DNA of 35,998 nt from Deltaproteobacteria bacterium (GTDB lineage Bacteria > Desulfobacterota > Dissulfuribacteria > Dissulfuribacterales > QOAL01), in contig JALVJO010000095.1 in assembly GCA_027028245.1 (NCBI GenBank), positions 1 through 35,998 of the forward strand, read 5' to 3'. Positions 1 through 35,998 of this stretch are shown here, one piece after another (positions within the stretch are counted from its first letter, which is position 1; each line of letters opens with the position of its first letter). Position numbers and translations under genes: made by a program. The notes below the pieces were generated by a model. It was not told where the DNA came from. It searched no databases and saw only the letters and a list, made by a program, of their open reading frames with translations.

Positions 1-294
1 CGGCCTGCCATAGCTGCAGCCAGGGTCCTTGAACCAGCCTACCGGATACCTGTGGCAGTGGTCACCAACGGCAATGATGCCGTGGTATTGAGCACTGCTG
101 ACGGAAAGATACTCGGAGAGGGGCTTGGTGCCATTCCATCGCCCCTTGATGCAGATAAGCTGGCCGAAGAACTTGGATTTGAGCCCTTCCCAGAGGAAAA
201 ACGGGAACGTGAGCTGAGGATAATGAATGCCTGCGATAAAGAGATATGCTGTGCAGGCGATCCATGCCCAATACCGGGGGCCTCTGAGGGCTAA
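1..294 (+). CDS. HsdR-N-like (HSDR_N_2) domain protein, 3' end only
   Basis: The reading frame is open from base 1 to a TAA at 292-294, so the 5' end lies outside the window and about 97 codons are visible. The segment around VVTNGNDAVVLSTADGKILG, ending in GLGAIPS, resembles the type I restriction enzyme R-subunit N-terminal domain (HSDR_N_2). That domain has a PD-(D/E)XK-like nuclease fold and is often found as a small stand-alone protein in deltaproteobacteria. The catalytic part would lie upstream and cannot be checked. The tail is cysteine-rich, with CDKEICCAGDPC near the end, which could bind a metal. No hsdM or hsdS gene is visible, so a full restriction system is not supported here. 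The family call is moderately secure; the function is unknown. Confidence 0.55.
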   Translation, partial: RPAIAAARVLEPAYRIPVAVVTNGNDAVVLSTADGKILGEGLGAIPSPLDADKLAEELGFEPFPEEKRERELRIMNACDKEICCAGDPCPIPGASEG

Positions 295-711
295 AAACAT
301 CTTCCTGGCAAGATGCATACGAGATCCCTGGGAAACGGCCTCTTTTTGCTCCACAGGCCTTGTTCTTGAAAAAATATTTGTCTTCCAGAAGCCTATATAT
401 GCGGTCGCGGCCAATTTTGCCAGCTGTCATTTTCAAGTAAAACTGTCTCAACTTTCGGAGTAAATCTTGCGTAGATTTTTATGGTCAATATAAGGAATCT
501 GGCCACCCATTCTGGTGTAGGCAATACTGGTGTTTCCGGTTGCCCTGAAGTGTAAATCAGGCCAATCTCCGGCTGCAAGACGTTACAGCCGGAGGGAAGA
601 CCTATTGAATGGAATAACATCCAGTTCCCGTAAGGGTAAATCCGGTATCAATGGGCACATATCGGTCGCGTATCCAGGCCGGAAAAATCCCAGTAAACGG
701 ACCGCGTTGTT
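295..711. other. Intergenic region with one relic coding tail
   Basis: About 400 bp separate the HsdR-N-like gene from the convergent PEP-CTERM gene. No convincing intact gene was found. The only recognisable content is the minus-strand relic at 448-582. No clear terminator hairpin with a T tract follows either flanking gene. Confidence 0.5.
448..582 (-). pseudogene. Relic coding tail, copy 1 (TGNTS...RMGG family)
   Basis: On the minus strand the frame ending at a TGA at 448-450 reads TGNTSIAYTRMGGQI, then PYIDHKNLRKIYSES and stop. The same frame meets another stop at 583-585 and contains no usable start. A second region at 1640-1816 encodes a clearly related tail (TGNTSALYSRMGGRI, then PPIDHQKLL). 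Because the two share amino-acid-level similarity and a stop at a comparable place, they are probably degraded C-termini of the same unknown gene family. I do not recognise the family. Confidence 0.4.
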
Positions 712-1389
712 TTAGCCTGTCTCGGCCCCCTTTCTTTTCTTTTTTCTAAAAAATGTCCCTATTCCAATTAGACCCGAACCCATGAGCAAGATGGTAGGCG
801 GTACTGGGACTGGAGCAGAGTTTTCAAGGGAGACGTGGAGGTAATATGGTCCGTCATCATAACCGCCGTTATCCCCCGGCCATGGGAAACTATAACCGTG
901 ATCTGCCGCAGCAATCCCAATAATAATCCTGCCGCTTTTTTGATACGGGCTGTTGTTCAATATACCAACAGAAAAGTCATCAGGTGTGTCGATCGTGTCA
1001 GGATTGGTGCTAGCACCTTCGGGTCTGAATGGAGCATCAAAAATGAGATATCCCGTATCGGCCTCAAAGGCAGCCAGCCATATGGTTGAATCGTTATAAT
1101 CGATATCAATAATAAGTCTGGATCCGGCTTTGTAATAAAAGGAAAAATAATCCAGTGTGCCATCTCCAACAGCTTCAACAGTAACGTGGGGGATGGTATT
1201 GCATTCCTGGATATCGCAAATACCGTTTTGGTTATGATCAACCGGATCCAATGAAAAAAAACCGTCCAGGTTCTGCGCTGTGGCACGGGTGTCATTGGGT
1301 TCGGTTTCTGTGATGAGTGATGCCGTGGCGCAGTTTGTAAGAAACAAAAATAAAACCGCAAAAATAAATGTTAAAAAATAAGCCTTCAT
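712..1389 (-). CDS. PEP-CTERM-type exported protein with PPC-like domain
   Basis: This is a 225-residue secreted protein. The start at 1389 is preferred over an upstream in-frame ATG at 1416 because GGAGGG lies just before it. It has a hydrophobic signal peptide (residues 1-24). The motif TEPNDTRATAQNL then resembles the start of bacterial pre-peptidase C-terminal (PPC)-like beta domains, followed by an Asp/Gly/Asn-rich beta-type body. The C-terminus has the tripartite PEP-CTERM architecture: VPVPPTILLMGSG motif, a short hydrophobic helix, then the basic cluster FRKKKRK. Such tails are processed by exosortase and the protein is delivered to the cell surface or exopolysaccharide matrix. No exosortase gene is in the window. 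Tandem palindromes lie about 190-220 bp upstream. The specific function is unknown. Confidence 0.8.
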   Translation of the reverse strand: MKAYFLTFIFAVLFLFLTNCATASLITETEPNDTRATAQNLDGFFSLDPVDHNQNGICDIQECNTIPHVTVEAVGDGTLDYFSFYYKAGSRLIIDIDYNDSTIWLAAFEADTGYLIFDAPFRPEGASTNPDTIDTPDDFSVGILNNSPYQKSGRIIIGIAAADHGYSFPWPGDNGGYDDGPYYLHVSLENSAPVPVPPTILLMGSGLIGIGTFFRKKKRKGAETG

Positions 1390-1575
1390 TTTTCCCTCCT
1401 TTCTCCGTAACGCCAAATCAGAAAAGTAATCGCAATAGAAAGTTTATAATAGATATTTATTCTAAAAACATAAATTTAACATGCAAATACTGCAAAATAA
1501 AGACCAATAAAATTATAATTTTAGTGCTAAAGCTATTTCGAATCGCATCTATAAATGGAAATGATTTTTATGGTT

Positions 1576-1608
1576 GGAAAAATTTTTCCCAAATGGAAAA
1601 GTTTTTCC
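1576..1608. promoter_or_regulatory. Tandem GGAAAA-TTTTTCC palindromes upstream of PEP-CTERM gene
   Basis: Two 14-bp palindromes, GGAAAAATTTTTCC at 1576-1589 and GGAAAAGTTTTTCC at 1595-1608, have centres 19 bp apart, about two helical turns. The second is embedded in the 18-bp near-palindrome ATGGAAAAGTTTTTCCAT. A very similar pair lies upstream of the cytochrome gene (9632-9665). They are best read as candidate binding sites for a dimeric regulator. The regulator is not identified. Confidence 0.4.
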
Positions 1609-1639
1609 ATAGAAAAATGTTCCACTTAACGGTGAAGGC

Positions 1640-1816
1640 TCACTGCGGCATGTCTTCTGTAGTTGGATCCAGTAATTTTTGATGATCAATGGGGGGATAT
1701 TTAATCAGGTCCTCATTGCGACGAATTCGGCCGCCCATTCTGCTGTAGAGGGCACTGGTATTTCCAGTTTTACTTAGTGGCCGGTTTTCATCGGAGCAAG
1801 CAATGACATAGCTGAC
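1640..1816 (-). pseudogene. Relic coding tail, copy 2 (TGNTS...RMGG family)
   Basis: The minus-strand frame between stops at 1817-1819 and 1640-1642 (59 codons) reads SKTGNTSALYSRMGGRIRR, then a short acidic/basic linker, YPPIDHQKLLDPTTEDMPQ and stop. It matches the tail at 448-582 over TGNTS, Y-RMGG-I and P-IDH-L, but is longer between the two blocks. There is no ATG with a ribosome-binding site, so it is called a remnant rather than a gene. The rest of the 1390-1952 gap is AT-rich, contains the palindromes described separately, and holds no other recognised feature. Confidence 0.4.
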
Positions 1817-1952
1817 TTAAACAGCCATTTTCAGCAACAAGATACGCACTGAGTAGGCCATTATATCAGCTGACAAGCAAATCCATTCAACAAGGGCTTG
1901 TGCCATTTGATGACAAGGATTCAGGGCAGGCAAAAGGGGGCCGCCTTAAAGT

Positions 1953-2666
1953 TCACTGGACCGGTATTGTGATGACGACCCTTCTGTTTAAGGCCCTTCC
2001 CGCCGGATTGTCGCTGCCGTCTTTTTTGGTATTCGGGGCAACGGGCCTGGTTTCTCCCCAACCCCTGACCACGAACATGTCAGGCTTCAGGCCCTGCCTC
2101 TTTACGAGCCATGTTTTCACGGCTTCGGCACGCCGTTGGGACAGGCGCTGGTTGTATTCCTGGCTGCCCTTGGAATCCGCATGGCCTTCAATGAGAATTT
2201 TGCTCCTGGCCTTGTTCTTGATTATAAGGGCAACCTTGGCAAGGGTCACACTGGCCTCCGGTTTGATATTGCTCTTGTCAAAGTCAAAAAGCACATCGTT
2301 TTTCAGGTTGATGATTATGGCGGTGTCAGTTGTTTTTGCACCTAGCTCGGACATGACCCGATCAAGGGGAACAACATTCATGTCGATTTTACCTGCACTT
2401 TGGTCGAGCTGTTTCCAGTTTTTCAAGATAGCCGTGTCGGTACCACCACTTATGTCAACGCTGTCGTAATGGATGGGAACTGGGCCTTCACGTTTCAGGT
2501 CAACCACTAGAGGGGCGCCCGCTCCGGTTCGATGTACAGCGTCTTCCGCTTCCCTTTGGGCCTTTTCGAAATCCTCGGATGTCTTCCATTCACCAGCCAT
2601 GGCGAGTGTGACAGAGCCGACAACTATTGCCATAACGGCCCAGACAACGAGGCTTCTCATGGTCAT
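1953..2666 (-). CDS. OmpA-family outer-membrane/peptidoglycan-associated protein
   Basis: This is a 237-residue exported protein with a signal peptide (about residues 1-25, ending LAMAG). Residues about 115-235 form an OmpA-C-like peptidoglycan-binding domain. Visible signatures are LFDFDKSNIKPEA, IEGHADSKGSQEYNQRLSQR and a final NRRVVI. The domain binds meso-diaminopimelate in the cell wall through the conserved Asp of the GHAD segment and the Arg of NRR. The middle part (residues 30-110) has no recognisable domain. Its ATG overlaps the TGA of the preceding gene in the ATGA arrangement, so the two are very probably translationally coupled and may act together. A structural or signalling role at the envelope is likely; the exact role is unknown. 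Confidence 0.85.
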   Translation of the reverse strand: MTMRSLVVWAVMAIVVGSVTLAMAGEWKTSEDFEKAQREAEDAVHRTGAGAPLVVDLKREGPVPIHYDSVDISGGTDTAILKNWKQLDQSAGKIDMNVVPLDRVMSELGAKTTDTAIIINLKNDVLFDFDKSNIKPEASVTLAKVALIIKNKARSKILIEGHADSKGSQEYNQRLSQRRAEAVKTWLVKRQGLKPDMFVVRGWGETRPVAPNTKKDGSDNPAGRALNRRVVITIPVQ

Positions 2667-3223
2667 TTTATTTCCACGTCAAAGGGCGCTGCCTCGGGTA
2701 TCTGGAACTCGATTTCCTGAACGCCCTCTGGCGGCGCTGGAAATTTGAACCAGAGAATCTTTACCGGATGATTTTCATCAAGAATGAGTGCCGGCACCTC
2801 GCCTTTCTTTAAATGCCTATTTACACTCTCTTTATCTACTGGTTCTGCCACGTAATCTCCAACCACGGGAGATGCCAGCCAGTTGCCGTTTTTGTCCTTG
2901 AGCACGTGATATTTTTTTCCGTTGGCAACATAAAATACACTGTTGACCTTGAACTTGATGGAAATCTTGCGGGATGTGAGCTCTATTTTACGCCTCACAT
3001 TCTTGTCGTATTTTCCTTTTTCCTCAAGTGTCAGGGCTTCCCAGGGATGCACGTAGCGGACAGCTATGGTCAGGACACCGTTTCTCACCCTTGCCTTTAC
3101 GAGTTCCACCTTTGATCCGCCTGGACCAAACTGTTCGTCCATGACCTCTTTTCCCATCAACTCATGAAAAGAAGCAGTAAGAAAAATGGCTGCAACCGCT
3201 GCCATAATGATCAGTCTCCTCAT
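2663..3223 (-). CDS. Exported protein coupled to the OmpA-family protein
   Basis: This is a 186-residue protein. The start at 3223 is chosen because AGGAGGAAAGG directly precedes it; a longer in-frame ATG at 3247 lacks such a site. The N-terminus (MRRLIIMAAVAAIFL) is a signal peptide. The mature part looks beta-rich, with alternating hydrophobic strands such as VFYVANGKKYHVLKD, and ends in an acidic/hydrophobic tail. No cysteine or catalytic motif is evident. It overlaps the downstream OmpA-family gene by 4 bp (ATGA), which suggests the products are made in matched amounts and may form an envelope complex. I do not recognise the family. Confidence 0.7.
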   Translation of the reverse strand: MRRLIIMAAVAAIFLTASFHELMGKEVMDEQFGPGGSKVELVKARVRNGVLTIAVRYVHPWEALTLEEKGKYDKNVRRKIELTSRKISIKFKVNSVFYVANGKKYHVLKDKNGNWLASPVVGDYVAEPVDKESVNRHLKKGEVPALILDENHPVKILWFKFPAPPEGVQEIEFQIPEAAPFDVEIK

Positions 3224-3268
3224 TCCTTTCCTCCTTTTTGATTCCATTTACTTAGGGGTTCCAGTGAC

Positions 3269-4171
3269 TCAAAGGATACCCACCACCTCCTGGCGTACCA
3301 CATTTCCGTCCTTCATTTCCACAAAACGAAACTGGTGATCCTTCCTGGCACCCTGGGACACAATGAACCCAAGGGTTGAGATGACCGTCACGTTCCCCTC
3401 TTTGATGACGTTATCCAGGTGCTTATGGCCTGAAAGGGTAAGCCTGAGATTGGGATATTTAAAAAGCCTCTTCTTGACCTCGTCTGCGTTGTTGAGTACG
3501 TACTTGTGGATGTCTGCCTGCTCTTTTCCGCCCCAGAAATTCCAGTAGGGGTGGTGGTTTAAGATGATGAAATGGCGGTCCTTGTTGTTTCTAAGCTGGT
3601 CTTCCACGAAATCAAGGCTTTCCCTGGAAAAAACTCCGTTGTTGTGGTGCTCTATGGTGGTGTCAATGCCAAGGATGGTGTAGTTGCCCTTTTCAAGGCT
3701 CCAGTCCCTTCCAGATACCTTGATGGAGGGTGTGAAAAACATCTTTTCATAGTCTTTCTGGTTCAATGGGTCGGTTTCAGGCTTAGGCGAGGATTCCTTG
3801 TTGCCGCGCACGGAGTACCAGGGGCATTTTAGGCTGTCAGCGATCTTCTTGAAGGTTTCGGCATCCTTCTTACCGGGTACATTGTTGTTGAAATTATCCC
3901 CACCAAAGACCACAAAGTCTGCATTGGGAAAGTCCCTGTTAATCCTTTCAACAAGCATCTCCACCCAGGTGACGGTATCAGGTTTCCCAAGGTCGAGATG
4001 GGTGTCTGTTACGTGCAGGAAGCGAAGATCCGCATCCCTGGAGCTGGATAAGGGCGCATGCCCCTTACTTGCAGTTGCAGGCACACTTCCTATTAATCTT
4101 GAGGCAATGGTGCAGGATGCAAGGCCAAGCATGCCTGTTTTTAAGAAATTCCTTCGTGAAATAGGTTTCAT
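3269..4171 (-). CDS. Tat-exported calcineurin-like metallophosphoesterase
   Basis: This is a 300-residue protein. The start at 4171 follows GGGAGGAAAGAAG; an in-frame ATG 24 bp upstream is less well supported. The N-terminus MKPISRRNFLKTG is a twin-arginine signal, so the protein is probably exported folded with its metals. Metallophosphoesterase blocks are present in order: DTHLD (56-60), GGDN (90-93), GNKE (123-126), NHHP (205-208) and GHKH (248-251). The family uses a dinuclear metal centre to hydrolyse phosphoesters. The usual GNHE/GNHD block has Lys in place of its His here. That His normally assists catalysis, so activity may be altered. Substrate is unknown. The gene is just upstream of the OmpA-coupled pair (45 bp gap) and may be co-transcribed with it. 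Confidence 0.85.
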   Translation of the reverse strand: MKPISRRNFLKTGMLGLASCTIASRLIGSVPATASKGHAPLSSSRDADLRFLHVTDTHLDLGKPDTVTWVEMLVERINRDFPNADFVVFGGDNFNNNVPGKKDAETFKKIADSLKCPWYSVRGNKESSPKPETDPLNQKDYEKMFFTPSIKVSGRDWSLEKGNYTILGIDTTIEHHNNGVFSRESLDFVEDQLRNNKDRHFIILNHHPYWNFWGGKEQADIHKYVLNNADEVKKRLFKYPNLRLTLSGHKHLDNVIKEGNVTVISTLGFIVSQGARKDHQFRFVEMKDGNVVRQEVVGIL

Positions 4172-4626
4172 CTCTTCTTTCCTCCCTTTTGACATTTGTA
4201 AGGCCTTTAAGCAAAAGGCCTACCTTTTTTACATTATGTTTTCTTTTGGGAAATTTCTTCTCCAACAAAGAAGAATTTAATAGGTACTACAATTTTTACC
4301 AGACAAAAGTAGATTCAGTTTTCGGTTTTATGGTTGTTCATGAAAAAATTCTATTTATCTTCTTTTAAATGTTAAAAAGCCCTTGAATCAGCGAGGGAAA
4401 TCCTGGGAAGTTTATTGACATAAGCGGCCTTGGGGCAATTAAACAAGCCTTGGGATAGATATCTTTTTCCATTCTAGGAAAATGCAAACCTCGACGCCCG
4501 GACGACAACCTCTGAAAGGTTCTTGAAGAAAGGTGATTGCTGGTGCACAATGCGGCAAACCTGAAAAGCCGCAGTTATGCCTTCTCTGTATTATTTATTA
4601 TGCCTGCGATACATGGAGAGAAATTT
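4172..4626. other. Divergent intergenic region, metallophosphoesterase / SNF2 helicase
   Basis: This gap of about 450 bp must carry both promoters. A perfect 8-bp inverted repeat, AGGCCTTT-aagc-AAAGGCCT with an extra A in the loop side, lies near 4201-4221, about 30 bp upstream of the metallophosphoesterase start; it could be an operator or leader hairpin. TTGACA at 4415-4420 is a possible -35 for the helicase gene, but the hexamer 17 bp away is a poor -10. Nothing else is recognised. Confidence 0.35.
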
Positions 4627-7600
4627 ATGCAGACCCATACCACTGACATGACCAAGGATCCGTTTTTCTTTGACAGCGAGGCAATGGCCCTCATCGCCGA
4701 TGAGGATGTCATTCGGGAAGGACTTGCCTTTTTTAGGGAACACAGGGTGCTGGACATGGGGCATGATCCGGTTTCAAGGATGCTCTGGGGCAGTATGGAA
4801 CATGATGACGAACAGGTGCTGCCGTACGATACCAGGATTCAGGAAGATGACAAAGGCGGCCTGATTTTTAACTGTTCCTGCGGAGAGTGTGCTGCAGATA
4901 AGGCATGTCTTCATATAGTGGCGCTTTTGTTTTCCTATTCTGACCAGGTTGATGAGACAGACCGGCTCATGAGTGCTACGGACACGGCCCTTAGGGACAG
5001 GATAAAGCGGGGCCGTTCAGAGGTGCGGGTAGAGCCCATGTCGGACAATCCCTGCTATGGGCAGTGGCGCGCCTGGTCCGTGGCATCAACCACCCATTTT
5101 CCCATGAAGTACGAGGTGACAATCCGTTCCCTGAACCGCAGGGCCAACATCTGCACATGCCCTGATTTTGCCAACAACCAGCTTGGGACCTGCAAGCATA
5201 TCGAGGCCGTACTGCACAGGATTTCAAAGCATCCTGACTTTGAAAAATTGCGAAGACAGCCGCCTCCTTTTGCCTACGTCTATCTTTCATGGGAGGCCAA
5301 GGACGGACCTGTTGTCTGCCTGGGGCGCAGGGCTTCTGCACATGATGCAATACAGCCCCTGCTTAATCGCTACTTCGACAGCCAGGGTATATTTCAAGGG
5401 CGCATTCCAGAGGAATTTTTTCTTTTTGCCCAGGCAGCAGAGGACAGGCCGGATATCCATGTTGGACATGACGTTCTGCAGTATGTACGGCACCTTTCAT
5501 CAATTGCCGCACGGGAGGCAAGGGTAGCGGAAATAAGGGGGCTCCTGGCAAGTACGAGGGGGAGGGTTCCGGGCATACATGCAAGGTTATATCCCTATCA
5601 AGTCGAGGGGGTGGCCTTCCTGGCAGGCACCGGCCGTGCACTTCTTGCAGATGACATGGGCCTTGGAAAGACCCTGCAGGCAATTGCGGCTGCAGTGTGG
5701 CTGCGGGAGCACGAGGATGCAAGAAAGACACTCATCATCTGCCCTGCATCCCTTAAACACCAGTGGGCCAGGGAGATAGAACATTTTTCAGGGCTTGAGT
5801 GCCAGGTTGTCCAGGGAAGTCCTGAAACCCGGGGTGTCCAGTACAGGCGCAACTTTGCCTTTTACGTTGTCAACTATGAACTTGTTCTGCGTGATCTTTC
5901 CCTGATAAACGAGGTCCTTGTTCCCGATCTCATTATCCTGGATGAGGCACAGCGCATCAAGAACTGGCGGACAAAAATTGCCAATGCCGTGAAGCTTATC
6001 CAGAGCAGGTATGCATTTGTGCTTTCAGGCACGCCCCTTGAAAACAGACTGGAAGACCTTTACAGCCTCATGCAGGTGGTGGACCCCAAGATCCTCGGCC
6101 CGCTGTGGCGGTACATGGTGGACTTTCACGTCACGGATGAAAGGGGGAGGGTGCTGGGTTATCGCAACCTTTCTCTGCTTAGAAAACGCATTGCACCAGT
6201 GATGCTCCGCAGGGACAGAAAGCTGGTAAGGGACCAGCTGCCGGACAGGATTGTCAAAAAGCTTTCAGTGGCAATGACCCCTAAACAGATAGAACTTCAT
6301 GATTCAGCCATGCAGTCTGCCGGCAGGTTGTCCTGCATTGCCAAGAAAAGACCCCTTACTCCTGCAGAACAGAACCGTCTTATGGCTGCCCTCCAGCAGG
6401 CCCGCATGGCATGCAATGCCGCCGGCCTTGTAGACAAGGAAACGGAGGGTTCCCCAAAGATAGACGAGCTTGCGGCCATACTGGAGGAATTCTGCCTCGG
6501 TTCGGGTCTCAAGGCCGTTGTATTCTCCCAGTGGGAGGCAATGACCCGCATGGTTGAAGCGCGCTTGCGGAGCATGGACATAGGCTTTGTCCGCCTTCAT
6601 GGAGGGGTTCCTACGGCAAAACGCGGGGAACTACTCAATCGTTTTCGGGAGGATGACAGCATTCAGGTATTCATATCCACTGATGCAGGCGGTACGGGGC
6701 TTAATCTCCAGAGTGGCTCTGTGCTGATCAATCTGGATATGCCGTGGAATCCGGCAGTGCTCGAACAGAGAAATGCCCGAATACACCGGCTGGGGCAAAA
6801 TAGGAAGGTTATGATAATCAACATGGTGGCTGCTGATTCCTACGAGGAACATGTACTAAAGCTCCTCAGCGGCAAACAGAATCTGTTTGACAACGTAATT
6901 TCCCAGGATGCAGCCGAGGATGTTGTGGGCATATCCAAGAAACTTCTTGAGACCCTGGTTGACGATCTGGCCGGGGAAGCATCAGATGACTCAACGGCTG
7001 AGGCTGCGGAAAAATCTGAGGAAGCCGAGCCTCTTGGGGAAATACGCACCGCAGAAGGTTTTAGAAAATCAGGCCAGGAGAAAGATGAAGGGCTTGAAGA
7101 AGCAATTACCCTTTGTATTGAGGAACTGCAGAAGGAATTCGGGTTCCGGATCGAACGCATCCTTGGTGCCGGCGGCGGCCTCATGGTGGTCCTGGATCAC
7201 GTCGATGAGCATGCAGATGAATTTGCTGAGCAACTTTCAACCAAGGTGCCTGTTGCGGTGGTTGACCAGAGGACGTTAAGAGGGCTTGAGCGCCTCTCCG
7301 GCGCTTCTCCTGTGGCCGCAGCCAGGGTCCTTTATGCCGCGGAAGGCAGCGGTGGGGACGGGTCGCCAAGATGCCGTCTGGCCAGGCTGGCGGAAGAAAA
7401 ACTCAAGGCCGCTGCAATACTGGTGGATCAGGAGTGTTCCGAAGGTGCAGCCGAGCTGCTGCTTTCCTCTCTTTTATCAGCGGCAGGGGCAAGGGCAGGG
7501 CTTGAAGCGCCGCCTTCTCCAGAAAATGCCGGGGTTTGGATCTATGAAAAGGCCGTGCCCGCCGGGATCCTCCATCAGGATGAGGCAGCGCTGATCATGC

Positions 7601-7689
7601 GTGCAATGGCCCTGGCACAGGCCCATTCAGTCCCTGACAAATTGATCCGTCAACTGCTGGACGAGGTTGATGTTTTTGTAAACGGCTGA
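4627..7689 (+). CDS. SNF2-family DEAD-like helicase with two SWIM zinc fingers
   Basis: This is a 1020-residue ATP-dependent DNA translocase. The ATG at 4627 is preceded by GGAGAG at good spacing; an in-frame TTG at 4537 would add 30 residues and is less likely. Two SWIM-type zinc motifs lie at the N-terminus: C83-x-C85...C94-x-H96 and C176-x-C178...C189-x-H191. The SNF2 N-lobe follows, with DDMGLGKT (342-349, Walker A), DEAQ (439-442) and LSGTPLENRLEDLYS. The C-lobe has VFSQWEAM, GGTGLNLQ (about 688-695) and QRNARIHRLGQ. The C-terminal stretch of about 240 residues, after the glutamate-rich linker, has no domain I recognise. SWIM fingers bind DNA or proteins. SNF2 proteins of this type are thought to remodel protein-DNA complexes or act in repair or defence; none of these is proven here. 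The gene stands alone. Confidence 0.92.
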   Translation: MQTHTTDMTKDPFFFDSEAMALIADEDVIREGLAFFREHRVLDMGHDPVSRMLWGSMEHDDEQVLPYDTRIQEDDKGGLIFNCSCGECAADKACLHIVALLFSYSDQVDETDRLMSATDTALRDRIKRGRSEVRVEPMSDNPCYGQWRAWSVASTTHFPMKYEVTIRSLNRRANICTCPDFANNQLGTCKHIEAVLHRISKHPDFEKLRRQPPPFAYVYLSWEAKDGPVVCLGRRASAHDAIQPLLNRYFDSQGIFQGRIPEEFFLFAQAAEDRPDIHVGHDVLQYVRHLSSIAAREARVAEIRGLLASTRGRVPGIHARLYPYQVEGVAFLAGTGRALLADDMGLGKTLQAIAAAVWLREHEDARKTLIICPASLKHQWAREIEHFSGLECQVVQGSPETRGVQYRRNFAFYVVNYELVLRDLSLINEVLVPDLIILDEAQRIKNWRTKIANAVKLIQSRYAFVLSGTPLENRLEDLYSLMQVVDPKILGPLWRYMVDFHVTDERGRVLGYRNLSLLRKRIAPVMLRRDRKLVRDQLPDRIVKKLSVAMTPKQIELHDSAMQSAGRLSCIAKKRPLTPAEQNRLMAALQQARMACNAAGLVDKETEGSPKIDELAAILEEFCLGSGLKAVVFSQWEAMTRMVEARLRSMDIGFVRLHGGVPTAKRGELLNRFREDDSIQVFISTDAGGTGLNLQSGSVLINLDMPWNPAVLEQRNARIHRLGQNRKVMIINMVAADSYEEHVLKLLSGKQNLFDNVISQDAAEDVVGISKKLLETLVDDLAGEASDDSTAEAAEKSEEAEPLGEIRTAEGFRKSGQEKDEGLEEAITLCIEELQKEFGFRIERILGAGGGLMVVLDHVDEHADEFAEQLSTKVPVAVVDQRTLRGLERLSGASPVAAARVLYAAEGSGGDGSPRCRLARLAEEKLKAAAILVDQECSEGAAELLLSSLLSAAGARAGLEAPPSPENAGVWIYEKAVPAGILHQDEAALIMRAMALAQAHSVPDKLIRQLLDEVDVFVNG

Positions 7690-7837
7690 AGTGAGACGGC
7701 AAAAAATTGCCTTTTATTGCACTTCATCAAAACATCTTGTTGCCATACAGGGCTACCCAGTTTTTTGCAGAAAACCTGTTTTGCATTCGGCTCTTTGCCT
7801 AATTAATCTGCATCTCTTTAATCAGCTTGTGGTGAAG

Positions 7838-7873
7838 AGGGGCAAAGAGTCTTTCCACTTAATCTTTGCCCCC
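7838..7873. terminator. Hairpin between convergent SNF2 and cytochrome genes
   Basis: GGGGCAAAGA and TCTTTGCCCC pair perfectly around a 14-nt loop. The hairpin sits between the SNF2 stop (7689) and the cytochrome stop (7885), where a shared terminator would be expected. It lacks a clear T tract on either strand, so it could instead be an mRNA-stabilising 3' hairpin. Confidence 0.4.
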
Positions 7874-7884
7874 GAAGAATTGAC

Positions 7885-9501
7885 TTAAGGGTAAACGAGG
7901 CTGTGGCCCAGATATATTGGTGTGCGCCGATAGTTTATGCTGTCATTGTGGCACATCTTGCAGGTTGCATTCTTGTCTACGGTTCCAGGGCCAGGGCCGT
8001 AGAACTGGGTAATACCTCCGGTGCTCTGCATAACATTTGACATGTCCGGATCAGGACTGTCATCCCCACCTATGTACTTAAAATTGATCATGGGTACACT
8101 GTCATATGTGCCAGCACTGCTGACAAGTTCGCCATGTCTTGTCATGGCCGGGGTGGGAGAGCCGTGGACATTATGACAGGCAGTGCAGCTCATCGGGGAA
8201 TCAGGTGTGCCGTTCCAGTCGGAATCCCAGTCCGGACTGTTGCCGCAATAACCCCTGCCGCGCATGTGCCGGACGTGCTCGTTCTGTACATGCCCGTTAT
8301 TGTCTACATGGGTATCATTCCGGAAATTGGTCTGGAGTGGATACTGGAACATGATACCTGAGGCATCGGCATCTCCCAGGACTTTTGTTCTGTCGTGACA
8401 CTTGAAACAGAGTGCAAAATCATTTGTGGTCTCAAGGTCTTCAGAGGAGCTGCATCCTGTGCGAGGAATTTCCATGGCAGGTACCGTCCCTGAGCTGGTC
8501 TCTACGTCCATCAGGCGGTATCCGCTGTTGTAATTGTTTAGATATGCTCTGTAGGTCCTGGAAATACCGTCAATATGGTCACTTTTTACATCATGGCAAT
8601 TGTCACAGCCGATTTTGTGGCCATTGACATAATAGCCGTATCTAAGGTCCTTTTTAAATTCTACTTCGCATAAATAGCGGTTTTCCAGGGAACCGACCGG
8701 GATCCGGACAAGCTTCAGGTAACGGATAGGTATGAAGTTATCAAGTCTGTTGCTGTTCCAGCTCTCTGCCTTTCCGATTTCCCACGCAGGAGCAGAAAAG
8801 ATGACAGACTGGCCGAGGAGTATTCTTGTCCAGCTGGTTAGATCACTGCCACCGTAAACTTCCCACAACGTGGAGTCGTCCGATGACGTGTAAATCCTTA
8901 TGTGGGAAATGTCAGTTACTTCTCCCAGATCAAAAATCACATAGGAGCCGCTGCCGGTGTTCCCAGTGCCGGGATCGCCATCCAGCAGGTTTGAGGCACC
9001 GGGTATGTCGCTTTCCGCAATGGCAAAAGGACTTTGCCAGTCTCCGGTCATTGAGCGGCCGGAAATATTTGGAGCAATTGTATTGTCAATTACAGCGGGT
9101 TTGTCGTCATGACATCCTACACACCATTCTTCTTTTCCTGGCCTTAAAGAGGCACTGTCATCATCATATATGAGGGAGGACATTCGGCCCCAGTTGTACC
9201 TGGCACCAATGACAGGGTCATTTACTCCGTCAAAAGCGCCGTCCGGACTGTGGCACGGGTTGCAGTGAGCATAATTTACAGTTCGCCTGCCCGGCTTGCT
9301 GTCGTGGCATGTATAGCATTTGTCTCCAAGTTTCGGCCCCCAATCATAATTCAAATGGGTCTGGTGGGAGACACCTCCAGGCCGGCCTCCCATGGCCTGA
9401 TCAGTATCCATACGGCTAGGACCTCTGGCACCTGCCATGTTGAAGTGCCCGCATAACCCCAGAAAAAAAAAGGTTCCAAACAAAAAGGCGACCTTCTTCA
9501 T
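7885..9501 (-). CDS. Seven-haem periplasmic cytochrome c with inserted discoidin-like domain
   Basis: This is a 538-residue protein. Start at 9501 (MKKVAFLFGTFFFLG) gives a normal signal peptide and lies 10 nt after GGAGG. Seven CxxCH haem-binding motifs are present: residues 62-66, 80-84, 127-131, 299-303, 365-369, 439-443 and 514-518. Between the third and fourth haem sites, residues about 145-283 look like an F5/8 type C (discoidin) beta-sandwich, with NLLDGDPGT, YVIFDLGEVTDISHIRIYTS, WEVYGGSD and IRYLKLVRI. The haem part would carry electrons in the periplasm or at the outer surface. The discoidin-like part could bind carbohydrate or a surface. No other cytochrome or electron-transfer gene is adjacent, so the redox partner is unknown. 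Confidence 0.88.
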   Translation of the reverse strand: MKKVAFLFGTFFFLGLCGHFNMAGARGPSRMDTDQAMGGRPGGVSHQTHLNYDWGPKLGDKCYTCHDSKPGRRTVNYAHCNPCHSPDGAFDGVNDPVIGARYNWGRMSSLIYDDDSASLRPGKEEWCVGCHDDKPAVIDNTIAPNISGRSMTGDWQSPFAIAESDIPGASNLLDGDPGTGNTGSGSYVIFDLGEVTDISHIRIYTSSDDSTLWEVYGGSDLTSWTRILLGQSVIFSAPAWEIGKAESWNSNRLDNFIPIRYLKLVRIPVGSLENRYLCEVEFKKDLRYGYYVNGHKIGCDNCHDVKSDHIDGISRTYRAYLNNYNSGYRLMDVETSSGTVPAMEIPRTGCSSSEDLETTNDFALCFKCHDRTKVLGDADASGIMFQYPLQTNFRNDTHVDNNGHVQNEHVRHMRGRGYCGNSPDWDSDWNGTPDSPMSCTACHNVHGSPTPAMTRHGELVSSAGTYDSVPMINFKYIGGDDSPDPDMSNVMQSTGGITQFYGPGPGTVDKNATCKMCHNDSINYRRTPIYLGHSLVYP

Positions 9502-9631
9502 AAATGGCATTCCTCCTGGTAAAATCATTTATCTTTTTCTATAACTGCAATAACCGTTCCCTGGATGGGCAACACTTTTTCTCATTACTGCTTGGGAAAT
9601 CAGGGTAACAGGAACAAAGAAAGCTTTTCCA

Positions 9632-9665
9632 GGAAAAAGTTTTCTCATTATGGAAAAATTTTTCC
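9632..9665. promoter_or_regulatory. Tandem GGAAAA-TTTTTCC palindromes upstream of cytochrome gene
   Basis: GGAAAAATTTTTCC (9652-9665), within ATGGAAAAATTTTTCCGT, is preceded by a degenerate copy GGAAAAAGTTTTCT (9632-9645). Their centres are 20 bp apart. The arrangement closely matches that at 1576-1608. It lies 130-165 bp upstream of the cytochrome start and about 75-110 bp upstream of the divergent permease start, so it could serve either gene. The remainder of 9502-9739 shows no other feature. Confidence 0.4.
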
Positions 9666-9739
9666 GTAAACATGGTTGTGATTATGGGCTAAAAAATACC
9701 TGGCTGGTTTTTACACAGGTTGGCATCAGGAGATGAACA

Positions 9740-11044
9740 ATGAAAAGTTATGTCAAGGCCCCGGGAGAAAAACTGGGAGTCAAGGAACTGGTAGCCATGG
9801 GTGTAGGCGGCATGGTAGGCGGCGGAATATTTTCTGTTCTGGGTCTTTCTGTCAGCCTTTCCGGCCACGCCGCACCAATCGCATTTTCCCTTGGTGGAGT
9901 GATAGCATTTTTTACAGGGCTTTCATATGCAAAGCTTGGACTGAAGTACCGTTCGGACGGGGGAAGTTTCACCTACCTGGAATACGCCTTCAAGAACAGG
10001 AATATTGCAGGCCTCGGAGGCTGGCTTTTGATCATGGGGTATCTGGGGACAATGGCATTATACTCTTTTACCTTTGCTGTTTACGGAAGCGCCATGCTTG
10101 GGGCTGCACCTCGGCAGGCCCCGATTCATCATCTCCTGGAATCAGGGATACTTGCACTGTTCCTGGGAATAAACCTATACGGGGTCAAGGCAGCCGGTGA
10201 GACCGAGGACCTGATCGTCATGATCAAGGTGATAATACTGGGTCTTTTTGCCGTAGTGGGTCTCTTTTTTGTTGAGCCTTCTCATCTCCTTCCCGTTTTT
10301 GACAAGGGAGCAGCAGGTCTCTTGATGGGGGCAGCTCTGATCTTTGTTGCCTACGAGGGATTTGAACTGATACCAAACGCCGTAAAGGAGATGGAAGACC
10401 CTGAACGGGATCTTCCAAGATCCATCAAGATTTCCATCGTTATAACCACTTTGATTTACATTTTGGTGGCCCTGGTGGCAGTTGGCAACCTTACACCCCA
10501 GGAAATCGCCAAGTACAAGGAATACGCCCTGGCTGTGGCAGCCCAGCCCTTCCTGGGCCATGCAGGCTTTCTACTGATCGGCCTGGGTGCGCTTCTTTCC
10601 ACCGCTTCTGCCATAAATGCTACCATGTTCGGCACGGCCCGCCTTGCACAGGTAATGGCCATGGAAAAGGAACTGCCGGCGGTTTTCGGTCACAGGGAGC
10701 GTACAAGGGATATCCCCTGGGTCAGCCTCCTGGTAATCAGTTTTTTAACCCTTATTTTTGTAAACCTTGGAAACCTGGATATCATCTCATCATTTTCAAG
10801 CGCAACGTTCCTGATCATATTTGCAAGTATCAATCTTGCGGCATTGCGCCTGAGAAGGCAGATATCAATTTCGCTCCTGTATCCTTTGACAGGTTTTATT
10901 CTTTGCCTGGTATCCTGGGCTGTGCTCTTCGGATATCTATGGGAGAAAAAGCCTCATTGTCTCATTTCCATAGCAGTATCTTACGTGGTCATCTCAGTTG
11001 CAGAGTTCCTCTTCAGCAAAAGAAGAATACTTTTCAGAAAGTAA
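9740..11044 (+). CDS. APC-family amino acid permease
   Basis: This is a 434-residue polytopic inner-membrane transporter with about 12 hydrophobic segments. The ATG at 9740 follows GGAG in caggagatgaaca. The first helix carries the APC-superfamily signature GVGGMVGGGIFSVLGL (about residues 21-36), which forms the substrate-contacting unwound helix. FVAYEGFELIPNAVKEMEDPERDLPRS (here split: YEGFELIPNA then EDPERDLPRSI) is the typical helix 6 to loop segment of amino-acid/cation symporters. The likely job is uptake or exchange of an amino acid or amine; the substrate cannot be read from sequence. The gene stands alone and is divergent from the cytochrome gene. Confidence 0.88.
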   Translation: MKSYVKAPGEKLGVKELVAMGVGGMVGGGIFSVLGLSVSLSGHAAPIAFSLGGVIAFFTGLSYAKLGLKYRSDGGSFTYLEYAFKNRNIAGLGGWLLIMGYLGTMALYSFTFAVYGSAMLGAAPRQAPIHHLLESGILALFLGINLYGVKAAGETEDLIVMIKVIILGLFAVVGLFFVEPSHLLPVFDKGAAGLLMGAALIFVAYEGFELIPNAVKEMEDPERDLPRSIKISIVITTLIYILVALVAVGNLTPQEIAKYKEYALAVAAQPFLGHAGFLLIGLGALLSTASAINATMFGTARLAQVMAMEKELPAVFGHRERTRDIPWVSLLVISFLTLIFVNLGNLDIISSFSSATFLIIFASINLAALRLRRQISISLLYPLTGFILCLVSWAVLFGYLWEKKPHCLISIAVSYVVISVAEFLFSKRRILFRK

Positions 11045-11053
11045 TGATTGGCA

Positions 11054-11085
11054 GGATGCATACTTTTTCATCCGGTAGTTTTTTT
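11054..11085 (+). terminator. Possible terminator after APC permease
   Basis: A short stem GGATG...CATCC begins 10 bp after the permease stop and is followed, after five bases, by a run of seven T. The stem is weak (5 bp), so this is only a candidate intrinsic terminator. Confidence 0.35.
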
Positions 11086-11186
11086 AACCGCCAATCCTTT
11101 AGCACAGCAATAGTTTTTGGTCCTCTTGATTAAGAGGCTGGGTCTTATGGCTGCCTATTTTACACAAAAGGGCAGTAATCTGCGTA

Positions 11187-11867
11187 TCAGTCGGTCTTTT
11201 TGCCGTGTACCTGGTCCAGCCACTGGCGTAGCCTTTTGGCCCAGTCCTGAAAGATTTCCTTGGCATGACCCCATTTCCCTCCAATGGTTCCAGTGGAATA
11301 GGTGGAGCCTGTTCTGTGGTCCATGACTTGGGCGATGACCCTGCCGGTTTGGGAATCCAGGAATTCTGCCTCCATAGAAGCCTCTCCAACACTTATGGAT
11401 TCACCAGTGGTCAGGTTTGAAAGGGCGTTTACAGCAGCACCTAAGGGAAGAACTGCAGAGGCAGGTGCCAGCACCGGATTGCCTGCCTTCACACCTGTTA
11501 TGGCGATCCGGATTCTCAGCACGTCAGGACCCGGCTGGGTAACTACCGGGTAAGCATCCTGCAGGGCTTTTACCAAGGCCTTTTCAAAGTAATCGGCAAG
11601 CATCTTCAGCTCGTCAGGCTGAATCCCTACTTCCTTCGAGTCACCCTTGAAATAGAATACCACCTTGTCGATCATGACCTTGTCATACCTTGAAAAATCC
11701 ACTGAAGGGTCAATATAGCGTTTCAGGGCCTGATTATCTTGTCCTTGCTTCATTTTGGAATAATCACGAAGAAAACCTGTCCCTTCAATGTCCTTCTTTC
11801 CTGCACATCCGGTCACAAATAGAATTGCAACCAAGACAGCCGCTGAGATTGATAGTGTTTTTTTCAT
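11187..11867 (-). CDS. DUF3313-like outer-membrane lipoprotein
   Basis: This is a 226-residue protein with a lipoprotein signal: charged MKK, hydrophobic core, and lipobox VTGC with the lipidated Cys at position 21. The ATG at 11867 follows AGGAGG. The body, with GTGFLRDYSKMKQ near the N-terminus, YDKVMIDKVVFY, and the VLRIRIAITGVKAGNP segment, matches the layout of DUF3313 lipoproteins. It ends with a Trp-rich helix (FQDWAKRLRQWLDQ). The function of this family is not established. It is isolated: the permease upstream converges on it and a repeat-bearing gap lies behind it. Confidence 0.8.
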   Translation of the reverse strand: MKKTLSISAAVLVAILFVTGCAGKKDIEGTGFLRDYSKMKQGQDNQALKRYIDPSVDFSRYDKVMIDKVVFYFKGDSKEVGIQPDELKMLADYFEKALVKALQDAYPVVTQPGPDVLRIRIAITGVKAGNPVLAPASAVLPLGAAVNALSNLTTGESISVGEASMEAEFLDSQTGRVIAQVMDHRTGSTYSTGTIGGKWGHAKEIFQDWAKRLRQWLDQVHGKKTD

Positions 11868-12237
11868 TAGCCTTCCTCCTATTTAGGAATTTTCTACTGT
11901 TCTTTTAATATTTCTGCAGCCAGTGTGACTTAAGCAACTCGGAAGCGTTACCATTATTCTTGAAATTCTACTCCCAAACAATTAGGATGACAAAACTGTT
12001 GGAGAAATTCGGGTATTTCAACTTGGCAGATAAGTCGTTTTTTTGTCTCCATATAGGTCGACACAAGTAGTAATTTATGTCGCCTATGGGGAAATGAACA
12101 AGCTGTTGATAAACTGTCCATCCTCGAACTCCTGAACAATTCTTCCATTATATTAGAGGAAGCTCAAGGGTAGAAACACTAAGGAAAATATATTCATTCA
12201 GTCTTTGCTCCACTATGGCAAGAGAAATTTATCCTAA
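11868..12237. other. Non-coding gap upstream of the lipoprotein gene
   Basis: This AT-rich stretch should contain the promoter for the lipoprotein gene. Short open frames exist on both strands (for example plus-strand MTKLLEKFGYFNLADKSFF, ended soon by a stop), but none has a ribosome-binding site and a recognisable product. It may hold decayed coding DNA. Nothing firm is seen. Confidence 0.35.
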
Positions 12238-12375
12238 ATTATGCACTTCATATGCCGAACAAAATGATTGCATCAATAATTTCAATAGCTTATCGTTAAT
12301 CTAATGCTAAGAAACATACACCTGAATGGTGAGAGGTTCAAACAGCAAAAACCTTCGGCATTTAAAGTGCATAAT
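12238..12375. repeat. Inverted-repeat pair with TTCGGCAT-type arms
   Basis: The right arm (12354-12375) reads TTCGGCATTTAAAGTGCATA plus AT. The left arm (12238-12259) is its reverse complement at 20 of 22 positions. The arms enclose about 94 bp of AT-rich DNA. A near-identical arm sequence occurs at 35041-35066, with a shorter inverted partner at 34670-34681. It is therefore part of the dispersed repeat family described below. Confidence 0.6.
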
Positions 12376-12405
12376 CCGGGTTTATGCTCGGCAGGCTGGC
12401 TGGAA

Positions 12406-12621
12406 GCATTCCCAGTTAGTCCCCATTTGTCCCACTGGCAGGGGAGGGGTGTTTCTTGAAAGGTTTCACCACAAGGAAGCCAACTTCAGCCGCAGTCAAG
12501 CTGCTGAGATTGGAGATGTCTTTATTCGAGAAGGATTTGAAATCTGCACAGCGGCTTGGTGAACCTTGAAAGAAATGCACCGATCCCTGCCGTTCCTCGT
12601 CCGGAGACAAACTGGGAATGC
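12406..12621. repeat. Dispersed palindromic repeat, copy 1 (MITE-like)
   Basis: The stretch begins GCATTCCCAGTTAGTC and ends with the near-complementary GACAAACTGGGAATGC, forming terminal inverted repeats with one mismatch in 16. It is flanked by the near-perfect direct repeat GGCTGGCTGGA / GGCCGGCTGGA. Internally, 12461-12580 (from AGGTTTCACCACAAGG to AAAGAAATGCACC) is strongly similar to 35070-35190, with many changes that would alter a protein. An imperfect internal hairpin pairs the GGTTTCACCA side with GGCTTGGTGAACC. The short open frames here look accidental. It lies about 190 bp upstream of pyk. Confidence 0.65.
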
Positions 12622-12809
12622 CCGGCCGGCTGGAGGAATATCCGGAAGTCGGCTGCACGATACCTCTTTAGACAGTCGTCCTCACGCCCCATAAATTCGG
12701 ATGTTTTCCATTGAACTATCTGGTTCCAGTCTTTTTTCAAGACCAGAATTGTAAGGTGCCACCCGGGCAGAGGGACGTTTTTTTATGACATTTCAGACAT
12801 GGGAAAGAT

Positions 12810-14249
12810 ATGAACCAACTACCTGAACACAAGACCAAGATTGTATGCACCATAGGGCCTGCCTCAAGTTCTATAGAAGTACTTAATGATATGATTCGCG
12901 CCGGGATGAATGTTGCAAGGCTTAATTTTTCCCATGGAGAGTTCCGGGATCACGCCCGGACCATCCGCCTTATAAGACAGTCGTCAGAAAAGGTGGGGCG
13001 GCGTGTTGTTATCATGGCAGATCTTCCGGGTCCAAAGATGCGGATAGGAAACTTCGTGGAAGAACCCGTCATGCTCAGAAGAGGCGACAGGTTTGTGCTG
13101 ACCACAAGGCAGATTCCAGGTACCAGGAATGAAGTTTCCATATCCATGGAAGAACTTCCGGATGCTGTTAAAAAAGGCGATATGCTTTATTTGAACGACG
13201 GCCTCGTGCAGCTTCGGGTAGAAGAGGTTGACGGGCAGGATATCATCTGCACGGTGGTGGCAGGCGGCGAGCTGAGGTCGAGAAAGGGTCTCAATGTTCC
13301 AGGGATCAAGCTGGCCAGCAGCGCCTTTACTCCCAGGGATCACGAATGTATGAAGTTTGCCCTGGAAAACGGTGTAGAGGCGGTAAGCCAGTCTTTCGTG
13401 GGTACAGCACAGGATATCCGGGATGTCAGAAAGGCTGCCAGGGAGCTTGGATTCAATCCGTTTATAATAGCCAAGATAGAAAGGTCCAGCATAGTGGATG
13501 AAATAGATGCAATCATGGATGAGGCAGACGGCATCATGGTTGCCAGGGGTGATTTGGGTGTTGAAATTCCCATAGAGAAGATCGCCATTGCACAGAAATT
13601 TATCGTCAAAAGAGCAAATGTTCGGGGAAAACCCGTGATAACGGCTACGCAGATGCTCGAGTCCATGACGCACAGCAGAAGACCCACCAGGGCAGAGGCA
13701 ACAGACGTGGCAAATGCCATACTCGACGGTACAGATGCAGTCATGCTTTCGGAAGAATCGGCCATGGGAGACTATCCTGTGGAATCGGTGGAAATGCTGG
13801 CGAGGATTGCTGCAGCCACTGAGCCGTACATGGAAAGGGCCCATTTTCGCAGGCAGATAGAGGCATCTTCCCAGAAGCCAGGGGGTGAGCCGGTGAACCT
13901 CATCGCCCTGAGCGTGGACAATATCGTCGACAGGATGAACACTGCGGCTGTCTTCTGCCCTACGGATTCCGGGACAACAGCAAGGAATGTCACGAGGTTC
14001 AGGCTTCCATGCTGGATCCTTGCTCCCACCACCAGCCTCAAGACATGCAGGGAACTCCTTTTTTCCTATGGAGTACATCCCATTTACAGGGAGGACAAGC
14101 CTCTCAACTGGGGAAGAGCAGTCAGGGAGTATGTCAGGCAGTTCGGCATCAAGGGTGAAAATGTCATAGTAACAGAAGGTCCTTCCAGGAAGCATCCGGA
14201 CATGGATCACAGGCTGGAGCTCATGAACCTTGGAAAGAAAGGATCCTGA
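12810..14249 (+). CDS. pyk: Pyruvate kinase
   Basis: This is a 479-residue protein of normal length for bacterial pyruvate kinase, which converts phosphoenolpyruvate and ADP to pyruvate and ATP at the end of glycolysis. Start MNQLPEHKTKIVCTIGPAS is typical, preceded by a modest GGGAAAG site. Signatures include NVARLNFSHG, ADLPGPKMRIG, the active-site strand FIIAKIERSS with the catalytic Lys at about 222, VARGDLGVEIP (metal site), ITATQMLESM and RPTRAEATDVANAILDGTDAVMLS. The C-terminal regulatory domain is present (about residues 355-475). The phosphorylase gene begins about 75 bp downstream on the same strand, so the two probably form a carbon-metabolism operon. Confidence 0.97.
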   Translation: MNQLPEHKTKIVCTIGPASSSIEVLNDMIRAGMNVARLNFSHGEFRDHARTIRLIRQSSEKVGRRVVIMADLPGPKMRIGNFVEEPVMLRRGDRFVLTTRQIPGTRNEVSISMEELPDAVKKGDMLYLNDGLVQLRVEEVDGQDIICTVVAGGELRSRKGLNVPGIKLASSAFTPRDHECMKFALENGVEAVSQSFVGTAQDIRDVRKAARELGFNPFIIAKIERSSIVDEIDAIMDEADGIMVARGDLGVEIPIEKIAIAQKFIVKRANVRGKPVITATQMLESMTHSRRPTRAEATDVANAILDGTDAVMLSEESAMGDYPVESVEMLARIAAATEPYMERAHFRRQIEASSQKPGGEPVNLIALSVDNIVDRMNTAAVFCPTDSGTTARNVTRFRLPCWILAPTTSLKTCRELLFSYGVHPIYREDKPLNWGRAVREYVRQFGIKGENVIVTEGPSRKHPDMDHRLELMNLGKKGS

Positions 14250-14323
14250 TTTTAAGCCTGAATTAAAAACGACAAGAAATGCCGCAGCCCTCTGGGACTC
14301 GGCGGATCACAGGAGTAGATGAA

Positions 14324-16843
14324 ATGAGCAGCACCAGGACAGGAAGCAAGGAAAAGAATTTTGACCAGAAGACCATCAATGAACTGAAAAGGGCCTTTGC
14401 ATACAACCTTTTCTACAACCAGGGAAAGCCCCTGGAGGCGGCCACCATGAACGACTACTACATGGCGGTGGCACACACTGTACGGGACCGTATGCAGCAT
14501 CTTTTTATCAATTCTGTGGAAAATATCCTGGCTGAGCCGTCTCGAATAGTGTGCTATCTGTCTGCAGAATTTCTGCTGGGCCCGCACCTTGCAAACAATC
14601 TCATCAATCTTGGCATTTACGACGAGGTGGCAAAGGCCCTGGAAGAGACGGGCCTCGACATTTCAGAAATCATAGAACACGAAGTGGAACCCGGTCTTGG
14701 AAACGGCGGCCTGGGACGCCTCGCGGCCTGTTATCTTGATTCTATGTCCACCCTCAAGATACCTGCCATTGGTTACGGCATCCGGTATGAACACGGGATG
14801 TTTCACCAGGTGATAGAAAACGGCTGGCAGAAGGAGCTCAGCGACATGTGGCTGCATTACGGAAACCCCTGGGAGATAAAGAAACCCGAGGTGTGTTTCG
14901 GGATAGGTTTTGGCGGTCACACGGAAAGCTACGCGGATGAAAACGGCAACTACCGCATGCGCTGGGTACCTGCGAAGATGGTAAATGCCGTGGCCTATGA
15001 TACTCCCATTCCAGGTTACAAGGTGCCCAATGTGAACATACTCCGCCTCTGGAGTTCAGAAGCGGTTGAATCCTTTGACTTCGAGGAATTCAATGTTGGT
15101 GATTACTTTGGTGCCATTGAGGAAAAGGTAAAGGCTGAAAACATTTCAAAGGTACTGTATCCCAATGACGAACAGTGCCAGGGCAAGGAGCTTCGTCTGC
15201 AGCAGCAGTTTTTCTTCGTGTCTGCCTCTCTCCAGGACATGATCAGGATACACCTTAAGAAACACGGTACCCTGTCCAATTTTCACCAGGGTTTTACTGT
15301 CCAGCTGAACGATACCCACCCGGCTGTAGCAGTGCCCGAGCTCATGCGGCTGCTTATGGATAAACACGGCATGGGCTGGGACGAGGCATGGGAAATAACC
15401 ACAAAGACCATGGCATATACAAACCATACCCTGCTGCCCGAGGCCATGGAGAAATGGCCCATGGGGCTTTTTTCCTACCTGCTCCCCAGGCATCTGGAGA
15501 TCATCTTTGAGATAAACCGCCGGTTCCTGGACGAGGTTAGGGAAAGATATCCAGGGGATGACGCCCGTCTTTCACGAATGTCAATAATCGATGAATCAGG
15601 CGCAAAGTTCGTGCGCATGGCAAACCTGGCATGCGTGGGCAGCCATGCCATCAACGGGGTTGCAGCCATACATACTGAACTTTTGAAAAAATATACTCTC
15701 AGGGATTTTGATCAATACTGGCCGGGAAAGATCACCAACAAGACCAACGGGGTTACTCCCAGGCGCTGGATGGTCGTGGCCAACCCCAGGCTCAGTGGCC
15801 TAATCACCGAGGCGATAGGAGAAAAGTGGATAACGGATCTTTATCAGTTGAAGAAACTGGAAAAATTCGTGGATGATTCCTCCTTCAGGGACCAATGGCA
15901 GAAGATCCAGGAGGCCAACAAGAAGGATGTGGCAGATATTGCTGCAGCCCGGTTCGGAATAAAGGTAGATCCGGCCTCCTTGTTCGATGTGCAGGTGAAG
16001 CGCATACATGAGTACAAGCGTCAGCACCTCAACGTCCTTCATATAGTAACCCTTTATAACCGGATAAAAAACAACCCCTCCATGGATATTGCACCAAGGT
16101 CATTCGTGTTCGGGGGAAAGGCAGCACCTGGCTATTTCATGGCAAAGCTCATAATAAAGCTGATAAATTCAGTGGGGGATGTGGTAAACCACGATCCAGA
16201 TGTGGCCGACAGGATCAAGGTCTTTTTTATAGAAAATTACAATGTAAAGACAGGCCACAGGGTCTATCCCATGGCGGATCTTTCAGAACAGATCTCCCTT
16301 GCAGGCAAGGAGGCCTCAGGCACCGGCAACATGAAGTTCTCAATGAATGGGGCCCTTACAATCGGTACCCTGGACGGTGCCAACGTGGAAATCCGCCAGG
16401 AGGTAGGGCCTGAAAACTTCTTCCTCTTCGGGCTTACGGTGGATGAAGTCATGAACCTCAAGGCCTCCGGTTACAATCCCATGGAATATTACGAGCAGGA
16501 TGACGAGCTTAAGCAGGCGGTGGATCTTATCAGTTCAGGCCATTTCTCAGGAGGTGACAGGGAACTTTTCAAGCCCCTGGTGGATTCCCTGCTTTTTCAC
16601 GACGAGTACATGCTCTTTGCCGATTACAGGTCTTACATCGACTGCCAGGACCAGGTAGGAAGGGCGTTCAATGACCAGGATCAATGGATCAGAAAATCCA
16701 TCCTGAACGTGGCAAGAATAGGAAAATTTTCATCCGACAGGTCCATAAGTGAATACTGCAGGGACATCTGGAACGTGAAGCCCTTTCCAGTGAAAATGAA
16801 GTGGAAGAAAATACCGGAAACAGGGATCGTGTTCAGGAAGTAA
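14324..16843 (+). CDS. glgP: Glycogen/starch/alpha-glucan phosphorylase
   Basis: This is an 839-residue enzyme of the usual family length. It releases glucose 1-phosphate from alpha-1,4-glucans using pyridoxal phosphate and inorganic phosphate. The start at 14324 (MSSTRTGSKEKNFDQKT) has AGGAG 8 nt upstream; an in-frame ATG at 14279 lacks a site. Family blocks visible are NDYYMAVAHTVRDRM, EPGLGNGGLGRLAACYLDSM, NDTHPAVAVPELMRLLMD, KITNKTNGVTPRRW, RIHEYKRQHLN and EASGTGNMKFSMNGALTIGT; in the last, the PLP-binding Lys is at about 671. It could equally be named malP, because substrate preference is not readable from sequence. With pyk upstream, it suggests mobilisation of stored polysaccharide into glycolysis. 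Confidence 0.95.
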   Translation: MSSTRTGSKEKNFDQKTINELKRAFAYNLFYNQGKPLEAATMNDYYMAVAHTVRDRMQHLFINSVENILAEPSRIVCYLSAEFLLGPHLANNLINLGIYDEVAKALEETGLDISEIIEHEVEPGLGNGGLGRLAACYLDSMSTLKIPAIGYGIRYEHGMFHQVIENGWQKELSDMWLHYGNPWEIKKPEVCFGIGFGGHTESYADENGNYRMRWVPAKMVNAVAYDTPIPGYKVPNVNILRLWSSEAVESFDFEEFNVGDYFGAIEEKVKAENISKVLYPNDEQCQGKELRLQQQFFFVSASLQDMIRIHLKKHGTLSNFHQGFTVQLNDTHPAVAVPELMRLLMDKHGMGWDEAWEITTKTMAYTNHTLLPEAMEKWPMGLFSYLLPRHLEIIFEINRRFLDEVRERYPGDDARLSRMSIIDESGAKFVRMANLACVGSHAINGVAAIHTELLKKYTLRDFDQYWPGKITNKTNGVTPRRWMVVANPRLSGLITEAIGEKWITDLYQLKKLEKFVDDSSFRDQWQKIQEANKKDVADIAAARFGIKVDPASLFDVQVKRIHEYKRQHLNVLHIVTLYNRIKNNPSMDIAPRSFVFGGKAAPGYFMAKLIIKLINSVGDVVNHDPDVADRIKVFFIENYNVKTGHRVYPMADLSEQISLAGKEASGTGNMKFSMNGALTIGTLDGANVEIRQEVGPENFFLFGLTVDEVMNLKASGYNPMEYYEQDDELKQAVDLISSGHFSGGDRELFKPLVDSLLFHDEYMLFADYRSYIDCQDQVGRAFNDQDQWIRKSILNVARIGKFSSDRSISEYCRDIWNVKPFPVKMKWKKIPETGIVFRK

Positions 16844-16877
16844 GTAGTTAAGGAAGGTCCAGTAGGATTTTGATTTG

Positions 16878-16900
16878 AGCCTGTCCAGAAAGGACAGGCT
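16878..16900 (+). terminator. Hairpin after glucan phosphorylase gene
   Basis: AGCCTGTCC and GGACAGGCT form a perfect 9-bp stem around the loop AGAAA, starting 35 bp after the stop codon. The T tract is poor (ttcctgcc), so termination strength is uncertain. Confidence 0.5.
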
Positions 16901-17028
16901 TTCCTGCCAAGGGTCTTTTACAATTGAGCCGTTTTCGGTCGTGAAAAGTGAGCCACTTTCACTCATACCCTGTCTTTACTTATTGCCTTTTTACCCTGGA
17001 GTTAAAAAATTGGGACAATTTCAAAAAA

Positions 17029-17075
17029 ACGGAGGCAACCACATAGACTGTAGTTGGTTGCCCCCGTCGATTTTT
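17029..17075. terminator. Bidirectional terminator between convergent genes
   Basis: ACGG-a-GGCAACCA pairs with TGGTTGCC-c-CCGT, with a run of A on the left and TTTTT on the right. This gives a T tract on each strand. It lies between the phosphorylase (+) and the large surface-protein gene (-), as expected for a shared terminator. Confidence 0.6.
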
Positions 17076-17090
17076 GCCTTTTACTCCAAT

Positions 17091-20000
17091 TTATTGTCCG
17101 AGCTGCTCTATTCTTATCCCATAGGTAAGGTGTTTTCTCTGGAGCTCAAAGTTTATCCTCATGTTTCTTAGTATCTCCCCTGCGTCTAGGTTTCCTTCTT
17201 CGGGAACGATGATGAAGTAGGGATCGCCGTCCTCGGTATATCCGTCAGGCTCAAGACCAACCTCCACCCCTGTCTTAACAGGGATACTCGGGTCGGTGAT
17301 CACAAGGCGTATCGGTCCTGAAAGGGCATCTCCTGGGTTTTCAACCGTTACCTGGATGAAGAAGCAGCGGTGGATGCGGTCGTAGAGCTGACGTGTCGAG
17401 TGAGTAATGTTGAGGGTGTCTGTTATGTCCATCCAGCTTGAAACGGCCTCATTTACTGTTATCTCTTGGGCCTCAGATGTTGCGCTTTCGCCGTCATTGT
17501 CCGTTACAGTGCATGTCGGGTGATAGGTGCCAGGATTGGCGTATGTATGACTGATGCTCCCAGTCTCTGATGTCTCATCAATCATGCCGTCCCCGTCAAA
17601 ATCCCAGGCGTAGCTTACAATCTCTCCATCCGGGTCATAGGCCTCGCATGTAAAGGACACCTCAAGTGGAGCATCGCCTGAAGTAAGTTCAGCAGTGAAT
17701 GATTCGATGACAGGAGGTTCATTTGGAATGGGTTCAAAGTTTGCCGTACAAGTTTTATCAGAATCCATCGTTATTGTACAATTGAGGTTAACACTACATA
17801 CGGAACAGTCTCCTTCCCAGCCATACAGAATATAACCTTCATTGGGAATTGCTTGTAAGGTAACAGTAGAGTCGGATGGAATTATCTCTTCTTCATCAGG
17901 AACCTGAATCCTGCCATTCTGTGGTTCTGGATCTATGGTTAATTTATAATAAATTGCTGGATTGAGTTCACGGTCAAACCTTGCCACAAATGCATCACAC
18001 AAGCCATTAAAGGATATATCATAGGTATTTTCCGTCACAGGGAAATACTGTGAATAGGTATATCCGGTAGTATAAATTGTTCCATCAGGACCTATGTCCA
18101 TGGCCGTAGCCGAGTCTCTGGAATCTAAATCTGTATCGCCCTGGCCACCAAATTGAATCATACCCATTAACCTGGTAAGGTTCAGATTCACCCTTACTAT
18201 CAATGCATCAGATTCTCCTCCGGCCATTGGATCTCCAACCACATATAAAGTACCACCATTTCCAAGTGCCAAATCATACAAATTTGTACCGACAATTACG
18301 CCTCCCTTTGAAATATAAGTCGATGCCAATAATTGAGTCAGATTAGGATTTATTTTAGAAATAAAACCATTAGCCTCACCATTATCATTGAATTCTGGTT
18401 GTATTGCGCCTTGAGTTGTAGGAAATCCTGGACCGGCAGTGCCAGTGGCAAAAATATTACCTTCTGGCCCGATGACAATAGCAGCTATATCGCTAGAGCT
18501 ACTACCTCCCAAATATGTCGATGCATAAAGAGTACTTAGATCAGGGGAGAAGGTGCTGATAAACCCACTTTGATCGGCTAATTTTGTTGACTGATATGCT
18601 CCTGGTGTAACAGGAAAATCATCAGAAGATGTATAGCCTGCCACAAATACCTTTCCATCTTGCTCTATTGCAATGCTATTTATTTGGTCAATACCATTCC
18701 CTCCAAGAAAGGTTGAGGCCATAAGTTCTGTGAGATTTGGATTGAATTTGCTGATGAAGCCATCTGAACTGGCACCATTATAAGAAGTATCGTACGTGCC
18801 AGTGGTGACAGGAAAATCACTTGTCCAGTTTGGGTAGTCTTCAGTATATCCAAATGCTTCACCTGCAACGAAGATATTTCCTTCGTTATCAAGGGAAAGG
18901 GCATGAACTGACGAGCTTGTGCCACCTAATAATGTTGAATTGATGACAGAGCTAAGGTCATTTGAGAGCCTGCACACAAAAACTTTATCTGAGCCAGGAG
19001 CCAAATATGAATCGTATGCCCCTTCGGTAGTTGGGAAATTGCTGGAAGAAGTAGTTCCTGCAATTAAAATATTATTTGTTTGTTTATCAATTATTATATT
19101 TGTTACTTCATCACTTCCATTTCCACCTATAAAGGTGGAGACAATCAGTTGGGTCAGATCTGGATTGAATTTGGATATAAAACCATCTGAGTCATTATAA
19201 TTGGTGTTGATTACACCAACAGTAGTTGGGAAATCAGCAGATTGTGTTTCCCCAACCACATAAACGTAGCCAGAGTTATCCACAACTATATCATTTGCAA
19301 TATCCCAACCTGTATCATCAATTACTGGATTATCACTACCACCTAAAAATGTTGCTGAAATAATAGGGTCTATATAAAGTGGTTTGGTTCTGTCATAATC
19401 ACCAACCCTGAATGAGTACCCAGAATCATGGAGCGTATACGAGGCCGTAACAAAGCTTTTCTTATCATTTACTATCTGATAAGCTATGGGCCGGCTCAAT
19501 ACTAAAGACCCAAGGGATGAAACAAAAAGAAGCTCACCTTGTTTATCCACATCGAGTTTTTGCACTCCAGCAACCTCTACCCTTATATCTGATGGATTTC
19601 TGCCTGGTGCAACCGTAAATATTTTCTCTACGTTATTGGCATAGGCCTTTAGTGAAAGTGTTATACCTGGACAGACATCCCCAAAGTCTATCCTGTTGAA
19701 TGCCTTTATTCCTTTGTTCCAGTTTCCGGGTTTTTTCCAGTTAATAAAGGTGATACGGTTGGTTGTCTCGTCTTCCCCCTTAAGGGAACCATTTAGTCCG
19801 GCTCTGCAGAAGGACTCTCTAACAACGAACCGCTTTGCGAAATTTTTTTTGCCTGATGCTACAAAGTTCGCCGGAAACGAGTAAACAATTGTCTTATCGT
19901 TGGTCAAAAAGACCGTCCCTTTGAAAGTGTTGGCGAAAAAGGCAACCTTCTTATTTGTAATGCCGGTATTTTGAATAAATGGTATCGAAAGCCCATGAAT

Positions 20001-20132
20001 TTTAGGAGTTATTTCCTTTTTGTATATCTTGGCTTCGCTCGGTTGACATGAAAAGGTAAAAAAAAATGAAATAAAAATGACCCAAATGATTCCCATATTC
20101 TCTTTTAAAAAATAAGATGTATTTATTTTCAT
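17091..20132 (-). CDS. Large surface protein: DUF7948-like, SBBP propeller, InlB-like and PKD domains
   Basis: This is a 1013-residue secreted protein. ATG at 20132 follows GGGGAG. A signal peptide or lipoprotein-like segment ends near FSCQPSEA. Residues about 50-255 resemble the N-terminal domain common in SBBP proteins (DUF7948-like). Residues about 257-725 are beta-propeller (SBBP) repeats, with recurring TFLGG, GNIFVAG and DFPVT-GAYD blocks. An InlB-type B repeat (about 727-803, GWEGDC and ITMDSDKTCTANFEP) and a PKD domain (about 806-890, YAWDFDGDG and HTYANPGTY) follow. The last 115 residues (DITDTLNITHSTRQLYDRI to the end) are nearly the same as the C-terminus of the next gene upstream. 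Such proteins are surface adhesins or matrix proteins; ligand unknown. Confidence 0.85.
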   Translation of the reverse strand: MKINTSYFLKENMGIIWVIFISFFFTFSCQPSEAKIYKKEITPKIHGLSIPFIQNTGITNKKVAFFANTFKGTVFLTNDKTIVYSFPANFVASGKKNFAKRFVVRESFCRAGLNGSLKGEDETTNRITFINWKKPGNWNKGIKAFNRIDFGDVCPGITLSLKAYANNVEKIFTVAPGRNPSDIRVEVAGVQKLDVDKQGELLFVSSLGSLVLSRPIAYQIVNDKKSFVTASYTLHDSGYSFRVGDYDRTKPLYIDPIISATFLGGSDNPVIDDTGWDIANDIVVDNSGYVYVVGETQSADFPTTVGVINTNYNDSDGFISKFNPDLTQLIVSTFIGGNGSDEVTNIIIDKQTNNILIAGTTSSSNFPTTEGAYDSYLAPGSDKVFVCRLSNDLSSVINSTLLGGTSSSVHALSLDNEGNIFVAGEAFGYTEDYPNWTSDFPVTTGTYDTSYNGASSDGFISKFNPNLTELMASTFLGGNGIDQINSIAIEQDGKVFVAGYTSSDDFPVTPGAYQSTKLADQSGFISTFSPDLSTLYASTYLGGSSSSDIAAIVIGPEGNIFATGTAGPGFPTTQGAIQPEFNDNGEANGFISKINPNLTQLLASTYISKGGVIVGTNLYDLALGNGGTLYVVGDPMAGGESDALIVRVNLNLTRLMGMIQFGGQGDTDLDSRDSATAMDIGPDGTIYTTGYTYSQYFPVTENTYDISFNGLCDAFVARFDRELNPAIYYKLTIDPEPQNGRIQVPDEEEIIPSDSTVTLQAIPNEGYILYGWEGDCSVCSVNLNCTITMDSDKTCTANFEPIPNEPPVIESFTAELTSGDAPLEVSFTCEAYDPDGEIVSYAWDFDGDGMIDETSETGSISHTYANPGTYHPTCTVTDNDGESATSEAQEITVNEAVSSWMDITDTLNITHSTRQLYDRIHRCFFIQVTVENPGDALSGPIRLVITDPSIPVKTGVEVGLEPDGYTEDGDPYFIIVPEEGNLDAGEILRNMRINFELQRKHLTYGIRIEQLGQ

Positions 20133-20253
20133 AATGCTCCCCTTTTTTTATGATTTCTAAACTTTTTAAGATAACCTCCAAGGATAATCCTCTAAATATA
20201 TCGCAGACAGGCCGTTGGAGGCCTGCCGCACTTTTGACCAATAACTATTAGCC

Positions 20254-22260
20254 TTACCTAGACTCTGCCTCCACCCTTATCCCATAGATTAGGCGTTTTC
20301 TCTGGAGCTCGAAGTTTATTCTCAGGTTCCTCAGTATCTCACCTGCATCCAGGCTTCCTTCCTCTGGAACAATGATGAAGTAAGGGTAGCTGTCTTCTTC
20401 GGAATAGCCCTCGGGCTCAAGGCCCACTCCAACCCCTGTCTTAACAGGGATGCTCGGGTCGGTAATCACAAGGCGCACAGGGCCAGATATGGCCTCTTCT
20501 CCTGGGTTTTCAACCGTTACCTGGATGAAGAAGCAGCGATGGATGCGGTCGTAGAGCTGACGTGCTGAATGGGTAATGTTGAGGGCATCTGTTATGTCCT
20601 GCCATCCAGGCTGGGTTAGCGGCTCAAAGTTGGCCGAGCAGGTTTTATCGGAATCCATGGTGATGGTACAGGTCGCACTTTCGCATTCGGCGCAGTCGCC
20701 TGACCAGCTAGTAAATTGATAGCCATCACCTGGCGTAGCTGTAAGGGTGACATCAGTGCCTTCCTCGTAGCTCTCGCTGCAATCTCCCGGGCAGTTGATG
20801 CCGTCTGCTGTAACTGTGCCGCCTTCTTCATGGCTTATTGATACAGTGAGACCATATTGAGCAGGTTGATAAAGGCATTGTTCAGTGATGGAGATTTCAG
20901 GTGAGCCTAACTCTGCCGTTGTATCTGCAGCGTATACAACGTCTGCCCATGCTTGTATCCCTTTGGATTTACCGGAATGTGCGGAATCAGACGAAGTTAC
21001 ACTTGTCGTTGATTCCAAGGGACAATCAGGGATACTTCCAATGGAATCAAGTTTCAACACCCAGAAATCGTTACCCGGAGACATTCCCGCTAAAATGTAT
21101 CCGCCATCACCTGTCTGCTCAACTGCAAATCCCACGGCATCGTGGTCGGCGTCGCCATATTGCTTCTGCCATTGTACATCACCAGTTGGGGAAAGTTTGA
21201 GTAGCCACAACTCTGTAGCAATGGTCCCACTGAATGAATTTGAACGGCCGACCACAATGTAACCTTCGTCATTGGTCTGGTTTATATCAAAGGCGTTATC
21301 TCTGTTATTTCCATAGTATATTTTAGCCCATTTGAGGTCACCGGTGGAATTAAGCTTCATGACCAGCGCCTCATACTGGCCAACTGATTGATATAAGGAT
21401 GCCACATAGATATATTCATTGTCTGATGTCTGCTTAATGGAGAACCTTTTACCATTTTCATCCAAATGATAAGGGAATTCCTTATTCCATTGGATTTCAC
21501 CTGTAGGACTTAATTTGATTATCCATGGGACAGCTGTCCAGTTTGAAGAAGTAGTTGTTTTACCGGCAATTATATAACCGCCATCACTTGTTTGCCGCAC
21601 AGAATAGGCCACATCATCATGTGGGTCATGGCTATAGGAGCCGTCAGGTTTTTTGCCAATGTCTTTCTGCCAGATAATAGAGCCATCGCCTGCCAGTTTC
21701 ATGGCGATTATATCGCTATACCCACCCGGATTTGATTGCATCCATCCTACAACTATATAACCACCATCAGATGTCTGTCTTGCAGAATATGCTCCTTCAT
21801 GAAGATGATCACCGTTTTGGTGATATCGTTTTTCCCATTCTATATCTCCATTGCTCTTCAGTTTCAAAATCCACATATCGATAGTCCCATCAGCAGAAAA
21901 AGATGCACTTTCTCCCGCAACTATGTATCCACCATCGGATGTTTGCTGGATGGAATATGCCTTATCGTTATTGGTGCTCCCGTATGTCCTTTGCCATTCC
22001 AATTGGCCATCACTATCAAGTTTTAGAACCAAAATATCCGCTCCACCCGCACCGAAGTTTTCTGTCCATCCGGCAACGACGTATCCGCCGTCACTTGTCT
22101 GCTGAATTGCCCTTGCTTCACCACTTGCTTCACCATAAGATCCCTCATAAGCCTTGGCCCACTCAGAGGCGCTGACTACAGGCGGAAATAAAAGCCAGGC
22201 CAGGACCACGAAAAAAACGGAGGCCCTTGCAAGCCTTAAGTAGTAGGAATACCGTTTCAT
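20254..22260 (-). CDS. Secreted repeat protein with InlB-like domain and shared C-terminal domain
   Basis: This is a 668-residue protein. ATG at 22260 follows GGAAGGAG. A signal peptide ends near PVVSASEWA. Residues about 33-420 contain roughly seven blade-like repeats, each with the pattern IQQTSDGGYIVAG and then a W-x-LKL strand and W-K-YG, typical of secreted beta-propeller proteins. An InlB-type repeat follows (about 475-545, including YQFTSWSGDC and ITMDSDKTCSANFEP). The last 119 residues repeat the C-terminal domain of the neighbouring 1013-residue protein. The two genes are 121 bp apart in the same direction and share DNA that is nearly identical in places, so the ends arose by duplication or conversion. 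Function is probably at the cell surface; partner unknown. Confidence 0.82.
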   Translation of the reverse strand: MKRYSYYLRLARASVFFVVLAWLLFPPVVSASEWAKAYEGSYGEASGEARAIQQTSDGGYVVAGWTENFGAGGADILVLKLDSDGQLEWQRTYGSTNNDKAYSIQQTSDGGYIVAGESASFSADGTIDMWILKLKSNGDIEWEKRYHQNGDHLHEGAYSARQTSDGGYIVVGWMQSNPGGYSDIIAMKLAGDGSIIWQKDIGKKPDGSYSHDPHDDVAYSVRQTSDGGYIIAGKTTTSSNWTAVPWIIKLSPTGEIQWNKEFPYHLDENGKRFSIKQTSDNEYIYVASLYQSVGQYEALVMKLNSTGDLKWAKIYYGNNRDNAFDINQTNDEGYIVVGRSNSFSGTIATELWLLKLSPTGDVQWQKQYGDADHDAVGFAVEQTGDGGYILAGMSPGNDFWVLKLDSIGSIPDCPLESTTSVTSSDSAHSGKSKGIQAWADVVYAADTTAELGSPEISITEQCLYQPAQYGLTVSISHEEGGTVTADGINCPGDCSESYEEGTDVTLTATPGDGYQFTSWSGDCAECESATCTITMDSDKTCSANFEPLTQPGWQDITDALNITHSARQLYDRIHRCFFIQVTVENPGEEAISGPVRLVITDPSIPVKTGVGVGLEPEGYSEEDSYPYFIIVPEEGSLDAGEILRNLRINFELQRKRLIYGIRVEAESR

Positions 22261-22604
22261 TGCTTTTTACTCCTTCCCGTTCCATAAATGCGGTGGCACA
22301 TTTTGATTTTTGATAAAATAAACGAAAAAGCCATATAAAAATCGCTCCTTTAAACAGCTGTTTTAAAAACTCTTTCTTCTTTTTTATTTTTGGTACCGTT
22401 ACTGGATGAACTGTGAACTGCGGAAAGAAAGGGAAGCAGGAAGAGGAGAAGGTGACAATAGGAACCTCGACCGTCATAGTGGATGTCCTTTACCATCTGA
22501 AGGTACCTTGACCACAGAAAAATCCACTTCCTTCTTCCAGAAGATAGCCAGGTAGGAGCTATCATTCAGCCAGCCTGCCTGGCCAGTAAATAATTCTTCT
22601 TTTT
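22261..22604. other. Intergenic region upstream of the secreted repeat protein gene
   Basis: This gap of about 340 bp presumably carries the promoter for the gene ending at 20254. It contains the perfect 12-bp palindrome AAACAGCTGTTT at 22352-22363, extended to near symmetry by flanking TTT/AAA. No gene is supported: the short open frames have no ribosome-binding site or recognisable product. Confidence 0.4.
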
Positions 22605-23282
22605 TCAGCCCCTCTTTTTCCTCCAGGCGAAAGCCAAACCGCAAAGCCCGCTTCCCAGTAGAAGGATTGTAGGAGGCAATGGGACAGGGGCTGGGGCGTG
22701 CTGAGTGAAGGAGATGTTCTCAACAGAAAAAGAGTCGGGAGTGCTGTAATCCCCATCACTTACTGTAAACAAGAGCTCCACTTCCTGGCCCTCCCAATTC
22801 TGGGCAAAGGCGGTAATGTCCTGGGTTACCTGGATGCCGTTTATGAGGTCAGTAGCTGATACTCCGCTCAGAAGGTCCACTGTGTCAGTGTAACCACTAT
22901 CAGAAAGGGTAACTGAAAGGGTGTCCCGAGAATCGTCTGTGGGCTCCAACCCGATCTCGAAGGAAATGTCCATGGTCCAGCCTGGTCCGTTCAGGGTGTC
23001 CAGGGTGAAGTCCTGGAGAAGGGACGCCATCCAGTCTGTATCGTCATTCTGGACAGTGGCTACCCACGCCTGGGATGGGTCGGGCGTATTTATTAGGTTA
23101 AAATGAGTATCCGTGTCAGGATCGACCGTACCACTCGATATCAGGTCACCGCTCCAGCCTGTGAAATCGCCTGTCTCAAAATTTCCATTTTGAAATGCTG
23201 CAGCAAATACCTGTGTAATACCTCCACAGAAAAAACACCCTATACATATGGCACAGATCACGACATCTTTTACTGTTTTCAT
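22605..23282 (-). CDS. PEP-CTERM-type exported protein
   Basis: This is a 225-residue secreted protein. The ATG at 23282 follows GAGGAGG. The signal peptide runs to about residue 28 (TQVFAAA). The body starts NGNFETGDFTGWS, a common beginning of PEP-CTERM beta-sandwich proteins, and is low in basic residues and rich in Asp, Thr and Ser. The C-terminus has the sorting signal: VPLPPTILLLGSG motif, hydrophobic helix and the basic end AWRKKRG. It would be cut by an exosortase, which is not encoded here. Half-sites TTTACATAAAC lie upstream, and the next upstream gene is a LuxR-type regulator. Role in the extracellular matrix is inferred from the tail only. Confidence 0.85.
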   Translation of the reverse strand: MKTVKDVVICAICIGCFFCGGITQVFAAAFQNGNFETGDFTGWSGDLISSGTVDPDTDTHFNLINTPDPSQAWVATVQNDDTDWMASLLQDFTLDTLNGPGWTMDISFEIGLEPTDDSRDTLSVTLSDSGYTDTVDLLSGVSATDLINGIQVTQDITAFAQNWEGQEVELLFTVSDGDYSTPDSFSVENISFTQHAPAPVPLPPTILLLGSGLCGLAFAWRKKRG

Positions 23283-23427
23283 TTTTTCCTCCTCTCAACT
23301 TATTCAGGTTGTTTTGGGAAAAAATAAATAGCAATGAAGATGCCGATAAAATTGCAGATAAGTAGTTGAAATAGGCGTAACTGGACGGTTATTTAAAATA
23401 TCACGTTAACAATTAAATAATTATTTC

Positions 23428-23453
23428 CATAAACAAAAATTGGTTTATGTAAA
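23428..23453. promoter_or_regulatory. Inverted-repeat candidate operator upstream of PEP-CTERM gene
   Basis: CATAAAC (23428-23434) and GTTTATG (23443-23449) are perfect inverted arms with an 8-bp spacer. Extended by TTTC on the left and TAAA on the right, they give 11-bp arms with one mismatch. It lies about 150 bp upstream of the PEP-CTERM start, and downstream of the LuxR-type gene. The half-site TTTACATAAAC recurs at 23563-23573. Confidence 0.45.
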
Positions 23454-23562
23454 ATCTAGGAGCAATTATGATAAAGAAGATTCTCCGGCCGCTAACATCC
23501 GGAAATTAGTGCTAATTTGGTGGTGTAAGGAAGGCCCAAGGCAGCGGCCAAAACGGAAAAAA

Positions 23563-23573
23563 TTTACATAAAC
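23563..23573. promoter_or_regulatory. Second copy of the TTTACATAAAC half-site
   Basis: The 11-mer TTTACATAAAC is identical to the reverse complement of the right arm at 23443-23453. It is followed by TTTTT and GTAAA, giving a shorter inverted repeat TTTAC...GTAAA. It lies about 30 bp beyond the stop of the LuxR-type gene and 280 bp upstream of the PEP-CTERM start. Confidence 0.35.
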
Positions 23574-23604
23574 TTTTTGTAAACCTTATCGTATTTTATT
23601 GGGA

Positions 23605-25011
23605 TTATTGGATATTTTTGGATATAGTGAGTTTTAAAAGCTCCCTCTTGCCCTTTACCCCTGCCTTTTCATATATCCTGTTGCAAAGGGCTTTTATGGT
23701 GCCAATGGCAAGCCCCAGGTCCTTGGCAATTTCTTTGAGCTTTTTGTTCTCCACAAGTTCCATGAAGACCTCTTTTTCCCGTTCCGAAAGTCCAAGGGTT
23801 GTTGCAATTCTTAAAAGGTTGACTTTATCTGTATTTAACGGGGCTGGGTCTGAAGGGTTGTTTGTGGCTGCAACCTCCAGTTGTGAAGGATCTGTCCGTT
23901 TTTCCGAGTTGGTGGTTGCAGGAGGCAGGGCCAGTAAAGTGGCGGATTTATCTTCTTTGTGTGCTTTCTTAAAAAGGCGGGCTGCAAGGCCCAGGGGGAT
24001 AATTGTGAGAAACAAGACGGCCAGTGCCCACTGGTAGTCTTTAAATGGATTTTGAGTAATATTTTGTGAAATAAGCATGCCAAAGACAATGGAGACAGGA
24101 AAAAGAGAAAAGCCCACAGCAGCCTGGGTAAGGTTTGGTGAAAAGGCCAATATTACAGAAATGGAAAGGCAATCCATGATTCCAAAGCCAATATCCATTA
24201 AGGGATATGCGTAAAGGGATTCGGTCTCAGGGGAAATCTGGATAATGATGCTAAGGCCCATAAGTGCTACGGCAAGATATGGTGTATAGCGAAGCAGGTT
24301 AGGAGGCGTGAAAATAACCAGCAGGATTCCCAGGACGTAGAGGGCAAGGCTTACAAGATCGAAGATCAACTGGTTGGGAAGGCCCTGGGTGTGATCCAAG
24401 ATGGAGTAATAGAGCCCTCCCAGGGTATAAAAACAGAGTAAGAAGAACCAGAACCAGGAAAGCCTTCTGGTTTTTTCATCGTGGAAGGAGATGGCACCTT
24501 TCAGTCCGGGTTCGCTTAAGGTGGTTTCTGGATCTGGGCGTGTTATCCGCCATCCAGCCAAGGCTATGGCCAGCCAGGCAAGCCCCAGTGGCCAGGGAAG
24601 CTTTTCAAAGAGTGCGAGCAAAATATTTCCTATGATTATTGCAGCCCCAACCCTGGGAATGAGCGATGATAATGAACAACCTTTTCCCAATAAGAAAAGA
24701 TGCAGTATGAGAACACCAAAGATCAGGCCAGAGATGAAAAAAACAGGGCCGATTGGCCTCCATACTGCACTGACAATGGCCATACCCTCCAAGAGCCAGA
24801 AGTAAAGGGGGAAAAGAGTGGTAGGGTAGAGTTTTCCCCACAAATATGCACCTACCGGGAGTCCCAAAATATTTCCACAAAGGAACCAGATGGTGAAGTT
24901 TTGGCTTGGTGCCCTGTTTAATAGACCTTGTTCAAGGCCCACTCCAAGAAGGATGACGGTGGTGAGAATAAATCCCCTTAAAAGTCCGTCTCTGAATATC
25001 CTTAAGAGCAT
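23605..25011 (-). CDS. Membrane-embedded LuxR-type transcriptional regulator
   Basis: This is a 468-residue protein with an unusual layout. Residues about 10-350 contain roughly 12 hydrophobic helices arranged like a transporter (MFS-like); a polar linker of about 50 residues rich in Lys, Pro, Ala and Asn follows. The C-terminus (about 405-465) is a LuxR-type helix-turn-helix: LSEREKEVFMELV, KEIAKDLGLAIGTIKALCNRIYEKAGV. The membrane part probably senses a small molecule or membrane state while the HTH domain binds DNA. No phosphoacceptor domain is present. Only a weak ribosome-binding site precedes the ATG at 25011. The next gene downstream is the PEP-CTERM gene, whose upstream region has matching inverted half-sites, making it the obvious candidate target. 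Confidence 0.8.
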   Translation of the reverse strand: MLLRIFRDGLLRGFILTTVILLGVGLEQGLLNRAPSQNFTIWFLCGNILGLPVGAYLWGKLYPTTLFPLYFWLLEGMAIVSAVWRPIGPVFFISGLIFGVLILHLFLLGKGCSLSSLIPRVGAAIIIGNILLALFEKLPWPLGLAWLAIALAGWRITRPDPETTLSEPGLKGAISFHDEKTRRLSWFWFFLLCFYTLGGLYYSILDHTQGLPNQLIFDLVSLALYVLGILLVIFTPPNLLRYTPYLAVALMGLSIIIQISPETESLYAYPLMDIGFGIMDCLSISVILAFSPNLTQAAVGFSLFPVSIVFGMLISQNITQNPFKDYQWALAVLFLTIIPLGLAARLFKKAHKEDKSATLLALPPATTNSEKRTDPSQLEVAATNNPSDPAPLNTDKVNLLRIATTLGLSEREKEVFMELVENKKLKEIAKDLGLAIGTIKALCNRIYEKAGVKGKRELLKLTISKNIQ

Positions 25012-25291
25012 GAAGTGCCGTCTTCAATTTCCAGGCACAAGTCAGTGATAGGTAATATGAGGTGATAATAAATTGCTTTTTAGCAATTGAGCCTCTGTTG
25101 GTGAAATATAATCCCACAAGTTTGGGCTTGAAATTAGACCGCCATGTCGTATTTGTCAATGAAGGCAACTATTGCCTGGGGTATTTGTCGGCCCTTGTCA
25201 GGGCTGCCAAATTGTCAATGTGGATCCTTGTGGGTCCATGGCTTAAAAGTCTTTGATGTTGGATGCATTATTTATCTTTAATTTCACCAGG

Positions 25292-25921
25292 TTATTTTAA
25301 GTCAGAAACTTGGCTTTGAGTTCTATTTGCCTCCTGCTCCTTCTTTTTCCTTCTCATGCGGAGCTGGAGTACCTGGCGGCTGAATATGTGCTCTATGAGT
25401 TTTTCCTGGTCGTCTTCCGTGATCCAAATGAATTTTACAGCTACCAGAAAGCTGTCATCTTTTTTGTCTGTCCTTACCACTTTTCCGAAACAGTTGAAAA
25501 AATAGTGTTCAGGCAGGAGACCAATGTTGAGATCCAGAAGGGTGCCGGGTTCAACTGTCTTTTCCTGTGGAAAGGCCAGACCCTTTGCACTTAAATCCAC
25601 CTTGCAGAGCCTGGTGCAATGGCCTTTAGGGCCTGACAATTCATCGCTTCCCATCATGTTCAAAAGCAGATTCAATTTCTGGTCCATGATCTCAAGGACG
25701 CTGGCCAGGTCTGGATCTTTTTCCCTGAGCCGCTTCAGGTGTTTCTTGGTCCCCTTTCTCACACTTGGATGAGTAGATTCTATCCAGGGGTCCTTGAGCC
25801 CCTGCATGTATTCATCCAGTTTTTGCCTGTAAATCTCCTCCGGGATTTCCTTGAAGCCCAGGAGTATCCTGTCCTTGATCCTGATGCTTTCCCTTTTTTC
25901 CGTATTTTTATCGCTGTTCAT
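25292..25921 (-). CDS. Atypical PilZ-domain protein, probable cyclic-di-GMP effector
   Basis: This is a 209-residue cytoplasmic protein. It has R10-x3-R14 near the N-terminus and the PilZ signature D109-L-S-A-K-G114 much later. The intervening 95 residues are predicted mostly helical (KHLKRLREKDPDLASVLEIMDQKLNLLLNMM, given here in parts: DPDLASVLEIMDQKLNLLL). This layout resembles atypical (tetrameric-type) PilZ proteins. A basic tail (LRMRRKKKEQEANR) ends it. PilZ domains bind cyclic di-GMP and adjust motility or polysaccharide production. It begins 12 bp after motB on the same strand, so it is probably in the motor operon and may tune the flagellar motor. Confidence 0.75.
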   Translation of the reverse strand: MNSDKNTEKRESIRIKDRILLGFKEIPEEIYRQKLDEYMQGLKDPWIESTHPSVRKGTKKHLKRLREKDPDLASVLEIMDQKLNLLLNMMGSDELSGPKGHCTRLCKVDLSAKGLAFPQEKTVEPGTLLDLNIGLLPEHYFFNCFGKVVRTDKKDDSFLVAVKFIWITEDDQEKLIEHIFSRQVLQLRMRRKKKEQEANRTQSQVSDLK

Positions 25922-25933
25922 GGCATTCCAATG

Positions 25934-26692
25934 TTAATCTACCGGAAGGGGTTCCTGTTCCAGCAGGCTCTTTTCATCCAGTGGCCTTACATCGAAATTG
26001 TCAGGGTTTCTCGGCTGCATGAATATGATTTCCACCCTGCGGTTTCGGGCCCTGTGTTCAGGCGTATCATTCATAACCAGGGGCTGGCTGGCCCCGTATC
26101 CTACTGCTGCCATCCTGGTCGGGTCAATTGAATGTTTTCTGAGGAGAAAAACCACCACCGAGGCTGCCCGGGATGCGGAAAGGTGCCAGTTGGATTTGAA
26201 TACCCCGGAAATAGGGGAGTCGTCGGTATGGCCTGCCACCATGATGTCTCCCGGTACGGTTTCAATGATCCCCCTGATCCTGTCCAGTACTGGTTTTGAT
26301 TCTGCCCTCAAGACATCGCTTCCAGGATCAAAGGTTATCTCGTCGTTCATCCTCAGTATGACCCGGTCCTTTAATGCCTCCACCTGGATCTCTCCCTTGA
26401 TGAGTTCAAGCTTGATGGCTGATTTTATCTTTTCAAGTATTACATCTACTGAAAATACCGGATTGAAATCCCGCGAGACAATATCGATCCCCTTTGGAAT
26501 ATCCAGGGTGATTTCTTGCTTCTGTACACCAAAGGCCTTTTCCAGGGAACCAGCCACCTCCTTGTACATGGCAGGGTCAGTGGTGGAAAAGGACAGCAGC
26601 AGCACGAAAAAGCAAAGAAGCAGGGACATGAGGTCACCGAAGGTGACCATCCACATGGGGGCGCCCTTTGGACATTCGCACTTTTTACCCAT
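25934..26692 (-). CDS. motB: Flagellar motor stator protein MotB
   Basis: This is a 252-residue inner-membrane protein with a periplasmic anchor. A single transmembrane helix starts MWMVTFGDLMSLLLCFF; D20 in TFGDL occupies the place of the proton-carrying Asp of stator subunits. Residues about 115-235 are an OmpA-like peptidoglycan-binding domain (ITFDPGSDVLR, VAGHTDDSPI, NWHLSASRAASV, ARNRRVEI). MotB pairs with MotA to form the ion channel that powers flagellar rotation and anchors it to the cell wall. AAGGAGG lies before the ATG, overlapping the end of motA; the genes are 3 bp apart, so they are co-translated. Confidence 0.93.
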   Translation of the reverse strand: MGKKCECPKGAPMWMVTFGDLMSLLLCFFVLLLSFSTTDPAMYKEVAGSLEKAFGVQKQEITLDIPKGIDIVSRDFNPVFSVDVILEKIKSAIKLELIKGEIQVEALKDRVILRMNDEITFDPGSDVLRAESKPVLDRIRGIIETVPGDIMVAGHTDDSPISGVFKSNWHLSASRAASVVVFLLRKHSIDPTRMAAVGYGASQPLVMNDTPEHRARNRRVEIIFMQPRNPDNFDVRPLDEKSLLEQEPLPVD

Positions 26693-26695
26693 GTC

Positions 26696-27460
26696 TTATC
26701 CTCCTTCTTCGCTTGAACCTCTGGCCTTGGGAGGCAGAAACGTCTTCAAAAGCTCTTCCAGGACCCTTGGATTCAGCCCCTTTTGGAGGCCCAGGACCCC
26801 TTCAAGGACAAGTCTTTTGTTCAGCTCCTCTTCCTGGCTCCTTCTCTTGAGTTTGTCTGCTATTGGAAGGGCTACTAGGTTGGCCATTATTGCGCCGTAA
26901 AGCGTAGTCAGAAGCGCTACGGCCATTGCAGGGCCGATGCTTGAGGGATCCGACATGTTGCCCAGCATGTTTACCAGGCCTACCAGGGTACCTATCATGC
27001 CGAAGGCGGGCGCGGCATCCCCTATGGCGTCAAAGATTCCCTTACCCAGGCCGTGCCTTTCCAGGGTGAGATCTATCTCCTTTTCCAGGACATCCTGTAT
27101 GAACTCTGCCTCGTGGCCGTCCACGCAGTACATAATGGCCTTTTTGAGAAAGGGGTCATCGATGGGCTGCTTTTCCAGTTTCAGCAGGCCTTCTTTCCTG
27201 GCTATGTTAGAAAGGGTTACCAGCTCCTGGATGATTTCTTCCGGCGGGCGGGCCTTGGCGAAAAAGGCCTTCATTGCCACACTCATGCTGTTCAGGATAT
27301 CCGGAAGTGTAAAACGGATAAATGTGGCAGCAGTAGCTCCTCCCAGGACGATGAGGATTGACGGCACATCTATGAAGGCGGTAATGGAGCCTCCCAGGAG
27401 TATGGCCGTGGTGATGAGAACCATGCCGGCCACCAGGCCGATTACAGTCCCGATATCCAT
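26696..27460 (-). CDS. motA: Flagellar motor stator protein MotA
   Basis: This is a 254-residue MotA/ExbB-type protein with four transmembrane segments. MDIGTVIGLVAGM is a typical start, although only a poor ribosome-binding site (distant GGGGGA) precedes it. The cytoplasmic loop has IARKEGLLKLE, equivalent to the charged region that contacts the rotor. The third helix contains DAAPAFGMIGTLVGLV with P151, a Pro of the kind needed for proton-coupled movement. It forms the stator with MotB directly downstream. No other flagellar gene is in the window, so the stator operon stands apart from the flagellar cluster. Confidence 0.93.
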   Translation of the reverse strand: MDIGTVIGLVAGMVLITTAILLGGSITAFIDVPSILIVLGGATAATFIRFTLPDILNSMSVAMKAFFAKARPPEEIIQELVTLSNIARKEGLLKLEKQPIDDPFLKKAIMYCVDGHEAEFIQDVLEKEIDLTLERHGLGKGIFDAIGDAAPAFGMIGTLVGLVNMLGNMSDPSSIGPAMAVALLTTLYGAIMANLVALPIADKLKRRSQEEELNKRLVLEGVLGLQKGLNPRVLEELLKTFLPPKARGSSEEGG

Positions 27461-27544
27461 GAAAGTATAAGAATCCCCCTTTGGTAATTTCCTCGTACTT
27501 TTCTTTTCTCCTAATCGGAAGAAGGGAAATTATTGATAAGGGTT

Positions 27545-30500
27545 TTATGGGTGTAAGTTCAGGAGGGTATTAAGTTTTTTCTCTGAAATTCTCCCCCGCA
27601 CGGAAAGTTCAGGTGCAAAAACGGAGACCAGAAATTCCCAGATATGAAGTTCGACCTCCATCAGTGTGGCGGGGGCAGGCGTCTGGCGAAGCGTTTCTTC
27701 ATGGAGTCTCATCAGGACAGGAAGAAATTTTTCAAATCGTTTCTGTTTTTCCCGGTCCTTGGCCGGATTCTGGACGGCCCGCTGCAGTCTGATATCCAGG
27801 GCACGGATGTATCTTGGCATCTCTTCCAGGAATTTCAGATTCCTGTCGGCAGGAAAGTTTGGGGTTGAAAAAAGGGAGGAGAGTTCATCAATCTGTGAAA
27901 GCACATCCGCGGCATAGCCGGGAAGCTTCTGTGTCTGTGAAATCTTCAGCCTTCGTCTTGAGAATTCAGTTTGTGCAGCCAGGATCTTGCCAAGGAGAGC
28001 AGCCAGGTATTCGGCATCAGAAACCAGGCTTTTCCTGATTGCTGCAGCCTTTTTTGAGAGTTCTTCAGATGACGGCAGATGTTCAAATGCCTTAAAGTAA
28101 CTCTGGAATATGAGCCGGACCGTGTTTTGAGTAAGTGAAGGTATATCCTGGAAGGGAAGAAGAAATCCGCTGCGGAATTCAGGCCTTGAAGGGGCCTGGA
28201 TCTTCAGGCGTTTTTCAATAAGCCTTGAGACGTGCCCAAGTTCCTTTTTAAGCCGTCGTTCCATGAGACTGATGATGCCGTGTCTGCTTTTTTTCATGGC
28301 TTCATTACGGTCTGGAAAAAGATGCAAACGCACAGTGGAGTCCTCTTCCTGGCCTGGCACAAGGCCGGGATAGGCCCTTATTCTCATGCCGTTTACCTCT
28401 CCAATGTCGAAATGGCCTGGGATACGGTCCAGGTCAGGGATTGATACCGTCCTTTCCCACTTTGAGCACGCCCTTTTCCACTGTGAACTTTCAAGGAGCG
28501 TGTCCCTGGAGCTTTGGCAGTATTTTTGCTGAAGGGCATCCAGGTCCCTGGAGGCCTCTATGAGCCGGCCCCTTTCATCCACCAGTTCTATCCTCATGAC
28601 AAGATGCAGCGGAAGGGGCGGAATAGAGGACAGATCTTTTGGGGTTAAGGTTCTGGGTGCGATTTTACCAGCTGCCTTAAGGAACTCGTCCTGAAAGTCA
28701 CCATTTCTTTCAAGGAGACGCCTTGCCATCCTGGATGCCGTCTCTGTGTAGTCAAAGATACCTGCCCTTACGTCCTTGGGGAGATGTTTAAGTAAAAAGG
28801 CAATCTTTTCTTCCAGGAATCCAGGGACCAGCCATTCTAGATGGTCTTTCTTGATTTCCGGCAGAATCACCAGGGGTACCCTCAAGGTGATGCCGTCTTC
28901 CTCCCTTCCAGGGCAGAACCTGTAGGTCAGGGTCAGCCTGTGCCCTTTTATTTCAATATGTCCAGGGTAAAGCTGCGCTGTGGAGTCCAGTTCCTTCTGC
29001 GCTGCCAGGTGTTTTTCGTTGAGTTTCAGCAGGCCTTCCAGGCCACTGCGGCCCCTGAGGGCCTTTTTGAGATCCGCCTCGTCTTTTACCTTGACACCTG
29101 TCTTGTCTTCAATGGTTTCCAGTGCCTGGTCAAAAAAGGAGTAGAGGACCTGGTGGTCAACCAGCGGTCCGGGGCTCCTGGTCTTTTCTTCCACATCCCT
29201 CATTCTTTCAAGGAGTTTCCTGTTGTGTTCGTTGAAGGAAAACCTGTTTTTAAGGCTGCATTCTGCAAGGCCTTGGGAAACAAGAAGTTTCCTGGCAAGG
29301 TCCGGATCGACCTGCTTCAGGGGGCGTATCCTTCCAGGGATCACAACCAGACCGTACATGGTGACCCTTTCCGTGCATACTGCTTCCCCCCTGGAAGCAG
29401 CCCATCTGGGCTCAAGATGGGAATATTTGCAAAGGTGTGTTCCAAACTCCTCTATCCATTCGGGCTTTACAGGGGCAACAGTACGGGCAAAGAGTTTGGA
29501 GGTCCTGATCTGCTCGGCAGATACGATCCATTGAGGGGGAGAGCTGAAAAGGGCAGAGCCGGGAAATATCCATATCTCCTTTCCCTTGGCCCCGGCGTAC
29601 ATATTTTTTTCCTTTTTAAAAGCTACTTTTCCCAGAAAACCGGACAGTATTGCCCTGTGAATAGCCTGCCTGAGTTCAGGGGTAATATCTCGCGTAATAC
29701 CTTTGGAGTGTGTCTTAAACCTTTTTGTTTTTGTATGTTTTATGTTTTTAAGTGCAGATGAAAGCTGGTCGAATATGTCTTCCCATTCCCTCATCCTGGG
29801 ATACGAAAGAAAATGATCCCTGCAGAACCGTCGAAGGACTCCCCCACTGGCCCCTCGTTTCTTCAGAGAAAACCACTTGTTCCAAAGGTTGATCCAGGTT
29901 ATGAAATCGCTTTTTTCATCCAGGAATATTTCCTGGGCTGCCACTGCCTCCTTTTCCTTTTCTGCAGGTCTTTGCCGCGGATCCTGTATGGACAGTGCAG
30001 AAGCTATGACAAGAATTTCTCCCAGGCAGTCTTCTTCTGCAGCCTGAAGGATCATCCTGGCAAGCCTTGGGTCCACGGGAAGACGGGCCATCCTTTTACC
30101 GAGTGTGGTGAGTCTCTGTCCTGAATCCAGGGCGCCGAGTTCCCTCAGGGTGTGGATCCCCTCCCTTACAGCACTTCTCGGGGGAGGATCGATAAAGGGA
30201 AAATTTTCTACTGGTCCATGACCGTAATAGAGAAGCCTGAGTATAACTTCTGCCAGGTTGCACCTCAGGATTTCCGGGGGAGTATGCTCATCTCTTGACA
30301 GATAGTCTTCCCTGGAAAAAAGCCTTATGCAGATACCTGCCTGGACCCTGCCTGCCCTTCCTGCACGCTGGTCCGCGCTGGCCCTTGAAATTCTGGACAC
30401 TGGAAGGGCCGTGGTATGGGTATTGATGTTGTATCTGGAGATGCGGGCAAGGCCGGAATCAACGATATATCTTATCCCGGGTACAGTAATAGATGTCTCT

Positions 30501-31351
30501 GCGATATTGGTTGAAAGGATGATCTTCTGCCGGCTGGAAGGGGCGAATATCCTGGCCTGGTCCCTTGCAGAGAGCCTGCCGAAAAGGGGCAGGACGAGGC
30601 AATCGTCTTTAAGCCTTCCTGACAAAGCCCTTCTTATTCCAAGGATGTCCCTTTCCGTGGGCAGAAAAACAAGGATGTGTCCCAATGGATCTGTTGCCCT
30701 TATGCGTTCTACTGCGTCTTGTACGCGTTTTTTAAGGTCTTTGTCATCTTCTCCAGCCGGATCCCCATAGAGGATCTCCACCGGGTAGCTCCTTCCTTCT
30801 ACCTCCATGAGGGGCGGTTTGTTGAAAAATGCCTGGAATTTTTCCACCTCCATGGTTGCAGAAGTGATAATGAGCTTGAGATCTCTTCTCCTTTTGAGCA
30901 GACGCCTCAGCAGGCCGGCCAGGAGATCGATATTGAGGCTTCGTTCATGGGCCTCGTCCAGTATTACTGTATCGTACTCGGAAAGGTTCCTGTCAGCCTG
31001 GATCTCGGCAAGGAGCATGCCGTCTGTGACAAATTTTATCCTGGTGTTTTGGCCGGTCTTGTCCTGGAAGCGGATCTTGTAGCCTACAATACCGCTTCCC
31101 ACTGACTGCAGTTCATGGCCTGTGCGGCGGGCAAGGGAGATCGCGGCTATCCTTCTTGGCTGGGTACATGCAATCCTTTTTTTTCTTCCCCTGCCGGCAG
31201 CAAGGCATATCTTTGGCAGCTGTGTGGATTTACCAGAGCCGGTTTCCCCGGTTACGATAACGACCTGGTTTTTTCTGATGAGATCAGCCAGCCTGTCCCA
31301 GTATCTGCATATTGGAAGACCAGGCTGGCACCGGATTTTGTTGACGTTCAA
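27545..31351 (-). CDS. hrpA: ATP-dependent RNA helicase HrpA (DEAH box)
   Basis: This is a 1268-residue protein, close to the usual HrpA length of about 1300. The only start in frame after a stop is TTG at 31351; no clear ribosome-binding site is seen. Motifs are GETGSGKS (35-42, Walker A), TQPRR (about 63-67), DEAH (132-135), SAT (164-166), STNIAETSITVPGIRYIVDSG and QRAGRAGR. Helicase-associated and OB-like parts follow and then the long C-terminal DUF3418-type region (about 620-1250). DEAH/RHA helicases unwind RNA; HrpA has been linked to stalled ribosome rescue and mRNA processing. The gene begins 15 bp after the MBL hydrolase stop and is probably in the same transcript. Confidence 0.93.
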   Translation of the reverse strand: MNVNKIRCQPGLPICRYWDRLADLIRKNQVVIVTGETGSGKSTQLPKICLAAGRGRKKRIACTQPRRIAAISLARRTGHELQSVGSGIVGYKIRFQDKTGQNTRIKFVTDGMLLAEIQADRNLSEYDTVILDEAHERSLNIDLLAGLLRRLLKRRRDLKLIITSATMEVEKFQAFFNKPPLMEVEGRSYPVEILYGDPAGEDDKDLKKRVQDAVERIRATDPLGHILVFLPTERDILGIRRALSGRLKDDCLVLPLFGRLSARDQARIFAPSSRQKIILSTNIAETSITVPGIRYIVDSGLARISRYNINTHTTALPVSRISRASADQRAGRAGRVQAGICIRLFSREDYLSRDEHTPPEILRCNLAEVILRLLYYGHGPVENFPFIDPPPRSAVREGIHTLRELGALDSGQRLTTLGKRMARLPVDPRLARMILQAAEEDCLGEILVIASALSIQDPRQRPAEKEKEAVAAQEIFLDEKSDFITWINLWNKWFSLKKRGASGGVLRRFCRDHFLSYPRMREWEDIFDQLSSALKNIKHTKTKRFKTHSKGITRDITPELRQAIHRAILSGFLGKVAFKKEKNMYAGAKGKEIWIFPGSALFSSPPQWIVSAEQIRTSKLFARTVAPVKPEWIEEFGTHLCKYSHLEPRWAASRGEAVCTERVTMYGLVVIPGRIRPLKQVDPDLARKLLVSQGLAECSLKNRFSFNEHNRKLLERMRDVEEKTRSPGPLVDHQVLYSFFDQALETIEDKTGVKVKDEADLKKALRGRSGLEGLLKLNEKHLAAQKELDSTAQLYPGHIEIKGHRLTLTYRFCPGREEDGITLRVPLVILPEIKKDHLEWLVPGFLEEKIAFLLKHLPKDVRAGIFDYTETASRMARRLLERNGDFQDEFLKAAGKIAPRTLTPKDLSSIPPLPLHLVMRIELVDERGRLIEASRDLDALQQKYCQSSRDTLLESSQWKRACSKWERTVSIPDLDRIPGHFDIGEVNGMRIRAYPGLVPGQEEDSTVRLHLFPDRNEAMKKSRHGIISLMERRLKKELGHVSRLIEKRLKIQAPSRPEFRSGFLLPFQDIPSLTQNTVRLIFQSYFKAFEHLPSSEELSKKAAAIRKSLVSDAEYLAALLGKILAAQTEFSRRRLKISQTQKLPGYAADVLSQIDELSSLFSTPNFPADRNLKFLEEMPRYIRALDIRLQRAVQNPAKDREKQKRFEKFLPVLMRLHEETLRQTPAPATLMEVELHIWEFLVSVFAPELSVRGRISEKKLNTLLNLHP

Positions 31352-31366
31352 AGCTGGAAGGATATG

Positions 31367-32008
31367 TCAGGCAATACTATTGAGATAGGGATTTGATATC
31401 TTCTGGTTTCCGAGGGTGTCCGTGGGCTTGGGTCCGTAATCGTGACCGGGAAGCACGACGGTTTCATCCGGCAGGGGAATAATCCGTTCCCGCAGGCTTT
31501 TGATGAGGATATTCATGTCCCCTCCAGGCAGGTCAGTCCTGCCAACTGCATCTATGAAAAGTGTATCCCCGGTTACCAGGTACCCGTGGCCGAAAAGACA
31601 GACTGAACCGGGAGAATGGCCGGGCGTATGTATTACCCTGAACTTGAGATTTCCTACCTCCAGTTCCTGGTTATCCTCAAGGTACCCGTCCGCCGGGGGA
31701 CAAGGGTCCAATCCCCAGGCCCTGAACATGTTTACGATTTCAGGTTCCCTGAAAAGGACATCATCTTCCCTGTGCATGAGTACGGGCGCACCGGTAAGTG
31801 CTTTCATACGTTCATTTCCGCATGTGTGGTCAGGGTGGCCGTGCGTGTTAACTATTGCCTGTAGGTCCAGCCCCAGTTCCTCTATGGTCCGGACCAGAAG
31901 ATCTTCGCTTCCTGCAGGATCAATGATTATAGCCTTCCGGGTATCCGGGCATCCCATGATATATGCCCTGACCTGGAGAGGTCCTACTGTAAATTCCCTG
32001 AGTATCAC
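31367..32008 (-). CDS. MBL-fold metallo-hydrolase (glyoxalase II-like)
   Basis: This is a 213-residue single-domain protein. GTG start at 32008 has AAGGAG 6 nt upstream. The metal ligands are all visible: H56-G-H58-P-D60-H61, H132 (in HTPGHSPG), D149 (TGDTLF) and H190 (LPGHDYGP). This is a complete dinuclear metallo-beta-lactamase-fold site like hydroxyacylglutathione hydrolase, but it lacks that enzyme's longer C-terminal glutathione-binding region. It probably hydrolyses a thioester or related ester in the cytosol. It sits between yacG and hrpA in the same direction with short gaps, but a functional link is not evident. Confidence 0.88.
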   Translation of the reverse strand: MILREFTVGPLQVRAYIMGCPDTRKAIIIDPAGSEDLLVRTIEELGLDLQAIVNTHGHPDHTCGNERMKALTGAPVLMHREDDVLFREPEIVNMFRAWGLDPCPPADGYLEDNQELEVGNLKFRVIHTPGHSPGSVCLFGHGYLVTGDTLFIDAVGRTDLPGGDMNILIKSLRERIIPLPDETVVLPGHDYGPKPTDTLGNQKISNPYLNSIA

Positions 32009-32019
32009 TTTTGTTCTCC

Positions 32020-32232
32020 TTACTGTTCTGCCGGTTCCTCACCCTGAGACTCTGTTTCCATATGGAAAAAAGACGAGGAAATCCGGTATTCTCCCTTTAG
32101 CCAGGAACCCAGATCTGCCATCTTGCATCTTTCACTGCAGAAGGGACGGAAGGGATTGGTGTTGAAATCCACTTTTTTCCCGCATCCAGGGCATTTCTTG
32201 AGGTTTTTATGCTGTTTTTCCATGATAATCAT
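32020..32232 (-). CDS. yacG: DNA gyrase inhibitor YacG (zinc-binding)
   Basis: This is a 70-residue protein with the YacG layout. Four zinc-ligand cysteines lie at 14, 17, 32 and 36 (CPGCGKKV, RPFCSERCKMADLGSWL), then a GEYRI strand and an acidic tail. In E. coli, YacG binds GyrB and blocks DNA binding by gyrase. The ATG at 32232 is followed in frame by a second ATG three codons later; no strong ribosome-binding site separates them, so the start is uncertain by 9 bp. The MBL hydrolase gene begins 11 bp downstream, indicating a shared transcript. Confidence 0.9.
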   Translation of the reverse strand: MIIMEKQHKNLKKCPGCGKKVDFNTNPFRPFCSERCKMADLGSWLKGEYRISSSFFHMETESQGEEPAEQ

Positions 32233-32266
32233 TCAGCAGGGTTATGCCAGTGCAAAGGGCCGGACA

Positions 32267-32935
32267 CTAGAGCAGGGAAGGCTTTCTCTTTCTTCTCCTG
32301 CCGGAAAAAAGACCAAGCATCCAGCCGGCCAGAAGTACCCCGCCGCCTGCCAGGAACCATTTCACGTTGGAATTTGCCTCCATGTTGTTGACCTTTTGTT
32401 TCAGGGAGATGAGCTGGGCATTTGCCTGGTTGAGTTTCTTCTGCGTCTCTGCCAGCATCTTCTTGGTCTGGATCACGTTGGCCGCATCCTGTTTCAGCCT
32501 GTTGTATTCAGTCTTGATGGTATCCCGCTCGGAAATGCATTTGCTAAGTTCCTTTTTTATGTCAGAACCAGTGGCAGAAAGCTCCTGGAGCTGGGCCTTG
32601 AGTTTCTGGTATCTTTCCCTGAGGGCCTGATTTTTCTTTTTAAGTGATTCAACCTGCATACGCGGCGGGGGATTCTCGGTGAGGTAGCGCCTGAGTATCC
32701 AGCCCTCCTTGCCGCTGGCGGTCCTGACCAGTGCCCATGCATCCTCTTCCTGGAGGAGTTCCACCTGGGTGCCGTCAGCCAGTACTGCTATGATCTTTTT
32801 GGCGGAGCTTTTTCCCGTTCTAAGGGGCACTTCGCTTGAGGGCGCAACATACATGGTGGATGCCGTTGCGCTGCCAACTGCACCAAGTATCAGAAGAAAG
32901 ATGACCAAAGGGATTGTTTTCATTTTAGAATTCAT
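32267..32935 (-). CDS. SH3b/coiled-coil membrane protein (TIGR04211-like)
   Basis: This is a 222-residue protein. A signal peptide (residues 1-25) is followed by a bacterial SH3 domain (about 27-92, MYVAPSSEVPLRTGKSS, WALVRTASGKEGWILRRYL). A long coiled coil of charged heptads occupies about 95-190. The C-terminus has a single transmembrane helix (VKWFLAGGGVLLAGWMLGLF) and the basic end SGRRRKRKP. This order matches the TIGR04211 (YgiM-like) family, whose SH3 part is thought to bind peptidoglycan in the periplasm. Two in-frame ATGs lie four codons apart and neither has a strong ribosome-binding site. yacG follows 34 bp downstream. Confidence 0.85.
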   Translation of the reverse strand: MNSKMKTIPLVIFLLILGAVGSATASTMYVAPSSEVPLRTGKSSAKKIIAVLADGTQVELLQEEDAWALVRTASGKEGWILRRYLTENPPPRMQVESLKKKNQALRERYQKLKAQLQELSATGSDIKKELSKCISERDTIKTEYNRLKQDAANVIQTKKMLAETQKKLNQANAQLISLKQKVNNMEANSNVKWFLAGGGVLLAGWMLGLFSGRRRKRKPSLL

Positions 32936-33325
32936 CAGCTTGTACGGATCCTTTCCTGGTTTGAATTTGGGTCCCTTTACGATTCAAGGATATTCTATAA
33001 CCCATAACAAGGTGAAACTTAAGGTTTCTCCATCTAAATTTTCATGATATGGCGTTTGTCACCCCCTGACCATGAAAGTCGGCTCAAGGCTCAAGGTCGG
33101 AAGCTGAAAGATAAAAGCAAACAGTCATGCCTTTTTTGTCTTGAGCTATTTTCACGGCAAACAAAAAGGTATTTATACATCCAGGGCGCTTGTGTTTCTA
33201 ATGCAAAAATCTTTCTTTTAAGACTGCCGCCCAACAGTTACTGCCATTTTAGGTTAAAAAATCAGGCCCGCAACTTAAAAAATCAGGACAGTCCTTGGTC
33301 CGTGCTGCTGGGATACAAATCCATG
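32936..33325. other. Non-coding region between divergent SH3 and TRAP genes
   Basis: This part of the divergent intergenic region contains promoters not individually identified. It also carries the 21-bp-spaced direct repeat at 33254-33287. The open frame at 33044-33475 extends into the hairpin element and has no ribosome-binding site or familiar product. Confidence 0.4.
33254..33287. repeat. Direct repeat TTAAAAAATCAGG, 21-bp period
   Basis: TTAAAAAATCAGG occurs at 33254-33266 and again at 33275-33287, 21 bp (about two helical turns) apart. It lies about 290 bp upstream of the TRAP binding-protein start and next to the hairpin element. It could be a same-face regulator site or a remnant of replication slippage. 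Confidence 0.45.
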
Positions 33326-33434
33326 GTAAGCGCTCACAGGGCACCGCATCTGCTGTGTTGGCGGGCGCTTGAAGTACAGGGAGTACGACTGCGCACCCGC
33401 TGCCTTACATCTGCGGCACCCTGTGAGCGCTTAC
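33326..33434 (+). repeat. Structured hairpin element, copy A
   Basis: Perfect 16-bp arms GTAAGCGCTCACAGGG (33326-33341) and its complement (33419-33434) enclose further nested pairing. Inner stems are CCGCA/TGCGG, then GGG-CGC with GCG-CA-CCC, then the apical GTAC-aggga-GTAC. The inner 83 bases align with copy B (34823-34920, opposite strand) at roughly 70%, with CTTGAAGTAC conserved exactly. Paired positions that differ between copies change on both sides. It lies 139 bp upstream of the TRAP binding-protein start. Confidence 0.7.
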
Positions 33435-33572
33435 AGAATGGGAATATATGCAGCAAAGCTCATTGGAACCTGTGATCAGTTACAATCCATTTGCATTTGA
33501 AGCATTACAGACGTATAAGGTGATAGTTTGGTATTTTTTAGGGATAAATCATCAGAAACAAGGGAGGTTTTT

Positions 33573-34661
33573 ATGGACAGGAGAAGCTTGCTCAAGAAGG
33601 GCGCCCTTGCAGGAGCGGCGGTTGCAGCATCCATGGCCGGTGCGGGTTCTGCCGCGGCGGCTGATTCGGGAAAGAAGATAAAATGGCGAATGGTCACGTC
33701 TTGGCCTCCTGCCTTTCCAATATTGCAGACAGGAGTTGAGAGATTTGCCAAAAGGGTGTCTCAGCTTACAGGAGGCAGATTGATCATCCAGGTATATGCC
33801 GGAGGCGAACTGGTTCCGGCCCTTGGTGTTTTTGATGCAGTATCTTCCGGCTCTGTCCAGTGCGGCCACAGTGCCGCCTACTACTGGGCTGGAAAATGTA
33901 ATGCAGCCCAGTGGTTTACCTGCGTTCCCTTTGGCATGGACGCCCAAGGCATGAATGCATGGTTCTATTTCGGCAACGGCCTAAAGTTGTGGGAGGAGGT
34001 GTACAAGCCCTTCAACCTGGTGCCTAGACCGGCCGGGAACACGGGCTTTCAGATGGGAGGCTGGTTCAACAAGAAGATAAATTCCATGGCAGATTTCAAG
34101 GGGCTCAAGATGAGAATTCCAGGCCTTGGAGGCAAGGTGCTGGCAAAGGCGGGTGGCGCCGTGGTGCTTCTGCCAGGGGGTGAGATCTACACCTCCCTTG
34201 AAAGGGGAGTGATAGATGCAACCGAATGGATCGGCCCGTGCCACGATATTCGGATGGGATTCTACAAGGTTGCAAAATATTATTATTATCCTGGATGGCA
34301 TGAGCCGGGCAGCACGCTGGAACTCATAATGAACAAGAAGGCATACGAGGCATTGCCCGATGATATCAAGGCAGCTGTAGATACGGCTGCCGCAGAGCTT
34401 AATGTGCAGATGCTTTCCGAGTTCGAGATGGAAAATGCAAAGGCATTGGTAGAACTCAAGAAGTCCCACAAAGTTCAGCTGATGCGTTTTCCCGAAAAGG
34501 TGCTTCAGGGTCTGAAAAAGCTCTCTGCAGAGACCATAGAGGAGACAGCAGCCAAGGATCCACAGGCAAAGAAGGTCAACGATGATTTCATGGCCTTCAA
34601 AAAGATGCTCTCAGGTTGGAACAGCATCTCGGAAAAGGCATATTACGACTACATGCTTTAA
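33573..34661 (+). CDS. dctP: TRAP transporter substrate-binding protein (DctP/TakP family)
   Basis: This is a 362-residue periplasmic binding protein. The start at 33573 follows GGGAGG; an in-frame ATG 45 bp upstream lacks a site. MDRRSLLKKGALAGAA is a Tat-type signal. The mature part matches the TakP (keto-acid) branch of DctP: ELVPALGVFDAVSSGSVQCG, HSAAYYWAGK, FGMDAQGMNAWFYFG, PAGNTGFQMGGWFNK, GLKMRIPGLGGKVL, GVIDATEWIGPCHD and YYYPGWHEPG. It would deliver a carboxylate or alpha-keto acid to a TRAP permease; the ligand cannot be fixed from sequence. The large permease at the window end is on the opposite strand and converges on this gene, which is unusual because these genes usually form one operon. 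Hairpin copies A and B lie on either side. Confidence 0.92.
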   Translation: MDRRSLLKKGALAGAAVAASMAGAGSAAAADSGKKIKWRMVTSWPPAFPILQTGVERFAKRVSQLTGGRLIIQVYAGGELVPALGVFDAVSSGSVQCGHSAAYYWAGKCNAAQWFTCVPFGMDAQGMNAWFYFGNGLKLWEEVYKPFNLVPRPAGNTGFQMGGWFNKKINSMADFKGLKMRIPGLGGKVLAKAGGAVVLLPGGEIYTSLERGVIDATEWIGPCHDIRMGFYKVAKYYYYPGWHEPGSTLELIMNKKAYEALPDDIKAAVDTAAAELNVQMLSEFEMENAKALVELKKSHKVQLMRFPEKVLQGLKKLSAETIEETAAKDPQAKKVNDDFMAFKKMLSGWNSISEKAYYDYML

Positions 34662-34749
34662 CCGAGACGATGCACTTCAAACTCTAAAGAAAGACACAAC
34701 TTACATCCTTTTTTCCTGCCGGTCGGGGCGCGGCTTTGGCCGGCAGGAT

Positions 34750-35243
34750 GGGAGCATTCCCAGTTTGTCCCCCATCTGTGCTACCGGCAGGGGAGGGGTG
34801 TTTCTTGAACCCGGATCATGCAGCTCGCAAGTTTGCCGAAGATGCGAGGCGGAGGGCACACAGACGTACTTTGGTACTTCAAGTGGCCGACAACAAAGCA
34901 AATTCGGTAAACTTGCGAGCCCCTTGCGGCTTCAAATGTCTGAGGATTTATTACGGATTGAACTTTACTTTTTGGGTGAAGGCACAACGGGAACAAATAC
35001 ATACTAACTGTGCAATAATTCAATGAAATTACTTTTTTCAGGCATTTGAAGTGCATAATCCGGGTTGAAAGGTTTCACCACAAGGAAGCCAGCTTCAGCC
35101 GCACTCAAGCTGCCGAGATTGACGATCTCTGTATTCAAGAAGAATTTGAAACTTGCACAGCGGCTTGGTGAACCTTGAAAGAAATGCACCTTCCTTGCCC
35201 TTCCTCGCCATTCCTCGTCCGGGGACAAACTGGGAATGCTCCC
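34750..35243. mobile_element. MITE-like element, copy 2, with perfect 23-bp terminal inverted repeats
   Basis: The left end (34750-34772, GGGAGCATTCCCAGTTTGTC plus CCC) and right end (35221-35243) are exact reverse complements. The 8-bp sequence GGCAGGAT lies immediately outside both ends (34742-34749 and 35244-35251), as a target-site duplication would. No transposase is encoded. Inside are hairpin copy B, the 35041-35066 arm (GGCATTTGAAGTGCATAATC), and a right module (35070-35190) shared with copy 1 at 12461-12580. The similar GGC-GGC-GGA flank in copy 1 warns that the direct repeats may belong to the element or its preferred site. Confidence 0.65.
34823..34920 (-). repeat. Structured hairpin element, copy B (inverted relative to copy A)
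   Basis: Read on the minus strand, GCTCGCAAGTTT (34909-34920) and its exact complement (34823-34834) form a 12-bp outer stem unrelated in sequence to that of copy A. Inside are CCGAA/TTCGG, GGC-CAC with GTG-T-GCC, and the apical GTAC-CAAA-GTAC. The core keeps CTTGAAGTAC, GTACG-CTG and TTGCT-TGTTG in line with copy A. It is nested within the 494-bp element and downstream of the TRAP binding-protein gene. Confidence 0.7.
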
Positions 35244-35258
35244 GGCAGGATCTCCACC

Positions 35259-35998
35259 CTATCTCAATGCATTCATGATCCTTGGCAGCCAGGTGGCTGT
35301 CTCGGGGAAAATAACCACGAGAAGCAGTCCCACCAGCTGTATGGCCACAAAGGGGATGATTCCCCTGTAGATCTGCATGGTGGATACCTCGGGAGGAGCT
35401 ACTCCTTTCAGGTAAAAGAGAGAGAAACCAAAGGGCGGGGTCAGAAAAGATGTCTGGAGATTTACGGCAAAAAGAATTGCAAACCACACCGGATCGAAGC
35501 CCATGGCCTTCATTATGGGTGCTAGAACAGGTATGTGGATGAAGGTAATTTCTATGAAATCAAGGAAAAAGCCTGCGATGAAGATTACTGCCATCACCGT
35601 TGCCAGCACACCCCATTTCCCAAAGGGGATGTGGGTTACGAACTGCCTTATCACCACGTCTCCGCCAAGGCCCCTGAAAACAAGGCCAAAGGCCGTGGCC
35701 CCCACCAGGATGATGAAAACCATGCTGGTGAGCTTGACAGTGGTTTCCATAACGGTCCGAAGCACTTCCATGTTGAACCGTCTGTTCAGTATGCAGAGAA
35801 GGGTGGCGCCGGTAGCCCCTACGCCTGCCGCCTCGGTGGGAGAGGCAATTCCAGCAAATATTGACCCCAGGACTGCTATCATCAGGGAAAGCGGGGGGAT
35901 CATGGACTTCATGAGGTAGCGGAAAAAGGATTTCCCCTCTGCCTTGAAGCTGTCATCCCGGACAGGAGGCGCCCAGCCGGGATGAAGCCACGAGGTGA
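35259..35998 (-). CDS. dctM: TRAP transporter large permease (DctM-like), 3' part
   Basis: The frame is open to the window edge, giving about 245 codons of the C-terminal half; the start is beyond base 35998. Hydrophobic helices alternate with loops typical of DctM: GIASPTEAAGVGATGATLL, MVFIILVGATAFGLVFRGLGG, a DFIEITFIHIPVLAPI segment and NLQTSFLTPPFGFSLFYLKG. These residues belong to the ion-transporter-like large subunit that moves substrate with sodium across the inner membrane. The gene ends facing the DctP-family gene. The small permease is not visible. Membership in the same transporter is likely but unproven. Confidence 0.9.
   Translation of the reverse strand, partial: TSWLHPGWAPPVRDDSFKAEGKSFFRYLMKSMIPPLSLMIAVLGSIFAGIASPTEAAGVGATGATLLCILNRRFNMEVLRTVMETTVKLTSMVFIILVGATAFGLVFRGLGGDVVIRQFVTHIPFGKWGVLATVMAVIFIAGFFLDFIEITFIHIPVLAPIMKAMGFDPVWFAILFAVNLQTSFLTPPFGFSLFYLKGVAPPEVSTMQIYRGIIPFVAIQLVGLLLVVIFPETATWLPRIMNALR

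Follow-up and report, generated by a model that had tools for sequence, protein, structure and literature searches.

The Locus and Its Two Hairpins

The window, meaning the whole stretch of 35,998 nucleotides that was analysed (positions 1 to 35,998 of contig JALVJO010000095.1, assembly GCA_027028245.1), comes from a draft genome labelled Deltaproteobacteria bacterium. Towards its right end, the TRAP genes for DctP and DctM are convergent, with hairpin B and the repeat that hosts it lying between them (Table 1), and this arrangement departs from the usual operon. A repeat search of the window delimited hairpins A and B together with their arms, and returned an ungapped inverted match of 35 nt (83%) between the two. 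The outer arms are complementary throughout, at 16/16 positions in A and 12/12 in B. The hairpins, 98–109 nt in size, reach folding z-scores of -5.8 to -9.4, with none of 200 shuffles folding equally well.

From sequence alone, the original prediction had described A and B as a pair of covarying hairpins flanking the TRAP binding-protein gene. Each structural feature that it listed was recovered at its position: the perfect outer arms, the segment CTTGAAGTAC identical in both hairpins, the inner-stem changes (CCGCA/TGCGG against CCGAA/TTCGG, and CGC/GCG against CAC/GTG) and the GTAC-loop-GTAC apex of A and B. The pairing of the two around the gene, on the other hand, is incidental, as A and B come from different elements and are two copies among many. 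Searching the genome with the core of A gave 28 matches, about 25 of them apparently real copies, and a 98-position covariance model gave 41 matches in the same genome. This model scores A at 104 bits and B at 101 bits, both hairpins being among its 25 training rows.

TABLE 1. Positions of genes, hairpins and element parts around A and B, numbered from the first letter of the window.
Feature	Position	Strand	Remarks
Target duplication of A, left copy AATCCATG	33318..33325	.	7/8 match to 33484-33491
Element A, 158-bp gene-less T1 MITE with IS66-type ends	33326..33483	+
Hairpin A	33326..33434	+	Arms 33326-33348 / 33412-33434
Left end of A, also left arm of the hairpin, GTAAGCGCTCACAGGG	33326..33341	+
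Inner core of hairpin A (ATCT...CATCT)	33348..33412	+	Boundary set by alignment
Internal inverted copy of the left end of A, also right arm of the hairpin	33419..33434	-	16/16 complementary
Right end of A, read inward, GTAACTGATCACAGGT	33468..33483	-	12/16 like the left end
Target duplication of A, right copy AATCCATT	33484..33491	.
TRAP DctP gene	33573..34661	+
Other repeat family split by B, inverted ends GGGAGCATTCCCAGTTTGTCCCC	34750..35243	.
Target duplication of B, left copy TTGAA	34805..34809	.
Element B, 255-bp gene-less T3 MITE with IS1380-like ends	34810..35064	-
End of B adjoining the hairpin, CCCGGATCATGCA	34810..34822	+	12/13 like the other end
Hairpin B with the common inner core	34823..34920	-	Arms 34823-34845 / 34898-34920
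Second inverted repeat inside B, arm CTTCAAATGTCTGA	34930..34943	+	Repeat search
Second inverted repeat inside B, partner arm TCAGGCATTTGAAG	35038..35051	-	Repeat search
Far end of B, TGCATAATCCGGG	35052..35064	-
Target duplication of B, right copy TTGAA	35065..35069	.
DctM gene	35259..35912	-

MITEs of Two Types

When aligned with their flanks, the copies in this genome fall into types that are distinguished by the outer arms and the adjoining sequence. Type T1 (GTAAGCG...), to which A belongs, and type T2 (GTATCTG...) both have their left end at the base of the hairpin and a tail ending in GTTAC. Type T3 (GCTCGCAA...), which includes B, lies within a unit of about 250–265 bp with 13-bp ends CCCGGATTATGCA, and GGCAATT... 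marks a further type, T4. That A and B belong to two different MITE types is well supported. The transposon end of T1 itself serves as the left arm of the outer stem, while in T3 the arms of the hairpin run on directly from the transposon end. The outer stems thus differ from type to type and remain self-complementary because each type has its own transposon ends, and the covariation of these stems, being explained by the ends, is therefore not by itself evidence for an RNA. The predicted maintenance of pairing and link to transposition were broadly right, both copies lying in transposed elements and the outer arm of A being a transposon end, but the structured RNA of the prediction is only conjectural, the outer-stem covariation being largely explained by the element ends. 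A match to a known IS end had been named beforehand as evidence against the prediction, and A shows one in kind, through its GTAAGCG start and the 8-bp duplication that it has in common with IS66.

Ends starting with GTAAGCG and 8-bp repeats are the hallmark of IS66 elements (PMC11946415). Element A, whose hairpin occupies its left end, has the inverted GTAA (GTAAGCG) ends of an IS66-type MITE in GTAAGCGCTCACAGGG and GTAACTGATCACAGGT. Among 75 T1 and T2 elements, 8-bp target duplications are exact in 33, compared to 0.5 expected with shuffled right flanks, and agree at 7 or 8 positions in 54, A itself being a 7/8 case; 8 bp is the sole duplication length that works for these types. An IS66 that looks complete, from another genome within the family, bears GTAAGCGCTTCATTAAAC at its ends together with an exact 8-bp duplication, and only GTAAGCGCT of its ends is common to A. 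The draft genome carrying A yielded no IS66 transposase, and neither this genome nor the wider searches yielded an intact autonomous element with exactly T1 ends.

IS1380 elements have ends starting with CC and target duplications of 4–5 bp. In T3, 5-bp duplications are exact in 13 of 20 elements (1.4 when shuffled), and the same holds for 17 of 29 elements in three other families with CC ends (0.9 when shuffled). Two loci of relatives connect these ends to a transposase. In a genome of the same genus (L325), the sequence of one T3 end, CCCAAATTATGCACTTC, lies about 240 bp from the end of an IS1380-type gene (Pfam DDE_Tnp_1_4). In another genus (L327), an IS1380 relic that retains no target duplication lies between inverted copies CCCGGATTATGCAGC and CCCAAATTATGCAGCTCGC, 1672 bp apart, and this relic shows GCTCGC to be part of the T3 end. 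The evidence linking T3 to IS1380 is good. No IS1380 transposase was found in the draft genome carrying B, and the wider searches found no intact autonomous element with exactly T3 ends. For each MITE, the matching DDE transposase would bind the inverted ends and move the element in trans.

The insertion of B can also be read from its empty site. Four other copies of the host repeat (L046, L056, L020 and L023) are uninterrupted and hold one TTGAA each. This host, split by B into 34750-34804 and 35070-35243, is a repeat of about 234 bp from a third family, represented elsewhere in the genome by four or more further copies.

Several arrangements were seen in other copies and genomes. Elements consisting of the hairpin alone, with ends at its base, include L278 (G173), which has an exact 5-bp duplication, TTCAA, and L105 and L315 (G234), in which imperfect 8-bp duplications were identified by eye. 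At L227 (G016:C173), a T2-like copy has its core interrupted by a T1 element with near-identical 8-bp flanks, GACGCTTG and GACACTTG, also identified by eye. Tandem pairs of hairpins about 110 bp apart occur in L079, L114, L118 and L150, and one of these hairpins uses the arm of the other. A distant core at L265:1501-1619 has the arm GGCAGGCTGTTGAAAAA followed by a tail and then TTTTTCAACACTCTGCTAG, possibly a third type of transposon end.

A Core Common to Unrelated Ends

Beneath these different ends lies a common core. The inner core is 0.79 identical between T1/T2 and T3, compared to 0.80 within T1/T2, while the distal arms of T1/T2 and T3 are 0.23 identical, the level expected by chance. 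Other genomes contain MITE families of their own with the same core, other CC-type ends and 5-bp duplications. The core is absent from the IS66 and IS1380 loci of relatives that were examined.

A marker specific to this genome bears on how the core came to be common to the types. In T1, T2 and T3 cores of this genome, the GTTG segment is replaced by a mini-palindrome, TCCCGCG..CGCGGGATC. The replacement is present in 12 full copies as well as partial ones (loci L004, L005, L012, L016, L044, L046, L051, L053 and L058), whereas about 150 cores from other genomes all lack it. As it is confined to this genome yet occurs in three types, cores have apparently been exchanged between families. A chimera (L009; G000:C21, ~3888-4007) joins the left end and core of T1 to the right arm and end of T3, with the switch at CATCT, though an assembly error could have produced it. 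Three lines of sequence comparison, namely the contrast in identity, the marker confined to this genome and the L009 chimera, support the core as a putative exchangeable cassette.

The main reading is thus that A and B represent two MITE types with IS66-type and IS1380-type ends, respectively, mobilised in trans and carrying a core cassette that can be swapped between them; its probability is put at roughly 0.8. At least two IS types would have had the cassette joined to their ends, and cores would then have been swapped between types in the lineage of this genome, probably by recombination or template switching within the core. The types could instead have the core in common through old common descent, with the ends having changed later.

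Covariation and Strand Preference

In an alignment of 25 diverse rows, the covariation score is 0.375, compared to 0.133 (sd 0.010) when shuffled, and 131 cells show two-sided changes, compared to 48.6 in shuffles, counts that come from related and thus non-independent copies. The predicted covariation therefore holds in this alignment. Sliding the partners by one to three columns gives much lower values. Two-sided changes are also present inside the core, away from the ends, at columns 37-65, 36-66, 35-67 and 22-79 of alignment A3. RNAalifold gave no structure for the first alignment, A1, because rows with the insert and rows with differing arm registers were mixed in it, and a trimmed alignment replaced A1 for the structure analysis.

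The two strands do not fold equally well. The minus strand gives the more stable fold for 191 of 201 copies under RNA parameters and for 188 under DNA parameters, the copies again being related. In the outer stem of about 200 copies, with three fixed-mismatch columns excluded, cells with A.C, which correspond to G.U on the opposite strand, number 277 against 64 with G.U, and among differences between near neighbours the plus strand has 106 A.C against 61 G.U. In the minus strand, tandem G.A pairs would arise from the conserved CATCTG/CATCTG internal loop. Between co-directional genes, the plus strand is in the message for 50 elements and the minus strand for 25, a split with p ~0.005 on the assumption of independent copies. 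Either mRNA tends to exclude the better-folding strand, as this bias suggests, or the form that matters is something other than mRNA. Loop conservation, inner-stem covariation and the minus-strand fold in turn suggest that one strand, as single-stranded DNA or antisense RNA, is the form that is kept.

Template switching during replication is a known mutational mechanism that corrects imperfect palindromes. The core may accordingly be a functionless palindrome spread by descent and hitch-hiking, with template switching keeping its arms complementary, and this explanation is given somewhat less than an even chance. The transposon ends account for the outer arms without any selection on folding, and the rarity of the better-folding strand between co-directional genes is what would be seen if that strand were a burden. 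However, such a palindrome would not be expected to conserve its unpaired positions across very divergent copies or to show a strong strand preference, and its fixed A.C mismatches ought to have been erased by correction. Weighed against this passive origin, the action of the core as a folded single strand is the favoured interpretation, at about even odds.

A broader proposal joins this action to the exchange of cores. A functional hairpin cassette may hop between MITE families with unrelated transposases, being captured by new ends and rebuilding perfect arms from them, and may be kept for a specific minus-strand fold that aids its element or that a host factor recognises. This proposal is tentative, and is credited with a little under even odds.

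That the minus strand encodes a structured regulatory RNA, carried by the transposons only incidentally, is unlikely. Covariation that includes the inner stems, the far more stable minus-strand fold and the tandem G.A pairs expected in the internal loop of that strand all suit such an RNA. Yet there is no Rfam match, the plus strand is in the message twice as often between co-directional genes, and DNA parameters give the same strand preference, making single-stranded DNA equally possible. A search of Rfam at the gathering threshold and at E up to 10 returned nothing convincing.

A recombination site of another system, either an integron attC or a REP moved by a tyrosine transposase, is highly improbable: long imperfect hairpins in which unpaired positions are conserved and one strand is preferred would suit one, but the 8- and 5-bp target duplications point to DDE transposition, attC is rejected with both its RYYYAAC and GTTRRRY boxes missing, and REP sequences with a RAYT transposase measure 20–40 bp and are tagged on one side with GTAG or CGTC (PMC3733652), unlike the far longer hairpins here. 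A terminator was rejected by inspection, with no T-run following the hairpin.

Relation to Known Elements

MITEs are usually regarded as remnants of a single insertion sequence, with filler peculiar to each. In the present elements, it is the filler that is conserved and the ends that vary, a pattern found in many families within one bacterial phylum. Should the core be functional, it would be a module that spreads by switching transposition machinery, and a testable case of selection on the interior of a MITE. The elements also carry a caution: where dispersed palindromes have covarying stems at their ends, the covariation can be a product of transposon ends and not of RNA function.

Like IS66 elements and the MITEs derived from them, A has the GTAAGCG start, inverted ends and an 8-bp duplication, with no gene; unlike the IS66 elements examined, it has an extra internal inverted copy of its left end, which closes the hairpin around a core that they lack. 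Element B has 13–20 bp of end sequence in common with two IS1380-type (DDE_Tnp_1_4) loci of relatives but is gene-less and bears the hairpin core that those loci lack. As far as its published description goes, the Chunjie MITE of Geobacter uraniireducens is similarly short, gene-less and high in copy number, with inverted ends, target duplications and strong folding, and the elements here differ in placing one core under unrelated ends (PMC10969869). REP and REPIN sequences are likewise dispersed, multi-copy intergenic palindromes (PMC3733652; PMC3116915), whereas the present elements are 4–5 times longer, with untagged ends and DDE-type target duplications. The multicopy palindromes of Geobacter bemidjiensis, likened here by description only, also form intergenic palindromic families in a deltaproteobacterium, in the older sense of that name (PMC2996986). 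MITEs as such are already known; the sharing and exchange of a core across MITEs with unrelated transposition systems appears to be the new feature, no description of it having been found in the openly searchable literature.

Distribution of the Core

Within the family, 15 of 19 genomes have the core at E <= 0.001, and across the phylum 34 of 198 sampled genomes do; one genome of the same genus holds 93 matches. The named carriers are mainly drafts labelled Deltaproteobacteria, Desulfobacteraceae, Desulfobulbaceae and Thermodesulfobacteriota, including a SeepSRB2 bin, and the carrier group consists mostly of uncultured bacteria. Plasmid and phage records and a scan of viral contigs gave no match to the core, and there is therefore no sign of carriage by phages or plasmids. 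More distant matches keep CATCTGC.GCGTTG..CGCCTTGCATCTG between arms that are entirely different and well paired. A pattern scan also gave weak matches in Clostridia drafts, at L085:1913-2007 and L133:5015-5095 (E 2.9e-5 and 0.016 in their respective genomes), which, if real, would greatly widen the range of the core.
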